Shown here piece by piece: positions 1 through 64,000 of a stretch of 64,000 nucleotides of DNA. Origin of the DNA: Thermoactinospora rubra. Lineage in GTDB: Bacteria; Actinomycetota; Actinomycetes; Streptosporangiales; Streptosporangiaceae. The stretch is from positions 62,001 through 126,000 of the forward strand of contig NZ_MSZZ01000022.1 in assembly GCF_002093975.1 (NCBI RefSeq). Direction: 5' to 3'. A program made the position numbers and the translations under genes. The notes under the pieces are model-generated. The model was not told where the DNA came from and made no database searches. It worked only from the letters and a program-made list of their open reading frames with translations. Position 1 is the stretch's first letter; every line of letters starts with the position of its first letter.

Positions 1-253
1 GGCCGAGCAGGGTGCCCAGCACGACCGTGACGGCGGTGGAGACGACGGCGATCAGCAGCGAGGTGACCAGCGCGCTGGTCAGCCCGTCGATCTCGAAGAG
101 CTGGTGGTACCACTTGAGGGTGAAGCCCTGCCAGGAGGTGTTGGACTTGCTCTTCTTGTCGTTGAAGCCGAACAGGATCATCACGGCGATCGGCGAGGAC
201 AGCCAGATGATGACCAGCCAGGTGTAGGCCTTCAGCAGACGACCGGAACTCAT
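1..253 (-). CDS. potC: Polyamine ABC transporter permease, PotC-like (partial, cut by window edge)
   Basis: Inner-membrane permease of a spermidine/putrescine-type importer. Only the first 84 codons are present. The gene runs off the left edge. The visible part shows a first membrane segment at about residues 10-28, then a polar stretch with FNDKKS and a second hydrophobic segment beginning near residue 60, the usual layout of PotC/YdcV N-termini. Its ATG overlaps the TGA of the PotB-like gene (ATGA), so the two are translationally coupled. Identification rests on this position, last in a potA-potD-potB-potC order, plus the N-terminal hydrophobicity. The EAA loop that would clinch it lies outside the window. 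Confidence 0.8.
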   Translation of the reverse strand, partial: MSSGRLLKAYTWLVIIWLSSPIAVMILFGFNDKKSKSNTSWQGFTLKWYHQLFEIDGLTSALVTSLLIAVVSTAVTVVLGTLLG

Positions 254-1104
254 CGCGCCGCCGCCTCCAGCACGTTCTCGGTGCCGAGCGCGCGGGCGTA
301 GGCGAAGATGCCCACGAGCAGCACGGCCATCAGCGTGAACGACAGCGCGGAGGCCGTCGGGTAGTTGTTGTTGGTGAGGTATTCGACCTGGATGATGTTG
401 CCGATCATGGTGTTGTTCGTGCCGCCGAGGATCTGTGCGTTGATGGGGTCGGCCACGGCGGGCACGAACGTCATCAGCACGCCCGCGAAGACGCCCGGCA
501 GCGACAGCGGCAGCACCACGCGGCGGAACACCGTGAACCGCGTGGCGTACAGGTCGTAGGCTGCCTCGATGACGCGCGGGTCGACCCGCTCCAGGCCCAC
601 GTAGATCGGCAGGATCATGAAGGGCAGCCAGTTGTAGGTCAGCCCCGCGATGACCGCGAACGACGTGGCCAGGACGTGGAAGTCGGGCGACAGCAGCCCC
701 CAGCCCTTCAGCGTGCCGAACAGGATGCCGTCGTCGGCCAGCAGGAAGCCCCACGCGATCGTCCGCAGCACGAACGACACGAAGAAGGGCAGGAGCAGCA
801 GGAACAGGTACATCGACTTGCGGCTGCCGCCCCGGAACGCGATCCAGTATGCGACCGGGTAGCCGATCGCCAGCATGGCCAGCGTGGCGGCTCCGCCGTA
901 CAGCAGCGACCTGACGAGCTGGGTGCTGTAGCGGCCGAGCGCGTCGGCGTAGTTGCCGAAGCTGAACGTCTGGGCGAAGCCGTCGACGACGTTGCCCGTC
1001 TGGGTGGAGACCGACGCCATGGCGGCGAGCGGCACCACTAGGAAGGCGGCCAGCCACAGCCAGCTGGGGAGCGCGAGCAGGTAGGGGGTCAGGCGGCGTC
1101 GCAT
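250..1104 (-). CDS. potB: Polyamine ABC transporter permease, PotB-like
   Basis: 284-residue permease of the polyamine importer. It has about six membrane segments, the first at residues 9-30, and a periplasmic loop with the FSFGNYADAL segment typical of PotB/YdcU proteins. An EAA-type cytoplasmic loop is visible around 'VIEAAYDLYATRFTVFRRV', which docks to the ATPase. It starts at ATG 1104, three bases after the TAG of potD, and overlaps potC by four bases. It should form the heterodimeric channel with the PotC-like protein. Length and motif match the family. The exact substrate (putrescine, spermidine or another amine) is inferred from the adjoining dehydrogenase. Confidence 0.88.
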   Translation of the reverse strand: MRRRLTPYLLALPSWLWLAAFLVVPLAAMASVSTQTGNVVDGFAQTFSFGNYADALGRYSTQLVRSLLYGGAATLAMLAIGYPVAYWIAFRGGSRKSMYLFLLLLPFFVSFVLRTIAWGFLLADDGILFGTLKGWGLLSPDFHVLATSFAVIAGLTYNWLPFMILPIYVGLERVDPRVIEAAYDLYATRFTVFRRVVLPLSLPGVFAGVLMTFVPAVADPINAQILGGTNNTMIGNIIQVEYLTNNNYPTASALSFTLMAVLLVGIFAYARALGTENVLEAAAR

Positions 1105-1107
1105 GTC

Positions 1108-2325
1108 CTAGGCCTGGGTGATCGACTGGAAGACGCGGTTGAAGATCTGCTCTTCGGCCGTGGTGAGCGTGCGGTAGGAGCGCAGCTTGGCGTAGTCGGC
1201 CTCGGAGGGGAAGATCAGCGGACTGCCGACCATCGTCTCCAGCGTCTCCTTGTCCTCGCCCTTCAGCGTGGCGGCCTTCTGCTGCAGGATGTCCTTCACC
1301 GCGGGCACCGGCGAGATGAACTGGATGTACTCCTCCAGCTCGGCGGCGACGGCCGGTTGGTAGAGGTAGTCCATGAGCATGAGCGCGTCGACCGGGTTGG
1401 CCGCGCCCTTGGGGATCAGCATGTTGTCGGTCCAGATCGTGCCGCCCTCCTCGGGCACCACGAACTTGACCGGCTCACCGGCCAGCTGGCGCTGGAAGAC
1501 GTCGCCCGACCACGCCATGGTGACCCAGACGTCGCCCTTGGAGACGGCGTCGATGTAGCTCTGGTCGTAGTACTTGCGCACCAGGCCGTCGTCGCGCTGC
1601 TTCTTCAGCAGCTCGCCGGCCTTCTCCCAGTCGGCCTGGGTGGACTTCTCCGGGTCGATGCCCAGGGCGAACATGCCGAAGTTGCCGATCTCCTGGGCGT
1701 CGCTCATCATGCCGATCCGGCCCTTGTACTTCGGGTCGAACAGCGCCTTGATGCTGGTGATGTCCTCTTTGACGTGGTCGGTGTTGTAGGCGATGCCGGT
1801 GATGCCCGAGGTGTACGGGACGGTGTACTGGTTGCCCGGGTCGTAGGAGCGCTGCTTGTACTTCTCGCCGGCGTTGGCGGCGAAGTTGGGCAGCTGGGAG
1901 TGGTCCAGGGGCACGACGTAGCCGAGCTGGATCATCTTCTGCAGCTGGACGCCGTTGGTCATGACGACGATGTCGTAGCCCAGCGACTGCCCGGCCCGCA
2001 GGACCGGCTCGGACTTGCCGAAGAACTCGGCGTTCTCCTGGATGACCTCCTTGTACTCGTAGGAGATCCCGGTGGCCTGCTGGAACTTCTTCAGCGGGGC
2101 CTGGTCCGGCGGCATGTACTCGGGCCAGTTGGCGAAGACGACCTTGCCGTTCTTCTTCTGCTTGGACCAGAAGTCCTTGACGGCGTCGGGCTTGGGCGGG
2201 GCCTGCTTCTGGCCCTGCACGCCGCACGCGGCCAGCGCGAGCCCCGCGGCCGACAGGCCGGCGAGGCGGAACACGTCACGACGGGTGCGGGGCTGGGTCA
2301 TGCCTCGCAGCAACAGCGGATCCAT
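1108..2325 (-). CDS. potD: Polyamine-binding lipoprotein, PotD-like
   Basis: Extracellular solute-binding protein that captures the polyamine and delivers it to the PotB/PotC channel. The N-terminus has a twin-arginine-like stretch (TRRDVFRLAG), a hydrophobic core and a lipobox LAAC, so it is probably Tat-exported and lipidated at about Cys34. The body has PotD/SBP_bac_8 features (VVMTNGVQLQKM, a YTSGITGIAYN segment, a C-terminal YIQFISPVPAVKDIL). I use ATG 2325, which shares one base with the potA stop (TAATG) and has GGAAAG just upstream. ATG 2301 is an alternative that keeps the signal. It is cotranscribed between potA and potB. Confidence 0.88.
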   Translation of the reverse strand: MDPLLLRGMTQPRTRRDVFRLAGLSAAGLALAACGVQGQKQAPPKPDAVKDFWSKQKKNGKVVFANWPEYMPPDQAPLKKFQQATGISYEYKEVIQENAEFFGKSEPVLRAGQSLGYDIVVMTNGVQLQKMIQLGYVVPLDHSQLPNFAANAGEKYKQRSYDPGNQYTVPYTSGITGIAYNTDHVKEDITSIKALFDPKYKGRIGMMSDAQEIGNFGMFALGIDPEKSTQADWEKAGELLKKQRDDGLVRKYYDQSYIDAVSKGDVWVTMAWSGDVFQRQLAGEPVKFVVPEEGGTIWTDNMLIPKGAANPVDALMLMDYLYQPAVAAELEEYIQFISPVPAVKDILQQKAATLKGEDKETLETMVGSPLIFPSEADYAKLRSYRTLTTAEEQIFNRVFQSITQA

Positions 2326-3383
2326 TACTTTCCAATCGCATATGAGTGCTGCGGCTGCCACGACAGCCACACGGAGTCGCCCCGCTCCGCCGTCGCCGTG
2401 GCGTCGACCGCGTTCTGCTGGAACACCGTCACCTCGACCCCGTCAGCGAGGCGGACGGCATAACTGTTGTAGGTCCCCAGATACACCACCTCGGTGACGG
2501 TGCCCGAGACGATGCTCAGCTCGCCCTGCGGCTCCTCCGTGCAGATGGTGATCTTCTCCGGCCGTACGGTGACCGTCACCTCGCCTTCCTTGCCGGGCAC
2601 CAGCACCCTGCCGCCGCCGACCTTGAGCACGCCGCCGTTGGCGGTGCCGGTCAGCAGGTTGGAGGTGCCGATGAAGCCGGCCACGAAGGCCGTCGCGGGC
2701 TCCTCGTAGATCGTGCGCGGGTCGCCCAGCTGCTCGACCAGGCCGTCCTTCATGACGGCGATACGGTCGCTCATGGTGAGCGCCTCGCTCTGGTCGTGCG
2801 TGACGTAGACGAAGGTGATGCCGACCTCGCGCTGGATCCGCTTGAGCTCCAGCTGCATGGCCTGGCGGAGCTTGAGGTCGAGGGCGCCCAGCGGCTCGTC
2901 CAGCAGCAGCGCGCGCGGGTGGTTGACCAGCGCGCGGGCCAGCGCGACGCGCTGCTGCTGCCCGCCGGACATCTCCCTGGGCCGCCGCTTCTCCCGGCCG
3001 ACCAGGTCGACGATCTCGAGCATCTCGCCGACGCGGCGCTTGATCTCCTCGGCGGGGACCTTCTTCTGCTTCAGCCCGAACGCCACGTTGTCCCAGACGT
3101 TCATGTGCGGGAACAGCGCGTAGGACTGGAAGACCATGTTCACGTCGCGCTTGTTCGGCGGGACGTTGGTGACGTCCTGGCCGTGCAGCCGGATGGTGCC
3201 CTTCGAGGGCTCCTCGAACCCGGCGATCATGCGCATGGTCGTGGTCTTGCCGCAGCCGGAGGGGCCGAGGAGGGAGAAGAACTCCCCCTCGGCGATGTCC
3301 AGGGTGACGCCCTTCACAGCCTGGACGACCTCGCCGTGTGACGTGTATTCCTTGACGACGCCGTCAAGCTGGATCGCGTGCAC
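2325..3383 (-). CDS. potA: Polyamine ABC transporter ATP-binding protein, PotA-like
   Basis: ATPase that powers polyamine uptake. Walker A GPSGCGKT is near residues 40-47, the Q-loop is in [11 protein letters not shown], the signature is MSGGQQQRV, Walker B is [11 protein letters not shown] and the H-loop is in [12 protein letters not shown]-terminal TOBE-type regulatory domain follows (about residues 240-350, including TVTVRPEKI). I choose GTG 3383: GGAG lies nine bases upstream and it begins five bases after the dehydrogenase stop. A longer reading from an ATG at 3422 would overlap the dehydrogenase by 35 bases. It is second in the operon after the dehydrogenase. Confidence 0.9.
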
Positions 3384-3387
3384 CGTC

Positions 3388-4824
3388 CTAGTCTCCGATG
3401 TAGTGCATGACGTGCTTGACACGGGTGTAGTCGTGCAGGCCGAACACCGACAGGTCCTTGCCGTAGCCGGAGTGCTTGAAGCCGCCGTGCGGCATCTCGC
3501 TCACGAACGGGATGTGGGTGTTGACCCAGACGACGCCGAAGTCCAGCTTGTTGGACATCCGCATCGCGCGGCCGTGGTCGGAGGTCCACACCGAGCCGGA
3601 CAGGCCGTACTTGACGTCGTTGGCCTTGGCCAGCGCGTCGGCCTCGTCGGTGAAGGTCTGGACGGTGATGACCGGGCCGAACACCTCGGTCTGGATCATC
3701 TCGTCGTCCTGCTTGAGCCCGTCGACGACGGTCGGGGCGAAGAAGTAGCCCTTCTCGCCGATGCGGTGGCCGCCGGTGAGCACCTTGGCGTGGCCGGGCA
3801 GCCGCTCGAAGAAGCCCTGGACGCGCTCGAGCTGGTTGGCGTTGTTGAGCGGGCCGAACAGGGCGTCGGCGTCGTCCAGGTCGCCGCAGACCGTGGCGGC
3901 GGCGGCCTCGGTGAGCGCCGCGACGAACTCGTCGTGGATGCTCTCGTGGACCAGCACGCGGCAGGCGGCGGTGCAGTCCTGGCCGGCGTTGTAGTAGCCG
4001 GCGGTGGCGATGGACTGGGCGGTCTTGGCGATGTCCTTGACGTCGTCGAAGACCACGACCGGGGCCTTGCCGCCGAGCTCGAGGTGGACGCGCTTGACGT
4101 CGTCGGCGGCGGTCTTGGCCACGGCCATGCCCGCGCCCACCGAGCCGGTGATGGCGACCATCGCGGCCTTGGGGTGGCCGACGACCAGGGCGCCGGTCTC
4201 GCGGTCGCCGGTGACGACGTTGAAGACGCCGGGCGGCAGGATCTCGCCGCAGATCTCGGCGAGCTTGAGCGTGGAGACCGGGGTGGTGTCGGAGGGCTTG
4301 AGGACGACCGTGTTGCCCGCGGCGAGCGCGGGGGCGATCTTCCACACGGCCATCATCATCGGGTAGTTCCAGGGGGTGACCTGGCCGATCACGCCGACGG
4401 GCTCGTGGCGGATGACGCTGGTGTGCTCGGCGAGGAACTCGCCGGCCGTGGGGCCTTCGAGCGTGCGGGCGGCGCCGGCGAAGAACCGGAAGTGGTCGGC
4501 CGCCACCGGGGTCTCGTCCTCGGCCATGCGGGCGCGTGGCTTGCCGGTGTTGCGGCACTCGGCCTCGTTGATCTCGTCGGCCCGCGCCTCGATCGCGTCG
4601 GCGATCTTCAGCAGCAGGTTCGCGCGCTCGCCGGGAGTGGTCGCGCCCCACGACTCGAACGCGGCGGCCGCCGCCGCGTAGGCGGCGTCGACGTCCTCCT
4701 GGCCGGAGACGGGCGCCTGGAGATAGGCCTCACCGGTGCACGGGTCGATGACATCGGAGTACCGGCCGCTCTTGGCGTCCACGAACTCACCGTTGATGAA
4801 GTTCTGCAGACGGCTGGTGGTCAT
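3388..4824 (-). CDS. Aldehyde dehydrogenase, gamma-aminobutyraldehyde dehydrogenase-like
   Basis: NAD(P)-dependent aldehyde dehydrogenase of 478 residues, full length for the family. Key residues are visible: Asn153 in TPWNYPMM, Lys176 in LKPSDTTP, the GSVGAG nucleotide loop at 227-232, Glu249 in LELGGKAP and the catalytic Cys284 in [10 protein letters not shown]. The fused context with a polyamine importer suggests oxidation of 4-aminobutyraldehyde (from putrescine) to GABA, as in PatD/PuuC-type enzymes; betaine-aldehyde-like activity cannot be excluded. Its ATG overlaps the stop of a 23-codon leader ORF (ATGA), and its own Shine-Dalgarno (GGAGGAGG) lies inside that leader. Expression is probably controlled by the divergent Lrp-type regulator. 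Confidence 0.88.
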
Positions 4825-4892
4825 ACGGCCTCCTCCGTCGGCCGCATGACCATGGTGCTGTGTCTATTGATGACCTCGACAAGCTCGGTCAT
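4821..4892 (-). CDS. 23-residue leader ORF upstream of the aldehyde dehydrogenase
   Basis: A 24-codon ORF with a near-perfect Shine-Dalgarno (AGGAGGT, five bases from the ATG). It ends in ATGA overlapping the dehydrogenase start, so ribosomes leaving it could re-initiate on the main gene. The peptide begins MTELVEVINR and ends RPTEEAV, with HST and two Met in the middle. It has no signal peptide or membrane segment and no run of one amino acid that would make a classical attenuator. It contains the dehydrogenase ribosome-binding site, so its translation must affect access to that site. I do not recognise a family. It could be a conserved coupling leader or a real microprotein. Confidence 0.55.
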   Translation of the reverse strand: MTELVEVINRHSTMVMRPTEEAV

Positions 4893-5056
4893 GTCTGACC
4901 TCCTGGCGATGGGGCTGAGTTGTCGCGACTCTGACAGAGGGGAAGCATCAGGACAAGGGATTTCGTTGCGACGATACCAAAATGCTACGAATTCGCTTGA
5001 CACTGGGCCCAGAACTGACAACATGTCGCACCAACGACATACCCCGAGGAGTGCGA
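4893..5056. promoter_or_regulatory. Divergent control region between the polyamine operon and the Lrp-type gene
   Basis: This 164-bp gap serves two divergent units. It holds an inverted repeat ATGTCG-N6-CGACAT at 5023-5040, directly before the ribosome-binding site of the regulator, a shorter one TCGT-N4-ACGA at 4963-4974, and a palindrome CGAATTCG at 4988-4995. A TTGACA at 4997-5002 is a fair -35 box for the plus-strand gene, with only a weak -10 18 bases later (ACATGT). Lrp-type regulators normally bind their own divergent promoter, so these repeats are the obvious operator candidates. The assignment is inference. Confidence 0.5.
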
Positions 5057-5551
5057 ATGACGACCCCGCCCAAGGCACGCCGCGCGAACGACGCCGTCCC
5101 GGGCCCGGTCGTGCTGGACGCCCTGTCCAAGCAGATCATCGAGCAGCTCCAGCAGGACGGGCGCATGCCGTACGCGGCCATCGGCAAGGCCGTCGGGCTG
5201 TCGGAGGCGGCGGTCCGCCAGCGGGTCCAGCGGCTCCAGGAGGCCGGGGTCATGCAGATCGTGGCGGTCACGGACCCGCTGACGCTGGGCTTCCCCCGCC
5301 AGGCGATGATCGGCATCAACTGCGAGGGCGACCTGGAGGCGGTGGCCGACGAGCTCGCGGCCATTCCCGAGATCGACTACGTCGTGCTCACGGCCGGTTC
5401 CTTCGACGTCATCGTGGAGGTCGTCTGCGAGGGCGATCCGCACCTGCTGGAGATCCTCAGCAAGATCCGGGCCATCCCGGCGGTCCGGGCGACCGAATCC
5501 TTCGTCTACCTCAAGCTGCGCAAGCAGACCTACTCCTGGGGCACCCGGTAG
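5057..5551 (+). CDS. Lrp/AsnC family transcriptional regulator
   Basis: 164-residue Lrp-type regulator. The N-terminal winged helix-turn-helix is around residues 20-70 (LSKQIIEQLQQDGRMPYAAI, then SEAAVRQRVQRL). The C-terminal RAM/AsnC ligand domain follows (FDVIVEVVCEGDPHLLEIL, then a final beta-strand). The start ATG 5057 has GAGGAG five bases upstream. A longer in-frame reading from 4982 lacks such a site. Standing divergent from the polyamine importer and aldehyde dehydrogenase, it most likely senses an amino acid or amine and controls that operon. No ligand can be read from sequence. Confidence 0.88.
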   Translation: MTTPPKARRANDAVPGPVVLDALSKQIIEQLQQDGRMPYAAIGKAVGLSEAAVRQRVQRLQEAGVMQIVAVTDPLTLGFPRQAMIGINCEGDLEAVADELAAIPEIDYVVLTAGSFDVIVEVVCEGDPHLLEILSKIRAIPAVRATESFVYLKLRKQTYSWGTR

Positions 5552-5579
5552 ATCCCTTTTACCCGGTACGGCGAAGCCG

Positions 5580-5975
5580 CTAGCCGATCACGACGACCGG
5601 GCAGCGGACGCCGGGCGCCCGCGCCAACCGGGCGTCGGCGGTGACGAGGGAGCATTCATAGAGCTCGGCCGCGGCCACATAAGCGGCGTCGTACGCGGTC
5701 ATATTGCCGCGAAGCTCCCACATCCGCGCGGCCAGCATCCGCGTCCTGGGCGTGATCGGATCCAGCTCCCCCGCGGCCTGCACGGCCGCTTCGGCGTGGC
5801 CGGGCGCGATCTTGCCGCCGAGAAGGTGCCCCCGGATGACCGACAGCACCTCGACGAGCCAGTGCTCCGGCATGATCCATCTGGAGTCGGCACGCAGCGC
5901 CCCACGGCAGCCGTCGCCGATGGCGCCCTCGTCGAGCAGGGCGAACGCCATCACCGAGGCGTCGACGACGATCAC
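5580..5975 (-). CDS. PIN-domain ribonuclease, VapC-like toxin
   Basis: 131-residue PIN domain protein, the usual VapC size. The acidic metal-binding residues are in place: Asp5 in MIVVDASV, Glu42 in WLVEVLSV, Asp96 in MTAYDAAYV and Asp114 in VTADARL. PIN toxins cut tRNA or other RNA when not bound by antitoxin. The gene starts with GTG 5975 overlapping the TGA of the upstream ORF (GTGA), the normal antitoxin-toxin coupling. The RNA target is unknown. The gene converges on the Lrp-type gene with only 28 bp between stops. Confidence 0.85.
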   Translation of the reverse strand: MIVVDASVMAFALLDEGAIGDGCRGALRADSRWIMPEHWLVEVLSVIRGHLLGGKIAPGHAEAAVQAAGELDPITPRTRMLAARMWELRGNMTAYDAAYVAAAELYECSLVTADARLARAPGVRCPVVVIG

Positions 5976-6238
5976 TGATCGCTCTCGGGAACGCCGAGTG
6001 CGACGTCACGCTCGCGCCTGCCGACCCGCAGGGCGTCGAGAACATCCGGCTTCTCCAGGCGCGTGCCGTATCGGCCGCGGGAGAAACGGTCGATCACGGC
6101 CAGGTTGTCCTGGCGTCGCGCCTCGTCGCTGATGACGTCGAACAAATACGCCTGGAGCGACTGCCCGCGCTGCCTGGCCAGCTCGGCCAGCCGATCTCGC
6201 AGCTCGTCGGGCACGTCTCTGATCTGGAGCGCCACCAT
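5972..6238 (-). CDS. VapB-like antitoxin (FitA/ribbon-helix-helix type)
   Basis: 88-residue partner of the PIN toxin. The N-terminus (ALQIRDVPDELRDRLAELA) is a ribbon-helix-helix of the FitA/Arc kind that binds DNA as a dimer. The remainder (about residues 40-88, charged, with RRQDNLAVIDRFSRGRYG) would wrap the toxin active site. It is translated first, overlapping the toxin by four bases. The start at 6238 sits two bases from a perfect inverted repeat (6240-6255), so the message has little or no leader and the pair is probably self-repressed. Confidence 0.8.
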   Translation of the reverse strand: MVALQIRDVPDELRDRLAELARQRGQSLQAYLFDVISDEARRQDNLAVIDRFSRGRYGTRLEKPDVLDALRVGRRERDVALGVPESDQ

Positions 6239-6239
6239 A

Positions 6240-6255
6240 CATGCATTATTGCATG
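6240..6255. promoter_or_regulatory. Inverted repeat at the vapB-like start, probable autoregulatory operator
   Basis: Perfect inverted repeat CATGCA-TTAT-TGCATG, immediately upstream of the antitoxin start codon. Ribbon-helix-helix antitoxins bind short palindromes at their own promoter, so this is the likely operator. No clear Shine-Dalgarno lies between it and the start. Confidence 0.5.
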
Positions 6256-6261
6256 CACGCC

Positions 6262-6903
6262 TCATGCCACGCGGCACACGGCGCGGACCGGGGCGCCGTC
6301 CGCGCCCGCGAGGCGGATGGGCAGCAGCCAGGCCTCCAGGGACCGTCCGGCGGCCTGAGCGGTCAGGACCGGCGTCAGGTTGGCGAGATTCTCGGCGATG
6401 ACGACGTGTGCGCCGCACAGCACCCGGTGGGCGGGGAAGTCGTGCGCGGGGGTCGGGTCGACGCTGAGCGCGTCGATGCCCACGGCCCTGACCCGGCGCG
6501 AGACCAGCACGCGGGCCGCCTCCTCCGACAGGAACGGGTGCTCGGCGTAGCCGTAGGTGCCCCACCGCGCCGACCAGCCGGTGGCGACCAGCACGATGAC
6601 GTCCTCCGGAACCTCGGCGAACAGGGCGGCCTCCAGCGGCGAGCGGGGCGGGCGGCCGCGGGCGTCGACGGCCACGGCGGGGCCGGTGAAGCGGTCCAGG
6701 GGGAGGTCGTCGAGCCTGGGCAGGGAGTCGTCGATGTGGTACGGCGCGTCCACGTGGGTGCCCGACTGGGACCCGAGGTGGACGGCCAGCACGTTGACGC
6801 CGTCGGAGGCCACGGTGAGAGCGGGGGCGGTCAGGACCTCGGGGTCGCCGGGGTAGACCGGCATCCCGCTCTCGATGGGCACCGACAGGTCGATCAGTTC
6901 CAT
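6262..6903 (-). CDS. Cyclase family protein (kynurenine formamidase-like metal hydrolase)
   Basis: 213-residue member of the cyclase/kynurenine formamidase family, metal-dependent amidohydrolases. The signature is near residues 45-60: SQSGTHVDAPYHI, with the metal-binding His and Asp, preceded by MPVYPGDP near the N-terminus. The C-terminal part carries IDALSVDPTPAHDFPAHRVL, the conserved second half of the active site. It is last in a minus-strand operon with an NCS1 permease and an agmatinase-family hydrolase, so it may open a ring or cleave a formamide in the same nitrogen-compound pathway. Whether it acts on formylkynurenine or another amide is not decided by sequence. Confidence 0.8.
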   Translation of the reverse strand: MELIDLSVPIESGMPVYPGDPEVLTAPALTVASDGVNVLAVHLGSQSGTHVDAPYHIDDSLPRLDDLPLDRFTGPAVAVDARGRPPRSPLEAALFAEVPEDVIVLVATGWSARWGTYGYAEHPFLSEEAARVLVSRRVRAVGIDALSVDPTPAHDFPAHRVLCGAHVVIAENLANLTPVLTAQAAGRSLEAWLLPIRLAGADGAPVRAVCRVA

Positions 6904-6913
6904 GCGTCCAGCA

Positions 6914-8416
6914 TCACACCTCGGCCGTGGCCGGGACGATAGGCGGGACCGGGACGTCGGCGGCGCGCACCAGGCGCGGGCCGGCGGGGCCGTACACCTC
7001 GCGCGGCTCGGGGAACAGCGACAGCAGCGCCAGGTACAGCAGCGCGGCGGCGGCCAGGCCCAGCGGCAGGGAGACGTCCACGCCGCCGGCGAGTTCCCCG
7101 AGCGGGCCGACGAACTGGCCGGGCAGGTTGACGAAGGCCAGCGCCAGGGCCGCGGAGGCGAGCCAGGCGGTCATGCCGCGCCAGTTCCAGCCGTGGGTGA
7201 ACCAGTAGCGCCCGCCGCGCTGGCGGCGGTTGAAGACCTGCAGGGCGTCGGCGTCGTACCAGCCGCGGCGGGTGAGGTAGCCGAGCGCCATGATGACCAT
7301 CCACGGCGCGGTGCAGGTGATGATCAGCGTGGCGAACGTCGAGATGCTCTGGGTGAGGTTGGCGGCAAAGCGGCCGGCGAAGATGAACACGATCGACAGC
7401 GTGCCGATGAACAGCGTCGCCTGGACGCGGGAGAAGCGCGGGAAGACGCTGGAGAAGTCCAGGCCGGTGCCGTACAGCGAGGTCGTGCCGGTGGACATGC
7501 CGCCGATGAGCGCGATCAGGCACACGGGCACGAAGTACCAGCCGGGCGAGACCGCCAGCAGGCCGCCGACGTAGTTGGGGGCGGCCGGGTCGACGTACTG
7601 CGGGGCCTTGGCGGCGATGATCGAGGCGGTGGCCAGGCCGAAGGTGAACGGCAGGACGGTGGCGATCTGCGACAGGAACGCCGCGGCCATGACCCTGCGC
7701 CGGGGCGTGTGGGCGGGGATGTAGCGGGACCAGTCGCCCAGGAACGCGCCGAAGGACACCGGGTTGGACAGCACGATGAGCGCGGCGCCGATGAAGGACG
7801 GCCAGAACAGCGGGTCGCCGGCGCCCAGCGTGCCCGCGTAGCCCGGGTCGAAGTCGCCCGCGAAGGCGAACAGTCCCAGGACGAACAGCAGCGACGCCGC
7901 CGCGACGGCGATCTTGTTGACGAAGAGCATGAAGCGGAAGCCGTACACGCACACCACGAGGACGAGCAGCGCGAACACGGCGTAGGCCACGCCGTACACC
8001 CAGCCGGACTCCGGCAGGCCGACCAGCCGGTGGGCGCCGCCGACCAGCGCGTCGCCCGAGGACCACACCGAGATCGAGAAGAAGGCGACGGCGGTCAGCA
8101 GCGACAGGAAGGAGCCGACGATCCGGCCGTGGACGCCCAGGTGCGCCGAGGAGGACACGGCGTTGTTGGTGCCGTTGAGCGGCCCGAACAGCGCCATCGG
8201 GGCGAGGATCAGCGCGCCGACCGTCAGGCCGAGCAGCGTGGCGGCCACGCCGTGCCAGAACGACAGGCCGAACAGGATCGGGAAGGCGCCGAGCACGCAG
8301 GTGGCGAAGGTGTTCGCGCCGCCGAAGGCCACCCTGAACAGGTCGAACGGCGTGGCCGTGCGGTCGGCGTCGGGGATGCGCTCGACGCCGTAGGTCTCGA
8401 TTTCGGTGATGCTCAT
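6914..8416 (-). CDS. NCS1 family nucleobase/allantoin-type cation symporter
   Basis: 500-residue secondary transporter of the purine-cytosine permease (NCS1) family with about 12 membrane segments. Visible family features include an N-terminal [20 protein letters not shown], the [15 protein letters not shown] segment in the middle and a terminal NLPGQFVG region. It imports a nucleobase, hydantoin, allantoin or similar compound with H+ or Na+. ATG 8416 overlaps the hydrolase stop (ATGA). The hydrolase and the cyclase are cotranscribed, so the three genes probably import and degrade one nitrogen-rich substrate under PucR control. Confidence 0.85.
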
Positions 8417-9348
8417 CGCGCCTCCAGGGCGAGCAGGCTGACCAGGTCGTAGGCGACGTGGGAGGCCGCGATCGAGGTGATCTCGGCGTGGTCGTAGGCG
8501 GGCGCCACCTCGACGACGTCCGCTCCGACGATGCGGCATCCGGCCAGGCCGCGCAGGATCTCCAGCAGTTCCCTGCTGGTCAGGCCGCCCGCCTCGGGGG
8601 TGCCGGTGCCGGGGGCATGCGCGGGGTCGAGGACGTCGATGTCGACGGAGACGTACAGCGGGCGGTCGCCGATGCGCTGCCGGAGGGCGTCGACGACCTC
8701 GTCCACCCCCATGCGCATGACGTCGCGCGAGGTGAGGACGCCGAAGCCGAGGCGGCGGTCCTCCTCTAGATCGCGCTTGCCGTACAGGGGGCCGCGGATG
8801 CCGACGTGGCTGAGCGCCTCGGTGTCGAGCAGGCCCTCCTCCACGGCCCGGCGGAACGGCGTGCCGTGGGTGTAGGCGGCGCCGAAGTAGGTGTCCCAGG
8901 TGTCGAGGTGGGCGTCGAAATGCAGTAGCGCGACGGGGCCGTGGCGGCGGGAGACCGCGCGCAGCAGCGGCAGGGCGATGGTGTGGTCGCCGCCGATGGT
9001 CACGAGCCGGGCGTCGATGCCGCCCGCCGCCGCCTCGATGGTCTCGACGGCCTCCTCGATGTGGAAGGGGTTGCAGGCGATGTCGCCGGCGTCCGCCACC
9101 TGCACGCTCTCAAAAGGCGAAATATCCAGACCCGGGTGGTACGGCCGCAGCAGCCGCGACGCCTCACGCACCGCCGCAGGCCCGAACCGGGCGCCGGGCC
9201 GGTAGGAGACGCCGCTGTCGAACGGGACGCCGACCACGGCGACGTCGGCCGCGCCCACCTCGTCCAGGCGGGGCAGCCGGGCGAAGGTGGCCGGTCCGGC
9301 GAAGCGCGGCACCTTGGCGGAGTCGACGGGTCCTCGGCGTTGCGTCAT
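8413..9348 (-). CDS. speB: Agmatinase-family ureohydrolase
   Basis: Binuclear-metal ureohydrolase that releases urea from a guanidino compound. All six metal ligands are visible: His122 in IGGDHTI, Asp145, His147 and Asp149 in [11 protein letters not shown], and Asp236 and Asp238 in SVDIDVLDP. The C-terminal [10 protein letters not shown] is standard. Length is 311 residues from ATG 9348; an in-frame start at 9384 would add 12 residues but sits inside the operator palindrome. Agmatine would fit the nearby polyamine genes, but an NCS1 permease and PucR regulator equally suggest guanidine-type or purine-derived substrates. First gene of the operon. Confidence 0.82.
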
Positions 9349-9370
9349 GACGACGAGTGTGCAAAGGCCC

Positions 9371-9432
9371 ACAGATCCACACAATTGTGGACGAAATTAA
9401 AAGGCCGCGTAGCCTTTGTGGGTGACCACAAG
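9371..9432. promoter_or_regulatory. Divergent control region with repeated TTGTGG half-sites
   Basis: Between the ureohydrolase operon and the PucR gene. It carries the palindrome CACAATTGTG (9380-9389) and an inverted repeat TTGTGG-N4-CCACAA (9416-9431) that overlaps the PucR start codon. Both are built from the same TTGTGG half-site, which suggests one regulator binding twice. PucR is the natural candidate. Confidence 0.5.
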
Positions 9433-10876
9433 AATCACGGTCGAGGACCTGGTCCGCTCCCCCGCGCTCCAGCTGCGCGTGCTGGGCGGGGAGGCCGGGC
9501 TGGCGCGGTCGGTGTCCTGGGCGCACGTCAGCGAGCTGGAGGATCCGACGCCGTGGCTGCTCGGCGCCGAGGTGATCATGACGACCGGGATCGCGATCCC
9601 GCGGACGGCGGCCGGGCAGCGCGCCTACCTCGAACGGCTCGACGACGCGGGCGTCTCGGCGCTGGCCCTGTCCGCCCAGCTCCACGTGCCGCCGCTGCAC
9701 CGGGAGTTCTTCGCCGCCGCCGAGGAGCGCGGCATGCCGCTGCTGGAGGTGCCGCTGGCGGTGCCGTTCATCGCCATCGCCCAGGAGGTGGCGGCCGCCG
9801 TGCAGGAGGACGCCAGGCAGCGGCTGGGCGCCCAGCTGCAGGTGTTCGGGGCGCTGCGCTGGCTGGCCGCCGAGGACCTGGACACCGCGACGCTGTTTCG
9901 CCGCCTGGAGCGGCTGTCGGGCTACGACGTCTACGCCTGCACCCCGCAGGGCCGGCCGCTGCTGGACGGGGTGCCCGTGCCCGACCTGTCGGCGCTGCCC
10001 GGCGAGGCGGACGCGCCGCCGACCATCCCGGGCGGGTTCGTGCTGCCCGTGCCCGCGCCGGGCGGGCCCGCCGGGTTCCTGGTGGCCTTCGAGCGCGAGG
10101 GCGCCCGGCCCGCTGGGCTGGCCGTGGTGCAGCACATCGCGACGGTGGCCGCGCTGCAGGTCGCCATGGCCAGGCACGAGCGCGAGACGCTGCGCCGCGA
10201 GGGCGCCGAGACGCTGTCGGAGCTGCTGCAGGACGTGCTGGACCCGGCCACCGCCCGCCGCCGCCTGGCCCGCATGGGCCTGCCCGTCGACGGCGAGGCC
10301 GTCCTGCTCGTGGTGCGGGACGCCGACGACGACGCCCTGCGCCGCTCGGTGGACGGGCTGCCGCACCTCATGCTGCGCCGCGGCGACGGCCATTACCTGC
10401 TCGGCCCGCCTTCCCTCGGTACGGCCGTCGCCGCCCTCCCGGGCGTGTCGGCGGGGGCGAGCAGGCCCTTCCCGCCGGGCGAGTCGATGCGGGTGGCGCA
10501 GCGGGAGGCGGTGTGGGCCGCCGCCCGGGCCCGGGAGTCGGGCCGGTCGCTGGTCCACTACGGCGAGGACACCACGGGCCGCTGGCTGCCCGACGACCCG
10601 TGGACGCTGACCGCCCTCGTCGAGCACGTGCTCGGCGAGGCGCTGGCCTACGACGCCCGCCACGGCTCGCGGCTGCTCGCCTCGGTGCGCACGTGGATGG
10701 AAAGGGACCGCCGCACCGAGGAGGCCGCGGCGGCCCTGCACATCCATCCCAACACGCTGGCCTACCGGCTGCGCCGCTTCGCCGAGCTGACCGGCCGCGA
10801 CCTGTCGTCCACCGCGGCGTTCGCGGAGGTGTGGCTGGCCATCCGCGCGGCCGGGCAGCTCGGCATGCAGGATTAG
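9422..10876 (+). CDS. PucR family transcriptional regulator
   Basis: About 484 residues with the three-part PucR layout: an N-terminal purine-catabolism-regulator-like domain (about 1-125, TVEDLVRSPALQLRVL), a central GGDEF-like/CdaR segment, and a C-terminal PucR helix-turn-helix (EEAAAALHIHPNTLAYRLRR, about 437-456). I use GTG 9422; TTG 9416 is equally in frame. The start lies inside a TTGTGG inverted repeat, so the transcript may be leaderless and the gene self-repressed. It is divergent from the ureohydrolase/NCS1/cyclase operon, which it most likely controls. Its stop overlaps that of the convergent MFS gene. Confidence 0.85.
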   Translation: MTTRITVEDLVRSPALQLRVLGGEAGLARSVSWAHVSELEDPTPWLLGAEVIMTTGIAIPRTAAGQRAYLERLDDAGVSALALSAQLHVPPLHREFFAAAEERGMPLLEVPLAVPFIAIAQEVAAAVQEDARQRLGAQLQVFGALRWLAAEDLDTATLFRRLERLSGYDVYACTPQGRPLLDGVPVPDLSALPGEADAPPTIPGGFVLPVPAPGGPAGFLVAFEREGARPAGLAVVQHIATVAALQVAMARHERETLRREGAETLSELLQDVLDPATARRRLARMGLPVDGEAVLLVVRDADDDALRRSVDGLPHLMLRRGDGHYLLGPPSLGTAVAALPGVSAGASRPFPPGESMRVAQREAVWAAARARESGRSLVHYGEDTTGRWLPDDPWTLTALVEHVLGEALAYDARHGSRLLASVRTWMERDRRTEEAAAALHIHPNTLAYRLRRFAELTGRDLSSTAAFAEVWLAIRAAGQLGMQD

Positions 10877-12285
10877 GCGACCGTGACGGTCTCGGCGGGG
10901 GCGGCCTGGCGCTCGGGCCGGCGCAACACCACGAGCGCCACCACGAAGGCTGTCGCGAGCAGGCCCGCCGCCACGGCGAACGCCAGCCGGTAGCCGCCGG
11001 TCAGCGCCGCCGCCTGGCTCGCGCCCCCGGCCAGCAGCTCGCCGGTGCGGGAGGCGGCCAGGGTGGACAGCACCGCCACGCCCAGCGCCATGCCGATCTG
11101 CTGGGTGGTGTTGAACAGCCCGGAGGCCAGCCCCGCGTCGTCGGCCCCGGCGCCCGACATGCCGAGCGTGGTCAGCGCGGGCAGCACCAGCCCGCCGCCG
11201 GCGATCAGCACCATCACGGGCAGCAGGTCGGTGACGTAGGAGGCGTCCACCGGCACCCGCGTGAGCCAGCCCATGGCGGCCAGCAGCAGCGCCAGCCCGG
11301 CCAGCAGCACGGCGCGGGCCCCGAACCGGGTGATGAGCCGGGAGGAGACGGTCAGCGAGATCCCCCCGATGGCCACCGCGGCGGGCAGCATGGCCAGGCC
11401 CGTGTCCAGGGCGCCGTAGCCGAGGACCTTCTGCATGAACAGGGCGACGAGGATCTGGAAGGCGAACATGGCCGACAGCGTGAGCATCTGGACGAGGTTG
11501 GCGCCCGAGACGGTGCGCGAGCGCAGGATCCGCAGCGGCATGAGCGGGGTCGCGGCCCTGGCCTGCCGGACGAAGAACGCGGCGAGCAGGGCGAGCGAGA
11601 CCGCGCCCAGGCCCAGCGTGTGGCCGGCGAGCCAGCCGTACTCCTCGATCTTGACGACCGTGTAGATGCCGAGCATCAGCCCGGCGGTGACCAGCGCCGC
11701 GCCGAGCACGTCGGCGCCGGCGCGCAGGCCGATGCCGCGGTCGGCGGGGACCGACCCCATCGCCAGCGCGAGCGTGGCCAGGCCGATCGGCACGTTGATG
11801 AAGAAGATCCAGTGCCAGGTCAGCAGGTCGGTGAGCACGCCGCCGAGCACCTGGCCGATCGAGGCGCCGACCGCGCCGGTGAAGCTGAACACGCCGATGG
11901 CCCTGGCCCGCTCGCGCGGCTCGGTGAACAGCGTCACGAGGATGCCCAGCACCACCGCCGAGGACATGGCGCTCCCCACGCCCTGCAGGAAGCGTGCGGC
12001 GACCAGCATGCCCGGCCCGGTGGCCAGCCCCGCGAGCAGCGAGGCGGCGGTGAAGACGGCGTTGCCGGCCAGGAACATGACCTTGCGGCCGACCAGGTCC
12101 CCCAGCCGCCCGGACAGCAGGAGCAGGCCGCCGAAGGGGATCAGGTAGGCGTTGACGGTCCAGCTCAGCTCGGCGGGCGCGAAGCCCAGGTCCCGCTGGA
12201 TGGCGGGCATCGCCACGGTGACGATGCTGCCGTCCAGGATGGTCATCAAGGTGGACGCGGAAAGCACGGCGAGTGCGCGTGACAT
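10873..12285 (-). CDS. MFS efflux transporter, DHA2 (EmrB/QacA) family
   Basis: 470-residue proton-coupled drug exporter with about 14 membrane segments. DHA2 motifs are clear: the TILDGSIVTVAMPAI segment in TM1 (motif D1), the GRLGDLVGRK loop (motif A) and RFLQGVGSAMS (motif B). It is downstream of a MarR regulator on the same strand, 65 bp away. The 5' leader holds a perfect 15-bp hairpin whose 3' arm contains the Shine-Dalgarno AGGAG eight bases from the ATG, so translation should be blocked unless the hairpin is opened. The substrate is unknown. Confidence 0.88.
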   Translation of the reverse strand: MSRALAVLSASTLMTILDGSIVTVAMPAIQRDLGFAPAELSWTVNAYLIPFGGLLLLSGRLGDLVGRKVMFLAGNAVFTAASLLAGLATGPGMLVAARFLQGVGSAMSSAVVLGILVTLFTEPRERARAIGVFSFTGAVGASIGQVLGGVLTDLLTWHWIFFINVPIGLATLALAMGSVPADRGIGLRAGADVLGAALVTAGLMLGIYTVVKIEEYGWLAGHTLGLGAVSLALLAAFFVRQARAATPLMPLRILRSRTVSGANLVQMLTLSAMFAFQILVALFMQKVLGYGALDTGLAMLPAAVAIGGISLTVSSRLITRFGARAVLLAGLALLLAAMGWLTRVPVDASYVTDLLPVMVLIAGGGLVLPALTTLGMSGAGADDAGLASGLFNTTQQIGMALGVAVLSTLAASRTGELLAGGASQAAALTGGYRLAFAVAAGLLATAFVVALVVLRRPERQAAPAETVTVA

Positions 12286-12286
12286 G

Positions 12287-12323
12287 ACGGTTTCTCCTGT
12301 CAGGTGGCGACAGGAGAAACCGT
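12287..12323 (-). promoter_or_regulatory. SD-sequestering hairpin in the DHA2 pump leader
   Basis: Perfect 15-bp arms ACGGTTTCTCCTGTC (12287-12301) and GACAGGAGAAACCGT (12309-12323) with a 7-nt loop. Read on the minus strand, the 3' arm carries AGGAG and ends one base before the pump ATG. It could act as a translational attenuator, as an operator for the MarR protein encoded upstream, or as a weak terminator. There is no T-run after it. Confidence 0.65.
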
Positions 12324-12350
12324 AGCAGATAGTTTCGTTATAGACGATCC

Positions 12351-12836
12351 CTAATGGGATTGTCTTGCGCGCCTCGCCCCCACCGGCGCCTCCACGGGCG
12401 TGGCCAGGTGCCCTTCCGCCAGCCGCTTGAGCGCCCTGAGCAGGACCTCCCGCTCCTCCTCCGGCAGGGAGTCCAGCGCCGCCCGGTGCACGCCGTCGAC
12501 GATGGCCTGGCTCTTCCTGGCCACCTCGGCGCCCTTCTCGGTGACCGCGACGATCCGGGCCCGCCGGTCGGTGCTGGAGGGGCGGCGCTCGGCCAGCCCC
12601 GCCTTCTCCAGCGCGTCGACCGTGACCACCATGGTGGTCTTGTCCATGTCGCCGATCTCGGCGAGCTGGATCTGGGTACGCTCCTCCTCCAGGGCGTGGA
12701 CGAGCACGCAGTGCATCCGCGGCGTCAGCCCGATCTCCGCGAGCGCCGCCGCCATCCGCGTGCGCAGCACATGGCTGGTGTGGTCGAGGTAGAACGACAG
12801 GTCCGGTTCGGCCCGGGCGGGTGCCATGGCGGTCAT
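12351..12836 (-). CDS. MarR family transcriptional regulator
   Basis: 161-residue MarR protein with a winged helix: LTPRMHCVLVHALEEERTQI, then LAEIGDMDKTTMVVTVDALEKAGL as the recognition helix region, and the wing ERRPSSTDRRARIVAVT. It starts at ATG 12836 (ATG 12827 is also possible), 31 bp after the mannosidase stop. It most likely represses itself and the downstream DHA2 pump in response to a small aromatic or antibiotic. A short inverted repeat TCGT-N5-ACGA (12335-12347) in the gap to the pump is a second possible binding site. Confidence 0.87.
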   Translation of the reverse strand: MTAMAPARAEPDLSFYLDHTSHVLRTRMAAALAEIGLTPRMHCVLVHALEEERTQIQLAEIGDMDKTTMVVTVDALEKAGLAERRPSSTDRRARIVAVTEKGAEVARKSQAIVDGVHRAALDSLPEEEREVLLRALKRLAEGHLATPVEAPVGARRARQSH

Positions 12837-12867
12837 GGCATCAGTCTAGTTCGGGATAATCCGCTCC

Positions 12868-15567
12868 CTATCGAAGCTGGACCGTGGCGATCTCCCAGGC
12901 GCGCATCGGCAGGCGCAGCACGCCGCCGGACACCTCCAGCGCCTCGCCGGGACGGCCGCGCAGGTCCGCCCGCCGGGCCTGCCCGAACGCCCCCTCCACG
13001 ACGGCCTCGGTGTCGGCGTGGGCGACGACGCGCAGCTCCAGCCAGTCCTCCCGGCGGCGCAGCGAGGTCATCACCGCGCCCCGCACCTGCGGCCCGGTCC
13101 CCGGCCGCGGCAGCGGCAGGTCCCGCGGCCCGCTTCCCGGTACGGCCAGCAGGTCGTGCCGGAAGACCTCGGCCGCCTCCTGGACGCCCGCCCCGGCGGG
13201 CATGAGCGCCAGGCTCACCGACCGGACGCCGCGCGACTGGGCGGCGGGCGTGGGCAGCTGGGGCCCCGCGGGCTCCGGGCGCAGGCCGTTGCGGTTGCGC
13301 GACAGGTAGCCGACCGACCGCAGCAGCGTCAGCGCCAGCTCGTTCCCCGTCACCTCGTACTCGGTGACGTGCTCCAGCAACGCCGCCACCCCGCCCGCGG
13401 CCACCCACGAGGAGGCCGGGAAGGTGGGCAGCGGAGTCTCGCCGCAGCCGCCCTCGGCGGTCAGGCCGCGCTCCACGACCGCGAACTGCCCCTCGGCGAG
13501 GGAGGCCGTGGCCCGCTCGGGAAGCGGGACGTGCAGGCGCACCCGGTGGTCGACGCAGCGGTTGTCGAACTCGACGCGCAGCCGGACGAACGGCTCGCCG
13601 GCCCGCAGCTCCACCCGCGTGGTGACGACCGTCTCCTCGACCGCGCCGGGACCGCCCGGCCCCAGCTCAGGCGGCGCGTCCGCCCAGATCCCCTCGACGA
13701 GCTCGCCGGTGCGGTACCCGCCGTAGGCGGGCCAGCGGTAGGTCCGCCGCACGTCCAGGGCGGCCACCAGCGGCCCGGAGCAGACCAGCTCGACCTCCAC
13801 GGCCTCGGGCTCCTCGACGAGCCGGTCGCGGGCGGGCGGGGCGTGGTTGTAGGTGTCGCCGACGTCGCCGCCGTCCACGATGCGGCCGGCGCCCGTGATC
13901 GTCACGCCGTCGGGCGTGGCCAGCGTCAGCGTGCCGTCCCCGGCCACCTCCACCCTGAGCAGGCCGTTGTCCAGCACCCGGTCCTCGGCCCTGCTCGGCG
14001 TGACGGGCAGGCCGCCGCCCTCCGCCCCGCCCTCCCCGTCCGGCTTCACGGCGATGTGCCCCAGCGGCGGGACCTCCACCAGGGCCGCGACGGTACGGCG
14101 GGGCTCGGCGACGATCCGCACGCGCGAGACGCCCTCCAGGCGGTCGCGCAGCTCGGCCACGTCGAACGCCGGGTCGGGCTCCCGCCCCACGGTGAAGGTG
14201 AGCACGCCGTCGCCGACCGACCAGCCGGTGACGTGCCGGCCGTACAGCTCGGTGCCGTGGACGAAGGTGAGCGCGACCGCGGGGTCCATCTCCTCGTCCA
14301 GCAGCAGCGTGGGCGCGTACTCCAGGGGTTGGAGGGGCACCCGGCGGCCGAGCGCGTCGGCCAGCGGCTCGGATCCGGCCACCTCGAACAGCACGACGCT
14401 CCGCCGTACCGCGGGGGTGGGGTTGACGACGAGCACCCCGCCGGAGGGGACGGCGGCGGCCAGGCGGGCGGTGACCATGTCGCGGACGGCCTGGCCCAGG
14501 TGCTCGGCCTCGGCGATGCGGGCGGCGACCTGCTGGGCGGTCTCGTCCACGCCGCAGCCGGTGACCGAGTCGTGCCCGCTGGCGTCGACCAGCCGCCACC
14601 AGGCCATGTCGAGGAAGCGGCCCGGCCACTCCTCGCCCCACAGCGCGGCCAGCGGCTCGGCGTAGCGTTCGACCATGCGCTCGGCCCGGCCCATGAGCTG
14701 CTTGACGTGCGCCCGGACCGAGATCACGCCGGGCAGGATGTTGGCCCGGGCGTGGGAGCGCAGCTCGCCGGCGACGCGCGGCAGGCCGGCTGTGCCGGCA
14801 GAAAAGTCCGCCGAAAATCTCCCGATATATCCCGCCAAGGTGTCCATGCGGGCGCCCAGCTCCGCGACCATGCCCGGCAGCCCGGCCACCGGCGCGGAGT
14901 GATCGGTCCCGTACATCGCCAGCAGCGGCCCCTCCGGCTGCCAGCGCCGCATCCGCGCCACGAACCCGGCGGCCCGCCCGGCCAGCCGGTCGGGCGCCTC
15001 GAACAGGTGGGCGCCGTTGCCGTAGCCGCCCTCGGGCAGGTACTGGGTCCTGATCGCGGTCCCGTCCGGCGCCACCCAGGCGAAGGCCGAGGTGGTCACC
15101 GACGACGGCACGCCGCGATACACGCACGCATGCTCAAGCCCCGCAAGCCGCAAGATCTGCGGCATCTGCGCGATATGCCCGAACATGTCCGGGAGGTAGC
15201 CCACCGGCAGCGCCCCGCCGAGCTTGTCCGCCCTGGCCATGCCGAGCTCCAGGTTGCGCACGATGGTCTCGCCCGAGCACAGGAACTCGTCCAGCAGGAT
15301 CTGCCACGGCCCGATCGCCAGCCGCCCCGCCTCCACCAGGGCCGCGATCCGGTCGCGGTTCTCCGGCCGCACCTCCAGGTAGTCGTCCACGCACGCCAGC
15401 TGCCCGTCGAGGGTGAAGTGGTAGTCCGGCTCGCGCTCCATGCGGTCGAGCACCTCGTCCAGCAGCGCCACCAGCCGCAGCCGGAAGCGCTGGAACGGCT
15501 CGTACCACTCGCGGTCCCAGTGGGTGTGCGGGACGACGACGATCTCAGCGGCGATCTCAGAGCTCAC
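12868..15567 (-). CDS. GH38 alpha-mannosidase
   Basis: About 899 residues, full length for glycoside hydrolase family 38. The N-terminal catalytic barrel begins with VVPHTHWDREW, giving zinc ligands His14, His16 and Asp18. The nucleophile is Asp127 in YLPDMFGH. The C-terminal beta-sandwich domains follow (about 360-899). There is no signal peptide, so it acts in the cytosol on an imported alpha-mannoside. I choose GTG 15567, with GGAG six bases upstream and an 11-base overlap with the preceding gene. ATG 15594 has no ribosome site. It ends an operon of an ABC importer, hydrolase, IolE-like and IolG-like genes. Confidence 0.9.
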   Translation of the reverse strand: MSSEIAAEIVVVPHTHWDREWYEPFQRFRLRLVALLDEVLDRMEREPDYHFTLDGQLACVDDYLEVRPENRDRIAALVEAGRLAIGPWQILLDEFLCSGETIVRNLELGMARADKLGGALPVGYLPDMFGHIAQMPQILRLAGLEHACVYRGVPSSVTTSAFAWVAPDGTAIRTQYLPEGGYGNGAHLFEAPDRLAGRAAGFVARMRRWQPEGPLLAMYGTDHSAPVAGLPGMVAELGARMDTLAGYIGRFSADFSAGTAGLPRVAGELRSHARANILPGVISVRAHVKQLMGRAERMVERYAEPLAALWGEEWPGRFLDMAWWRLVDASGHDSVTGCGVDETAQQVAARIAEAEHLGQAVRDMVTARLAAAVPSGGVLVVNPTPAVRRSVVLFEVAGSEPLADALGRRVPLQPLEYAPTLLLDEEMDPAVALTFVHGTELYGRHVTGWSVGDGVLTFTVGREPDPAFDVAELRDRLEGVSRVRIVAEPRRTVAALVEVPPLGHIAVKPDGEGGAEGGGLPVTPSRAEDRVLDNGLLRVEVAGDGTLTLATPDGVTITGAGRIVDGGDVGDTYNHAPPARDRLVEEPEAVEVELVCSGPLVAALDVRRTYRWPAYGGYRTGELVEGIWADAPPELGPGGPGAVEETVVTTRVELRAGEPFVRLRVEFDNRCVDHRVRLHVPLPERATASLAEGQFAVVERGLTAEGGCGETPLPTFPASSWVAAGGVAALLEHVTEYEVTGNELALTLLRSVGYLSRNRNGLRPEPAGPQLPTPAAQSRGVRSVSLALMPAGAGVQEAAEVFRHDLLAVPGSGPRDLPLPRPGTGPQVRGAVMTSLRRREDWLELRVVAHADTEAVVEGAFGQARRADLRGRPGEALEVSGGVLRLPMRAWEIATVQLR

Positions 15568-16621
15568 TGGCTTCTCCTCCGAGGGGCAGTCCATGCTGTA
15601 CGGCGTAGCGGGCCGCGATCCGCTGGGCGGTGACGATGTCCTCCAGCGCCCCCGCCTTGCCGGTCAGCGGCGGCACGCCCTCGGTCACGAAGGCGTGGAA
15701 GGCCAGCAGCTGCGCCTCGAACGCCTCGGTGACCTCGCGCCACTGGGTGCGGCTCTCCCCCGGCTCCACGACGGTCAGCACGGTCGGCGCGTTGAGCAGG
15801 TACGGCGCGGGGAAGACCAGCTCCAGCGAGCCCCTGTCGTGGTGGATCGCCACGGTCTCCCGGTAGGCGGGATAGTCCTCCAGGTAGTGCCACCGGATGG
15901 ACAGGCGCCCGGCGGCCGGCAGCGGGCCGGAGATCTCGATCGACCCCGGCGTGCCGCCCCAGGCCGCCACGTGGTCGATCGCCGCGGGCGAGCCGGTGAA
16001 GCGCCGCAGCAGCGACAGGTCGTGGCAGATCGAGCCCAGCGCGACGGCGTAGAGGGCGCGCACGCTCGCGGGTGCCTGGGCGCCGAGAGCCTGGTCCACC
16101 AGCTCCTCCTCGGCCTTGCGCACCAGCGTGAGGTCGGCGTCGCGCGCCTGGACCAGGTTGGCGAAGGCCAGCTGCGACTCGCTGCTCGGGTGCAGCACGG
16201 TCACCTCGACCGACCTGATCTCGACGCCCTCCAGCAGCCGCTCGGCGCGCCGCACGGCCGGGTCGTACTGCTTCATGTAGCCGACCATGAGCCGCCCCTC
16301 CGGCAGCGCGGCGACCTCCGCCCTGGTGAGCGCGAGGGGCTTCTCGCACAGCACCGCGTACCCGGCTTCGAGCGCCTGCCGTACGGCCTGGCCGTGGGAG
16401 CCGGACGCGAGCAGCAGCACCGCCTCGAAGCCGCCGTCGGCCAGCATCGCCGTGAGGTCGGTGTAGCGGCGGGCGGCGCCCAGCCGGTCGCCCACGGCGC
16501 CCGCGAGGGTCGGCGACAGGTCGCACACCGCGGCGACCTCGAACAGCTCGCGGCGCCTGGACAGCAGCGGCGCGTACACCGCCTGCGTCACGGCCCCGCA
16601 CCCGACGATCGCCACCTTCAC
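15557..16621 (-). CDS. Gfo/Idh/MocA oxidoreductase, IolG-like
   Basis: 354-residue NAD(P)-dependent dehydrogenase. The Rossmann motif GCGAVTQAVY is at residues 7-16 and the family EKPLAL motif is near residue 90. The C-terminal domain follows. The GTG at 16621 overlaps the preceding stop (GTGA). The next gene upstream is IolE-like and nearby plus-strand genes are IolB and IolD, so oxidation of an inositol or inositol-containing glycan at one hydroxyl is plausible, with IolE acting next. The family is broad and could equally oxidise a hexose or sugar acid. Confidence 0.8.
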   Translation of the reverse strand: MKVAIVGCGAVTQAVYAPLLSRRRELFEVAAVCDLSPTLAGAVGDRLGAARRYTDLTAMLADGGFEAVLLLASGSHGQAVRQALEAGYAVLCEKPLALTRAEVAALPEGRLMVGYMKQYDPAVRRAERLLEGVEIRSVEVTVLHPSSESQLAFANLVQARDADLTLVRKAEEELVDQALGAQAPASVRALYAVALGSICHDLSLLRRFTGSPAAIDHVAAWGGTPGSIEISGPLPAAGRLSIRWHYLEDYPAYRETVAIHHDRGSLELVFPAPYLLNAPTVLTVVEPGESRTQWREVTEAFEAQLLAFHAFVTEGVPPLTGKAGALEDIVTAQRIAARYAVQHGLPLGGEASEL

Positions 16622-17484
16622 AGCCCGAGCTCCTTCAGCTTCTCGCGGTTGGCCCGCTGGTCGGCCACGATGTCCGCCACCGGGCGGTGCCCGGGCAGCG
16701 TGTCCTGCTCGACGACGATCCAGCCCTCGTAGTCCCCGAGCGCCGCGACGACCCCGGCCAGGTCCAGGTCGCCCGCCCCCAGCGGGGTGAACACGCCGCG
16801 GCCCATCATGGCCCGCAGGTCCCCGCCCTGGGCGAACAGCTCGAAGGAGCCGTCCTTGACGTGCACGTGGCGGATGCGCCCGGCCCAGTCCCGCAGCGCC
16901 GCCACCGGGTCGCCCCCGGCCAGCAGCAGGTGCCCGGTGTCCAGGCACAGCCCCACGTCGGTCAGCTCCAGCAGCCGCTCGACGTCCTCGACGGTCTCCA
17001 CGTAGGTGCCGAGGTGGTGGTGGAAGGCGGGCTCGAAGCCGCGCTCGCGGCAGCGGTCGGCCGTCTCTTGCACGCGCTTGGCGTACCCGGGCCAGTCCTC
17101 GCGCGCCAGGCCCGGCGCCTTGCCGCCCGGGGCGGCGAACCGCTCGGGCGAGCCGGGGCAGCCCAGCGTCGGCACCGGGGCCAGGGCCGGCGGGGCGGCG
17201 GGCGCGGCGGCGAACACCTCCAGCGTGGCCTCCAGCGCCGGGATGCCGTCGCGGAAGCGCGCGGCGTCGGCGTAGGGCAGGTCGGCCCAGCCGCCCGCGA
17301 GCAGCAGCCCCGCGCCCGACAGCCGCTCGGCCAGCTCGCGGCCCGTGCCGAGGTAGCCGACCGGGCCCAGGTCGATGCCGTCGTATCCGGCTGCGGCGAG
17401 CGCGGCGACCATCTCGTCGGCCGGCGGCGACGCCTGCGCGCCCGCCTCGAAGATCCCGAAGCTGACCGGGGCGTTCGCGATCAT
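16618..17484 (-). CDS. Sugar phosphate isomerase/epimerase-type TIM barrel, IolE-like
   Basis: 288-residue TIM-barrel protein of the AP-endonuclease-2 superfamily. The FHHHLGTYVETVEDVERLL segment and the LCLDTGHLL and HVHVKDG motifs supply the divalent-metal ligands. HHHxGT is, to my knowledge, typical of inosose dehydratases (IolE), which dehydrate 2-keto-myo-inositol. ATG 17484 overlaps the PHP-gene stop (ATGA). With the IolG-like gene next and iolD and iolB on the other strand, inositol catabolism is the best reading. A hydroxypyruvate-isomerase-like or other epimerase role is possible. Confidence 0.75.
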   Translation of the reverse strand: MIANAPVSFGIFEAGAQASPPADEMVAALAAAGYDGIDLGPVGYLGTGRELAERLSGAGLLLAGGWADLPYADAARFRDGIPALEATLEVFAAAPAAPPALAPVPTLGCPGSPERFAAPGGKAPGLAREDWPGYAKRVQETADRCRERGFEPAFHHHLGTYVETVEDVERLLELTDVGLCLDTGHLLLAGGDPVAALRDWAGRIRHVHVKDGSFELFAQGGDLRAMMGRGVFTPLGAGDLDLAGVVAALGDYEGWIVVEQDTLPGHRPVADIVADQRANREKLKELGL

Positions 17485-18647
17485 CCGCACAGCGCCATCA
17501 CCTCGTTCTCGTAGGTCTCCAGCCGGTGCGGCCCGTCGCCGGCCTTCACCAGCACCCGGTCGCCGCGCACCACCTGCCGCGCGCCGCCGGGCCGTACCAG
17601 GACCAGCCCGTCGGCGTCCAGGGCCAGCAGCTCGTCGCCCAGCCTGACCAGCAGCGGCGCGCCGGGACCGGCGGACACGGCGGTCCGCCCGGCGCGGACG
17701 CCGTCCAGCACGCCGCCGGGGTCCTCGGCGAGCACCCAGGTCGTGGGCGTGCCCGGCAGCCCGTCGTCGCCGGGCCGGTGGAAGTCGCTGCCGCCGATGG
17801 CGACCACGTCGTCGCGCCAGGCGTCCGCCCAGGCCAGCGGGGCGCCCCAGCGGCGGTCCCACCAGGAGGCGTGCCACACCTCGGCCACGCGCGGGCGCTC
17901 CCGCAGCGGCAGCAGCCAGGCGCAGTCGGCGCCCAGCGGGTGGTTGATGGAGGCCAGCCCGCGTTCCATCCACCGGTCGGCGGGCTGCCGGAAGTCCACC
18001 CAGCCGACGTCGCCGAAGACGTTGGCGTGGCCGCGGTCGGTGGTGACCTCCTGGCCGGGGATGAGCGTGATGCCGCCGGCCGCGCCCAGCTCGGCGTGGT
18101 GGCTGACGGTGTTGTGGTCGGTGACGGCCAGGAAGTCCAGCCCCCTGCTCCTGGCCAGCTCGGCCAGCTCGGCGACGGTCAGCACGCCGTCGCTGTGCAC
18201 GGTGTGGGTGTGGAAGTCCCCGGCCCACCAGCGCATGCCGTCGATGCCGGGGATGTCCCGCCGCGGCGGCCGCTCCGCGGGTTCCGGATCGGGTACGGCG
18301 GGCGCCTCCGGCATGCCGCCGGAGGTGACGATCTCCAGCTCGTAGGCGATGCCCTCGGGCGGCACCCGGTGCAGCCGCAGCCACACCTGCCAGACGCCGG
18401 GCTCGATCTCGCCGGGCAGGTAGCCGGGCGTCGCCCACTCCTCGGTGATCGTGTACCGCTCGCGCGCGCCGCCCGACCAGCCGCGAAAGCCCCGCGGCGA
18501 GCCGCAGCCCAGGTCCAGGACGCCGCGCGAGCGGTCGTAGCGCAGCTCCACGGTCAGCGAGCGGGTGCCCGGCGGGACCTCGAACGGCACCTCGCGCAGC
18601 ATCCGCTCCAGCCGGTCGTCCAGCGTCCAGCGCCCCTCGATCCTCAC
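17481..18647 (-). CDS. PHP-domain hydrolase, CehA/McbA type
   Basis: 388-residue metal-dependent hydrolase. The N-terminal 130 residues are a beta-rich domain. The PHP domain starts at about 138: DFHTHTVHSDG (His146, His148), AVTDHN, then EVTTDRGHANVFG and GSDFHRPG near the end. CehA/McbA proteins cleave phosphodiesters, phosphomonoesters or esters. GTG 18647 overlaps the ATPase stop (GTGA). Inside a sugar importer/mannosidase/inositol operon, it may remove a phosphate or phosphodiester from the imported glycan head group. The activity is inferred, the fold is clear. Confidence 0.78.
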   Translation of the reverse strand: MRIEGRWTLDDRLERMLREVPFEVPPGTRSLTVELRYDRSRGVLDLGCGSPRGFRGWSGGARERYTITEEWATPGYLPGEIEPGVWQVWLRLHRVPPEGIAYELEIVTSGGMPEAPAVPDPEPAERPPRRDIPGIDGMRWWAGDFHTHTVHSDGVLTVAELAELARSRGLDFLAVTDHNTVSHHAELGAAGGITLIPGQEVTTDRGHANVFGDVGWVDFRQPADRWMERGLASINHPLGADCAWLLPLRERPRVAEVWHASWWDRRWGAPLAWADAWRDDVVAIGGSDFHRPGDDGLPGTPTTWVLAEDPGGVLDGVRAGRTAVSAGPGAPLLVRLGDELLALDADGLVLVRPGGARQVVRGDRVLVKAGDGPHRLETYENEVMALCG

Positions 18648-19699
18648 ACGAGCTCCCCGTCTCGGTAGACCAGCGCGCGGTCGGGCCTGGGCACGGCGCA
18701 GCCCGCCTCGCCCAGCTCAGGCTCCCGCCCCTCCGGCACGGTCACCTGGACCAGGTCCTCGCCCACCTCCAGCGTCACCAGGTAGCTGGCGCCCAGCGAC
18801 TCCACGAGTACCACCTTCCCCGCGATGGGGCCCTCGGCCGCATACGACAGGTATTCGGGCCGCACGCCGTACACGATCTTCTCGCCGTCGGCGAGCCTGC
18901 CCGCGGCCGTCTCCGGCACCGGCACGCGGCAGCCCGCCACCTCCAGCGTGTCCCCCCGGACGACGCCGTCAAGGAGGTTCATCGGCGTGGAGCCGATGAA
19001 GGAGGCCACGAAGGTGTTCGCGGGCCGCTGGAACACCTCGGCCGGGGTGCCGATCTGCCGGATGTGCCCGTTCTCCATGACGGCCATGCGGTCGGCCATG
19101 GCCAGCGCCTCGGCCTGGTCGTGGGTGACGAAGACCGTGGTGACGCCGAGCTCGCGCTGGAGCTTCTTGAGGAACGTGCGCGCCTCCAGCCGCAGGCGGG
19201 CATCCAGGTTGGACAGCGGCTCGTCGAACAGGAACGCCTGCGCCTGGGTGGCCATCACGCGGGCCAGGGCCACGCGCTGCTGCTGGCCGCCCGACAGCTG
19301 CCCGGGCCGCCGGTCCATCAGCTTCTCCAGGCCCAGCCGCTCGCCGACCTCCCGTGCCTTCTGGGCCCGTACGGCTCTCGCAACCTTCTTGATCCGCAGG
19401 GGGTAGGCGATGTTGTCAGTGACGTCCATGTGGGGGAAGAGCGCGTAGTCCTGGAAGACCATCGCCACGTCCCGCGCCCCCGGCTGCAGGCCGGTCACGT
19501 CGCGGTCGCCGATGCGGATCGAGCCCGCGGTGGCGGTCTCCAGCCCGGCGATCGTGCGCAACAGCGTGGTCTTGCCGCAGCCGGAGGGCCCGAGCAGGGC
19601 GAAGAACTCCCCGTCGGGGATCACCAGGTCGAGGGAGTCGAGCGCCGTCACCCCTCCCGGGTAGACCTTGGTCAGGCCTCGCAGTTCGATGGCGGCCAT
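18644..19699 (-). CDS. Sugar ABC transporter ATP-binding protein, UgpC/MsmK type
   Basis: 351-residue ATPase of a carbohydrate importer. Walker A GPSGCGKT is at about 37-44, the Q-loop is VFQDYALFPHM, the signature LSGGQQQRV, Walker B FLFDEPLSNLD and the H-loop VTHDQAEAL. A C-terminal TOBE-type regulatory domain (about 235-351) contains MNLLDGVVRGDTLEV. Unlike many actinobacteria that share one MsmK, this importer has its own ATPase. The ATG at 19699 shares one base with the permease stop (TGATG). A 50-bp fragment resembling its MNLLDGV region reappears at 24018-24068. Confidence 0.9.
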   Translation of the reverse strand: MAAIELRGLTKVYPGGVTALDSLDLVIPDGEFFALLGPSGCGKTTLLRTIAGLETATAGSIRIGDRDVTGLQPGARDVAMVFQDYALFPHMDVTDNIAYPLRIKKVARAVRAQKAREVGERLGLEKLMDRRPGQLSGGQQQRVALARVMATQAQAFLFDEPLSNLDARLRLEARTFLKKLQRELGVTTVFVTHDQAEALAMADRMAVMENGHIRQIGTPAEVFQRPANTFVASFIGSTPMNLLDGVVRGDTLEVAGCRVPVPETAAGRLADGEKIVYGVRPEYLSYAAEGPIAGKVVLVESLGASYLVTLEVGEDLVQVTVPEGREPELGEAGCAVPRPDRALVYRDGELV

Positions 19700-20517
19700 C
19701 AGCGCTTGATCCCTCCGTGGAAGCGGAAGCCGTACTTCTTGCTGACGAACAGGTACATGAGCACCACGGGTATCGAGTAGAGCAGGCCGAAGGTCGACAG
19801 CAGCCGCAGGTTGGGCTGGCCGCCCTCGGTGTAGAGGGTGTACATGATCACCGCGGCCGGCTGCTTCTCCACGTCGCTGAGCAGCAGGTAGGGCATGAGG
19901 AAGTTGCCCCAGACGTTGGCCAGCGCCCACACCGCGATGGTCGCCAGCCCCGGGCGCACCAGGGGGACCACGATGTGGCCGACGATCTGCAGCGGCGAGG
20001 CGCCGAACACCCGGGCGGACTCCTCGTAGGACTTGGGGGTGGAGTCCATGAAGTCCTTGAGCATGAAGATCGCCGCCGGGAGCAGGCCGCCGGTCAGGAT
20101 GAGGATGAGCCCCAGCTGGGAGTCGATGAGGCCGACCGTCACCGCGAGCTGGAACAGCGGGACCATCGCCGCGGTGCCGGTGATGATCGACGACAGCAGC
20201 AGCAGCGCGTACAGCAGCGCGTCGCGGCCCGGCAGGCGGACGCGGCTGAGCGCGTAGGCGGCCAGGGACGCGAAGAGCACCACCAGGGCCGCGGTGCCGA
20301 CCGCCAGGATGATCGAGTTGACCAGCGAGCCGAGCGCGTAGGGGTGCTCCACGATGGCCTGGAAGTTGGCCGGCGTGAAGTCCGGGACCTTCACCTCGTA
20401 GGTCGGGGTGTCGGTGAAGGGCGCGGTGACCAGCCACAGCAGCGGGAGGGCGAAGAAGGCCAGGACGACCGCGACGAAGGTGTAGAAGCCTATCCGGCGC
20501 ACGACGAATCCGGTCAT
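19699..20517 (-). CDS. Carbohydrate ABC transporter permease, MalG/UgpE type
   Basis: 272-residue permease with six membrane segments. The first is at residues 10-32, and the EAA loop 'YEESARVFGASPLQIVGHIVVPLVRPG' contacts the ATPase. TPTYEVKVPDFTPANF after TM1 is typical of MalG/UgpE. It starts at ATG 20517, overlapping the other permease (ATGA). Together they make the heterodimeric channel for the sugar delivered by the lipoprotein at 21402-22787. Confidence 0.88.
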   Translation of the reverse strand: MTGFVVRRIGFYTFVAVVLAFFALPLLWLVTAPFTDTPTYEVKVPDFTPANFQAIVEHPYALGSLVNSIILAVGTAALVVLFASLAAYALSRVRLPGRDALLYALLLLSSIITGTAAMVPLFQLAVTVGLIDSQLGLILILTGGLLPAAIFMLKDFMDSTPKSYEESARVFGASPLQIVGHIVVPLVRPGLATIAVWALANVWGNFLMPYLLLSDVEKQPAAVIMYTLYTEGGQPNLRLLSTFGLLYSIPVVLMYLFVSKKYGFRFHGGIKR

Positions 20518-21377
20518 CGCTGCTCCCTCAGCAGCCTGAGGTAGAAGACCGCCACGACCAGGTTGATCAGCAGGATCACCGTCGAGACCGCCGCGCCGTA
20601 CCCCAGCTCGCCGCCCTGGAGGGCGACCTTGTAGACGTGCACGGCGAGGATCTCCGACTTGCCGTCGGGGCCGCCCGCGGTCAGCAGGAACGGGGTGAAG
20701 TCGTTGAACGTCCACAGGCTGATGAGCAGGAGGTTGGTGAGGATGTGGCCGCGGATGTGCGGGAAGATCACATCCCGCAGCTGCTGCCAGCCGTTGGCGC
20801 CGGCCAGGCGGGCGCTCTCCAGGTGGGAGGGCGGGACGTTCCCCAGCGCCGCGCCGTAGAGCATCATCGAGAACGCGGTGCCGCGCCAGGTGTTGAAGAC
20901 GATGATCGACAGCATCGGGTGGTCGAGCAGCCACGGGAAGCCGGGGATGCCGAGCAGGGTGTTGAGGGTGCCCGAGTCGCGGTCCAGCAGGGCGATCCAC
21001 AGGAACGACACCACGGCGCTGGGCAGGATCCAGGCGAGGATCACCAGGCCCTCCACGAACCGCTTGACGCGGCCGTGGAGGACCTTGGCGAGGGTGAAGC
21101 CGAGGATCGCCTGGCCGATGACGGCCGAGCCGAGCACGAACTGGACCGTCAGCCAGGTGGAGTCCAGGAAGCGGCCGTCGGTGAGGGCGGAGACGAAGTT
21201 GTCCAGCCCCACGAACTCAGGGTCGGCGGCGGCCAGGCCGGTCAGCCGGTAGTTCGTCACGCCGAGCAGGACCACCCACAGGGCGGGGAAGACGAGGAAG
21301 ACGGCGATGAGGATCAGGGCGGGAGCGACGAACGCGCTCGCCCTGACCCTCCCGAGGCCGGCGGCGTCGGTGCTCAT
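20514..21377 (-). CDS. Carbohydrate ABC transporter permease, MalF/UgpA type
   Basis: 287-residue permease. TM1 is at about residues 13-37, followed by NYRLTGLAAADPEFVGLDNF, the usual periplasmic FVGLxNF motif of MalF/UgpA. The EAA loop is around 'HLESARLAGANGWQQLRDVIFPHI'. It is second in the operon after the binding protein (24-bp gap) and overlaps its partner permease by four bases. Substrate specificity is not readable from permeases; context suggests a mannose- and cyclitol-containing compound. Confidence 0.88.
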   Translation of the reverse strand: MSTDAAGLGRVRASAFVAPALILIAVFLVFPALWVVLLGVTNYRLTGLAAADPEFVGLDNFVSALTDGRFLDSTWLTVQFVLGSAVIGQAILGFTLAKVLHGRVKRFVEGLVILAWILPSAVVSFLWIALLDRDSGTLNTLLGIPGFPWLLDHPMLSIIVFNTWRGTAFSMMLYGAALGNVPPSHLESARLAGANGWQQLRDVIFPHIRGHILTNLLLISLWTFNDFTPFLLTAGGPDGKSEILAVHVYKVALQGGELGYGAAVSTVILLINLVVAVFYLRLLREQR

Positions 21378-21401
21378 CCCGCCCGCCTCCAGGTCGCCAG
21401 G

Positions 21402-22787
21402 CTAGCTCGCGATGTTGGCCGCACCACCGACGAGCCCCTCCAGCTTCTTGGCGTAGTCGGCCGCCGCCTGCTCCGGCGGCGTGCCGCCGACGACCGCCGC
21501 CGTCGCCTCCTGCAGCGCCACCGACACCTGCGGGTAGACCGCCAGCGGCGGCCGGTAGGCGGTCAGCGGCAACACCTCCTCGGAGATGAACTGCAGGAGC
21601 GGGTCACCGGTGAGGATCTCCTTGTTGACGTCGGTCCGCGGCGTGATGCGCACGTTGCCCTTGGTCTCCTGCTTGAGCGCCTCGGGCGACAGGGTGAAGG
21701 CCAGCAGCTCGAAGGCCTCCTTCGGGTGCTTGGTGTTGGGGTTGAGCGTCCGCAGCGCGCCGCCCGACATGCTGACGAAGTCCTGCCCCCGGATGCCCTT
21801 GCCGGGCTCCATCGCCGGGATCTTGGCATACCCCACCACCTGGTCGCGATCGGCCATCTTCGCCACGCCGTCCTGCGGGTTCAGCACGCCGCGCCAGAAG
21901 TAGTCGCCTTCGAGCAGGATGCCGATCTTCCCCTCGGCGAACTGGGCGAAGGACTTGTCCCTGCCCTTGGCCTCCTGCTGCAGCTTGGGGTCGCCCAGGC
22001 CGCCGCCGTAGATCTTCTGGTAGAAGGCCAGCACGTCCTTGATCGGCTGGCTCGCGCCCGACCACTTGCCGCCGGAGTACACCTCGCCGCCCGCGCCCGC
22101 CAGCAGCGGCAGCACGCCCTGCATGGTGGTCGCCTCGCCCATCGCCGTGCCCGCGTTGATCTGGATGGGCACCGGGACGCCCGCGGCCTTCAGCTTGCCG
22201 CCGGCGTCGAGGATCTCCTGCCAGCTCGTGGGCTGCCAGTCGGCCGGCAGCCCGGCCTTGGCGAAGAGCGTCTTGTTGAAGTACAGCACCCGCCCGTCGG
22301 TGCCGATGGGCAGCGCGTACTTCTTGCCGTTGAAGGTGGCCAGGCCCTGCACGGCCTCGGGGATCTGGGCCCAGCCGTCCCAGGAATCGGCCTCGGGCAC
22401 CAGCTCGGCCAGCGGCTTGATGTAGCCGGCCTCGGCGAACTCGCCGGCCCAGATGCCGTCGATGTCGATGACGTCCGCGCCCTTGCCCGACTTCAGGTCC
22501 AGGGCCAGCTTGGTCTTGTACTGCTCGTCGTCGACGCCGTTGGGGACGAACTTGACCTTGACGTTCTTCCCCTTGGCCTTCATGGCCTTCTCGAACTCGG
22601 GGATGAGCCACTTGGTCAGGTGGTCCGCGGCGGCGGCGTTCTTGCCGCCGGAGATGGCGTTCTGCGTGATGGTCAGTTCGATCGCGTCGCCACCGCCCGA
22701 TCCCCCGGACTGGCCGCACGCGGCCAACGCCAGACCCGAGGCGGCGAGCACCGCGACGGCGCTCAGGCTTCTCTTGCGCAATCCCAT
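21402..22787 (-). CDS. Extracellular sugar-binding lipoprotein (family 1 type)
   Basis: 461-residue solute-binding protein that opens the importer operon. The signal peptide MGLRKRSLSAVAVLAASGLA ends in lipobox LAAC with lipidated Cys24, then a Gly/Ser linker. The mature part has the SBP_bac_1 layout (DVIDIDGIWAGEFAEAGYI, ALPIGTDGRVLYFNKTLF, FAEGKIGILLEGDY). GGAGGG lies five bases before ATG 22787. An operator-like palindrome lies 47 bp upstream. It captures the sugar outside the membrane. Confidence 0.9.
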   Translation of the reverse strand: MGLRKRSLSAVAVLAASGLALAACGQSGGSGGGDAIELTITQNAISGGKNAAAADHLTKWLIPEFEKAMKAKGKNVKVKFVPNGVDDEQYKTKLALDLKSGKGADVIDIDGIWAGEFAEAGYIKPLAELVPEADSWDGWAQIPEAVQGLATFNGKKYALPIGTDGRVLYFNKTLFAKAGLPADWQPTSWQEILDAGGKLKAAGVPVPIQINAGTAMGEATTMQGVLPLLAGAGGEVYSGGKWSGASQPIKDVLAFYQKIYGGGLGDPKLQQEAKGRDKSFAQFAEGKIGILLEGDYFWRGVLNPQDGVAKMADRDQVVGYAKIPAMEPGKGIRGQDFVSMSGGALRTLNPNTKHPKEAFELLAFTLSPEALKQETKGNVRITPRTDVNKEILTGDPLLQFISEEVLPLTAYRPPLAVYPQVSVALQEATAAVVGGTPPEQAAADYAKKLEGLVGGAANIAS

Positions 22788-22834
22788 GCATACCCTCCGG
22801 GGTGTCCGAAACGGGAGGCACCAGGGCGCCTAAT

Positions 22835-22846
22835 ATGTCATGACAT
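22835..22846. promoter_or_regulatory. ATGTCATGACAT palindrome upstream of the sugar importer operon
   Basis: Perfect 12-bp palindrome 47 bp before the binding-protein start. The same 12 bases occur at 22993-23004 and 28168-28179. The core TGTCATGACA fits the IolR consensus KGWCHTRACA as I remember it for Corynebacterium glutamicum, so a GntR-type inositol repressor is the likely binder. No such regulator gene is in the window. Confidence 0.7.
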
Positions 22847-22992
22847 GAAGACGACGTAAAGACTTGTTCTAGGGAAGACCGCGTGGCGTACGCTGCGGTT
22901 TCCCGACAGTAAACGATTGCACGTCAGGTAACGGGCGTATGTCCTGCGAAGGGGTTACGGTCACGTCACAATCGGGCATAGCGGACGTACTG

Positions 22993-23004
22993 ATGTCATG
23001 ACAT
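22993..23004. promoter_or_regulatory. ATGTCATGACAT palindrome upstream of the Cgl0159-type gene
   Basis: Second identical copy, 146 bp from the first in the divergent gap. It ends one base before an ATG at 23006 and 25 bp before the TTG at 23030, so it must overlap the plus-strand promoter or transcription start. Together the two copies would control both divergent units. Confidence 0.7.
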
Positions 23005-23029
23005 TATGCGTAACGAGACAGGAGGGGCG

Positions 23030-23932
23030 TTGGACGACCTGATCACCGTGCACGGCTACGACCGGCTCACCCGGATCCGGGCCACCCAGCCGGAGCGCGT
23101 CATGGAGGCCGCCGCCCAGCGCGTGCGCGCCACAGCCAGGCTGCAGGCGCCCGACCGTCTCTTCCTCATCGCCGCCGACCACCCGGCGCGCGGGGCACTC
23201 GCCGTACGGGACCGTCCCCTCGCCATGGCCAGCCGCCACGACCTGCTGGACCGGCTCCGGGCGGCGCTGGCCAGGCCCGGCGTGCACGGCATCCTGGCAG
23301 CGCCCGACGTCGTGGAGGACCTGCTGCTGCTCGGCGCCCTCGACGGCAAGGTCGTCTTCGGCTCCATGAACCGGGGCGGGCTGCTGGGCTCGGTGTTCGA
23401 GGCCGACGACCGCTTCACCGGGTTCGACGCCGACGCCATCGCCGCGCTGGGCCTGGACGGCGGCAAGATGCTGTGCCGCATCGACCCCTCCGACCCCGTC
23501 ACGGTCGCCACGCTGGAATCCTGCGCCCGCGCCGTCACCTCGCTGGCCCGCAGAGGGCTGATCGCGATGGTCGAGCCCTTCTGGTCGGCCCGGTCGGGCT
23601 CCGGCCCGCTGCGCAACGACCTGTCGCCCGAGGCGATGATCCGCGCCGTCAGCGTGGCCTCCGCCCTCGGCGCGACCTCCGCCTACACCTGGCTCAAGCT
23701 CCCGGCCGTCCCGGAGATGGACCGCGTTATGGCCGCCACCACCCTGCCCACCCTCCTGCTCGGCGGCGACCCCTCCTCCCTGGACGACGCGCTGGACCAA
23801 TGGGGCCGCGCGCTGCGCCTGCCCGGCGTGCGGGGGCTCGTCGTCGGCCGCGCCCTGCTCTACCCTCCAGACGACGACGTCACCGCCGCCGTCGACGCCG
23901 CCGCGGCCCTGGTCGGAGAGGACGCCAGCTGA
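23030..23932 (+). CDS. Cgl0159-type (beta/alpha)8-fold protein, aldolase-like
   Basis: About 300 residues, similar to the Cgl0159 family that accompanies actinobacterial inositol genes and resembles class I aldolases (DeoC/LacD-like barrel). Recognisable segments are DRLTRIRATQPERVMEAAAQ at the start, LFLIAADHPARGAL, GTGVHGIL-like 'GVHGILAAPDVVEDLLLLG', MLCRIDPSD, AMVEPFW and a C-terminal GVRGLVVGRALLYP phosphate-site-like strand. I prefer TTG 23030, with AGGAGG upstream. ATG 23006 would begin one base after the operator. It may cleave the phosphorylated deoxy-keto-gluconate of the pathway, but its reaction is unproven to my knowledge. Confidence 0.75.
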   Translation: MDDLITVHGYDRLTRIRATQPERVMEAAAQRVRATARLQAPDRLFLIAADHPARGALAVRDRPLAMASRHDLLDRLRAALARPGVHGILAAPDVVEDLLLLGALDGKVVFGSMNRGGLLGSVFEADDRFTGFDADAIAALGLDGGKMLCRIDPSDPVTVATLESCARAVTSLARRGLIAMVEPFWSARSGSGPLRNDLSPEAMIRAVSVASALGATSAYTWLKLPAVPEMDRVMAATTLPTLLLGGDPSSLDDALDQWGRALRLPGVRGLVVGRALLYPPDDDVTAAVDAAAALVGEDAS

Positions 23933-24012
23933 CCTACATCCCGTACGGCGAGGCCGCCTCGTCCCCGTGGGCCGTGGAGATCACCCCGGGACGGCCGGAT
24001 GGACCTACATTC
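23930..24012 (+). pseudogene. 5' fragment of iolB left at the island edge
   Basis: About 80 bp closely matches the first 27 codons of the intact iolB at 28240: both encode TYIPYG(K/E)AASSPWAVEITP and continue into GGATGGACCTACA. The copy has a few silent and one missense change, a one-base deletion (GGGACGG for GGAGACGG), and CTG in place of the start ATG. It overlaps the stop of the Cgl0159-type gene, the spot where iolB would normally begin in an ATGA arrangement. It ends abruptly at about 24010. It is a relic, not a gene. Confidence 0.8.
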
Positions 24013-24017
24013 GAGTT

Positions 24018-24068
24018 CCAGCGTGTCCCCCAGGCGACGCCGTCAAGCAGGTTCAGCGGGCGGAGCGC
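24018..24068 (-). pseudogene. Fragment of a UgpC/MsmK-type ATPase gene
   Basis: About 50 bp resembles the sequence at 18943-18993 inside the sugar ABC ATPase gene, in the same strand sense, with roughly six mismatches and one indel. On the minus strand it reads LNLLDGV, then in a shifted frame GDTLELE, the TOBE-domain motif of UgpC-type ATPases. It directly abuts the iolB fragment, so two unrelated gene pieces are fused at the left edge of the bacteriocin island. Confidence 0.6.
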
Positions 24069-24087
24069 GCAGGCCCACTGTCTTCGT

Positions 24088-24711
24088 TCAGCTGCGCCGG
24101 GATCCCGCCATGTCAGGTGTCAGCATGGCCGCGTCGTAGCGCCGGATCAGACATTCGGTGACGTCTTCTTGCAGGTCCAGGTATCGCAACGTGAACCCGT
24201 CCAGGCGTTCGCGCAGCGCGTCCGACACGGTGGCGCCCATGCCCGCCGGGCCGCGCCACAGTTGCAGCGCCTCCTCCAGCAGGCGCAGCGCCGCCGCGCA
24301 GTCTCGGCTGCGCAAGGCCTGCTGCGCCGTCTCGGCGCACCGCGTGAACACGTGGACGTCGATATCGTCCAGGGAGGCCGTCAGCCGGTATCCGCCGCCG
24401 CTGCCGCCGCGTGAGGCTCGCAGCGTCTCCACGGCGACGGCAGAGGCGCCGCTGATCCGCAGGTAGCGGCGTATCGTCGCGATGTGGCCGCGGAGGTTGT
24501 TGATCGCCGAAGGCGGCAACACGTCCCACAACATGCCGCACAGCCGGTCGTGGGACACGGTCGACCCCGCTTCGAGCGCGAGCGCCGTCACCGCGCCCGC
24601 CGAGGCCGCTGTCGGTAACCGCACCGGTTCGCCGTCGAAGGCGAGTTCTACTTGTCCTAGAAGCCGAATCAACGTCTGGCTCTTCCCCCGCCTCGATCCC
24701 CACTCATGCAT
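24088..24711 (-). CDS. BTAD/SARP-like transcriptional regulator, C-terminally short
   Basis: 207 residues. The N-terminal half (about 14-105) is an OmpR-like winged helix as in SARP activators: IRLLGQVELAFDGEPVRLPT, then LWDVLPPSAINNLRGHIATI and GGGYRL. The second half (about 115-190) is the beginning of a bacterial transcriptional activation domain (DIDVHVFTRCAETAQQALRS, ALQLWRGPAGMG, LDGFTLRYLDLQEDV). It stops about 40-50 residues earlier than a complete SARP, ending within 75 bp of the iolB and ATPase fragments, so it is probably truncated at the island edge. It stands divergent from the bacteriocin gene and may have been its activator. Confidence 0.75.
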   Translation of the reverse strand: MHEWGSRRGKSQTLIRLLGQVELAFDGEPVRLPTAASAGAVTALALEAGSTVSHDRLCGMLWDVLPPSAINNLRGHIATIRRYLRISGASAVAVETLRASRGGSGGGYRLTASLDDIDVHVFTRCAETAQQALRSRDCAAALRLLEEALQLWRGPAGMGATVSDALRERLDGFTLRYLDLQEDVTECLIRRYDAAMLTPDMAGSRRS

Positions 24712-24913
24712 GGATCATGCAACAGCGAGTAGCAGGCAATACTGACACGAGGCGAAGTTTCGTGTCAGTGACAGTCGCCTGTCGTCACGGGACGCCGAGG
24801 CGGAGGGCGACTTTCCCCATCGGCGCCGTGATGTACACCGACTGTGCTTCCCCTGTGCCTCGCCGATGCGGCGCAGTGGTGTGATCTCAAACGCCCGGAC
24901 GAAGAGATCCGGG
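24707..24913. promoter_or_regulatory. Inverted repeats between the BTAD regulator and the bacteriocin gene
   Basis: Three inverted repeats lie in this divergent gap: TGCATG-GAT-CATGCA (24707-24721) over the regulator start, a 10-bp-arm repeat ACTGACACGA-N9-TCGTGTCAGT (24741-24769), and CCCGGA-N8-TCCGGG (24894-24913) just upstream of a possible -10 TAGAGT near 24919. The 10-bp pair is the strongest operator candidate. The rest of the gap to 24987 holds no ORF. Confidence 0.45.
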
Positions 24914-24987
24914 TGGAGCTAGAGTGTGGGCGGCCCGGCTGCGCAAGGTTCCGCCCACACGTGTCGGCGACACGGAGGAGCTACCTC

Positions 24988-25650
24988 ATGGCACGAAAGC
25001 TCCTGCTCGCTCTCGTCCCCGCGGCTGCCGCCGCTGCCGCGCTGGCGTTGTCCGGCACCGGCGCGGCCGTCGCCAGCCCCGAAACCGACGGCGGCATGGT
25101 GGAACTCGACGGCCCGAAGAACGGCCCGGTCGGCACGCTGGAGAACCCCGGCACCACCGTGAACGTCGGCGGCGGCACCTGGTACTACGGCACGACGTGG
25201 GCCAAGGGCACCTGGTCGGACTACTACCACGGCAGCCGCTGCCACGGCTCCTCGGCGCAGGGCACCTACTTCGACCGCTCGCCGAACACCGCCCGAGGCT
25301 ACTGGGCACGGGCCTGGGCACCGAGGGCGGATTCCGGCAACAAGGCCTGGTGCGGCACTGCTAGCCGTCGGCTGACTCGTCCGGCATACCACGACGCGGG
25401 CCGGCAGGCGTCCCCTGTCGGCCCGCGCCATCGCGTCGACCTTGGAGGAACGTGCCTCACCGAGGAATCAGGTTCGCCTACGCGGCCTTCCTGGTGTTCT
25501 CCTGTGTCGCCGCCTTCGTCGTGTTACGCGGCGACGAGCAGGCGGGAGTCCAGGGCAACGACGCGACGGTGCGCGTGGCCGGAGACGGCAGGGCGAGTGG
25601 CCGGCAGGTCGTCGCGATGGTGGAGGCGTTCGCCCATCGCAGAGGCGTGA
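24988..25650 (+). CDS. Lactococcin-972-like secreted bacteriocin (reading frame runs on, possible frameshift)
   Basis: The first about 125 residues form a secreted lactococcin-972-type bacteriocin. A signal peptide occupies residues 1-30 (Ala-rich core, AVAS end). The mature domain (about 61-122) has GGGTWYYG, WSDYYHGSRCH and RGYWARAW, matching the Trp/Tyr/His pattern of lactococcin 972, which targets lipid II. Cys85 and Cys122 are extra. GGAGGAG precedes ATG 24988 by seven bases. The domain ends near residue 125, but the frame has no stop until 25650, adding about 95 Arg-rich residues and overlapping the next gene by 199 bp. A TAG at 25362-25364, one frame away, is where a normal protein should end, so one base may be missing (mutation or sequencing error). 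Confidence 0.78.
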   Translation: MARKLLLALVPAAAAAAALALSGTGAAVASPETDGGMVELDGPKNGPVGTLENPGTTVNVGGGTWYYGTTWAKGTWSDYYHGSRCHGSSAQGTYFDRSPNTARGYWARAWAPRADSGNKAWCGTASRRLTRPAYHDAGRQASPVGPRHRVDLGGTCLTEESGSPTRPSWCSPVSPPSSCYAATSRRESRATTRRCAWPETAGRVAGRSSRWWRRSPIAEA

Positions 25651-27509
25651 ACGTCGGCAAGGAACAGCCGGACCTGACCGATCCAGGCAATGTACGGCAT
25701 CTGTATCTGGCGGTCGGCGACCCCGACGCTCCGACGACGAGCTGGCCGTCGGCGGGCTATCCGGCGTTCGTGCCCGGCATCACGACGAGGATCCACGACA
25801 TCGGCGAGGCGGCTTCGTCGCATCCCGGCGGCTATTACATGGTGTTCGGGGACGGGGAAGCCGCGCAGGAGCTCGCCGCCGAGTTCACGAAGCTGGGCTT
25901 CGAGGCCGAAGCCCATCGTCCGACACTGACCGGCTGGATCGCCGCCTACTTGTCGGACGGCTCGCTGCTGTGGTGCCTCCCGATCGTCACCACCGTGACG
26001 ATGTCGCTGGTGGCGCTCAGCGTCATCATGGACGCCAAGGCCTACGGGATCCAGCGGCTGCAGGGCCGGTCGTTCGCCGCGATCCTGGCGAGGGACCTGC
26101 GCCTGCTGCTGCGGTTTCTCGCCTGGCTGGTGCCGCTGCTGCTGGCCGTACTGGTGGCGGCCTTGTATGCCTACAACGGGCTGAACCAGGTGGCGGACTT
26201 CCTGATGACCGCCGCCGGTTTCGCCGCGGTCTGGACGGTTGTCGCCTTGGCCACGCACGTTGTGGCGTTGACGTTCCGCACCCGCATCGTCTCCGCGATC
26301 AAGGGCGAGGTGTCGGGCCTGCTGGCGATGCTCTGCACCTACGCGGTACGGCTGGCCGCGGTGCTGTTGGCTTTCACCGTCGCAGTCTCCGTCCTGGCGG
26401 CCTGGAAGACGCTGGAGAACCACAAGGCGAGCAGACAGCAGTGGGTGGCGGCCGGTCACGCGGTGCGCGTCTACCTGAGCGGCACCGCCACGAGCCGCGA
26501 GGGCGTGCCGGTGATGGAGCAGGCGGTGGGCCGCTGGGTCCGCGACGCCGACAGACACGGCGACGCGATCATCGCGGTGCGGCGGTTCCTCACCGAGATG
26601 ACCACCGTCCACGGCGAACTCCTCGTGGTCAACGACACCTACCTGCGGCACCAGCGCGTCATGCTGGCGTCGGGGAAGCCGGCTCGCGCGGCGCGAAGAG
26701 ACGTCGAGGTGCTGATTCCTCCGATGCCGGCCCACCGGCAGGCGGAGGTCGTCGCAGGGGTGACCAGGTGGGCGGCGCTCATGGCGGACCTGGCCGAGAC
26801 TCCGGTCCCGAAGGTGGTGCCACGTGGCCTGGCGGAGGGCCAGACGTTGTTCGCCTACGGCTCGGGCCAGGGCTACGTCCGGGATCACCTGCTGAGCGAC
26901 TCGGTCGTCGTGGTGCTGCCGCGCGAGGCGGATCTGATCCCGCCTGCCGAATACACGGCGTACGCGACGATGGGCGGCGTCGTCTTCCCCGATCCGGCAG
27001 TCGTCGCGAAGGCCCGCGCCGATGCGGCGATGGCGGTCTACATCAACGGCGTGCAGCCGGTGGCCCGCAAGGCGGCCGACGAGCATCGCCGTCTGGAGTG
27101 GGAGTTCCGTTTCCAGCTGCTGAACCTGGCGGCGGCGCTGGCGGTGCTGTTCGTCACCGGCGTCGGCATCGGCATCGGCTTCTGCCGCAAGAACGCCAAA
27201 CGCATCTTCGTCCAGCATGTCCACGGATGGTCGTTCCTGGCCACGTATCGCAAGGTGCTGACGATCGAGGGCGCGGTGATCGCCGCCTTCCTCGCGTGGA
27301 TCACCTGGGACACGTTGTCGAGCCTGGCGCGGCTGCGCGGCCGGATTCCCGGCTCGATGCCGCCTTGGGAGTATGACGAGCTGGCCGCCGTCACCGGCTG
27401 GGAGCCGGTCCTGGTGGCGGGGATCGGCTCCGCCGGGCTGGGGTTCATCGTCGCCACGCTGGTCAGCCTGAACCGGCGTTTCGTCAAGGAGGTCTCAGCC
27501 GATGCGTGA
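25452..27509 (+). CDS. Bacteriocin-associated integral membrane protein (DUF1430 type)
   Basis: 685-residue membrane protein found beside lactococcin-972-type bacteriocins, where it is thought to give immunity or export with the ABC ATPase. One hydrophobic segment is near residues 8-25, then an extracytoplasmic domain. A block of four segments follows at about 165-310 (LWCLPIVTTVTMSLVALSVI and following). A large loop spans about 325-545, and three further segments lie at about 555-680, an FtsX/MacB-like plan of about eight. GTG 25452 has GGAGG three bases upstream. It overlaps the ATPase gene by eight bases. Confidence 0.8.
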   Translation: MPHRGIRFAYAAFLVFSCVAAFVVLRGDEQAGVQGNDATVRVAGDGRASGRQVVAMVEAFAHRRGVNVGKEQPDLTDPGNVRHLYLAVGDPDAPTTSWPSAGYPAFVPGITTRIHDIGEAASSHPGGYYMVFGDGEAAQELAAEFTKLGFEAEAHRPTLTGWIAAYLSDGSLLWCLPIVTTVTMSLVALSVIMDAKAYGIQRLQGRSFAAILARDLRLLLRFLAWLVPLLLAVLVAALYAYNGLNQVADFLMTAAGFAAVWTVVALATHVVALTFRTRIVSAIKGEVSGLLAMLCTYAVRLAAVLLAFTVAVSVLAAWKTLENHKASRQQWVAAGHAVRVYLSGTATSREGVPVMEQAVGRWVRDADRHGDAIIAVRRFLTEMTTVHGELLVVNDTYLRHQRVMLASGKPARAARRDVEVLIPPMPAHRQAEVVAGVTRWAALMADLAETPVPKVVPRGLAEGQTLFAYGSGQGYVRDHLLSDSVVVVLPREADLIPPAEYTAYATMGGVVFPDPAVVAKARADAAMAVYINGVQPVARKAADEHRRLEWEFRFQLLNLAAALAVLFVTGVGIGIGFCRKNAKRIFVQHVHGWSFLATYRKVLTIEGAVIAAFLAWITWDTLSSLARLRGRIPGSMPPWEYDELAAVTGWEPVLVAGIGSAGLGFIVATLVSLNRRFVKEVSADA

Positions 27510-28155
27510 AGCGACACCCGGGAAGGCCGCGACGCCGCTGGTCAGCGTCGTCGATGTCGCGAAGGAGTTCGGCTCGCGCGTGCTGTGGGACGGGCTCGGT
27601 TTCGACGTCGAGCACGGACAGATGCTCGCGTTGACGGGAGCCAGCGGCGCCGGGAAGACGACGCTGCTGAACTGTCTCGGCCTGCTGGAGACGGTCGACC
27701 GTGGCCACATCGTGATCGGCGGCGCCGACGTGACGAGATTCGGCCCGCGACGGGCCCGGCTGTTTCGCCGAGACCAGCTCGGCTACCTGTTCCAGAACTA
27801 CGCGCTGATCGAGAACGCCACGGTGGCCGACAATCTCGACGTCGCCTCGCGGCCGGGGAGAGGACGCCGCGGCGGGTATGAGGAGGCGCTGGAGCAGGTC
27901 GGCTTGGCGGGCCGCCTGAAGGAGAAGGTGTTCCGTCTGTCGGGAGGCGAGCAGCAGCGGGTCGCGCTGGCCCGCCTGATCGTGAAAAGGCCCGTGGTGG
28001 TGCTGGCGGATGAGCCGACCGGCGCCCTGGACGAGGCCAACGCCGACGCGGTGATCAAGATTCTGCGGGGGATGGCGAGCCAGGGCTGCGCCGTGATCAT
28101 CGCTACGCACAATCCCCGTGTCGAGGCTGCCTGCGACTCCGTTGTACACATCTAG
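27502..28155 (+). CDS. Lactococcin-972-group bacteriocin ABC transporter ATPase
   Basis: 217-residue stand-alone ATPase of the MacB/LolD-like type. It has Walker A GASGAGKTT, the Q-loop in YLFQNYALIENATV, the signature [13 protein letters not shown], Walker B VVLADEPTGALD and the H-loop IIATHN. ATG 27502 has AAGGAGG seven bases upstream and overlaps the membrane-protein stop. It pairs with that protein to form the export/self-protection pump of the bacteriocin. The gene stops 12 bp before the third operator palindrome, which marks the right edge of the inserted block. Confidence 0.88.
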   Translation: MREATPGKAATPLVSVVDVAKEFGSRVLWDGLGFDVEHGQMLALTGASGAGKTTLLNCLGLLETVDRGHIVIGGADVTRFGPRRARLFRRDQLGYLFQNYALIENATVADNLDVASRPGRGRRGGYEEALEQVGLAGRLKEKVFRLSGGEQQRVALARLIVKRPVVVLADEPTGALDEANADAVIKILRGMASQGCAVIIATHNPRVEAACDSVVHI

Positions 28156-28167
28156 GCTCCCCCAGAT

Positions 28168-28179
28168 ATGTCATGACAT
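28168..28179. promoter_or_regulatory. ATGTCATGACAT palindrome upstream of iolB-iolD
   Basis: Third identical copy of the IolR-like operator, 60 bp before the iolB start and 12 bp after the bacteriocin ATPase stop. It gives iolB-iolD a promoter of their own, separate from the Cgl0159-type gene. The leader 28180-28239 contains a GGGAGGA ribosome site and nothing else recognisable. Confidence 0.7.
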
Positions 28180-28239
28180 CATGGCAAGCATGCGAGAGGT
28201 CAGTCGCCGCCGCAGCCGCCTCGTCAGGGAGGACACCAG

Positions 28240-29126
28240 ATGACCTATATTCCGTACGGCAAGGCCGCCTCGTCCCCATGGGCCGTGGAGATCACCCCGG
28301 AGACGGCCGGATGGACCTACAGCGGCCTGCGGGTGATCGACCTCGACGGCGACCCGGTGAGCTTCGAGACGGGCGCGGAGGAGATGATCGTCCTGCCGCT
28401 GTCCGGGTCGTGCTCGGTCACCTGCGCCCCGGTCGACCCCACGCCCACGACCACGTATCCCGCCGCCACAGGCGCGCCCGAGGAGCACTCGGTGGCCTTC
28501 GACCTGACCGGCCGGGAGTCGGTCTTCGACGGGCCCAGCGACTTCGCCTACCTGCCCGTCGGCTCGTCGGTCACGCTCAGCGGCCGCGGCCGCATCGCGC
28601 TGCCCTCCGCCCGGGCCGCCCGCCGCCTCCAGCCCCGCTACGTGCCCGCCGCCGACGTCCCCGTCGAGCTGCGCGGCGCCGGGCAGGCCAGCAGGCAGGT
28701 GCACAACTTCTGCGCGCCCGACGCCTTCGAGTGCGACAAGCTGGTGTCGGTGGAGGTGCTCACGCCCGGCGGCAACTGGTCGTCCTATCCCCCGCACAAG
28801 CACGACACCGAGGCGCCGGGCGAGGCGGTCCTGGAGGAGATCTACTACTTCGAGGGCGGCCCCGGCTACCAGCGTGTCTACAGCTCCGGCCGCGGCCCCA
28901 TCGACACGCTGGCCGAGGTGGGCCCCGGCGACGTGGTGCTCGTGCCGCACGGCTACCACGGCCCGTCCATGGCCGCCCCCGGCTACGACCTGTACTACCT
29001 CAACGTCCTGGCGGGGCCCGCGCCGCAGCGCTCGATGGCCTTCTGCGACGACCCCCGCCACGCCTGGATCCGCGACACGTGGCGGGAGCAGGAGATCGAT
29101 CCGCGCCTGCCGTACGGGAGGACACG

Positions 29127-29130
<4 letters not shown>
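28240..29130 (+). CDS. iolB: 5-deoxy-glucuronate isomerase
   Basis: 296-residue IolB/KduI-family bicupin. It isomerises 5-deoxy-D-glucuronate to 2-deoxy-5-keto-D-gluconate in inositol breakdown. The second cupin holds the metal-binding PPHKHDTEAPGEAVLEEIYY (two His, Glu) and a later His in VLVPHGYHGP, followed by YYLNVLAGPAPQRSMAFCDDPRH, typical of IolB. GGGAGGA lies upstream of ATG 28240 at a normal distance. It overlaps iolD by ATGA. The enzyme is intact, while a fragment of its 5' end lies 4.2 kb upstream. Confidence 0.92.
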
Positions 29131-30953
<1,823 letters not shown>

Positions 30954-30956
<3 letters not shown>

Positions 30957-31045
30957 GGTCGGCGCGTGAGGTCGGCGAGGTCGGCTGCGAGGTCGTCGGC
31001 GCGCGAGGTCGGCGTGGCGCGTGCGGGAGAGGTCGGCGGGGTTGC
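30954..31045 (+). repeat. Direct repeats of GAGGTCGGC between iolD and the AI-2E gene
   Basis: About six copies of GAGGTCGGC or close variants, spaced 9-24 bp apart, begin at the iolD stop. The region has no ORF. It could be slippage-generated filler. Confidence 0.6.
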
Positions 31046-31075
31046 CGGTGGCGCGTGCGGGGGTAGATCCTCCGC

Positions 31076-32107
31076 ATGGCCGCCACGACCAGGGCGTGGC
31101 GCGCGCTCGGGGTGATCGCGCTCACCGCGGTGATCGTCTGGCTCCTCTGGTTCGCGCGCTCCGTCGTGCTCCCCGTCATCCTCGGCGTGTTCCTCACCAC
31201 GTTGCTGCTGCCGCCCGCCCGCTGGCTGCGCGCCCGCGGCATGGGCCGCGCGCTGTCCACCGCCGTGGTCTGCGTGGGCGGGCTGCTGCTGGGCGGCGCG
31301 CTCGTCGCGCTGCTCGTCCCGCCGACGATCAGCGGGATCACGCAGCTGCGCGACAGCATCGGCAAGACCCTCGACGACCTGCACTCCCTGGCGCTGTCGC
31401 TGGGGCTCACCGACGCCACGATCGACCGGCTCATCACCCAGGCCAGGCAGTACGTCACCGAGCAGGCCCAGCAGATCGCCACCGGGGCGGTCACCGGGGC
31501 CCGCGTGGTCGTCGAGTTCGTGATCGGCGCGGTGCTGGCGGCCATCCTGGCGATCTACTTCGTGCACGGCGGCGACCGGCTGTTCGCCTGGCTGGTCGAC
31601 CTGCTGCCCGCCGCCGCCCGGCCGCGGGTGCGCGACGGCGGCCGGATCGTCTTCGACGTCGTCGGCCGCTACATCCGCGGCGTCGCGCTGGTCGGCCTCG
31701 TGGACGGCTTCTTCATCGGCCTGGCGCTGTGGCTGCTCGGCGTCCCCATCGCCGTCCCCCTGGCCGTGCTGACCTTCGTGGGCGCCTTCCTGCCGGTGGT
31801 GGGGGCCTTCCTGGCGGGGCTGCTGGCCGCGGCCGTGGCGTTCGCCGCCAAGGGCTGGGCGGTGGCGCTCGTCGTGGTGGCCGTCACCGTCGCCGTCCAG
31901 CAGCTCGAGGGGCACGTGCTGGCGCCGCAGATCTACGGCCGGGCGCTGGACCTGCCGGGCGCGGTCATCCTCATCGCGATCGCCCTGGGCGGCGTGCTGG
32001 CCGGGATCACCGGCGCCTTCCTCGCCGCGCCGATCGTCTCGGCCGTGGTGGCGCTGCTCAGGCACCGGGAACCCGAGCCGGAGGAGACGGCTCCAGCCCG
32101 CGCCTGA
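31076..32107 (+). CDS. AI-2E family transporter
   Basis: 343-residue membrane protein of the AI-2E (TqsA/YdiK/PerM) family. It has about eight membrane segments: two at residues 10-50, one at 55-85, then a cytoplasmic or periplasmic helical stretch (TISGITQLRDSIGKTLDDL), and five more from about 140, with the conserved QQLEGHVLAPQIYGRALDL near 280. Family members export small molecules or ions. Autoinducer export is only known for TqsA. It stands alone after the iolD repeats and converges on the DivIVA-like gene with a 3-bp gap. Confidence 0.83.
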   Translation: MAATTRAWRALGVIALTAVIVWLLWFARSVVLPVILGVFLTTLLLPPARWLRARGMGRALSTAVVCVGGLLLGGALVALLVPPTISGITQLRDSIGKTLDDLHSLALSLGLTDATIDRLITQARQYVTEQAQQIATGAVTGARVVVEFVIGAVLAAILAIYFVHGGDRLFAWLVDLLPAAARPRVRDGGRIVFDVVGRYIRGVALVGLVDGFFIGLALWLLGVPIAVPLAVLTFVGAFLPVVGAFLAGLLAAAVAFAAKGWAVALVVVAVTVAVQQLEGHVLAPQIYGRALDLPGAVILIAIALGGVLAGITGAFLAAPIVSAVVALLRHREPEPEETAPARA

Positions 32108-32110
32108 CGG

Positions 32111-32656
32111 TCAGCGCTGTTCCAGCACGTCGGCGATGCCAGCCAGGAAGGTGTCCACGTCCTGGATGAGGTAGCCCGGGCGCACCAGCACCGTCGGGAA
32201 CTTCACGGTGCGCACCTCCTCGGCGGTCACCGGGTCGCTGGTCGTGCCGCGCAGCGTGGCCACGATGCGGTCGAGGAAGGCGTCGACGGCGTCCTCGTTG
32301 TAGCCGCTGCCCATCCGGCCCGGGCGGAAGGCCGCCCGCTCCACCCTCGCGGCCTGCTGCTCGAACCACTGCTCGCGGAGTAACTCGCCGGTCGGCTCGG
32401 CCATCGCCAGCCGTACCGGGGCCTTCTGCCGGGTCTCCAGCGCCACCACGAACGCCTCGAGCGCGAAGTCCACCGCCGTCTCGTTGTAGCCGCCCCGCCT
32501 GACCGAGAAGGTGGCCCGCCGCACCTCATCCGCGGTCACCGGCTCCAGGTCCCGCGGGCCGCGGCCCAGGGTGGACTCGATGCGCTCGATCAAGGCGTCG
32601 ACCTCGGCGGGGTCGTAGCCTGACCGCATACCCATGACACGCGGAAAGCGATTCAA
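32111..32656 (-). CDS. DivIVA-domain protein with four internal repeats
   Basis: 181-residue soluble protein built from four copies of a DivIVA-domain motif: GYDPAEVDALIERI (near residue 13), GYNETAVDFALEAFV (near 55), GYNEDAVDAFLDRIV (near 117) and GYLIQDVDTFLAGI (near 160). Each is preceded by an 'EVRxxxF' element. Such short DivIVA-like proteins lack the long coiled coil of true DivIVA and their role is unknown. TTG 32656 is favoured because GGAGG lies six bases upstream. ATG 32635 has no ribosome site. Confidence 0.7.
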   Translation of the reverse strand: MNRFPRVMGMRSGYDPAEVDALIERIESTLGRGPRDLEPVTADEVRRATFSVRRGGYNETAVDFALEAFVVALETRQKAPVRLAMAEPTGELLREQWFEQQAARVERAAFRPGRMGSGYNEDAVDAFLDRIVATLRGTTSDPVTAEEVRTVKFPTVLVRPGYLIQDVDTFLAGIADVLEQR

Positions 32657-32753
32657 GCGGGGCCTCCAAGATTCGTCGCCACTCCATTGTGGGGCCAGGA
32701 GGAACCTACCGGCGAGTCGCCGCGAAAGCGTACGGCCCCGGCGCGGAGACGGG

Positions 32754-33869
32754 CTACTCGGCGGCGGCGAGCTGCCCGCAGGCGCCGTCGATCTCCCTGC
32801 CCCGGGTGTCCCGTACGGTCACCGGCACGCCGTGCAGCTGGAGGCGGCGCACGAAGGCGCGCTCGTCCTCGGGGCGCGAGGCGGTCCACTTCGAGCCCGG
32901 GGTCGGGTTGAGCGGGATCAGATTGACGTGCACCAGCTTGTTCTTGATCAGCCTGCCGAGCAGGTCGGCGCGCCACTCCTGGTCGTTGACGTCCTTGATC
33001 AGCGCGTACTCGATCGACACCCGTCGCTTGGTCTTGGCCGCGTACGCCCAGGCGGCGTCGAGCACCTCGGCGACCTTCCACCGCGTGTTGACCGGCACGA
33101 GCGTGTCGCGCAGCTCGTCGTCGGGGGCGTGCAGCGACACCGCGAGCGTCACGGGCAGGCCCTCGTCGGCGAGCTTGGCGATCGCGGGGACCAGGCCCAC
33201 CGTCGAGACCGTGACGTTGCGGGCGGAGATGCCGAGCCCGCCCGGCGCCGGGTCGACCAGGCGGCGCACGGCGCCGACGACGGCCTTGTAGTTGGCCAGC
33301 GGCTCGCCCATGCCCATGAACACCACGTTGCTGACGCGCCCGGGACCGCCGGGGACCTCGCCCCTGGCCAGGGCCCGGGCGCCGGCGACGACCTGCTCGA
33401 CGATCTCGGCCGTGGACATGTTGCGCGTCAGCCCGGCCTGGCCGGTGGCGCAGAAGGGGCAGTTCATGCCGCACCCGGCCTGGGAGGACACGCACATCGT
33501 CACCCGGTCGGGGTAGCGCATGAGGACCGACTCCACCAGCGCCCCGTCGAACAGCCGCCACAGCGTCTTGCGCGTGGCCCCGCCGTCGGTGGTCAGCTCG
33601 CGCACCGGGGTCAGCAGCGGGGGCAGCAGCGTGCCGAGCCGCTCGCGGGAGGCGGCGGGCAGGTCCGTCATCGCCTGCACGTCGGTGGTGAGGTGCGTGA
33701 AGTAGTGCCGGGAGAGCTGGTCGGCGCGGAAGGGCTTCTCGCCCAGCTCGGCGACGGCCGCCCGGCGCTCGGCCATGGTGAGGTCGGCCAGGTGCCGCGT
33801 GGGCTTGGCGCGCCGCGGCGCGGCGAACTGCAGCAGCGGCCGCCCGGCGGGTCCGGGATTCTGACTCAC
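32754..33869 (-). CDS. rlmN: 23S rRNA (adenine-2503-C2)-methyltransferase
   Basis: 371-residue radical-SAM enzyme that methylates C2 of A2503 in 23S rRNA (and A37 of some tRNAs). The CxxxCxxC cluster is Cys133, Cys137 and Cys140 in [20 protein letters not shown] binds SAM, and the C-terminal resolving Cys364 is in the final ACGQLAAAE. The N-terminal accessory domain has [12 protein letters not shown]. Length and residues fit RlmN, not Cfr. Its gene sits 97 bp before the DivIVA-like gene on the same strand. Confidence 0.95.
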
Positions 33870-33892
33870 GCAACTCTCCAGGACGATCTAGA

Positions 33893-34903
33893 GTGTCCAA
33901 ACGTATGGCGATTTTTCGGTCCGCCGCCGGCGAGGGGCACACCGAGGTCGTCCTCACCGCCGGTAACCCGTACGGCAGCCGCACGCTGGTGGTCGAGCGT
34001 GACGAGGAGTCCTCGGTAGCTTACCTGTGCTCGCCCGACGGCACCGTCCACGGAGCGGTCTGGCTCGCCAACCACCGCGAGGCCCCCGAGGCGGTCGACC
34101 TGCGCCGGATCAACGCCGGGCTGCCGCCGCTGATGCCCAGGGCCAACACCCGTCACCCCGCCGGGCGCCGCCCGCTGGCCCAGCTGACGCCGCTGTGGTT
34201 CGAGGAGGGCGACGGCGTCGCCCTGTATGAGAACGACGAGCTCCTCGCGGTCATTCCTGGCTGGGCGGACATGAGCCGCGGCATGCCCGGCTACGCCCGC
34301 GACGCCATCGGCGAGACCCCCTTCGCCTGGGCGCTGTCGGAGGCGCTGGAAGGGCTCGCGCCCCGCCTGGCCAACGCGCGCTCCTACTGGCAGTGGCGCT
34401 TCTCCGAGGGCTCCTGGGCGTCCTTCCAGCAGTTCGTCATGGGCCACCTGGACCGCGCGGTCGGCCCGGCCGGGCGCTACTGGGACGCCAGCGGCGAGCG
34501 CCTGCCGACCGTGGGCATCAGCGAGCGGCCCCCGCACGGCGACCGCGAGGTGACCGTCCTGTCGACCGTGGGGATGAGCTGCCAGCGCATGCCGACCGTC
34601 GAACAGTGGATCGACCAGCCCGACGCCTACGCCCGCATCGAGCTCGCCGTGGCCACGCGGGACGACCCCCGCGACGCCGCCCTGCTGCTGGTGTGGCTCG
34701 CGCAGTACCCCTGGCACTCGGTCACCTGGCTCGGCCACGGCCACACGGCCAAGTGGTACCACGAGCCGTCCACCTTCCCCTTCGGGCCGCAGTACGCCGG
34801 GGTGCTGCTCAACGCCGAACCCGACGACATGCCCGACATGTCGGGCTTCCGGTTCGGCGGCGAGGCCGTCCGCTGGCTCTGGCTCGAACCCTGGAACGGC
34901 TGA
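33893..34903 (+). CDS. Suppressor of fused (SUFU) domain protein
   Basis: 336-residue protein whose C-terminal half (about 165-336) looks like a SUFU domain: TVLSTVGMSCQRMPTVEQW, ARIELAVATRDD, LLVWLAQYPWHSVTWLGHGHT, STFPFGPQYAGVLLN. The N-terminal part (GSRTLVVERDEESSVAYL) is unassigned. Bacterial SUFU proteins are common in actinobacteria, often as immunity-like or orphan proteins, with no settled role. I use GTG 33893. ATG 33905 is an alternative and, with TAGAGT at 33889-33894 as a -10 box, could be leaderless. Confidence 0.75.
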   Translation: MSKRMAIFRSAAGEGHTEVVLTAGNPYGSRTLVVERDEESSVAYLCSPDGTVHGAVWLANHREAPEAVDLRRINAGLPPLMPRANTRHPAGRRPLAQLTPLWFEEGDGVALYENDELLAVIPGWADMSRGMPGYARDAIGETPFAWALSEALEGLAPRLANARSYWQWRFSEGSWASFQQFVMGHLDRAVGPAGRYWDASGERLPTVGISERPPHGDREVTVLSTVGMSCQRMPTVEQWIDQPDAYARIELAVATRDDPRDAALLLVWLAQYPWHSVTWLGHGHTAKWYHEPSTFPFGPQYAGVLLNAEPDDMPDMSGFRFGGEAVRWLWLEPWNG

Positions 34904-34912
34904 GCCGCCGGG

Positions 34913-35755
34913 TCACCCGAAGAACAGCGTGAGCAGCAGCCAGACCGGGATGAGCGTCGCCACCAGCGAGTCGAGCCGGTCCATCACGCCGCCGTGCCCG
35001 GGCAGGATCGTGCCCATGTCCTTGATCCCGAGGTCCCGCTTGATGATGGACTCGATCAGGTCCCCGATGGTCGCCAGCGCCGCGGCCAGCGCGCCGAGCA
35101 GTGCCCCCTGCCACAGCGCCCCGCCCATCAGCCACGCCACCAGCCACGCGCCCACGGCCACGCAGCCGATCACGGACCCGGCGAACCCCTCCCAGGTCTT
35201 CTTCGGGCTGATGACCGACATCTTGTGCCTGCCGAACAGCACGCCGGCGAAGTATCCGAAGATGTCGCTGGCCACGGTCACCGCGATGAAGATCAGCACC
35301 CGGTAGGGGCCGTCGTCGGGCTGGAGCAGCAGCGCCGCGAACCCCGCCAGCAGCGGCGGGTAGACCAGCGTGAACACCGAGGCCGTGGTGTCGCGCACGT
35401 ACCCCTCGGTGCCGCCCGCGAACATCCGCCAGACGAGCAGCGCGAAGACGGCCACCACGAAGGTCCCGAGCAGCCACGACGGCCCGCCCCAGTACGCTCC
35501 CGCGATCATCGCGGTCATCGCGGCCAGCACCGGGACGATCGGCACGGCGATCCCGCGCGTCGCGAAGGCCCGCGACAGCTCTGCCACGCCGACGCCCACG
35601 GCCGCCACGATCACCGCCAGGAAGATCTCCTTGACGGTGAACAGCGAGACGATGACCAGGGCGCCGAGCCCCACGCCCACCGCGATGGCGGCGGGCAGGT
35701 TCCTTCCGGTACGGCTGCCGCCGCTCGGGCTGGTGCCAGCCGTACTTTCTTCCAC
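34913..35755 (-). CDS. cdsA: Phosphatidate cytidylyltransferase
   Basis: 280-residue membrane enzyme making CDP-diacylglycerol from phosphatidate and CTP. It has about eight membrane segments and the C-terminal signature GDLIESIIKRDLGIKDMG followed by LPGHGGVMDRLDS. I choose GTG 35755, with GGGGAG five bases upstream; ATG 35815 adds 20 residues but lacks a ribosome site. A 12-bp hairpin separates it from frr upstream. It converges with the SUFU gene, with nine bases between stops. Confidence 0.93.
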   Translation of the reverse strand: MEESTAGTSPSGGSRTGRNLPAAIAVGVGLGALVIVSLFTVKEIFLAVIVAAVGVGVAELSRAFATRGIAVPIVPVLAAMTAMIAGAYWGGPSWLLGTFVVAVFALLVWRMFAGGTEGYVRDTTASVFTLVYPPLLAGFAALLLQPDDGPYRVLIFIAVTVASDIFGYFAGVLFGRHKMSVISPKKTWEGFAGSVIGCVAVGAWLVAWLMGGALWQGALLGALAAALATIGDLIESIIKRDLGIKDMGTILPGHGGVMDRLDSLVATLIPVWLLLTLFFG

Positions 35756-35877
35756 TGGATCTCCCCTGACGCGGCGCGCTGCCGAATCCTGCCGCGCGGC
35801 CGCGCCGTACCGCACGCGGTATGCCTCACCTCACCGTACGGCCAGCCGGACCGCCGTGCCGACGGCATGTATGCGAC

Positions 35878-35906
35878 GGTCCCCGTGCCGCGCGGGCACG
35901 GGGACC
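35878..35906 (-). terminator. 12-bp hairpin between frr and cdsA
   Basis: Perfect arms GGTCCCCGTGCC and GGCACGGGGACC with a 5-nt loop, starting 13 bp after the frr stop. No T-run follows on either strand, so this is an intrinsic terminator of the hairpin-only kind often proposed for actinobacteria, or a processing/stability element. Confidence 0.6.
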
Positions 35907-35918
35907 ATGCTCGGCGGC

Positions 35919-36476
35919 TCAGACCTCGAGCAGCTCGGCTTCCTTGTGCTTGAGCAGCTCGTCGATCTTGGCGACGTGCCTGTGCGTGATGTCCTCGAGC
36001 TCTTTTTCCGCCCGCCGCACCTCGTCCTCGCCGGCCTCGCCGTCCTTGACCAGCTTGTCCAGGGCCTCCTTGGCGGCGCGCCGGATGTTGCGCACCGACA
36101 CCCTGCCGTGCTCGGCCTTGTTGCGCGCGACCTTGATGTACTCCTTGCGGCGCTCCTCCGACAGCTCGGGGAAGACCACGCGGATCACCTGACCGTCGTT
36201 GGTCGGGTTGACGCCCAGGTCGGAGTCGCGGATCGCCTTCTCGATCGCGCCCATCGCGCTCTTGTCGAACGGCTGGATGATCACCATGCGGGCCTCGGGG
36301 ACGTGGAACGAGGCCAGCTGCTGGATCGGGGTCGGCGTGCCGTAGTACTCAGCGTTGATCTTGTTGAACATCGACGGCGTGACCCGGCCCGTGCGGATGC
36401 CCGCGAAGTCCTCCTTGGCGACCGCGACGGCCTTGTCCATCTTTTCCTCGGCTTCGAGGAGAGTTTCGTCGATCAC
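35919..36476 (-). CDS. frr: Ribosome recycling factor
   Basis: 185-residue factor that, with EF-G, splits the post-termination ribosome. Recognisable are [19 protein letters not shown] near residue 22, [12 protein letters not shown], the [24 protein letters not shown] loop and the C-terminal helix ([23 protein letters not shown]). It starts at ATG 36476, 9 bp after the pyrH stop, and is the last gene before the hairpin at 35878. Confidence 0.97.
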
Positions 36477-36485
36477 AGCGGCTCC

Positions 36486-37250
36486 CTACTTCCCTGCCGG
36501 ACTCACCAGCGTGCCGATCTTCTCACCGCGGACCGCGCGCAGGATGTTCCCCTCGCCCATGAGGTCGAACACCACGATGGGCAGGTCGTTCTCCCTGCAC
36601 AGGCTGATCGCGGTCTGGTCCATGACGGCGAGGTCGCGCACCAGGACCTCGGCGTAGTCGAGGTGGTCGAACCTGACCGCATCGGGGTTCTTGCGCGGGT
36701 CGGAGTCGTAGACCCCGTCCACCTGAGTGCCCTTGAGCAACGCCTCCGCACCTATCTCCAGCGCGCGCTGGGCCGCGCAGGTGTCGGTGGAGAAGAACGG
36801 CGAGCCCAGCCCGGCGCCGAAGATGACCACGCGGCCCTTCTCCAGGTGCCTGATGGCGCGCCTGGGCAGGAACGGCTCGGCGACCTGCTGCATGGTGATG
36901 GCCGTCTGGACCCGCGTGTCGATGCCACGCTTCTCCAGGAAGTCCTGCAACGCCAGGCAGTTGATCACCGTGCCGAGCATGCCCATGTAGTCGGCCCTGG
37001 CGCGGTCCAGGCCCTGCTTGGACAGGGCCGCGCCACGGAACATGTTGCCGCCGCCCACGACGACGGCGACCTGCACGCCCTCGCGCACCGCCTCGGCGAT
37101 GGAGTCGGCCAGCTGGCCGACCACCGCCGCGTCGATGCCGAGCGGCTCGCCGCCGGCGAAGGCCTCGCCGGACAGCTTCAGCATCACCCGCTTCCACCTC
37201 AGCGGGTACGAAGAAGCCGCCGACGCAGCTGGCTCCTGAATCTCCTGCAC
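36486..37250 (-). CDS. pyrH: Uridylate kinase
   Basis: 254-residue UMP kinase of the amino-acid-kinase fold. It phosphorylates UMP to UDP for nucleotide and cell-wall precursors. Motifs are [44 protein letters not shown] and [14 protein letters not shown]. The first 18 residues before the kinase fold are an extra Ala/Ser tail; an internal start is possible. Between tsf and frr, the universal order. Confidence 0.96.
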
Positions 37251-37282
37251 GACGGCGGCCTCCTCGGTGTTGCGGTGTCCGC

Positions 37283-37313
37283 GGACTAGCGCTATGGACT
37301 AGCGCTATGGACC
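37283..37313. repeat. Tandem 13-bp repeat between tsf and pyrH
   Basis: Two full copies and a partial third of GGACTAGCGCTAT. Each contains the palindrome TAGCGCTA. It lies in the 99-bp tsf-pyrH gap. Function unknown. Confidence 0.6.
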
Positions 37314-37349
37314 TCTGTGGACCCTCAAAGGACCCTCTATGGACAGAGA

Positions 37350-38183
37350 CTAAGCCTGACCGACCTTGAAGCGAACGAAGGCGAGCACCTCGACGCCGTT
37401 CTCCTCGGCGTACTTGCCGACGGACTTCTTGTTGTCCTTGACGAACGCCTGCTGGAGCAGGGTGAAGTCCTTGTACCAGCCGTTGACGCGGCCCTCGACG
37501 ATCTTCGGGATCGCGGCCTCGGGCTTGCCCTCCTCGCGGGTCATCTCCTCGAAGAGCGCGCGCTCCTTCTCGATGACCTCGGCGGGCACGGACTCGGGGG
37601 TGAGGTACTTGGGCGCCATCGCGGCGGCGTGCTGCGCGATGTCCTTGGCGACCTCGGGGTTGGGCTTGTCGAGCTGGACCAGCACGCCCACCTGCGGCGG
37701 CAGCTGCGGGTCGGTCTTGTGCATGTAGGCCGCGACGAAGCCGCCCTCCAGCACCGCGAAGCGGCGGACCTCGATCTTCTCGCCCAGCGCGGCGTTCGCC
37801 TCGTCCAGGTGCTCCTTGACCGTCTTGCCGTCGAAGGAGGACTCCAGCAGGCTCGCCACGTCGGCCGGCTTGGTGGCCAGCACGTGCTCGACGACGCGGG
37901 CGGCCAGCTCCTGGAAGCGCTCGCCCTTGGCGACGAAGTCGGTCTCGCAGTTGAGCTCCAGCAGCGCGGCCAGGGAGTCGCCGTCCTGCTTGAGCGCGAT
38001 CAGGCCGTTGGAGGCGGTGCGCGCCTCGCGCTTGCCGACGTCCTTGGCGCCCTTGAGGCGCAGGATCTCGACGGCGCGGTCGAAGTCGCCCTCGGCCTCC
38101 TCCAGCGCCTTCTTGCAGTCCATCATGCCGGCGGCGGTCAGCTCGCGCAGCCGCTTGACGTCGGCCATGTTCACGGAAGCCAT
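37350..38183 (-). CDS. tsf: Elongation factor Ts
   Basis: 277-residue guanine-nucleotide exchange factor for EF-Tu. The N-terminal UBA-like domain has VKRLRELTAAGMMDCKKALEEA, the core has the EF-Tu-contacting ELNCETDFVAKGERF, and the dimerisation region follows. GAGGAA precedes ATG 38183 at a normal distance; ATG 38168 is internal. It is separated from rpsB by an unusually long 363-bp gap. Confidence 0.97.
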   Translation of the reverse strand: MASVNMADVKRLRELTAAGMMDCKKALEEAEGDFDRAVEILRLKGAKDVGKREARTASNGLIALKQDGDSLAALLELNCETDFVAKGERFQELAARVVEHVLATKPADVASLLESSFDGKTVKEHLDEANAALGEKIEVRRFAVLEGGFVAAYMHKTDPQLPPQVGVLVQLDKPNPEVAKDIAQHAAAMAPKYLTPESVPAEVIEKERALFEEMTREEGKPEAAIPKIVEGRVNGWYKDFTLLQQAFVKDNKKSVGKYAEENGVEVLAFVRFKVGQA

Positions 38184-38546
38184 TGCTATTCCTCGTGGGA
38201 TGTCGTCGTGGTCCGGTTGGGCGCATCCCGCCCTTGGGTGCCGGTGCGGCTGGCGCCCGGCTTCGGTGGTACGGCTCGCGGCCCGGCCTCGCGCCTGCTC
38301 CGCCGGAGCCTCGGTCTCCCGGCGGCGCGCGACCCGGACCCTGCACGGGTTTGGGTCTTCGCCGGCCGTTCGGCGTCTCGCCGGGTGCTCAGGCCCCGCC
38401 GACCCGGCCTGGGCCTGCCGGGGCCCGGCTCTGCCGGGAGTCCGGCTCCCCGCCGGGCCGTCGAGCCTGGCCGGGCCATCGATGCCCCGCCAGGCTCCGG
38501 ACGCCCGGCCGCGAGGGCCTGGCGGCGCGAGCCGTACCGCAAGCTC
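38184..38546. other. GC-rich gap between rpsB and tsf
   Basis: 363 bp without a credible gene. It is made largely of short GC-rich inverted and direct motifs (CCGGGC, GCCGG, CGGCGG). Several weak hairpins are possible, but no T-tract terminator and no clear promoter could be identified. Confidence 0.6.
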
Positions 38547-39419
<873 letters not shown>

Positions 39420-39710
39420 CTGCTGGTCCTCCAGGTCGGCGCGCGGATGCGCGGTTTCTCGGTTGTGCCGCGGAGGCGGGTGCCGCCTCCGCCCTGACAC
39501 CCCTGAGCCGCTCCAGCCTGGCGGAGCGCCAGGACCGAGGGACCGGCTCGCGGTGGGGCGTGCGAAGTCGGCCTGCTGTCGATCGAGGCTCGCTCTCCCA
39601 ACGCACAGGCCACCGGAAAGTGTACCTCCTGACCGGGCGGGCTCGGCCCCGCCGCTGGTCTGGGGCACGCACGTGCCGCTGCTGGCGCGGGCCGTACGGC
39701 TGGCGCCGTG
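39420..39710. promoter_or_regulatory. rpsB leader and promoter region
   Basis: 291 bp between rpsB and the ArsR-like gene, both on the minus strand. It must hold the rpsB promoter and leader. A minus-strand TACACT (39619-39624) is a possible -10 box; no matching -35 is clear. I see no S2-binding leader structure that I could defend. Confidence 0.35.
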
Positions 39711-40367
39711 TCAGGCCCCGCCCTCCTCCGGCCGGTCGGCCGCGGCCTCGCCGCGAGCCCGGTCGTGGTCCTCGGTCGGCAGCCCCGGCACGCGCCGTTC
39801 CGGGCTGGGGAAGAGCCGGATGTGGGCCTGCACGACCCGCGCCCCCTCGGGCACGCCCTCCTGGCGGCGGCTGCCCGCCGAGTACGGCTGGACGAGCTCG
39901 TCTATCCGCTCCCCCAGCTCCTTCAGCTCCTGGGCGGTCATCAGGAGCGTGGCGCTGTTCATCGCCGTCGCGTCGCGCCACTCCTCGGGCTCGAACTCCA
40001 GCCGGGCCAGGGCGCGTCTGGCGGCGTCCTCCTGGTCCTTCCAGAGGGCGTCGATGAGCAGCTGCTTGGCCGCCCGGGTCTCCAGCGCGTCGCCGGGCTC
40101 GTACTCGATCGAGAAGCCGTCGCGGACGTTCTTCCAGAGCCGTTCCCGGCCGTCGCCCCGCGGGGGCGCGTCCTCCACGAAGCCGTACTTGGCAAGCATC
40201 CGCAGGTGATAGCTGGCCGCGCTCGGCGTCACGCCGGCGACCTCGGCCAGCTCCGTCGCCGTCGCGCTGCCCACCACCGCCAGGCGGTTGATCATCGCCA
40301 GCCTGGCCGGGTGCGCCAAAGCCCGCATCGCCTTGGGGTCGCTCAGCGGACGCCGCCTCTCGCTCAT
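39711..40367 (-). CDS. ArsR-type winged-helix regulator
   Basis: 218-residue regulator. The N-terminal winged helix (about 8-80) has MRALAHPARLAMINRLAVVG, TELAEVAGVTPSAASYHLRML and KYGFVEDAPP, an HTH_20/ArsR-like DNA-binding unit. The rest (about 85-218) is a helical effector or dimer domain with MTAQELKELGERIDELV and a charged tail. It is divergent from an MFS transporter, and three operator-like repeats fill the 61-bp gap, so it probably represses that pump and itself. Confidence 0.85.
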   Translation of the reverse strand: MSERRRPLSDPKAMRALAHPARLAMINRLAVVGSATATELAEVAGVTPSAASYHLRMLAKYGFVEDAPPRGDGRERLWKNVRDGFSIEYEPGDALETRAAKQLLIDALWKDQEDAARRALARLEFEPEEWRDATAMNSATLLMTAQELKELGERIDELVQPYSAGSRRQEGVPEGARVVQAHIRLFPSPERRVPGLPTEDHDRARGEAAADRPEEGGA

Positions 40368-40385
40368 GGACCAAGGCTATCAATA

Positions 40386-40445
40386 TGAAGTATTGCCTTC
40401 AGAACTCTGAAAGGTTACCTTCACATTCATGAAGGAAACCTTTCA
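40386..40445. promoter_or_regulatory. Three TGAA-N8-TTCA operators spaced 22 bp apart
   Basis: Sites at 40386-40401 (TGAAGTATTGCCTTCA), 40408-40423 (TGAAAGGTTACCTTCA) and 40430-40445 (TGAAGGAAACCTTTCA). Their start-to-start distance is 22 bp both times, about two helical turns, so all face the same side. The third covers the MFS start codon. The ArsR-like protein is the obvious ligand. Confidence 0.7.
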
Positions 40446-42153
40446 CGACTCGGCGGCCCCGGCCGATCCCGTCCCCCTTCGCAGGCAGCGCGACTACCGC
40501 CTCCTGTGGACCGCGCGAACGGTGTCCCTGACGGGCTCGGAGGTCTCGAAGCTCGCCATACCTCTCACCGCGATCACCCTCCTGTCCGCCTCCCCCTCCG
40601 AGATGGGCCTCCTGACCGCCTCGGCCTTCCTCCCGGCCCTCCTGCTCGGCCTGCACTCCGGCGCCATCGCCGACCGCATGCGCAGGCTCCGCCCCTTGAT
40701 GATCGCCTGCGAGCTGGTCTCGGCCGCGGCCGCGCTGTCCGTCCCCGCCGCCTGGCTCCTCGGCGTGCTGTCCGTCCCCTGGCTCGTCGCGGTCGCGCTG
40801 ATCATCGGCCTGTGCGCCGTGCTCTTCCGGGCCGCCAACTTCCCGTACGTCGCCGCGCTCGTCTCCCCCGACCAGCGCACCGCCGCCAACGCCGGCTTCA
40901 ACGCCTCCTACTCGGTCGCCGGCGTCGCGGGCCCCGGACTGGCCGGGCTCCTCGTCCAGCTCATCACCGCGCCGCTCGCCGTCCTCGTGGAAGGGATCAG
41001 CTTCCTCGCCTCGGCGCTGCTCCTGCGTTCGATCAAGGCTCCCGACGACCGCGAACCCCGCGCCTCACGCGGCCTGATGCGGGACGTCGCAGAAGGCCTG
41101 CGCGTGACGGTCTCCCGCCCCACCATCCGCGCCTTGCTCGGCGCCGGAGTGACGATCAACTTCTTCGCGACCGTCTATCTGGCGGTCTTCATGCTGTACC
41201 TGCTCCACGACCTCGGCATCCCCACCGGGATGATCGGCCTCCTCACCGCTCTGTCGGGCCTCGGCGGCATCGGCGGCGCGTGGCTCACCACGCGCCTGGC
41301 CAAGCGGTACGGCGAGGACAAGGTGCTCCTGGGGTCGGTGATCTTCTTCCCTCTCGGCGTCGTCGTCGTGGGGACTCTCGACGGCCCCCTGTGGTGGAAG
41401 CTCGCGGCGCTGGCGGTCAGCAGCACGGTCACCGGTGCCGCGGTCGTCGCGTTCGCCACGTGCATGGGCACCGTCATCATGCGCGACGCGCCCGCCGAGG
41501 TGCTCGGCCACGTCAACGCCACGACCACGTTCGCGGTCCAGGGCGTGATGACCCTCGGCGGCCTCGTGGGCGGCCTGCTCGGCGAGCTCATCGGCCTGCG
41601 CCCGGTCGTCCTCGTCAGCGCCGCGGGCATCGCCTTGAGCGTCGCCTGGGTGTGGCTGTCTCCGCTCCGGCCGGGCCGCTCCAGAGCCTCTTCCGATGCG
41701 GCTTCCGGCGGGGCTCCCGGTGCGGCTTCTGACGGGGCTCCCGGCGCGGATGCGGTACGGCGTGCCGCCGGCACCGAGGGCGACACCGACCACCAGACCG
41801 GCCATGCCTCACCGGCTCCATCTGATGGTTCTTCCCGGGCGGTCTCCACCGACCAGTCCTCCGCCCGCTTCCCCACTGCCTCGGATCACACTTCCGCAGT
41901 CTCGACCAGCGCCTCCGCTGCTTCGGCCCGCGCTTCCGCGGCCTCGCCCGGCGCCCAGGGCGCTTCGGCCCACGCTCTCGGAACTTCGACCGGAACTTCA
42001 ATCCAGGCCCAGACAGGCTCCACCCGCGTCCAAGCGGCTTGGACGTCCGCCCGTGGTGCTACCTCGGCCCAGGCGAACGCCGTTCCCGGCGATCCGGCCC
42101 TGTCGTCGGCACTCCGCAACCTGTCTGCGGCCACCGATACCCGGTTCCTGTGA
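40429..42153 (+). CDS. MFS transporter with long Ser/Ala-rich C-terminal tail
   Basis: 574 residues. The first about 420 form a 12-segment MFS exporter similar to MdtH/enterobactin-exporter-like proteins (LRRQRDYRLLWTARTVSLTGSEVSKLAIP at the start, GLHSGAIADRMRRLRPLM as the motif-A loop). The last about 150 are a low-complexity, probably disordered tail rich in Ser, Ala, Thr and Gly with short degenerate repeats. The tail keeps GC codon bias, so the frame is likely real, though an earlier end cannot be excluded. No Shine-Dalgarno other than the operator-embedded bases. Divergent from the ArsR-like gene, which should repress it. Confidence 0.85.
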   Translation: MKETFHDSAAPADPVPLRRQRDYRLLWTARTVSLTGSEVSKLAIPLTAITLLSASPSEMGLLTASAFLPALLLGLHSGAIADRMRRLRPLMIACELVSAAAALSVPAAWLLGVLSVPWLVAVALIIGLCAVLFRAANFPYVAALVSPDQRTAANAGFNASYSVAGVAGPGLAGLLVQLITAPLAVLVEGISFLASALLLRSIKAPDDREPRASRGLMRDVAEGLRVTVSRPTIRALLGAGVTINFFATVYLAVFMLYLLHDLGIPTGMIGLLTALSGLGGIGGAWLTTRLAKRYGEDKVLLGSVIFFPLGVVVVGTLDGPLWWKLAALAVSSTVTGAAVVAFATCMGTVIMRDAPAEVLGHVNATTTFAVQGVMTLGGLVGGLLGELIGLRPVVLVSAAGIALSVAWVWLSPLRPGRSRASSDAASGGAPGAASDGAPGADAVRRAAGTEGDTDHQTGHASPAPSDGSSRAVSTDQSSARFPTASDHTSAVSTSASAASARASAASPGAQGASAHALGTSTGTSIQAQTGSTRVQAAWTSARGATSAQANAVPGDPALSSALRNLSAATDTRFL

Positions 42154-42185
42154 ACGGGCCACTGCTGCTCTCGCCACGGAGCCGG

Positions 42186-42225
42186 CTGTCCACAGCCTCC
42201 TCCTGCCACAGACCCCTTATCCACA
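42186..42225. promoter_or_regulatory. Two DnaA-box-like sites before the M23 gene
   Basis: CTGTCCACA (42186-42194) and the perfect box TTATCCACA (42217-42225) lie in the same orientation in the 123-bp gap upstream of the M23 peptidase gene. They could let DnaA act as a regulator or titration site. Two boxes do not make an origin. Confidence 0.5.
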
Positions 42226-42276
42226 GAACCGCGTTCGGCTCCTCTTCGACCCAGCCGCTCAAGGCACGCTCAGGCC

Positions 42277-42921
42277 ATGCCACGCCCGCCCCGGCTTCGC
42301 CGCCGCCCTCCCCTGGTCACCCTCACCGTCATCGCCCTCGTGCTCGTCGTGCTGGCCACCCAAGGCTCCACCTCGACGGCCCCGACCCGCCTGTCCCCCG
42401 TCGCGGGCACGAGCCGTTACCACCCCGGCCCTGCGACACCCCAGCGCACACCGCCCACCGCTCCATCCCCCGCGAGTCAACCCGCCCGCGCCCCCACGAC
42501 CTGGCAGTGGCCCCTCCCGAGCCACCCCAGAATCCTCCGCGACTTCCTGCCCCCTCCCGAACCCTGGCTCGCCGGCCACCGCGGCACCGACCTGGCGGCA
42601 CCGCCGGGAACACCCGTCCTCGCCGCCGGGCCCGGCGTGGTCGGCTACGCCGGTGAGCTGGCCGGACGCGGCGTCGTCGTGGTCCTCCACCCCAACGGCC
42701 TGCGCACCACATACCTCCCGGTCGTGGCGTCAGTACGGCAGGGCGACCCCGTGACGACGGGGACACGTCTGGGAGTGGTGCAAGACCGGCCAGGCCACTG
42801 CCACGAGCCGTGCCTCCACTGGGGCCTGCTCCGAACCGACCACTACCTCGATCCCCTCCTGCTAGTGGGACTCGGCGTGGTCCGCCTTCTTCCCTACTGG
42901 GAAACCCGCTCGCCTTCTTGA
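42277..42921 (+). CDS. M23 family metallopeptidase (LytM domain)
   Basis: 214 residues: a signal-anchor at about 12-28, a Pro/Thr-rich linker to about 75, then a LytM-type domain (WQWPLPSHPRILRDF to LGVV). Zinc ligands His101 and Asp105 are in HRGTDLAAPPG and His181 is in PCLHWG. The first His of the usual HxH is Cys179 here, which may mark a particular actinobacterial subfamily or reduce activity. It probably trims or remodels peptidoglycan. Neighbour of rpsB as in many actinobacteria. Confidence 0.85.
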   Translation: MPRPPRLRRRPPLVTLTVIALVLVVLATQGSTSTAPTRLSPVAGTSRYHPGPATPQRTPPTAPSPASQPARAPTTWQWPLPSHPRILRDFLPPPEPWLAGHRGTDLAAPPGTPVLAAGPGVVGYAGELAGRGVVVVLHPNGLRTTYLPVVASVRQGDPVTTGTRLGVVQDRPGHCHEPCLHWGLLRTDHYLDPLLLVGLGVVRLLPYWETRSPS

Positions 42922-42987
42922 ACGAGTGACGCCCTCGAAGGAGTGACGTCCATGAAGGAGTGACGTCCATGAAGGAGTGACGTAGTC
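42920..42987. repeat. Four tandem 17-bp repeats after the M23 gene
   Basis: Four consecutive 17-bp units (42920, 42937, 42954 and 42971). The middle two are identical, GAAGGAGTGACGTCCAT; the outer two differ in the last few bases and, in the first, at one more position. The array begins over the M23 stop codon. Each unit contains an AAGGAG ribosome-site-like motif by chance or design. Confidence 0.8.
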
Positions 42988-43541
42988 CTTTGCCGACAGA
43001 CGATGAACGGAGGTATCCGGTGACCACCGGCTCACGAGCGAACGGCCCTCCATCACAAGGTCCGCCCCGGTCCGCCTCACCGTCACGCTTTGGCCGGTAC
43101 GGCGCGGCTCTGTGATCGGCAACCTCAACGGCGACACGGCCGACCTCCCCGAAGGCACGCCCCGCCGTACCCGCTGGGACAGACCAGACAGCCGCCACAC
43201 TCCAGACGGCCGCCCTGCGGCCCTACTCATGAGCCGCCCCGCTCCGATCCGGCAGGCACCGCAGACAGGACCGCGGATACCGGCTCAGAACCCTCCTCAA
43301 CCTGGCACTGCTCCCCGACCGAGAACTCTTGGCCCACAACCTTGTCGTCCGGAGAAAACCGCGGCGTCGGCCTCTCCACGTCAGCGCGTCGAGCACCCGC
43401 GGCGGCCGATCAGCACCGACAACCACCCACGACGTGAACACGGACAACCCGCCACGTGAGCATGGGCAGCCACGTGAGCAGGAACAGCCACCCGCCACAC
43501 GAGACGGACGGCCAGCCGCGGCCGGTCAGCATCCGGGGCGC
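42988..43541. other. Gene-poor stretch between the M23 and MarR genes
   Basis: About 550 bp with several short overlapping frames but no gene with a ribosome site or family resemblance. It contains two near-direct copies of GCCACGTGAGCA (about 43450 and 43469). Otherwise nothing recognisable. Confidence 0.5.
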
Positions 43542-44090
43542 TCAATTCTCTTGCGTCGCTCGATCCTCCTGCGTCGCCGCGGCCAGAAGGTCCCGCAGCA
43601 GGTCGGCGAGCTGTGTCCGGCTCTCCTCCGGCAACCGCTCGAAGACCTCGCGCTGAGCCGCCAGCCCAACCACCACCGCCTCGTCGACCAGCGCCCGCCC
43701 TTCCTCGGTGAGCGTGATGACGAGCCCACGGCGGTCCGACGGGTCCGGCGACCTCGTCACCAAGCCGCGCCGCTCCAGCCGGTCGAGCCTTCCTGTCATG
43801 CCGCCCGACGTGAGCATCATCGACGCGCACAGTTCCTTGGGCGACAGCTGGAACGGCGCCCCGGAGCGCCGAAGGGTGGCCAGGACGTCGAACTCCCCCC
43901 GATTGAGCCCCAGCCGGCCGTACACGGCCTCCTGCCGATCACCGACGATGCGCGCTATGCGGTAGATGCGGCCGAAGACCGCCATCGCCTCGGTGACGAG
44001 CTCAGGTCGTTCGCGGTTCCACTGCGCGACGATCCGATCGACCTCGTCCTGGCCCGTGACTGTCTTCACTCCGCCATAATATCTCGACAC
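43542..44090 (-). CDS. MarR family transcriptional regulator
   Basis: 182-residue MarR protein. The winged helix is LGLNRGEFDVLATLRRSG, then LCASMMLTSGGMTGRLDRLERRGLV and the wing RSPDPSDRRGLVITLT. It starts at GTG 44090 (GTG 44066 is an alternative). It is divergent from an EamA transporter with only 29 bp between starts, filled by TTAGC-based inverted repeats, so it most likely represses both genes. Confidence 0.87.
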   Translation of the reverse strand: MSRYYGGVKTVTGQDEVDRIVAQWNRERPELVTEAMAVFGRIYRIARIVGDRQEAVYGRLGLNRGEFDVLATLRRSGAPFQLSPKELCASMMLTSGGMTGRLDRLERRGLVTRSPDPSDRRGLVITLTEEGRALVDEAVVVGLAAQREVFERLPEESRTQLADLLRDLLAAATQEDRATQEN

Positions 44091-44093
44091 TCA

Positions 44094-44118
44094 TTAGCTT
44101 ATCGCTAAGATACTTAGC
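44094..44118. promoter_or_regulatory. Overlapping inverted repeats between MarR and EamA genes
   Basis: TTAGC-N5-GCTAA (44094-44108) overlaps CTAAG-ATA-CTTAG (44105-44117). They occupy nearly all of the divergent gap and are the probable MarR operator. No room remains for a promoter outside them. Confidence 0.6.
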
Positions 44119-44119
44119 T

Positions 44120-45064
44120 GTGAGAGACATACGGATCGTCGCCACAAGCGCCCTCGCCCCCACGCTCTGGGACACGACCTACCTGGTCACCACGGAGTTC
44201 CTGCCGCCGAACCGCCCGCTCCTCGCCGGGGCCCTGCGCGCGTTGCCCGCCGGCCTGCTCCTGGTTTCGGCGGTCGCCGTCCTGGCCGGTCGCTCCGCGC
44301 TGCCCCGAGGCGCCTGGTGGTGGCGTTCCGCCGTTCTCGGCACGCTCAACATCGGCCTGTTCTTCGCCCTGCTGTTCGTCGCCGCCTACAGCCTCCCCGG
44401 GGGAGTCGCCGCAGTCCTCGGCGCGCTCGGCCCCTTCGTCGTCGCGGCCTTCGCCTTCGTCCTGCTGGGCCAGCATCCGACGCGCCGCACCCTCATCGGC
44501 GCCGTGATCGGTGTCGCGGGGGTCGGCCTTCTGGTCCTGCGTTCGAACGCCGCCCTCGACCCGCTCGGCCTGGCCGCCGCCGCGGGCGGCACGATCACCA
44601 TGTCGCTGGGCACGGTCCTCGGCCGCCGCTGGGGCACACCGGCCGGGTACGCGCACACCCCCACGGCGCTCCTCGCGCTCACCGGCTGGCAGCTGACCGT
44701 CGGCGGCCTGCTCTTGCTGCCGGTGGCGTTCGCCGTCGAGGGCATGCCCTCGACGCTCACCACCACGAACCTGGCCGGATTCGGCTACCTTTCGCTGCTC
44801 GGTACTGCCTTGGCGTACTTCCTGTGGTTCCGCGGCGTCACCACGCTCGCCCCGGCCCGGGTCACCATGCTCGCCCTGCTGAGTCCCGTCGGCGCCGCCG
44901 TACTCGGCTGGGCAGTGCTGGGCCAGGCGCTCACCGTCGGCCAGCTCATCGGCGCGGCAGCCGTCCTGGCCGCCATCTTGATCGGCACCTCATCCCCCTC
45001 ACCCTCACGCCAGGAAGCGCAGCCGCCCTCTCCCACACGTTCGTCTGTGCTGGCCCGGCGCTAG
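44120..45064 (+). CDS. EamA family (DMT) transporter
   Basis: 314-residue drug/metabolite transporter with ten membrane segments in two EamA repeats (about 5-140 and 150-295), the second beginning TMSLGTVLGRRWG. WDTTYLVTTEFLPPNRPLLAGALRALPAGLLL at the N-terminus is a typical EamA opening. Members export amino acids, vitamins or drugs; the substrate is not readable. It starts at GTG 44120 with no clear Shine-Dalgarno, so it may be leaderless. Controlled by the adjacent MarR. Confidence 0.87.
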   Translation: MRDIRIVATSALAPTLWDTTYLVTTEFLPPNRPLLAGALRALPAGLLLVSAVAVLAGRSALPRGAWWWRSAVLGTLNIGLFFALLFVAAYSLPGGVAAVLGALGPFVVAAFAFVLLGQHPTRRTLIGAVIGVAGVGLLVLRSNAALDPLGLAAAAGGTITMSLGTVLGRRWGTPAGYAHTPTALLALTGWQLTVGGLLLLPVAFAVEGMPSTLTTTNLAGFGYLSLLGTALAYFLWFRGVTTLAPARVTMLALLSPVGAAVLGWAVLGQALTVGQLIGAAAVLAAILIGTSSPSPSRQEAQPPSPTRSSVLARR

Positions 45065-45304
45065 ATCCACGCTGAACGTGCCGACAGCTGTTGGGGAGAC
45101 CTTTCCGTCTGTCCGTGTCTGGCCGGAGTTGGAGGTACGGCGAAGCGTCCCTGGGATCAGACGGATGCAACCGCATCTTCGCGCCGCCGAATCGGACGGG
45201 CGCGCAGCCGGTCCAGCGAACGGATCGGCGGGCGGCGACGCCAGAGCGAAGGGTCCGCGCAGCCACACCGCCACGCGGATGAATGGAACTCGTCCTGCTT
45301 CAGG

Positions 45305-46228
45305 TCATGCGCGCGGGTGGGCCTGGCGGTAGGCGCTACGGAGCCGGTCTATCGAGACATGCGTGTAGATCTGTGTCGTGTTGAGCGATGCGTGTCCCAG
45401 CATTTCCTGAACGCTGCGGAGGTCCGCTCCGGCTTCCAGGAGATGCGTGGCCGCGCTGTGCCGCAGACCGTGGGGTGCGAGGTCAGGCGCGCCTTCGACC
45501 TGGCGGAGGCGGGCGTGGACGATGCGCCTCACAGTCCCCGGATCAATGCGTCCGCCTCGAACGCCCAGGAACAGGGCATGACCCGACCGCTCACCGATCA
45601 TGCGGGGCCGGCCGTAGACGCACCAACGGTCGAGGGCGTGGAGGGCCGGAAGCCCGAAGGGGACCGAACGTTCCTTGCGTCCCTTCCCCAGCACGCGCAC
45701 GACATGGCGCTCCCGGTCGACATCGTCGACGTCGAGCCCGCACAGCTCGCCGACGCGCATGCCGGTCGAGTAAAGCAACTCCATGATCGCCTGATCGCGC
45801 AGGCCCTTCGGATCGCCGTCTTCCGGGATCTCCATCGCCGCGCGCGCCTGCTCCTGGTTCAGCACCACCGGAAGCGAACGCGCCGCCTTCGCGCTGCCCA
45901 ACAGCAATCCCGGATCATGGCCCAGCCAGCCTCGCCGGTAGCAGAACGCGGTGAAGGTCCGCGCGCAGGCGGTCCTCCTCGCGAGGGTCGATCGCGACTT
46001 GCCCGCGGCATGCTGCTCCGCCAGCCACGCTCGCAGCACGGTGATGTCCAGGCCGTCCAGTCCGTGAGGAAGGAGGTCCAGCAGGCTGGACAGATCGGAA
46101 AGATACGCCCGGACCGTGTGCGGGGAGAGATCCCTTTCGAGCTTCAGATGCCGCTCGAACTCGGCCACGATCGTGTCCCTGTCCGCGGGCTGCGGGACGG
46201 GGGTCTGCCGGTGCTCTGGTGATGGCAC
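45305..46228 (-). CDS. xerC: Tyrosine recombinase XerC
   Basis: 307-residue site-specific recombinase that resolves chromosome dimers at dif with XerD. The N-terminal SAM-like domain (17-105) and the catalytic domain are complete: Arg158 in STGMRVGELCG, Lys182 in GKGRKERSVP, His253 and Arg256 in HGLRHSAA, His279 in LGHASLNTTQIYTH and nucleophile Tyr288. The position between dprA and M23/rpsB is the usual actinobacterial XerC site, so this is chromosomal housekeeping, not a phage integrase. Confidence 0.93.
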   Translation of the reverse strand: MPSPEHRQTPVPQPADRDTIVAEFERHLKLERDLSPHTVRAYLSDLSSLLDLLPHGLDGLDITVLRAWLAEQHAAGKSRSTLARRTACARTFTAFCYRRGWLGHDPGLLLGSAKAARSLPVVLNQEQARAAMEIPEDGDPKGLRDQAIMELLYSTGMRVGELCGLDVDDVDRERHVVRVLGKGRKERSVPFGLPALHALDRWCVYGRPRMIGERSGHALFLGVRGGRIDPGTVRRIVHARLRQVEGAPDLAPHGLRHSAATHLLEAGADLRSVQEMLGHASLNTTQIYTHVSIDRLRSAYRQAHPRA

Positions 46229-46719
46229 ATTCTCACTGTGCCCGGTTGGCTCCCCAGTTTTCTCCGCGAAACGCCGAGATCCGCGCCATTCGGTCGCGTT
46301 GCCTCATCTCACTCACGCTCTCCCGCACCTCACCCGTCCGTGATCATCGAGTCTCAGGTCGTCGTCGTGGTCGGTCTGGCCGTCGTGGACGCCGAGGGCT
46401 CGGCAAGTCGGTTCGGACGGGTTGGCGCGACACCGGCGGGCAAGGGTCCATGGCCCGTCCCGTGCCAAGCCTGGCCAGGCATTCCACCAGCACGGTCCGC
46501 TCCGCACCAAGGAACGCCTCAAATGCCCCGGCTTCCATCAAGGAACCGGCCTTCTCAGCGTCCAGCCTCCCCAAACACCACACTCCCTCAAGGAATCGAC
46601 ATCCCGTTACGAAACCAACCTTCCCCAAGCGCTCACCCCAAGAGACATTGACGCAGCGAGAAGGGCAGACGCTGGTGACGCCCCCATCCCACCAGGCACG
46701 ACGCCCCATCCCGCAACCT
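46229..46719. other. Gene-poor gap between dprA and xerC
   Basis: 491 bp. Short frames in all directions, none with a ribosome site or recognisable protein. It may hold the xerC promoter. I saw no repeat or hairpin that stands out. Confidence 0.5.
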
Positions 46720-47892
46720 TCATCGCGGACGTGAGGCACGAGCCCGCCGTATGCGCCATCCGGCAGTCGTACGCTCGACGAAGCCGGCCGCCGCCAGGCT
46801 CCCCAGGCAGCTGAGCACCGTGTTCAGATCGACTCCCGCCGCCACGGCGATGGTCGCCGGGCCCTTGCCGGTGCGCGCGGGCACCGCGTCGAGCACTCTC
46901 CGGCTCTCCTCGCTCAAGGAGTCCAGCGGCACGACAGGGCCACGCAGCTCGGGAGCCAGATCCTCGCCCAGGTCGCCGACGAGCTCGATGACTTCCTCGT
47001 ACCGCGTGACGCAGATCGCCCGGCCCTCCCGGATGAGGCGGTGGCAGCCCGTGGAGACCTCGGACGTGACAGGACCTGGTACGGCGGCCACATGGCGGCC
47101 CAGGGACAACGCATGGCTGACCGTGTTGAGCGCGCCGCTGCGCAATGCCGCCTCGATCACCACCGTCCCGCGGGACAAGGCGGCGATCAGCCGGTTTCTG
47201 ATGAGGAAGCGGCCACGGGTGGGATGGACGCCGGGAGGGCATTCGCTGACGAGCACGCCTTGCTCGCGGATGGCGGCGAAGAGGTTGGTGTGGCCGGTCG
47301 GGTACGAGATGTCCACGCCGCAGGCCAGCACCGCGACGGTGGACGTACCGCCCGCCAGGGCGCCCCGATGGGCGGCCCCGTCGATGCCGTAGGCGCCGCC
47401 CGACACGACCGTCCAGCCCGCGTCGCTGAGCTCGGCGCCGAAGTCGGCCGCTATGTGCACGCCGTACGCGGTCGCCGCCCTCGCGCCCACGACAGCCACC
47501 GACCGCAGGCACGAGAAGCGCAGATCGGCCGAGCCGAGCACCCACAGTCCCACCGGCACGGTGTCGCCCAGCGCGTCGAGCTGAGTCGGCCACTCGCTGT
47601 CTCCGGGAATGATCAGCCGCGCACCGGCCTTGTCGCCGAAGGCCAGGTCCGCCTCCGGATCGGCCTGCGTCAGACGTGTCCGCCACGAGTGGATCCGGCG
47701 GTCGAGCTGGTCTTTGGCGACCTCGCGTCCGTCAGCGGTGACCGCTCGGTCGGCGAACTCTTCCGGGCAGGTGCCGGATCGGATGATCTCGACGGCCGCC
47801 TCGGGACCGTAGGCGCGGACGAGCTGTCCCATGATGGGATCACCGCTCTCGGCGGCCCGCATCAGCGCTGCTCGGGCGACGTGCTCATGCAA
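46720..47892 (-). CDS. dprA: DNA-processing protein DprA
   Basis: 390-residue DprA/Smf. It loads RecA on incoming single-stranded DNA. The central Rossmann-like domain has VAVVGARAATAYG, VSGGAYGIDGAAHRGAL, GVDISYPTGHTNLF and FLIRNRLIAALSRGTVVIEA. A C-terminal winged helix (about 325-385) includes VAAGVDLNTVLSCLGSLAAAGFV. The N-terminal segment (1-60) is the extra helical part. Normally it is close to the comM gene; here 1.1 kb intervenes. Confidence 0.93.
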   Translation of the reverse strand: MHEHVARAALMRAAESGDPIMGQLVRAYGPEAAVEIIRSGTCPEEFADRAVTADGREVAKDQLDRRIHSWRTRLTQADPEADLAFGDKAGARLIIPGDSEWPTQLDALGDTVPVGLWVLGSADLRFSCLRSVAVVGARAATAYGVHIAADFGAELSDAGWTVVSGGAYGIDGAAHRGALAGGTSTVAVLACGVDISYPTGHTNLFAAIREQGVLVSECPPGVHPTRGRFLIRNRLIAALSRGTVVIEAALRSGALNTVSHALSLGRHVAAVPGPVTSEVSTGCHRLIREGRAICVTRYEEVIELVGDLGEDLAPELRGPVVPLDSLSEESRRVLDAVPARTGKGPATIAVAAGVDLNTVLSCLGSLAAAGFVERTTAGWRIRRARASRPR

Positions 47893-47945
47893 GGTCTCCT
47901 CCAGGGAGTCGGGGTTAAGGAGTCGATGAAGTGGCGCGGGGTTGA

Positions 47946-48067
47946 CGGCTGGGCGGGGTTGACAGCGGTGCGGACCTAACGGCTGGGCGGGGTTGACGGT
48001 GACCTGGCGTTGACGGTGACCTGGCGTTGACGGTGACCTGGCGTTGACGGTGGTGCGGACCTAACGG
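47946..48067. repeat. Tandem repeats upstream of dprA
   Basis: Three perfect tandem copies of the 17-bp unit GTTGACGGTGACCTGGC (47992-48042) plus a partial fourth, flanked by two copies of GGTGCGGACCTAACGGC (47967-47983 and 48051-48067). The array contains many TTGACGG motifs. Non-coding. Confidence 0.8.
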
Positions 48068-48983
48068 CGCGGCGGAATTAAGGCACGAACGGCAGGGCTG
48101 CCAGCATGCGCGCCGTCGCAGCACGATCGAGAACCGCCGACCGCGCCTACGACTGCCTACGACCATGCCTACGACCGCGTCGCGGCTGCGCCCGGAACCG
48201 TCGCCGTCGCCAGGACCGCCGCCGCGACATGGCCAAATACCACTTGCGTGTTGCGCCCCCAAGCCCACCGCCCGGCACAGCCCAAGACCTCCAGCCCCAC
48301 CACGTGCACCGTCGCAGCACGGCCAAGCACCCAAGACCGTCACAACCCCGGCACCTCGCACGGCCGAAGATCACTAGACGCCATCGCCCAAGCCACTGCG
48401 TACCGTGGACCAAATCGCCAGCCACTACCACGTGCCCCGTACAAGCGCGGCCGAGAACCGCCGACCACACCCATGGCCGCAATCGCGGCGCTGCTCGGAG
48501 CCGTCGACCGTCATGACCGCCATCACGGAGGCTGGAAACCAGCCATGCACGCCATAGCCCAAGACCACCGCCCAGCACAGCCGAAGCTCGCCAACCGCAT
48601 CCACGCCCGCAGGCGCGCCACAGCCGAAAGCGGCCCATGCCATTCCCCAAGACCACTACGTAACGGCGACCAAGACCGCCAGCCACCGACGCGACCTCCG
48701 CCAGGACCACCGGCCATCACCGTGCCAACGGTCACGGCACAGCGCAGCCGCAATGCGGCCCGCCGCGCTACAGCCCTGCTCAGCCGGAACGCGGGCCGTC
48801 GCGGCACCGCACAGGAGGCATCGCGCACGACGCCGCACCCGCAGGCCCGTCCCGCCCCGCGCGCCAGGCGGCCAGGTGTGCCGGACCCGCCCCATGCCCG
48901 ATGCCGCCACGGCCAGGCGGATCCGCCCTTGAGGCACGACCCGCCACGTCCACGGCGCCTCGCCCACCAGCCACACCCCGGCC
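48068..48983. other. Low-complexity gap between comM and dprA
   Basis: About 900 bp without a supportable gene. Many degenerate copies of short motifs such as CCCAAGACC and GCACGGCC recur throughout, giving Pro/His/Arg-rich open frames on both strands. It looks like decayed repeat-derived DNA. No mobile element or RNA gene recognised. Confidence 0.55.
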
Positions 48984-50519
48984 TCACGCACCCACCCCCA
49001 GCCAGAACGCCAGAGCACGCGAGGTCTCCTCTTCCCCCGGCTGGTCCCTGTCCGCCAGATCGGCCAAGGTCCAGGCGACCCGCACGACCCTGTCCAGGCC
49101 ACGCGCGCTGAGAGTGCCGGATTCGAGGCAGGACGAGAGGGGCTTCATGGCGGCGTCACAAGGCCGGTAGTCGGCGTGGAGCGCGGCCGAGGAGATCTCG
49201 GCGTTGGTGCGCCAAGGAGTCCCGTCGAGGCGTTTGGCCGCCCGCTGCCGCGCGTTCAGCACCCGCTCCGCCACGGTCTTGCTGCTCTCGACGAACGTGC
49301 GGTCCGCCATCAGCTCGGCCTTGCTCGACCGCGCCACGGTGACCTTCACGTCGACGCGGTCGAGCAGGGGGCCGGACAGCTTGGCGAGATAGCGCCGCCG
49401 TAGGGCAGGGGTGCACTGGCATGCGTCACCCGGCGTGGCGGGCTGCGAGCAGGGGCACGGGTTGGCGGCCAGGACCAGCAGGAACCGGGCGGGGAAGGTG
49501 ATGGTGCCCGCGGCCCTGGCGACCGTGACCTGGCCGGACTCCAGGGGCTGCCGCAGCGAGTCGAGCACGTGGCGCGGGAACTCGGGGGCTTCGTCCAGGA
49601 ACAGCGTGCCGCGATGGGCCAGCGAGACCGCGCCGGGACGCACGACGGTGCTGCCGCCGCCCACCAGCGCGGCGGCGGTGGCGGTGTGGTGGGGGCTGAC
49701 ATACGGCGGGCGGCTGATCATGGGGCTGCTGGGCGGCAGCACGCCCGCGACCGAGTGGATGGCGGTGACCTCCAGGGCGTGGTCGAGCTCCAGGTCGGGC
49801 AGCAGCGTCGGCAGCCGCTCGGCGAGCATCGTCTTGCCGGTGCCGGGAGGGCCCAGCATCCACAGGTTGTGCCCGCCCGCCGCGCACACCTCCAGCGCCC
49901 GGCGGCCGATCGGCTGGCCCACCACGTCGGCCAGGTCGACGCTGGGCAGCTCGGTGGTGGGGATCGCGGCGTCGTCGGGGGATTCCGCGAGCGCCGGCGG
50001 CTCCTCGCCGTCGCGCAGCCATCCCACCAGCTGGCGCAGATCCGCCACGGGGATCACCTTGGCGTCCGGCACCAGCGCGGCCTCGGCGGCGTTGGCGGCC
50101 GGGACGACCACGGTGACCTCGCAGGTCTTGGCGGCGCCCAGCACGGACGGCAGGATGCCGCGCACCGGGCGCAGGCGGCCGTCCAGGCCCAGCTCGCCGA
50201 GGAAGAACGGCGTGGACACGCGGTCGGGCGGGACGACGCCCGCCGCGCCCAGGATCGCCACCGCGATGGCCAGGTCGAACTGGCTGCCCCGCTTGGGCAG
50301 GCTGGCGGGGAAGAGGCTGACCGTGATGCGGGCGTCGGGCCAGGGAAAACGACTGTTGACCATCGCGGACCTGACCCTCTCGCGCGCCTCGCTCAGGGCG
50401 GTGTCGGGCAGGCCGATGAGGTGGATGCCGGCCAGGCCGTTGCCGACGTCGGCCTCCACCTCCACGATGCGCCCCGTCACGCCGATGAGGGCGACGCTGC
50501 GCGTGCGGGCGACGGCCAC
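48984..50519 (-). CDS. comM: YifB/ComM family magnesium-chelatase-like AAA ATPase
   Basis: 511-residue AAA+ protein. The N-terminal Lon-protease-like domain includes VEVEADVGNGLAGIHLIGLPD and LFPASLPKRGSQFDLAIA. Walker A is GPPGTGKTMLAERL and Walker B LFLDEAPEFP. A zinc-like loop is at NPCPCSQPATPGDACQCTP, and the C-terminal lid follows. ComM is a helicase that promotes branch migration during natural transformation; dprA lies next on the same strand. It starts with GTG 50519 directly after the YraN stop. Confidence 0.92.
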   Translation of the reverse strand: MAVARTRSVALIGVTGRIVEVEADVGNGLAGIHLIGLPDTALSEARERVRSAMVNSRFPWPDARITVSLFPASLPKRGSQFDLAIAVAILGAAGVVPPDRVSTPFFLGELGLDGRLRPVRGILPSVLGAAKTCEVTVVVPAANAAEAALVPDAKVIPVADLRQLVGWLRDGEEPPALAESPDDAAIPTTELPSVDLADVVGQPIGRRALEVCAAGGHNLWMLGPPGTGKTMLAERLPTLLPDLELDHALEVTAIHSVAGVLPPSSPMISRPPYVSPHHTATAAALVGGGSTVVRPGAVSLAHRGTLFLDEAPEFPRHVLDSLRQPLESGQVTVARAAGTITFPARFLLVLAANPCPCSQPATPGDACQCTPALRRRYLAKLSGPLLDRVDVKVTVARSSKAELMADRTFVESSKTVAERVLNARQRAAKRLDGTPWRTNAEISSAALHADYRPCDAAMKPLSSCLESGTLSARGLDRVVRVAWTLADLADRDQPGEEETSRALAFWLGVGA

Positions 50520-50873
50520 CTACATCACCCCCCGGACGTGGCGCAGCGCGAAGTCACCGGCGAAACGCTCCAGCGCGATCACGTCGACCCGGACCGTGCG
50601 GAAGGCGCACGGCTGGGCGGCGAGCCACCGGGCGGCCAGCGCCCGCAGCCGGGACAGCTTTCCCGGCCGCACCGACTCCAGGGCAGTGCCGTGCGACCGG
50701 CCCGACCGGGTGCGCACCTCCACGACGACGAGGTCGTCGCCGTCCTGGGCGATGATGTCGATCTCGCCCTGGGCGCATCGCCAGTTTCGCTCGAGGATGC
50801 GCATGCCCCTGTCGCGCAGATAGCGGGCGGCGACCTCTTCGCCGTGCCTGCCGAGCTCGTCCTTCGCGGCCAT
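50520..50873 (-). CDS. UPF0102 (YraN) family nuclease-like protein
   Basis: 117-residue protein with a restriction-endonuclease-like fold: GRHGEEVAARYLRDRG, NWRCAQGEIDIIAQDGDDLVVVEVRTR (the E-x-D and E-x-R/K core) and a final VRVDVIAL. The function is unknown. It always travels with rnhB, comM and dprA. ATG 50873 follows a 110-bp gap after DUF2469. Confidence 0.9.
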   Translation of the reverse strand: MAAKDELGRHGEEVAARYLRDRGMRILERNWRCAQGEIDIIAQDGDDLVVVEVRTRSGRSHGTALESVRPGKLSRLRALAARWLAAQPCAFRTVRVDVIALERFAGDFALRHVRGVM

Positions 50874-50983
50874 CTGACCACCTCCGCGCCCGACTGTGGC
50901 GGAAGGGCCCGGCCCCGCGAGGCGCCGAACGCCGCTCTGTGGATATCAGGCCGAGGCGGCGGCCGACCTGTGGAGGGAGGAGC

Positions 50984-51307
50984 TCAGCCCGAGAAGCCCT
51001 CCTTGGGCATCTCCAGGTCGCTCTTGGCCAGCTCCTCCACGTTGACGTCCTTGAACGTCACGACCCGAACGTTCTTGACGAACCGGGCGGGGCGGTACAT
51101 ATCCCACACCCATGCGTCCTGCATGCGCACGTCGAAATACACGTCCCCGTTCTCCGCCGTCCGCACGTCGAGATCCACCGAGTTGGTCAGATAGAAGCGC
51201 CGCTCGGTCTCCACCACGTACGTGAACAGGCCGACCACGTCACGGTACTCGCGGTAGAGCTGCAGCTCCATCTCGGTCTCGTACTTCTCGAGATCCTCCG
51301 CGCTCAT
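50984..51307 (-). CDS. DUF2469 family protein
   Basis: 107-residue actinobacteria-specific protein: MSAEDLEKYETEMELQLYRE at the start, then VVGLFTYVVETERRFYLTN, VYFDVRMQDAWVWDMYRPARF and a C-terminal NVEELAKSDLEMPKEGF. No known activity. Its conservation between rnhB and yraN is a good actinobacterial marker. I choose ATG 51307; longer frames overlap rnhB. Confidence 0.9.
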   Translation of the reverse strand: MSAEDLEKYETEMELQLYREYRDVVGLFTYVVETERRFYLTNSVDLDVRTAENGDVYFDVRMQDAWVWDMYRPARFVKNVRVVTFKDVNVEELAKSDLEMPKEGFSG

Positions 51308-51329
51308 CCCGTCCCTCCTGTCGCGCCCG

Positions 51330-51995
51330 TCATGCGGCCCCCAAGTCTCCATTGTCCCGCATCTCCCTACCGACCGTGACGAAGGAGAAGCGGTGGTGCG
51401 CGCAGGGCCCATGCTCGCGCAACGCCCGGCGATGGCCCGGCGTCACATAACCCTTGTGCTCCGCGAAGCCGTACTGCGGGAACTCCTCGTGCAGCCCCGT
51501 CATGATGCGGTCTCGCGTCACCTTCGCCACGATCGACGCCGCCGCCATGCACGCGGCGACCTGGTCCCCCTTCCACACGGCCAGCGACGGCGCCGGAAGG
51601 CCCGGCACCGGGAAGCCGTCGACGAGGATGTACTCCGGAACCATGGGCAACCGCGCGACCGCCCGCCGCATTCCCTCGACGTTGCAGCGGTGCAGCCCCC
51701 GCGCGTCGATCTCCGCCGGCGGGATGACGACCGTCTCCACCAGGGCGTTGCGGACGATCAGCTCGTGCAGCCGCTCCCGCTCCCCGGGGGCCAGCAGCTT
51801 GGAGTCGGCCAGGCCGGGCAGCTCGCGGCGCAGGATCACGGCCGAGACCACCAGCGGACCGGCGCACGCCCCCCGGCCCGCCTCGTCGACCCCCGCCACC
51901 GGGCTCAGTCCCCGGCGAGCCAGAGCCCGCTCGTAGGCGTAGAGCCCGGAATCGCGGCGGACGACGCTGGGCCGGGGACGGAACGACGTTGTCAT
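51330..51995 (-). CDS. rnhB: Ribonuclease HII
   Basis: 221-residue RNase HII that nicks RNA-DNA hybrids and removes misincorporated ribonucleotides. The four-acid site is visible: Asp37 and Glu38 in VAGVDEAGRGACAGPL, Asp126 in EYILVDGFPV and Asp144 in WKGDQVAACMAAASIVAKV. The C-terminal HKGYVTPGHRRAL is also conserved. Starts at ATG 51995, 36 bp after the second signal peptidase. Confidence 0.95.
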   Translation of the reverse strand: MTTSFRPRPSVVRRDSGLYAYERALARRGLSPVAGVDEAGRGACAGPLVVSAVILRRELPGLADSKLLAPGERERLHELIVRNALVETVVIPPAEIDARGLHRCNVEGMRRAVARLPMVPEYILVDGFPVPGLPAPSLAVWKGDQVAACMAAASIVAKVTRDRIMTGLHEEFPQYGFAEHKGYVTPGHRRALREHGPCAHHRFSFVTVGREMRDNGDLGAA

Positions 51996-52031
51996 GACAG
52001 TCGCAGCATACGCCGCGACATGCCGGCGAAC

Positions 52032-52721
52032 TTAACGAACCTTGGCGAACGTCTCGGGGGTGGAGAAGATCCCGATGCGGTTGAGCGGCCAGTACCGCAG
52101 GAAGGCCGTCCCCACGACGTCGTCCTCGGAGATCCAGCCGCCGGGCAGCTCGTAGTTGGCACGCGAGTCCGCGGAGGCCGAGCGGTGGTCGCCCATGAGC
52201 CACAGCTTGCCCGGGGGCACGGTAACCGAGAACTCCTCCCCCGACGGATAGTCATCGGGGTGCAGGTAGTCCTCGTCCAGCGGCACGCCGTTGACCGTGA
52301 TGCGCCTCTTGGAGTCGCAGCACTTGACCTTGTCGCCGCCGACGCCGATGACCCGCTTGATCGTGTCCTCGCCGTTCCAGCCCTTGAACACGACGATCTC
52401 GCCGCGGTCGATGGAGCCGTCGAGCTTGTTGACGAACACGCGGTCGTTGATCAGCAGCGTGTTCTCCATCGACTCCGACGGGATGTAGAACGAGCCGATG
52501 ACGAACGCCTGCAGCAGCAGCGCGAGCCCCACGCCCATGACCAGCAGCATGAGCGTCTCGCGGAAGCCGCCGCCCTTCTTCTTGGGCTTGCCCGCCTTGC
52601 CGCCGGCCTTGTCGTCTCGTTCCACGTTTCCAGCCGCCTTCCCCCCGGCCGCCCCGGCGTCGCCGGCGGCGGCGACCCCCGATCCGCTCTCCGCGGCCTT
52701 CTCCGAAGCGGACTCCGTCAC
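52032..52721 (-). CDS. lepB: Signal peptidase I (second copy)
   Basis: 229-residue type I signal peptidase. A 50-residue Gly/Ala/Lys-rich cytoplasmic tail precedes one membrane segment (about 56-78). Ser84 in YIPSESMENTLL is the nucleophile and Lys122 in DTIKRVIGVGGDKVKCCD the general base. VPPGKLWLMGDHRSASADSR is the conserved box E. Its ATG overlaps the stop of the first copy (ATGA), so the two peptidases are made together. Confidence 0.93.
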   Translation of the reverse strand: MTESASEKAAESGSGVAAAGDAGAAGGKAAGNVERDDKAGGKAGKPKKKGGGFRETLMLLVMGVGLALLLQAFVIGSFYIPSESMENTLLINDRVFVNKLDGSIDRGEIVVFKGWNGEDTIKRVIGVGGDKVKCCDSKRRITVNGVPLDEDYLHPDDYPSGEEFSVTVPPGKLWLMGDHRSASADSRANYELPGGWISEDDVVGTAFLRYWPLNRIGIFSTPETFAKVR

Positions 52722-53551
52722 TTCTTCCCCCTCGCCGCCAGCCTCCGGCGCAGCAGCACGAGGGGTACGGCTCCCGCGAACCCCGCGACCATCGGCGTCG
52801 CCCCGCCCAGCGCCCGCAGCGCCGGCTGGGCGAACGTCTCAGGGATCGGCAGCGTGTCGAACCGCGAGAACGGCCACACGATCACGAAGGCGCGCCCCAC
52901 GACCTGGTCCACCGGAATGGTCCCCCCGCCGGGGTCGCCCATGTGCGCCCGCGAGTCCTGCGAGACGCGCCGGTGGTCGCCCATCACCCACAGCCGCCCC
53001 TCGGGCACCTTCACGTCGAAGGGCCGGTCGGAGGGCACGTCGCCGGGGTGCAGGTAGCTCCGCTCATCCAGCGGCACGCCGTTGACCGTCACCCGCCCCT
53101 TGGCGTCGCAGCACCGCACGCGGTCCCCCGCGACCCCGATGACGCGCTTGATGTAGTCCTTCTCGCCGGGCACGACGCCGAAGGCGGTGCCCACCCAGCG
53201 GAAGAACCCCGCCACAGGGTTCGTCGGCTCCTGAAGCCGCACCTCGCCGTCCCAGGAGTCGACCCCCGAGAAGACCACGACGTCGCCGCGCTCGATGTCG
53301 CGGGTGTGGTACACCAGCTTGTTCACCAGCACCCTGTCGTTGATCAACAGGGTGTTCTCCATGGACTCCGACGGGATGTAGAAGGCCTGGATCACGAACG
53401 TCTTGATGAGGAAGGCCAGGACCAGCGCCACGACCACGAGGACGGGCAGTTCCTTCCAGAACGACCCTTTCTTGTCCTTGCCACCTTTGGCCGGCTTCTG
53501 CGTGTCTTCCGCGACCACGTCCACCTCGTTGTCCTGGCTCTCGCTAGTCAT
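52718..53551 (-). CDS. lepB: Signal peptidase I (first copy)
   Basis: 277-residue type I signal peptidase with one N-terminal membrane segment (34-56), nucleophile Ser63 in YIPSESMENTLL, general base Lys135 in KDYIKRVIGVAGDRV and WVMGDHRRVSQDSR. Unlike the second copy it has a C-terminal hydrophobic segment (about 248-270) ending in RRRLAARGKK, so it is probably anchored at both ends. Paralogous tandem lepB genes after rplS are usual in streptomycete-like genomes. Confidence 0.93.
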   Translation of the reverse strand: MTSESQDNEVDVVAEDTQKPAKGGKDKKGSFWKELPVLVVVALVLAFLIKTFVIQAFYIPSESMENTLLINDRVLVNKLVYHTRDIERGDVVVFSGVDSWDGEVRLQEPTNPVAGFFRWVGTAFGVVPGEKDYIKRVIGVAGDRVRCCDAKGRVTVNGVPLDERSYLHPGDVPSDRPFDVKVPEGRLWVMGDHRRVSQDSRAHMGDPGGGTIPVDQVVGRAFVIVWPFSRFDTLPIPETFAQPALRALGGATPMVAGFAGAVPLVLLRRRLAARGKK

Positions 53552-53621
53552 CGCCCACGAGCCTAGATGATGCGCGTGCGCGACAAGCCACGACCGAGGC
53601 TACAGCCGTCATGCGTCGCTC

Positions 53622-53664
53622 AAGATAAAGAAAACGGCCTGGCACGGCCGCACCGTACCAGGCC
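53622..53664 (-). terminator. Rho-independent terminator after rplS
   Basis: On the minus strand a hairpin GGCCTGG...CCAGGCC (arms 53658-53664 and 53636-53642), extended inside by ACGG/CCGT, is followed by GTTTTCTTTAT. It starts 12 bp after the rplS stop. It should end the ffh/rpsP-rplS transcripts. Confidence 0.85.
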
Positions 53665-53675
53665 ATTTCGGACGC

Positions 53676-54038
53676 TTACTTGGCGGCCGGGGTCTCGCGC
53701 TTCTCGCGGATGCGGGCGGCCTTGCCGCGCAGGTCACGCATGTAGTAGAGCTTGGCGCGGCGGACGTCGCCACGGGAGACCACGACGATCTTCTCGAGCA
53801 CCGGGCTGTGCACCGGGAAGGTGCGCTCGACGCCGACACCGTAGCTCACCTTGCGGACCGTGAAGGTCTCACGGGCGCCGGAACCCTGGCGGCGGAGCAC
53901 GAAGCCCTTGAAGACCTGGATTCGGGAGCGGTTTCCTTCGACGACTCGGACGTGCACCTCGAGCGTGTCACCGGGGCGGAAGTCGGGGACGTCGCTGCGC
54001 AGCGCCGTCTTCTCGAGCTCCTGGATCTTCGTGTGCAT
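53676..54038 (-). CDS. rplS: 50S ribosomal protein L19
   Basis: 120-residue L19 at the 30S-50S interface. Motifs: [65 protein letters not shown] and the basic [18 protein letters not shown] tail. Starts at ATG 54038 after a 106-bp gap from trmD, so it may have its own promoter. A clear terminator follows. Confidence 0.97.
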
Positions 54039-54144
54039 GGGAACAGTTCCTCAACGTTTTCGATGGTCACGCGGAGGTCCACCCGGCCGAAGCTCGAAGG
54101 GGACACGCGCGCACGGTTAACAGGCCCGACACCGAGCCAGCGCT

Positions 54145-54918
54145 TCAGTCTGCCACATCTTCCGGCCCGGCGCGAAACGCGAGCTCCTCCAGGACCTGCC
54201 GGTCCCGCTTGTCCAGGCCGGTGAGCCGCGCCGCCAGGTCCGGCCGGTTGCGCACCGTACGGCGCAGCGCCTCGTCCCGCCGCCACCTGGCCACCTTGCC
54301 GTGGTGCCCGGACAGCAGCACTTCTGGTACGGCGTGGCCGCGCCACACGGGCGGCTTGGTGTAGACGGGCCCCTCCAGGAGGTTCTCCATCGCGCCGGGG
54401 GCGAAGGAGTCGTCGACGGCCGAGCTCGCGTTGCCCAGCACGCCGGGCAGCAGCCGCCCGATCGCCTCGATCATCACCAGCACGGCCACCTCGCCGCCCG
54501 CCAGCACGTAGTCGCCGATGCTGAGCTCGTCGACGCGCAGCCGCTTGCCGTACTCCTCCATCACCCGTGCGTCGATACCCTCGTAGCGGCCGCAGGCGAA
54601 GACCAGCCACGGCTCGGCCGCCAGCTCCTGGGCGAGCGCCTGGGTGAAGGGGCGGCCGCTGGGGGTGGGAACGACGATCCGCGGCCGGCCAGAGCCGATG
54701 ATCTCGTCCAGCGCCTCGCCCCACGGCTCGGGCTTCATGACCATGCCGGGGCCGCCGCCGTACGGGGTGTCGTCGACGGTCTTGTGGACGTCGTGGGTCC
54801 AGTCGCGCAGTTGGTGGAGCCGCACGTCGAGGAGGCCGCGCTCGCGCGCCTTGCCGATGAGGGAGACCTCCAGCGGCGAGAAGTACTCGGGGAAGATCGA
54901 GACGATGTCGACCCTCAT
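54145..54918 (-). CDS. trmD: tRNA (guanine-37-N1)-methyltransferase
   Basis: 257-residue TrmD, a SPOUT-fold enzyme methylating G37 to prevent frameshifting. Visible: [47 protein letters not shown] and the trefoil-knot SAM site [22 protein letters not shown]. The C-terminal extension (about 235-257) is slightly longer than in E. coli. ATG 54918 overlaps the rimM stop (ATGA). Confidence 0.96.
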
Positions 54919-55409
54919 GACAGCAACCCTTCAGGCGGGTCGACGACGAGCCGCCCGGCCTCGAGGTCGACCTCCGGCACCAGGGCCTTGACGAACGGCA
55001 CGTAGGCGTCCTCCTGGCCGCCGCGCCGTACCACCAGCAGGTCCTGGCCGTGGTGGAGCACGTCGGCCACCTCGCCCACGAGCTCGCCCGAGACCGTCAC
55101 CACGGTGAGCCCGATGAGCTGGTGGTCGTGGAACTCGTCGGGGTCGTCGGTGGGCGGCAGCTGCGAGGAGTCGATGAGCAGCATCGTGTCGCGCAGCTCC
55201 TCGGCCTGGTCGCGGCTGTGCACGCCCTCCAGGCTCAGCAGCAGCACGCCCTTGTGCCAGCGGGTGCCGGCCACCACGAGCTCCCCCGCGTCGGTGGCGA
55301 AGGAGACGCCGGGCCGGAAGCGCGCGGCCGGGTCGTCGGTGAGCACCTCGACGGTGACCTCGCCGCGCACGCCGTGCGGGCGGCCGATGCGGCCGACGGC
55401 CAGCTTCAC
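54915..55409 (-). CDS. rimM: Ribosome maturation factor RimM
   Basis: 164-residue 16S rRNA processing factor that binds S19. The N-terminal RimM domain starts [27 protein letters not shown], and the PRC-barrel domain is in [36 protein letters not shown] choose GTG 55409 with GGAGG seven bases upstream; a longer frame from 55472 lacks support. Overlaps trmD by four bases. Confidence 0.94.
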
Positions 55410-55497
55410 GACCTCGCCTCCAACGAAACTCCCAACCGGACAACAACAAACAACGCGCCCCCACCGGGACACCGATGAGGGCGCGCGAGAGCTCCCG

Positions 55498-55743
55498 CTA
55501 GCGGGCCACTTCGTATAGGTCGCGCAGGTCGACCTGGACCCGCTTCCCGCCGGCCAGGGCGTTGACGACGGTGCGCAACGCCTTGGCCGTGCGGCCGTTG
55601 CGGCCGATGACCTTGCCGAGGTCGTCGGGGTGCACCCGGACCTCGAGCACGCTCCCGCTGCGGATGCGGCGCGAGCGGACCCGGACGTCGTCGGGGTGGT
55701 CGACGATGCCCTTCACGAGGTGCTCGAGTGCCTCCTCGAGCAT
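55498..55743 (-). CDS. khpA: KH-domain RNA-binding protein KhpA
   Basis: 81-residue single KH-domain protein (YlqC/KhpA) starting MLEEALEHLVKGIVDHPDDV, with the RNA-binding GKVIGRNGRTAKALRTVV loop. In other Gram-positives it works with KhpB on small RNA and cell-elongation control. GAGG lies six bases before ATG 55743. One base separates it from the rpsP stop. Confidence 0.93.
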   Translation of the reverse strand: MLEEALEHLVKGIVDHPDDVRVRSRRIRSGSVLEVRVHPDDLGKVIGRNGRTAKALRTVVNALAGGKRVQVDLRDLYEVAR

Positions 55744-55744
55744 G

Positions 55745-56197
55745 TCAGCCCTCATTCTCCGGCGCGGCCGGGGTCTCGGCGGGGGCCTCGGCGGCCTCTT
55801 CCTTCTTCGGCCTGGCCTTCTTCGGCGTGGTGGCGGCCGTGCCGGTGTCACCGCCGGACAGGGCCTCCTTGGCGGCGGCCTCGTAGATCGCGTGGCGGTC
55901 GGGCTTGGGCTCGGCCACCTTCAGCGGCGGCGGGGCGGGCTCGCCCTTGAACTTCTGCCAGTCGCCGGTGAGCTTGAGCAGCTTCAGGACGGGCTCGGTC
56001 GGCTGGGCGCCGACGCTCAGCCAGTACTGTGCGCGCTCGGAGTTCACCTCGATGCGGGAGGGGTTCTCCTTCGGGTGGTACAGGCCGATCTCCTCGATCG
56101 CCCGACCGTCGCGCTTGGTCCGGCTGTCGGCGATGACGATGCGGTACTGCGGGTTGCGGATCATGCCGAGCCGCTTGAGCTTGATCTTGACTGCCAC
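55745..56197 (-). CDS. rpsP: 30S ribosomal protein S16
   Basis: 150-residue S16. The core is residues 1-85 ([51 protein letters not shown]). The remaining 65 residues are an Ala/Pro/Lys/Glu tail ([20 protein letters not shown]) longer than in E. coli S16 but common in actinobacteria. It heads the rpsP-khpA-rimM-trmD unit. Confidence 0.96.
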
Positions 56198-56363
56198 GGG
56201 TGTGGTCTCTCCTGCATTCGAGCGTGGGTGAACGGCACCTCGCCGAGTGGGGCACGACGGGAACCGTCCGAGGGACAGACGCGGCCTGCGGGCAGTGAGA
56301 GGGCACCCACATGGTCACGGTGTTCCAACATGCCATTGTGCCAGATCGACACGAGTGCCTCGG

Positions 56364-56465
56364 TCAGGCGCGCGGGATGATCCCCCAGACCTGCAGCGCG
56401 TACAGCACCGCCGTCCCGAGGACCAGCAGCGCGATGATCCACTGCACCCGGCGCGGGTTCTTCAT
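56364..56465 (-). CDS. 33-residue single-membrane-segment peptide between ffh and rpsP
   Basis: Short ORF encoding a positively charged start (MKNPRRVQ), one hydrophobic helix (about 9-29, WIIALLVLGTAVLYALQV) and a WGIIPRA end. The positive-inside plan and clean helix argue for a real small membrane protein. The ribosome site is weak (GAGG about 12 bases upstream). It lies on the same strand, between ffh and rpsP. No family recognised. Confidence 0.5.
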   Translation of the reverse strand: MKNPRRVQWIIALLVLGTAVLYALQVWGIIPRA

Positions 56466-56594
56466 GTGCTCATTCGCCTCGCTTCGCTCGGCGGTTCGGT
56501 CGCTGGAAACCCGCCGTCTTCCCTCGTCGCGGCTCGGGCGTTGAACGCCCTCACCGCTCCTCAGTCCAGACGGCGGCGCTCCCTCACGACACCC

Positions 56595-58121
56595 TCACTG
56601 CTTGGGCAGGTTGAGCTTCGACGGGTCGAACCCGGGCGGCAGCTCCATGCCCGGCGGCAGCCGCAGGTTGCCGAGGGCGCCGCCGACCTTGGGCTGCTCG
56701 GCGGTGCCCGCCTTGCCCAGCGCGGCCTTGCGCGTGTCGCCGCTGACCCGGCGGCCCTTCTTGCCCTTCTTGCCCTGCTTGGCGGCCTTGCCCCTGCCGG
56801 GCATGCCCGGCAGGCCGATGCCGCTGGCCATCCGCTTCATCATCTTCTGCGCCTCGAAGAAGCGGGTGACCAGGTTGTTGACCGCCGAGACCTCCACGCC
56901 GGAGCCGCGGGCGATGCGGGCCCGCCGCGAGCCGTTGATGATCTTCGGGTCGGCCCGCTCGGCCGGGGTCATGGACCGGATGATGGCCTGGATGCGGTCG
57001 AGGTCGCGCTCGTCGATGGAGTTGAGCTGGTCGCGCATCTGCCCCATGCCGGGCATCATGCCGAGCAGGTTCTTGATCGGCCCCATCTTGCGGACCATCT
57101 GCATCTGCTCGAGGAAGTCCTCAAGGGTAAAGTCCTCGCCCGAGGTGAGCTTGCCCGCCATCTTGGCGGCCTGCTCCTCGTCGAAGGTCTTCTGCGCCTG
57201 CTCGATCAGGGTGAGGATGTCGCCCATGTCGAGGATGCGCGAGGCCATCCGGTCAGGGTGGAAGGCGTCGAAGTCGTCAAGCTTCTCACCGGTCGACGCG
57301 AACATGATCGGCTTGCCGGTGATGTGGCGCACCGACAGCGCGGCGCCGCCCCGCGCGTCGCCGTCGAGCTTGGTCAGCACGACGCCGTCGAAGCCCACGC
57401 CGTCCATGAACGCCTGCGCGGTGGTGACCGCGTCCTGGCCGATCATGGCGTCGACGACGAAGAGGACCTCGTCGGGCTGGACCGCGTCGCGGATGTCGGC
57501 GGCCTGCTTCATCAGCTCCTGGTCGATGCCCAGGCGGCCGGCGGTGTCGATGATGACGATGTCGTGCTGCTGCCGCCTGGCGTGCTCGACCGACCGGCGA
57601 GCCACCTCGACCGGGTCGCCCACGCCGTTGCCGGGCTCGGGGGCGAAGACCGGCACCTGCGCGCGCTCGCCGATGACCTGCAGCTGCTGCACCGCGTTGG
57701 GACGCTGCAGGTCGGCCGCGACGAGCATGGGGACGTGGCCCTGCTCGCGCAGCCACTTGGCGAGCTTGCCGGCCAGCGTCGTCTTGCCGGAACCCTGCAG
57801 GCCGGCCAGCATGACGACCGTGGGCGGGGTCTTGGCGAAGCGCAGCCGCCGGGTCTCGCCGCCCAGGATCGCGATCAGCTCGTCGTGAACGATCTTGACG
57901 ACCTGCTGCGCCGGGTTGAGCGCCTGGGAGACCTCCGCACCGCGGGCGCGCTCCTTGACATGGGCGACGAACGCCCGCACCACGGGCAGTGCGACGTCGG
58001 CCTCGAGCAGCGCGATGCGGATCTCGCGGCACGTGGCGTCGATGTCGGCCTCAGACAGGCGGCCCTTGGCCCGGAGGGAGGAGAAGACCGATGTCAGGCG
58101 GTCGGAAAGCGTCTCGAACAC
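56595..58121 (-). CDS. ffh: Signal recognition particle protein Ffh
   Basis: 508-residue SRP54 homologue. N domain (1-90), GTPase G domain with GLQGSGKTTLAGKLAKW (P-loop), DTAGRL and TKLDGDARGG, then the methionine-rich M domain (about 300-435; MVRKMGPIKNLLGMMPGMG, MKRMASGIGLPGMPG), which binds 4.5S RNA and signal sequences. A basic C-terminal extension follows. Starts with GTG 58121. It targets nascent membrane and secreted proteins to SecYEG. Confidence 0.97.
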   Translation of the reverse strand: MFETLSDRLTSVFSSLRAKGRLSEADIDATCREIRIALLEADVALPVVRAFVAHVKERARGAEVSQALNPAQQVVKIVHDELIAILGGETRRLRFAKTPPTVVMLAGLQGSGKTTLAGKLAKWLREQGHVPMLVAADLQRPNAVQQLQVIGERAQVPVFAPEPGNGVGDPVEVARRSVEHARRQQHDIVIIDTAGRLGIDQELMKQAADIRDAVQPDEVLFVVDAMIGQDAVTTAQAFMDGVGFDGVVLTKLDGDARGGAALSVRHITGKPIMFASTGEKLDDFDAFHPDRMASRILDMGDILTLIEQAQKTFDEEQAAKMAGKLTSGEDFTLEDFLEQMQMVRKMGPIKNLLGMMPGMGQMRDQLNSIDERDLDRIQAIIRSMTPAERADPKIINGSRRARIARGSGVEVSAVNNLVTRFFEAQKMMKRMASGIGLPGMPGRGKAAKQGKKGKKGRRVSGDTRKAALGKAGTAEQPKVGGALGNLRLPPGMELPPGFDPSKLNLPKQ

Positions 58122-58173
58122 GTCGTAGACCAGTCCTCAGTGCGAAGATGCGAACAGGCGTGGGCTTCCCAGC

Positions 58174-58755
58174 CTATCCCCACCCGGAGACCGCGGCGTC
58201 GACGTTCAGCGCGTGCTCGACCAAGGTGATCAAGGAGGCGAACACCGAGTCCCTGGCGCGGGCGTCGAGCCGGACGATCGGCACCGACTCGGCGATCGTC
58301 AGCGCCTCGCGCACCTGGGCCTCGGTGTGGGAGAACGAGCCGTCCCAGCCGTTCAGGCCGATGATGAAGGGAAGCTTCGCCTCCTCGAAGTAGTCGATGG
58401 CCGCGAAGCAGTCGGCCAGGCGGCGCGTGTCCACCAGCACCACCGCCCCGATCGCGCCGCGCACCAGGTCGTCCCACATGAACCAGAAACGCTGCTGGCC
58501 GGGCGTGCCGAACAGGTACAGGATCAGGTCCCTGTCCAGCGACACCCGGCCGAAGTCCATGGCCACCGTGGTGGTGGACTTCATCGGCGTCATGGCTAAG
58601 TCGTCCACGTCGGCCGAAGCGTCGGTCATGACCGCCTCCGTCGTCAGCGGGACGATCTCCGAGACCGAACCGACGAAGGTCGTCTTGCCCACGCCGAAGC
58701 CACCAGCCACCACGATCTTCGCCGACGTGGTCTCAGAGCTGCTTGCGAAGTCCAC
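58174..58755 (-). CDS. Conservon Ras-like GTPase (CvnD type)
   Basis: 193-residue small GTPase. P-loop GGFGVGKTT (18-26), a threonine switch region MKSTTTVAMDFG, GTPGQQRFWFMWDDL as a switch II (with GTP in place of DxxG) and a base-recognition loop LNGWD. It is the last of four conservon genes and starts at GTG 58755 within the DUF742 gene (23-bp overlap). Conservon GTPases interact with the LC7 and DUF742 partners at the membrane and influence development and antibiotic production in Streptomyces. Confidence 0.9.
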   Translation of the reverse strand: MDFASSSETTSAKIVVAGGFGVGKTTFVGSVSEIVPLTTEAVMTDASADVDDLAMTPMKSTTTVAMDFGRVSLDRDLILYLFGTPGQQRFWFMWDDLVRGAIGAVVLVDTRRLADCFAAIDYFEEAKLPFIIGLNGWDGSFSHTEAQVREALTIAESVPIVRLDARARDSVFASLITLVEHALNVDAAVSGWG

Positions 58756-59125
58756 TCAACACCCTTTCCAGCAGCACCCTCGTCGGCCTGCCAGCGTTCA
58801 GTTCGGGCTGATGCACCCGGATCAGGCCCTCGGCCGCCATGTCCGCGATGAGCACCCTGACCACGCCGAGCGGCATGCGCAACAGCGCGGAGACCTCCGC
58901 GACCGACCTGACCTGGCGGCACAGGTCGCTGATCGCCTGGTACTCGGGCGTCATGTTCGAGAACGGACGAGGCTCGACCGTCGCCGACGACACCAGCGCC
59001 TCCATGGCCAGCTTGATGCGCGGCGCCGTACGGCCCCCGGTCACCGCGTAGGGCCGGACCGGGGAGGCGGGATCGGCCGGGCGCGGCGGCTCCCAGCCGC
59101 CGTAGGTCCACCTGTCGTCAGTCAC
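58733..59125 (-). CDS. DUF742 conservon protein (CvnC type)
   Basis: 130-residue protein with a winged-helix-like DUF742 domain (IKLAMEALVSSAT, then LCRQVRSVAEVSALLRMPLGVVRVLIADMAAEGLI). The N-terminus (DDRWTYGGWEPP) is typical of CvnC. GTG 59125 has AGGTGA six bases upstream; GTG 59134 overlaps the LC7 stop (GTGA) and is also possible. Same operon as the kinase, LC7 protein and GTPase. Confidence 0.9.
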   Translation of the reverse strand: MTDDRWTYGGWEPPRPADPASPVRPYAVTGGRTAPRIKLAMEALVSSATVEPRPFSNMTPEYQAISDLCRQVRSVAEVSALLRMPLGVVRVLIADMAAEGLIRVHQPELNAGRPTRVLLERVLSGLRKQL

Positions 59126-59130
59126 CGCGA

Positions 59131-59553
59131 TCACCTGGTCTGGTTGGCGCGCAGCTCGGCGCGTACGGCGGGCGTGAGCACCTGGCCGGCGCGCTCGACC
59201 ATCAACGTCATCTGGTAGGCGACCAGGCCCAGGTCGCAGTCGGGGGCGGCCAGCACGGCCAGGCACGAGCCGTCGCTGATCGACATGATCAGCATGAGGC
59301 CGCGCTGCATCTCCACGATGGTCTGGGTGACGTTCCCGCCCTCGAACACCCGCGCGGCGCCCTGGGTGAGGCTGATCAGCCCCGAGGCGATCGCCGCGAG
59401 CTGGTCGGCCCGGTCCGGCGGGAAGCCCGCGGAGGCCGCCAGCGGCAGGCCGTCGGACGAGACGACCACCGCGTGCGCCACACCGGGCACGGTGTTGACG
59501 AAGTCGGTGATAAGCCAGTCGACCCCGCGGGCCGCGTGGCTCAGATCGTTCAT
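59131..59553 (-). CDS. Roadblock/LC7 domain protein (CvnB type)
   Basis: 140-residue Roadblock/LC7 protein, a likely GTPase-activating partner of the adjacent Ras-like GTPase. LSHAARGVDWLITDFVNTVPGVAHAVVVSSDGLPLAAS covers the first strand and helix of the fold, with QLAAIASGLISLTQGAARVF next. ATG 59553 overlaps the kinase stop (ATGA). Confidence 0.93.
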   Translation of the reverse strand: MNDLSHAARGVDWLITDFVNTVPGVAHAVVVSSDGLPLAASAGFPPDRADQLAAIASGLISLTQGAARVFEGGNVTQTIVEMQRGLMLIMSISDGSCLAVLAAPDCDLGLVAYQMTLMVERAGQVLTPAVRAELRANQTR

Positions 59554-62500
59554 TCGCCCTCCTCCCTGCTGTCAACGTGCCGGGGACCGCTCTGGTAGGC
59601 CCGGCCCTCGCTGATGTCCGCGCGAGCCGCCCTGAAGCCCTGCTGGAAGCTGGACAGCCGGCTGCGCACCCGTTCCGGCGAGTAGGCCGGCGTGGGCGTG
59701 ACGCCCTTGGGAGCCGTCGCGGAGTCGGCCGAGCCCGGCACGAGGTTGGCCTTGGGCACCCGCTTGGGCAGGCCCGCCGCCGTGGAGCCGTCCTTGACCG
59801 GTTCCCGTACGGCTTCCGCCGCGCTCCACCCGGCGTCGGCCTTGCTCGACCCCCACGTGCTGGAGCCGCCCTGCTCGAACCAGGCCGACTCGACCGACGC
59901 GAAGATCGGCAGGAACTCGTCGCCCGCCGACGGCGGCTTGACCACGGGGATCGGCCCGGTGGCGGCCGCCTCGGTCTCGGGGAAGTCGTAGCTCTTGTCG
60001 GCACCCGGGTCGGGGAAGTCGTAGTTCCTACCGGCGTCCGGGTCGGGGAAGTCGTGGCTCCTGCCGGCGCCCGTCTCCCCGCGCGACCAGGCCGGGGCCT
60101 CGTCCGGCGCCGGTGGAGGGGAGGAGTTCCAGCCGCGCGAGGCCAGCCAGGGGTCGGCGGTGTCGAACCGCTCGACCGTCTCGCCTGCGGAGCTCGGCCA
60201 GGGGCCGGCGGTCTCGCCGATGCGGGGCTCCGACGGCCAGGACGGGCCCGGGTCCGACGGCCAGCCGGTCTGCGGGATGGACGGCCAGGAGCCGGGCGGC
60301 GCCTGCTCGGGCACCATGGGCGGGGCCTGCCAGGCGGGGGCGGCCGTGCCGAAGGAGCCGGCGCCGAAGGAGTCAGGACCGAACGAGTCAGGGCCGAAGG
60401 AGTCGGCGCCGAACGAGTCAGGGCCGAAGGAGTCGGCGCGCAGGCCCGGCGCTCCGGCCGTGGCCGGGGCCGGCGTGCCGAGCAGCGTCTCGGGCAGCAG
60501 CACCATGGCGGTCAGGCCGCCGGAGCCGTGCGGGCGCAGCTGCACCCTGATGCCGTGCCGGTGCGCCAGCCGGGCGACCACGAACAGGCCCATGCGCCGC
60601 GAGACGGACACGTCCACGGTGGGGCTGTGCTCCAGCCGCTCGTTGGCGGCGGCCAGCTCCTCCTGCGTCATCCCGATGCCGTTGTCGGTGATCGAGATCA
60701 TGATGCCGCCGGTGTCGATCCTGCTGCCCGACACCGTCACCCGGGTCTCGCGCGGCGAGAACGACAGCGCGTTCTCGATGAGCTCGGCCAGCAGGTGGAT
60801 GACGTCGTTGACGGCCTGCCCGGCCACCGCCACGCCCTCGGGGAGCTGGAGCGTCACCCGCTCGTAGTTCTCCACCTCCGACAGCGAGGCGCGGGCCACG
60901 TCGATGAGCTTGACCGGCTGGCTCCAGCGCCGCGGCGGCTCCTGGCCGGCCAGGACCAGCAGGTTCTCGCTGTTGCGCCGCATGCGGGTGGCCAGGTGGT
61001 CCAGCTTGAACAGGTTGCCGAGCCGCTGCTCGTCCTGCTCGCCCTGCTCCAGGCTGTCGATGAGGGTGATCTGCCGCTCCACCAGGGTCTGGCTGCGCCG
61101 GGAGAGGTTGACGAACATCGCGTTGACGTTGGCCCGCAGGCGGGCCTCCTCGCCGGCCAGCCGTACGGCCTCGCGGTGGACCTCGTCGAAGGCCCGCGCC
61201 ACCTCGCCGATCTCGTCGTCGGAGTCCACCCCGATCGGCTCCACGCGCACGGTGGTCTCGCCGGTGTCGCGCAGCTGCTGCACGGTGTCGGGCAGGCGCC
61301 GGCCGGCGATCTGCAGGGCCTCGCTGCGCAGCCGGCGCAGCGGCCGGACGAGGGAGCGGGCGACCACGGTGGTGATGAGCAGCACCAGGATCAGCAGGGC
61401 CATCACGAGCACGGCGCTGATCACGGCCGCGCTCTGCTCGGCGCCGCGGACGTCGGCGGTGCGCAGGGTGATGGACTCGGCCAGGCGCTTCTCCACGTCG
61501 TAGACGCGGTCCGCGGTGGTCGTCACGGCCTTGAACCAGCGGTCGACGTCGTCGGCCGCGGCGACCTCGAGCTTGCGCAGGCTGCTCCTGGAGTTGTGCA
61601 GGAAGATCGCGCGGCTGACGTACAGCTCGCTCAGGCCGATCTCCTGGCCCGACACGACGTCATCGTACACCTGGCGCTGCTCGGGCGTGGCCGCCAGGCG
61701 GAAGGCCTCACGGTCGCTGTCGCGCCGCGACCGCGCGGCGTGGAAGGCCTCGAACTCCGCCCCCTCGAAGCGGCCCCGGATCAGCCCGATGGCCAGCAGG
61801 CCGCGCTGCTGGGAGATCTCGTCCTTCTGGCGGGCGATCGCGCCCAGCGCGGCGGAGGTCGAGATCAGCTGCTCGTCGCTGGTGCCCTGGCCGACCTCGT
61901 CGTAGATCGACAGCAGGTCGGCCGTGATGAGGGAGTACTTCTCCATGGTCGGCAGCGGCGGCAGCTGCGAGGATTCCACCGTGTCGCGCAGGTCCTTCAG
62001 GCCGCGCAGGCGGTCGACCAGCCGCGCCAGCTGGCGCTGGCCGAGCTCGGACAGGGCGCCCGACAACGAGGGCGAGCGGTCGAGCACCCGCTTGGCCGCC
62101 GCGTCCACCAGCTCCTGCTGGTTGCGCAGCGGTTCCAGGTCCTGCTCGCGACGGCCGGCCGCCACGTAGCGGGCCGCGAGGTCGCGTTCGGCCGCCAGCT
62201 CGTGCCCGAGCGCGCCGAGGTCGGTGACGAGCGAGGCCACGTCGCTGGCCCGCTGGTACTCCAGGGCGCTTCCGACGGAGGTGGCCACGCGCAGGCCGCC
62301 GAGCACGACGCCGACCAGAGTGGGGATGAGGATCAGGGCCAGGAGCTTGCTGCGCACCCGCCAGTTGCGGATTCGCCACTTGCCGCCGCGGGAGCCGACG
62401 GGCTGGTGCGACGCGACCTTGGGAGGAAGGGGAGCATCCGGCTGCTGGGGCGTCTGTTGGGGCGATTCGCCGCGACCGCTCTCAGTCGATGATGTCCTCA

Positions 62501-62600
62501 CTGGTCGCATACCTCTCGGGGGGATGCCTGGTCGAGCAACAAGAGACTCGCCTCGACCAGTGGGTGAGCCTTGAGGCGAGTACCGGGACAATTGGAGCAT
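59550..62600 (-). CDS. Nitrate/nitrite-sensor-like histidine kinase (CvnA type)
   Basis: About 1016-residue membrane kinase. TM1 is near residues 84-106. An extracellular helical NIT-type sensing domain spans about 110-390 and TM2 about 395-420. HAMP follows (SLVRPLRRLRSEALQI), a dimerisation helix, and an HATPase domain with LAELIENALSFSP and DNGIGM. The last about 300 residues are a Pro/Ser-rich cytoplasmic tail with repeats. I use ATG 62600 (GAGAAG four bases upstream); ATG 62510 is a plausible shorter start. It heads the conservon. Confidence 0.9.
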   Translation of the reverse strand: MLQLSRYSPQGSPTGRGESLVARPGIPPRGMRPVRTSSTESGRGESPQQTPQQPDAPLPPKVASHQPVGSRGGKWRIRNWRVRSKLLALILIPTLVGVVLGGLRVATSVGSALEYQRASDVASLVTDLGALGHELAAERDLAARYVAAGRREQDLEPLRNQQELVDAAAKRVLDRSPSLSGALSELGQRQLARLVDRLRGLKDLRDTVESSQLPPLPTMEKYSLITADLLSIYDEVGQGTSDEQLISTSAALGAIARQKDEISQQRGLLAIGLIRGRFEGAEFEAFHAARSRRDSDREAFRLAATPEQRQVYDDVVSGQEIGLSELYVSRAIFLHNSRSSLRKLEVAAADDVDRWFKAVTTTADRVYDVEKRLAESITLRTADVRGAEQSAAVISAVLVMALLILVLLITTVVARSLVRPLRRLRSEALQIAGRRLPDTVQQLRDTGETTVRVEPIGVDSDDEIGEVARAFDEVHREAVRLAGEEARLRANVNAMFVNLSRRSQTLVERQITLIDSLEQGEQDEQRLGNLFKLDHLATRMRRNSENLLVLAGQEPPRRWSQPVKLIDVARASLSEVENYERVTLQLPEGVAVAGQAVNDVIHLLAELIENALSFSPRETRVTVSGSRIDTGGIMISITDNGIGMTQEELAAANERLEHSPTVDVSVSRRMGLFVVARLAHRHGIRVQLRPHGSGGLTAMVLLPETLLGTPAPATAGAPGLRADSFGPDSFGADSFGPDSFGPDSFGAGSFGTAAPAWQAPPMVPEQAPPGSWPSIPQTGWPSDPGPSWPSEPRIGETAGPWPSSAGETVERFDTADPWLASRGWNSSPPPAPDEAPAWSRGETGAGRSHDFPDPDAGRNYDFPDPGADKSYDFPETEAAATGPIPVVKPPSAGDEFLPIFASVESAWFEQGGSSTWGSSKADAGWSAAEAVREPVKDGSTAAGLPKRVPKANLVPGSADSATAPKGVTPTPAYSPERVRSRLSSFQQGFRAARADISEGRAYQSGPRHVDSREEGE
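60350..60440 (-). repeat. 15-bp repeats encoding DSFG(P/A) in the kinase tail
   Basis: Six consecutive 15-bp units encode DSFGP or DSFGA (one AGSFG). The array lies in the disordered tail of the CvnA-type kinase, just after the ATPase domain. Further downstream a second, looser YDFPDP repeat occurs three times. Copy number may vary between strains. Confidence 0.75.
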
Positions 62601-62974
62601 AAAGCTTCTCGCGTGAATGCCAGGACTAGCAAGTCGTAGAGCGTTCCACGGGAACGGGAATCTCCCCGTCCGGTGCGGTAGGCCCCGTCATAGGCTGTTT
62701 CAACAGGCGCCATCACGCACTGATCATCGCCTGCTACTCAACAGCTGCTTGACACCCCATGACTCCTCGGCGCTCCATGGCTCCTGACGCTCCGTTACAT
62801 CCCTCGGGAATTACCCACAAATCCCTCAATCGGGACATATTGGACTATTTCACGATATAGGGCGCAATAATTCAGACCCGGTGATCGGCTTCCGGTACCA
62901 TTCACGTCCGTCGCCTCCGGCCATCAGCCGCCGACGCTCCCAAATGCCGCTTTCTCTTCCCCCAGGGAGATCAC
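62601..62974. promoter_or_regulatory. Divergent promoter region of the conservon and the NMT1-type importer
   Basis: 374 bp between two divergent starts, with AT content clearly above its surroundings from about 62810 to 62875. TTGGAC (62840-62845) followed 19 bases later by CAATAA is a weak plus-strand promoter candidate. No perfect palindrome noted, and no ORF. Confidence 0.4.
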
Positions 62975-63961
62975 ATGACCCCCAGATCCCGCGGTCTCGC
63001 CATCGCGACCGCATTACTGTCCTCGCTCCTGCTGGCCGCCTGCGGCGGCGGGGACGACACCGGCACGAGCGCCACGAGCGGGAGCGGCAAGCTCGAGAAG
63101 ACCACCATCAAGGTCGGCGCACTCCCCATCCCGGACCCCGCGGCCCTCTACGTGGCCAACAAGAAGGGCTTCTTCAAGGAGGAGGGCCTCACGGTCGAGC
63201 CGGTGACCATCCAGGGCGGCGCCGCCGCGCTGCCCCAGATCAAGAGCGGCGCCCTCGACATCTCCCACACCAACTACGTCTCGACGTTCCTCGCCGCCAG
63301 CAAGGGCGAGAAGATCAAGATCGTCGGCGACGTCTACCAGGCGGCCCCGAACACCTTCAACCTGATGGTGCCCAAGGACTCGCCCCTGCAGTCGGTGGCC
63401 GACCTGAAGGGCAAGACCATCCTGGTCAACACGCTGAAGAACATCGGCACGCTCAGCGTGGAGGCCACGCTCAAGGTCGCCGGCCTCACCGCGGCCGACG
63501 TGAAGTTCGTCGAGAAGCCCTTCCCCGAGATGGGCAACGCCCTGCTGGCCGGCCAGGGTGACGCCGCCTGGATGACCGAGCCGGGCATCACCGCCGCGCA
63601 GAGCAAGCTGGGCTTCCGCAAGCTGGCCGACACCATGTCCGGCGAGACCGAGAACATGCCCATCGCCGCGTGGATGGCCACCGAGGAGTGGGTGAAGAAC
63701 AACCCCAACACGCTGGCCGCCTTCCAGCGCGCCATCGCCAAGGCCCAGGCCATCGTGGCCAAGGACCGCAAGGAGGTCGAGGCCGTCCTGCCGACCTACA
63801 CGCAGATCGACGCCAAGACCGCCTCGGTGATCACGCTCGGCTCGTTCCCGACCAGCCTCAACGAGAGCCGGCTGCAGCGCGTGGCCGACCTGATGCTGGC
63901 CTACAAGTACATCGACAAGCCGCTGGACGTGAAGAGCATGCTGGCGGGCCCGACCGGATGA
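62975..63961 (+). CDS. Nitrate/taurine-type (NMT1/SsuA-like) substrate-binding lipoprotein
   Basis: 328-residue ABC binding protein. The signal peptide RGLAIATALLSSLLLAAC places lipidated Cys near residue 23. The mature domain has the SsuA/THI5/NMT1 layout: IKVGALPIPDPAALYVANKKG, EGLTVEPVTIQGG, LDISHTNYVSTFLA, LKGKTILVNTLKNI and GQGDAAWMTEPGI. CAGGGAG lies just before ATG 62975. Substrate could be a sulfonate, nitrate, thiamine precursor or other small compound. It overlaps the next gene (ATGA). Confidence 0.88.
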   Translation: MTPRSRGLAIATALLSSLLLAACGGGDDTGTSATSGSGKLEKTTIKVGALPIPDPAALYVANKKGFFKEEGLTVEPVTIQGGAAALPQIKSGALDISHTNYVSTFLAASKGEKIKIVGDVYQAAPNTFNLMVPKDSPLQSVADLKGKTILVNTLKNIGTLSVEATLKVAGLTAADVKFVEKPFPEMGNALLAGQGDAAWMTEPGITAAQSKLGFRKLADTMSGETENMPIAAWMATEEWVKNNPNTLAAFQRAIAKAQAIVAKDRKEVEAVLPTYTQIDAKTASVITLGSFPTSLNESRLQRVADLMLAYKYIDKPLDVKSMLAGPTG

Positions 63962-64000
63962 TCAGTGCGCGACTGCTCCGCGGCGCCGCGGGCGTCGCGG
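63958..64000 (+). CDS. ABC transporter permease (start only, cut by window edge)
   Basis: The first 14 codons (MISARLLRGAAGVA) of the next gene, overlapping the binding-protein stop by ATGA. Position after an NMT1/SsuA-like binding protein suggests the SsuC-type permease. Nothing else can be said from the visible part. Confidence 0.5.
   Translation, partial: MISARLLRGAAGVA

Follow-up and report, generated by a model that had tools for sequence, protein, structure and literature searches.

A conserved array of TGAA-N8-TTCA palindromes overlaps the predicted promoter of an efflux pump gene next to an ArsR-like repressor gene in Thermoactinospora rubra

Results

Genes and palindromes at the locus

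The window analysed here is a 64,000-nt stretch of the genome of Thermoactinospora rubra, a soil actinomycete. It contains a predicted repressor gene and a predicted efflux pump gene, on opposite strands, with three palindromes at the start of the pump gene (Table 1). The ArsR-type winged helix-turn-helix (HTH) of the repressor scores above the curated Pfam cut-offs (HTH_20, 7.8e-11, 42.2 bits against a cut-off of 27; HTH_5, 2e-08, 34.4 bits against 22). It is also present in the structure model (pLDDT 85; alignment of 28 sequences picked from the window and 69 other loci), where an N-terminal winged HTH is joined to a helical C-terminal part. Among solved structures, the closest fold is Kfla_6221 of Kribbella flavida (4g6q_B, TM 0.54 by query length), followed by PH1932 of Pyrococcus horikoshii (1uly, TM 0.42); sequence identity to these folds is about 20%. 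Relatives of the repressor were found in Nonomuraea, Streptosporangium, Planobispora, Planomonospora, Spongiactinospora and Sphaerisporangium.

A cysteine metal site in the HTH is a feature of ArsR/SmtB metalloregulators. No such site is present in the window repressor, which has no cysteine at all, and metal sensing through cysteine was ruled out on this ground. Since the protein also falls below the cut-off of the NCBIfam metalloregulator model NF033788 (47.4 bits, cut-off 55), it is unlikely to respond to a Cys-bound metal. Among relatives placed in the repressor tree described below, and over a stretch of at most 180 residues, cysteine is absent from 53 of 56 sequences from three-site loci, and two cysteines are found in 18 of 20 from two-site loci.

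The pump is predicted to be of the drug-efflux type; it matches TIGR00900 at 2.3e-54, yet under the cut-off of that model. Past the matched MFS domain, its translation ends in a Ser/Ala/Thr-rich C-terminal tail (41690-42153). On the other side of the repressor gene, minus-strand frames (36486-39368) have translations resembling UMP kinase, EF-Ts and ribosomal protein S2; the switch would thus adjoin core housekeeping genes.

Table 1. Features of the repressor-pump locus (window coordinates)
Feature	Position	Strand	Basis and remarks
ArsR-like repressor, 218 aa	39711..40367	-	Pfam HTH_20, HTH_5; predicted structure; 0 Cys
Candidate operator site 1	40386..40401		at most 2 mismatches in 56/56 loci; holds -35-like hexamer
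Putative -35 hexamer TTGCCT of pump, inside site 1	40393..40398	+	sequence and conserved columns
Linker 1-2 (gaactc), AACT class	40402..40407		AACT in 43/54, AGTT in 7/54 three-site loci
Candidate operator site 2	40408..40423		sequence and locus comparison; holds -10-like hexamer
Putative -10 hexamer TACCTT of pump, inside site 2	40416..40421	+	sequence and conserved columns
Linker 2-3 (cattca), outside AACT/AGTT class	40424..40429		ends with the A of the pump start codon
MFS efflux pump, 574 aa	40429..42153	+	Pfam MFS_1 2.8e-36, MFS_3 1.7e-32; probably leaderless
Candidate operator site 3	40430..40445		over putative +1 and pump codons 1-6

Three exact sites in near-two-turn register

Direct reading of the window gives TGAAGTATTGCCTTCA for site 1, TGAAAGGTTACCTTCA for site 2 and TGAAGGAAACCTTTCA for site 3. 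The initial annotation had placed TGAA-N8-TTCA repeats at 40386, 40408 and 40430, 22 bp apart from start to start, all of which is borne out by the sequence. It had further described them as lying exactly two helical turns apart; near-two-turn spacing stands but exactness does not, as 22 bp, with 10.5 bp to the turn, make 2.1 turns, with a phase offset of about +34 degrees between neighbouring sites at each 22-bp step. Likewise, the last repeat, said to cover the pump start codon, overlaps it without enclosing it: site 3 shares just the TG of the ATG (40429-40431).

Three exact TGAA-N8-TTCA sites in the window compare with 0.04 expected, and none of 100 shuffles reached this number. The whole genome (8,220,793 bases) holds 14 distinct exact sites (6 for the reversed pattern): the three of the array and 11 single sites elsewhere. 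Exact sites separated by 4-9 bp are found genome-wide solely in the two pairs of this array (reversed control, 0). When up to three mismatches were allowed with a 6-bp linker, two extra tandems appeared, each with three mismatches (reversed control, 1). No second tandem with two mismatches or fewer was found anywhere in the genome, so that a wide tandem regulon was rejected.

An alternative parsing, in which the dimer unit is read inside out as TTCA-N6-TGAA, appears less likely, as the linkers range from 6 to 9 bp and the interior of the site stays at N8; the scan behind this comparison had N8 fixed, and is biased towards that answer.

Conservation of the array in relatives

The window was compared with 69 named loci, 55 of which carry an orthologous repressor (49-64% identity) and 14 a paralog (30-44%). 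Sites were called with at most two mismatches each and steps were scanned from 18 to 30 bp. An array was found in all 55 ortholog loci, 53 with three sites and two with two; none was detected in up to 1.3 kb of upstream sequence from the 14 paralog loci. Shared descent inflates these figures, as it does those for co-occurrence given below. Both two-site cases among the 56 loci (window included) are from Sphaerisporangium and lack the third site. Exact sites account for 155 of the 166, ten others having one mismatch and one having two. In the 44 of 56 loci with 22-bp steps throughout, the 60-bp block carries 1.54 bits per column, compared with 0.40 for the upstream and 0.34 for the downstream flank.

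Conservation of the spacing in homologous loci, set by the initial annotation as a test of its reading, was found. All 56 loci have 22 bp between the starts of sites 1 and 2 (1-2 step), and 44 of the 54 three-site loci have 22 bp between those of sites 2 and 3 (2-3 step), the other ten having 23 (eight loci), 24 (one) or 25 bp (one); near-integral helical spacing is thus kept. Exact phasing is not absolute, as these ten loci indicate together with G006, outside the locus set, where the 1-2 step is 23 bp and the third site is one base short. Nor is it required, given the longer steps and the two-site relatives.

Ten more distant relatives (L152-L161) were also inspected; an exact TGAA-N8-TTCA precedes the repressor only in L156 and L159. 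In the latter (G047), which belongs to a different family within the class, two such sites precede an MFS-like gene. They are 27 bp apart and so depart from the 22-bp rule by roughly half a turn.

The array appears fused to the pump promoter

The hexamers TTGCCT and TACCTT, inside sites 1 and 2, are separated by a 17-bp spacer, and TACCTT ends 7 nt upstream of the ATG at 40429. This -35/-10/ATG layout matches that of actinobacterial promoters that give leaderless transcripts. In the 44 loci used for column statistics, the TTG of site 1 (columns 8-10) is kept as T in 44, T in 44 and G in 42, and the TA of site 2 (columns 31-32) as T in 44 and A in 43, whereas the equivalent inner bases of site 3 are free (T27/A16 and T26/A16). 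Hence, only sites 1 and 2 seem to bear a second, promoter-like constraint. A promoter scan of 40250-40550 with the E. coli consensus found none, and the promoter assignment therefore rests on the conserved columns. The pump transcript is probably leaderless, with its putative start at the ATG, and the array would be fused to the pump promoter, with -35-like hexamer, -10-like hexamer and start codon each in or over one site. By eye, no clear -35 was found for the repressor gene.

This arrangement bears on the spacing. The 1-2 step is 22 bp at least partly because the two hexamers lie 17 bp apart, and thus it is no proof, taken alone, of phased protein contact.

In at least five loci (among them L073, L093, L142, L147 and L151) the repressor gene is some 250-940 bp distant, and even so the array keeps its place at the pump start, which argues that it is first of all a pump control region. 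In Nonomuraea turkmeniaca (L073, also L031) about 900 bp lie between repressor and array, and the array is still at the pump.

The inverted repeats could in principle fold as RNA hairpins and act as an attenuator in place of DNA sites. This is extremely improbable. Sites 1 and 2 would lie upstream of the putative pump start and outside the repressor transcript, a terminator-like site was not found in 40250-40550, and the constraints on step and register fit DNA.

Site 3 is maintained as DNA

In 33 of the 54 three-site loci, site 3 reads as pump codons 1-6 (MKxxLH and similar), which would make it a by-product of a conserved pump N-terminus, with no operator function. We regard this as very improbable. 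Site 3 lies outside the pump frame (stop or other frame) in 14 loci, seven more being frame-ambiguous, and in all 14 it is exact and at a 22-bp step; the longer 2-3 steps (23-25 bp) belong to eight coding and two frame-ambiguous loci. Where the site is coding, codon 5 is CTT in 26 of 33 loci and TTT in the other seven, CTT being used for one of 75 Leu codons in the window pump. An exact off-frame site and a rare codon 5 where coding argue that the DNA is kept, and not the peptide. In 33 loci (among the window and L041-L094), 10 to 192 codons, often Pro/Ser/Thr-rich, separate the start codon in site 3 from a conserved motif resembling RRQRDYRLLW, the first transmembrane motif; this variable stretch may represent either a long leader or an N-terminal tail without ordered structure.

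A repressor tree was built by a quick method from 76 orthologs (56 three-site, 20 two-site) with five paralogs as outgroup; of the 78 inner branches in this 81-row tree, 31 were unresolved. Left out were L006-L034 (G-handle loci, mostly of species among the named loci), nine of the 14 paralogs, near-copies (L118-L120, L122), copies of named loci (L128, L143, L149, L150), and L152-L158, L160 and L161. The tree groups 54 three-site rows in a single clade (SH-aLRT 99). The other two, L144 and L145, are placed among two-site rows, which implies at least two changes. With three-site rows on two separate branches, the tree points to more than one gain or loss of the third site, its deeper branching being weak.

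Altogether, these data bear on whether adjacent dimers would bind cooperatively, a reading that we favour slightly. The same repressor could bind the same operator as independent dimers, with 22 bp being set by the 17-bp spacer and by the position of the start; this rival, which disputes the cooperative part only, is rather unlikely in our judgement. It accounts for the coincidence of sites 1 and 2 with the -35- and -10-like hexamers, for a promoter-tied 1-2 step that is invariant in 56 loci while the 2-3 step varies between 22 and 25 bp, and for the existence of two-site relatives (20 of the 76 ortholog rows). It fits less well with a 2-3 step that is still 22 bp in 14 of 14 loci with no pump frame in site 3, with a third site in the same register on two separate branches, and with steps confined to 22-25 bp although 18-30 were scanned.

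The linkers carry a recurrent motif

Linker 1-2 reads n-AACT-n in 43 of the 54 three-site loci and n-AGTT-n, its reverse complement, in seven. In linker 2-3, AGTT is found in 18 loci and AACT in four; AACT follows site 3 in 15. The window linkers divide accordingly: gaactc (1-2) fits the AACT class and cattca (2-3) fits neither. Set beside the 12-2-12 inverted repeat of ArsR/SmtB operators, the relatives allow an extended 26-bp palindrome, AGTT-n-TGAAG-N6-CTTCA-n-AACT, with TGAA and TTCA 8 bp apart in place of 6. We infer that AACT/AGTT could provide an extra, A+T-rich flank contact beyond the TGAAG half-site, used by one of the neighbouring dimers. Linker motifs, promoter fusion and the two-site form were all absent from the initial annotation.

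The array and the repressor ortholog occur together

In a scan of 345 genomes of the order, a strict pair (two sites with a 6-7 bp linker) was found in 98 genomes; the reversed-pattern control matches 13 of 345, which means that chance alone can produce a single strict pair with some frequency. Of the loci from this tandem scan, L112-L129 were read and L130-L141 left out. The repressor ortholog is present in 108 genomes at E<=1e-40 (119 at the searched limit of 1e-28); the stricter limit was chosen after viewing the matches, at the gap between 8e-43 and 5e-36. Both are present in 97 genomes, the pair alone in one, the ortholog alone in 11 and neither in 236 (Fisher p 7e-72, kinship ignored). 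Each of the 11 ortholog-only genomes has a one-mismatch pair at a 22-bp step (ten fetched loci and G017, that is L034), followed by the pump motif in ten; the motif was not found after the pair in L143. G146 (L129), the only genome with a pair and no ortholog, has no recognised repressor or pump beside the pair, which we take as chance or unrelated.

Binding by the adjacent ArsR-like protein is a prediction, and in at least five loci its gene lies at the larger distances from the array given above. Some other regulator (another ArsR, a MarR or a TetR, for example) might thus bind the palindromes, with the neighbouring protein a bystander. We consider this improbable: in 333 of 345 genomes, ortholog and strict pair are either both present or both absent, and in each of the 48 genomes (of the 97 with both) among the matches listed, the pair lies within 461 bp of the ortholog (median, 46 bp). 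Moreover, the T. rubra genome has no further close tandem with two mismatches or fewer, and the paralogs own palindromes of a different type upstream of their own genes.

The latter are CAAAG-N4-CTTTG, found in 12 of the 14 paralog loci (L096, L098-L107 and L109) at a constant position a few bases upstream of the paralog's own start. A second, looser copy lies 27-29 bp further on in nine of the 12. The recognition helix of these paralogs reads SQASCSFHLR, compared with T/SPSAxSYHLR in the orthologs. Palindrome and recognition helix thus differ together, which, as a single contrast, is in keeping with repressors of this sort reading palindromes of this sort. The two groups share the protein family, 16-bp palindromes and a 6-N4-6 frame; the paralog group differs in the outer bases, in the 27-29 bp step and in having its site before the repressor's own start. 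No pump start was detected by motif in the upstream sequence covered for this group.

Discussion

In all likelihood, the three-site array is a genuine genetic switch of a known design. With good confidence, we assign it as operator to the ArsR-type repressor encoded next to it and see it as part of the predicted pump promoter, which it would serve to block. As regards the earlier assignment to this neighbour, the array is conserved, palindromic, co-occurring with the repressor and situated on the predicted pump promoter, which supports the assignment; the earlier interpretation as a whole, with its cooperative part, is partly supported. That the operator was called unusually ordered is fair, promoter geometry being part of the cause.

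In the scheme that we infer from sequence for promoter elements, transcription start, binding, cooperativity and ligand, one predicted repressor dimer would sit on each TGAA-N8-TTCA palindrome, dimer 1 over the -35, dimer 2 over the -10 and dimer 3 over the transcription start and start codon, so that RNA polymerase would be shut out. A small ligand, probably a substrate of the pump and no Cys-bound metal, would free the repressor and turn the pump on. Adjacent dimers would lie on nearly the same face of the DNA and may aid each other's binding, which would make repression tight and the response steep. Conceivably, site 1 might also serve to repress the repressor's own gene. A fuller version would combine one dimer per element (-35, -10 and +1/start codon), at least two gains of the third site and a shared AACT/AGTT contact; we put it forward tentatively, at somewhat below an even chance. 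By that account, a two-site ancestor would have acquired its third site on top of a leaderless start codon, each time keeping the register, and the linker flank contact common to neighbours would yield a three-dimer, roughly symmetric cooperative assembly centred on the -10.

Several elements of the predicted switch have counterparts in described systems. ArsR/SmtB-family operators are 12-2-12 inverted repeats, as in the smt, zia and nmtA promoters. The AzuR study (PMC8790569) reports positive cooperativity (Hill 2.48 +/- 1.14), an operator lying over the predicted -35 and, for zia, an operator situated between the -10 and the start. The likeness to our array lies in the winged-HTH ArsR fold and in palindromic TGAA...TTCA half-sites located at or close to the promoter, in some cases as two copies. 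TGAA and TTCA are 8 bp apart here, compared with 6 in an Anabaena repeat in Table 2 of that paper (PMC8790569). The array further differs in its three copies, near-fixed 22-bp step, one site per promoter element and Cys-free repressor. Thus, one- or two-copy, promoter-overlapping, cooperative ArsR/SmtB operators are known (PMC8790569), and the variant here is three copies, one per promoter element, with 8 bp between TGAA and TTCA. The MerR-like BldC, reported to form cooperative multimers on DNA (PMC5859096), is similar in being an actinomycete regulator that is cooperative on repeated sites, and differs in recognizing direct repeats and in being a protein without a classical dimerization domain. 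In the open-access literature, judged by title or the start of the abstract, no paper on this repressor-pump pair was found.

In conclusion, these loci form a natural series, with two or three sites, steps of 22 to 25 bp and one 27-bp case, within one repressor family. The series lets the link between operator phasing, promoter geometry and repression strength be tested, and the comparison matches palindromes to recognition helices in a group of actinobacterial ArsR proteins, encoded beside efflux pumps, that has so far been little described.
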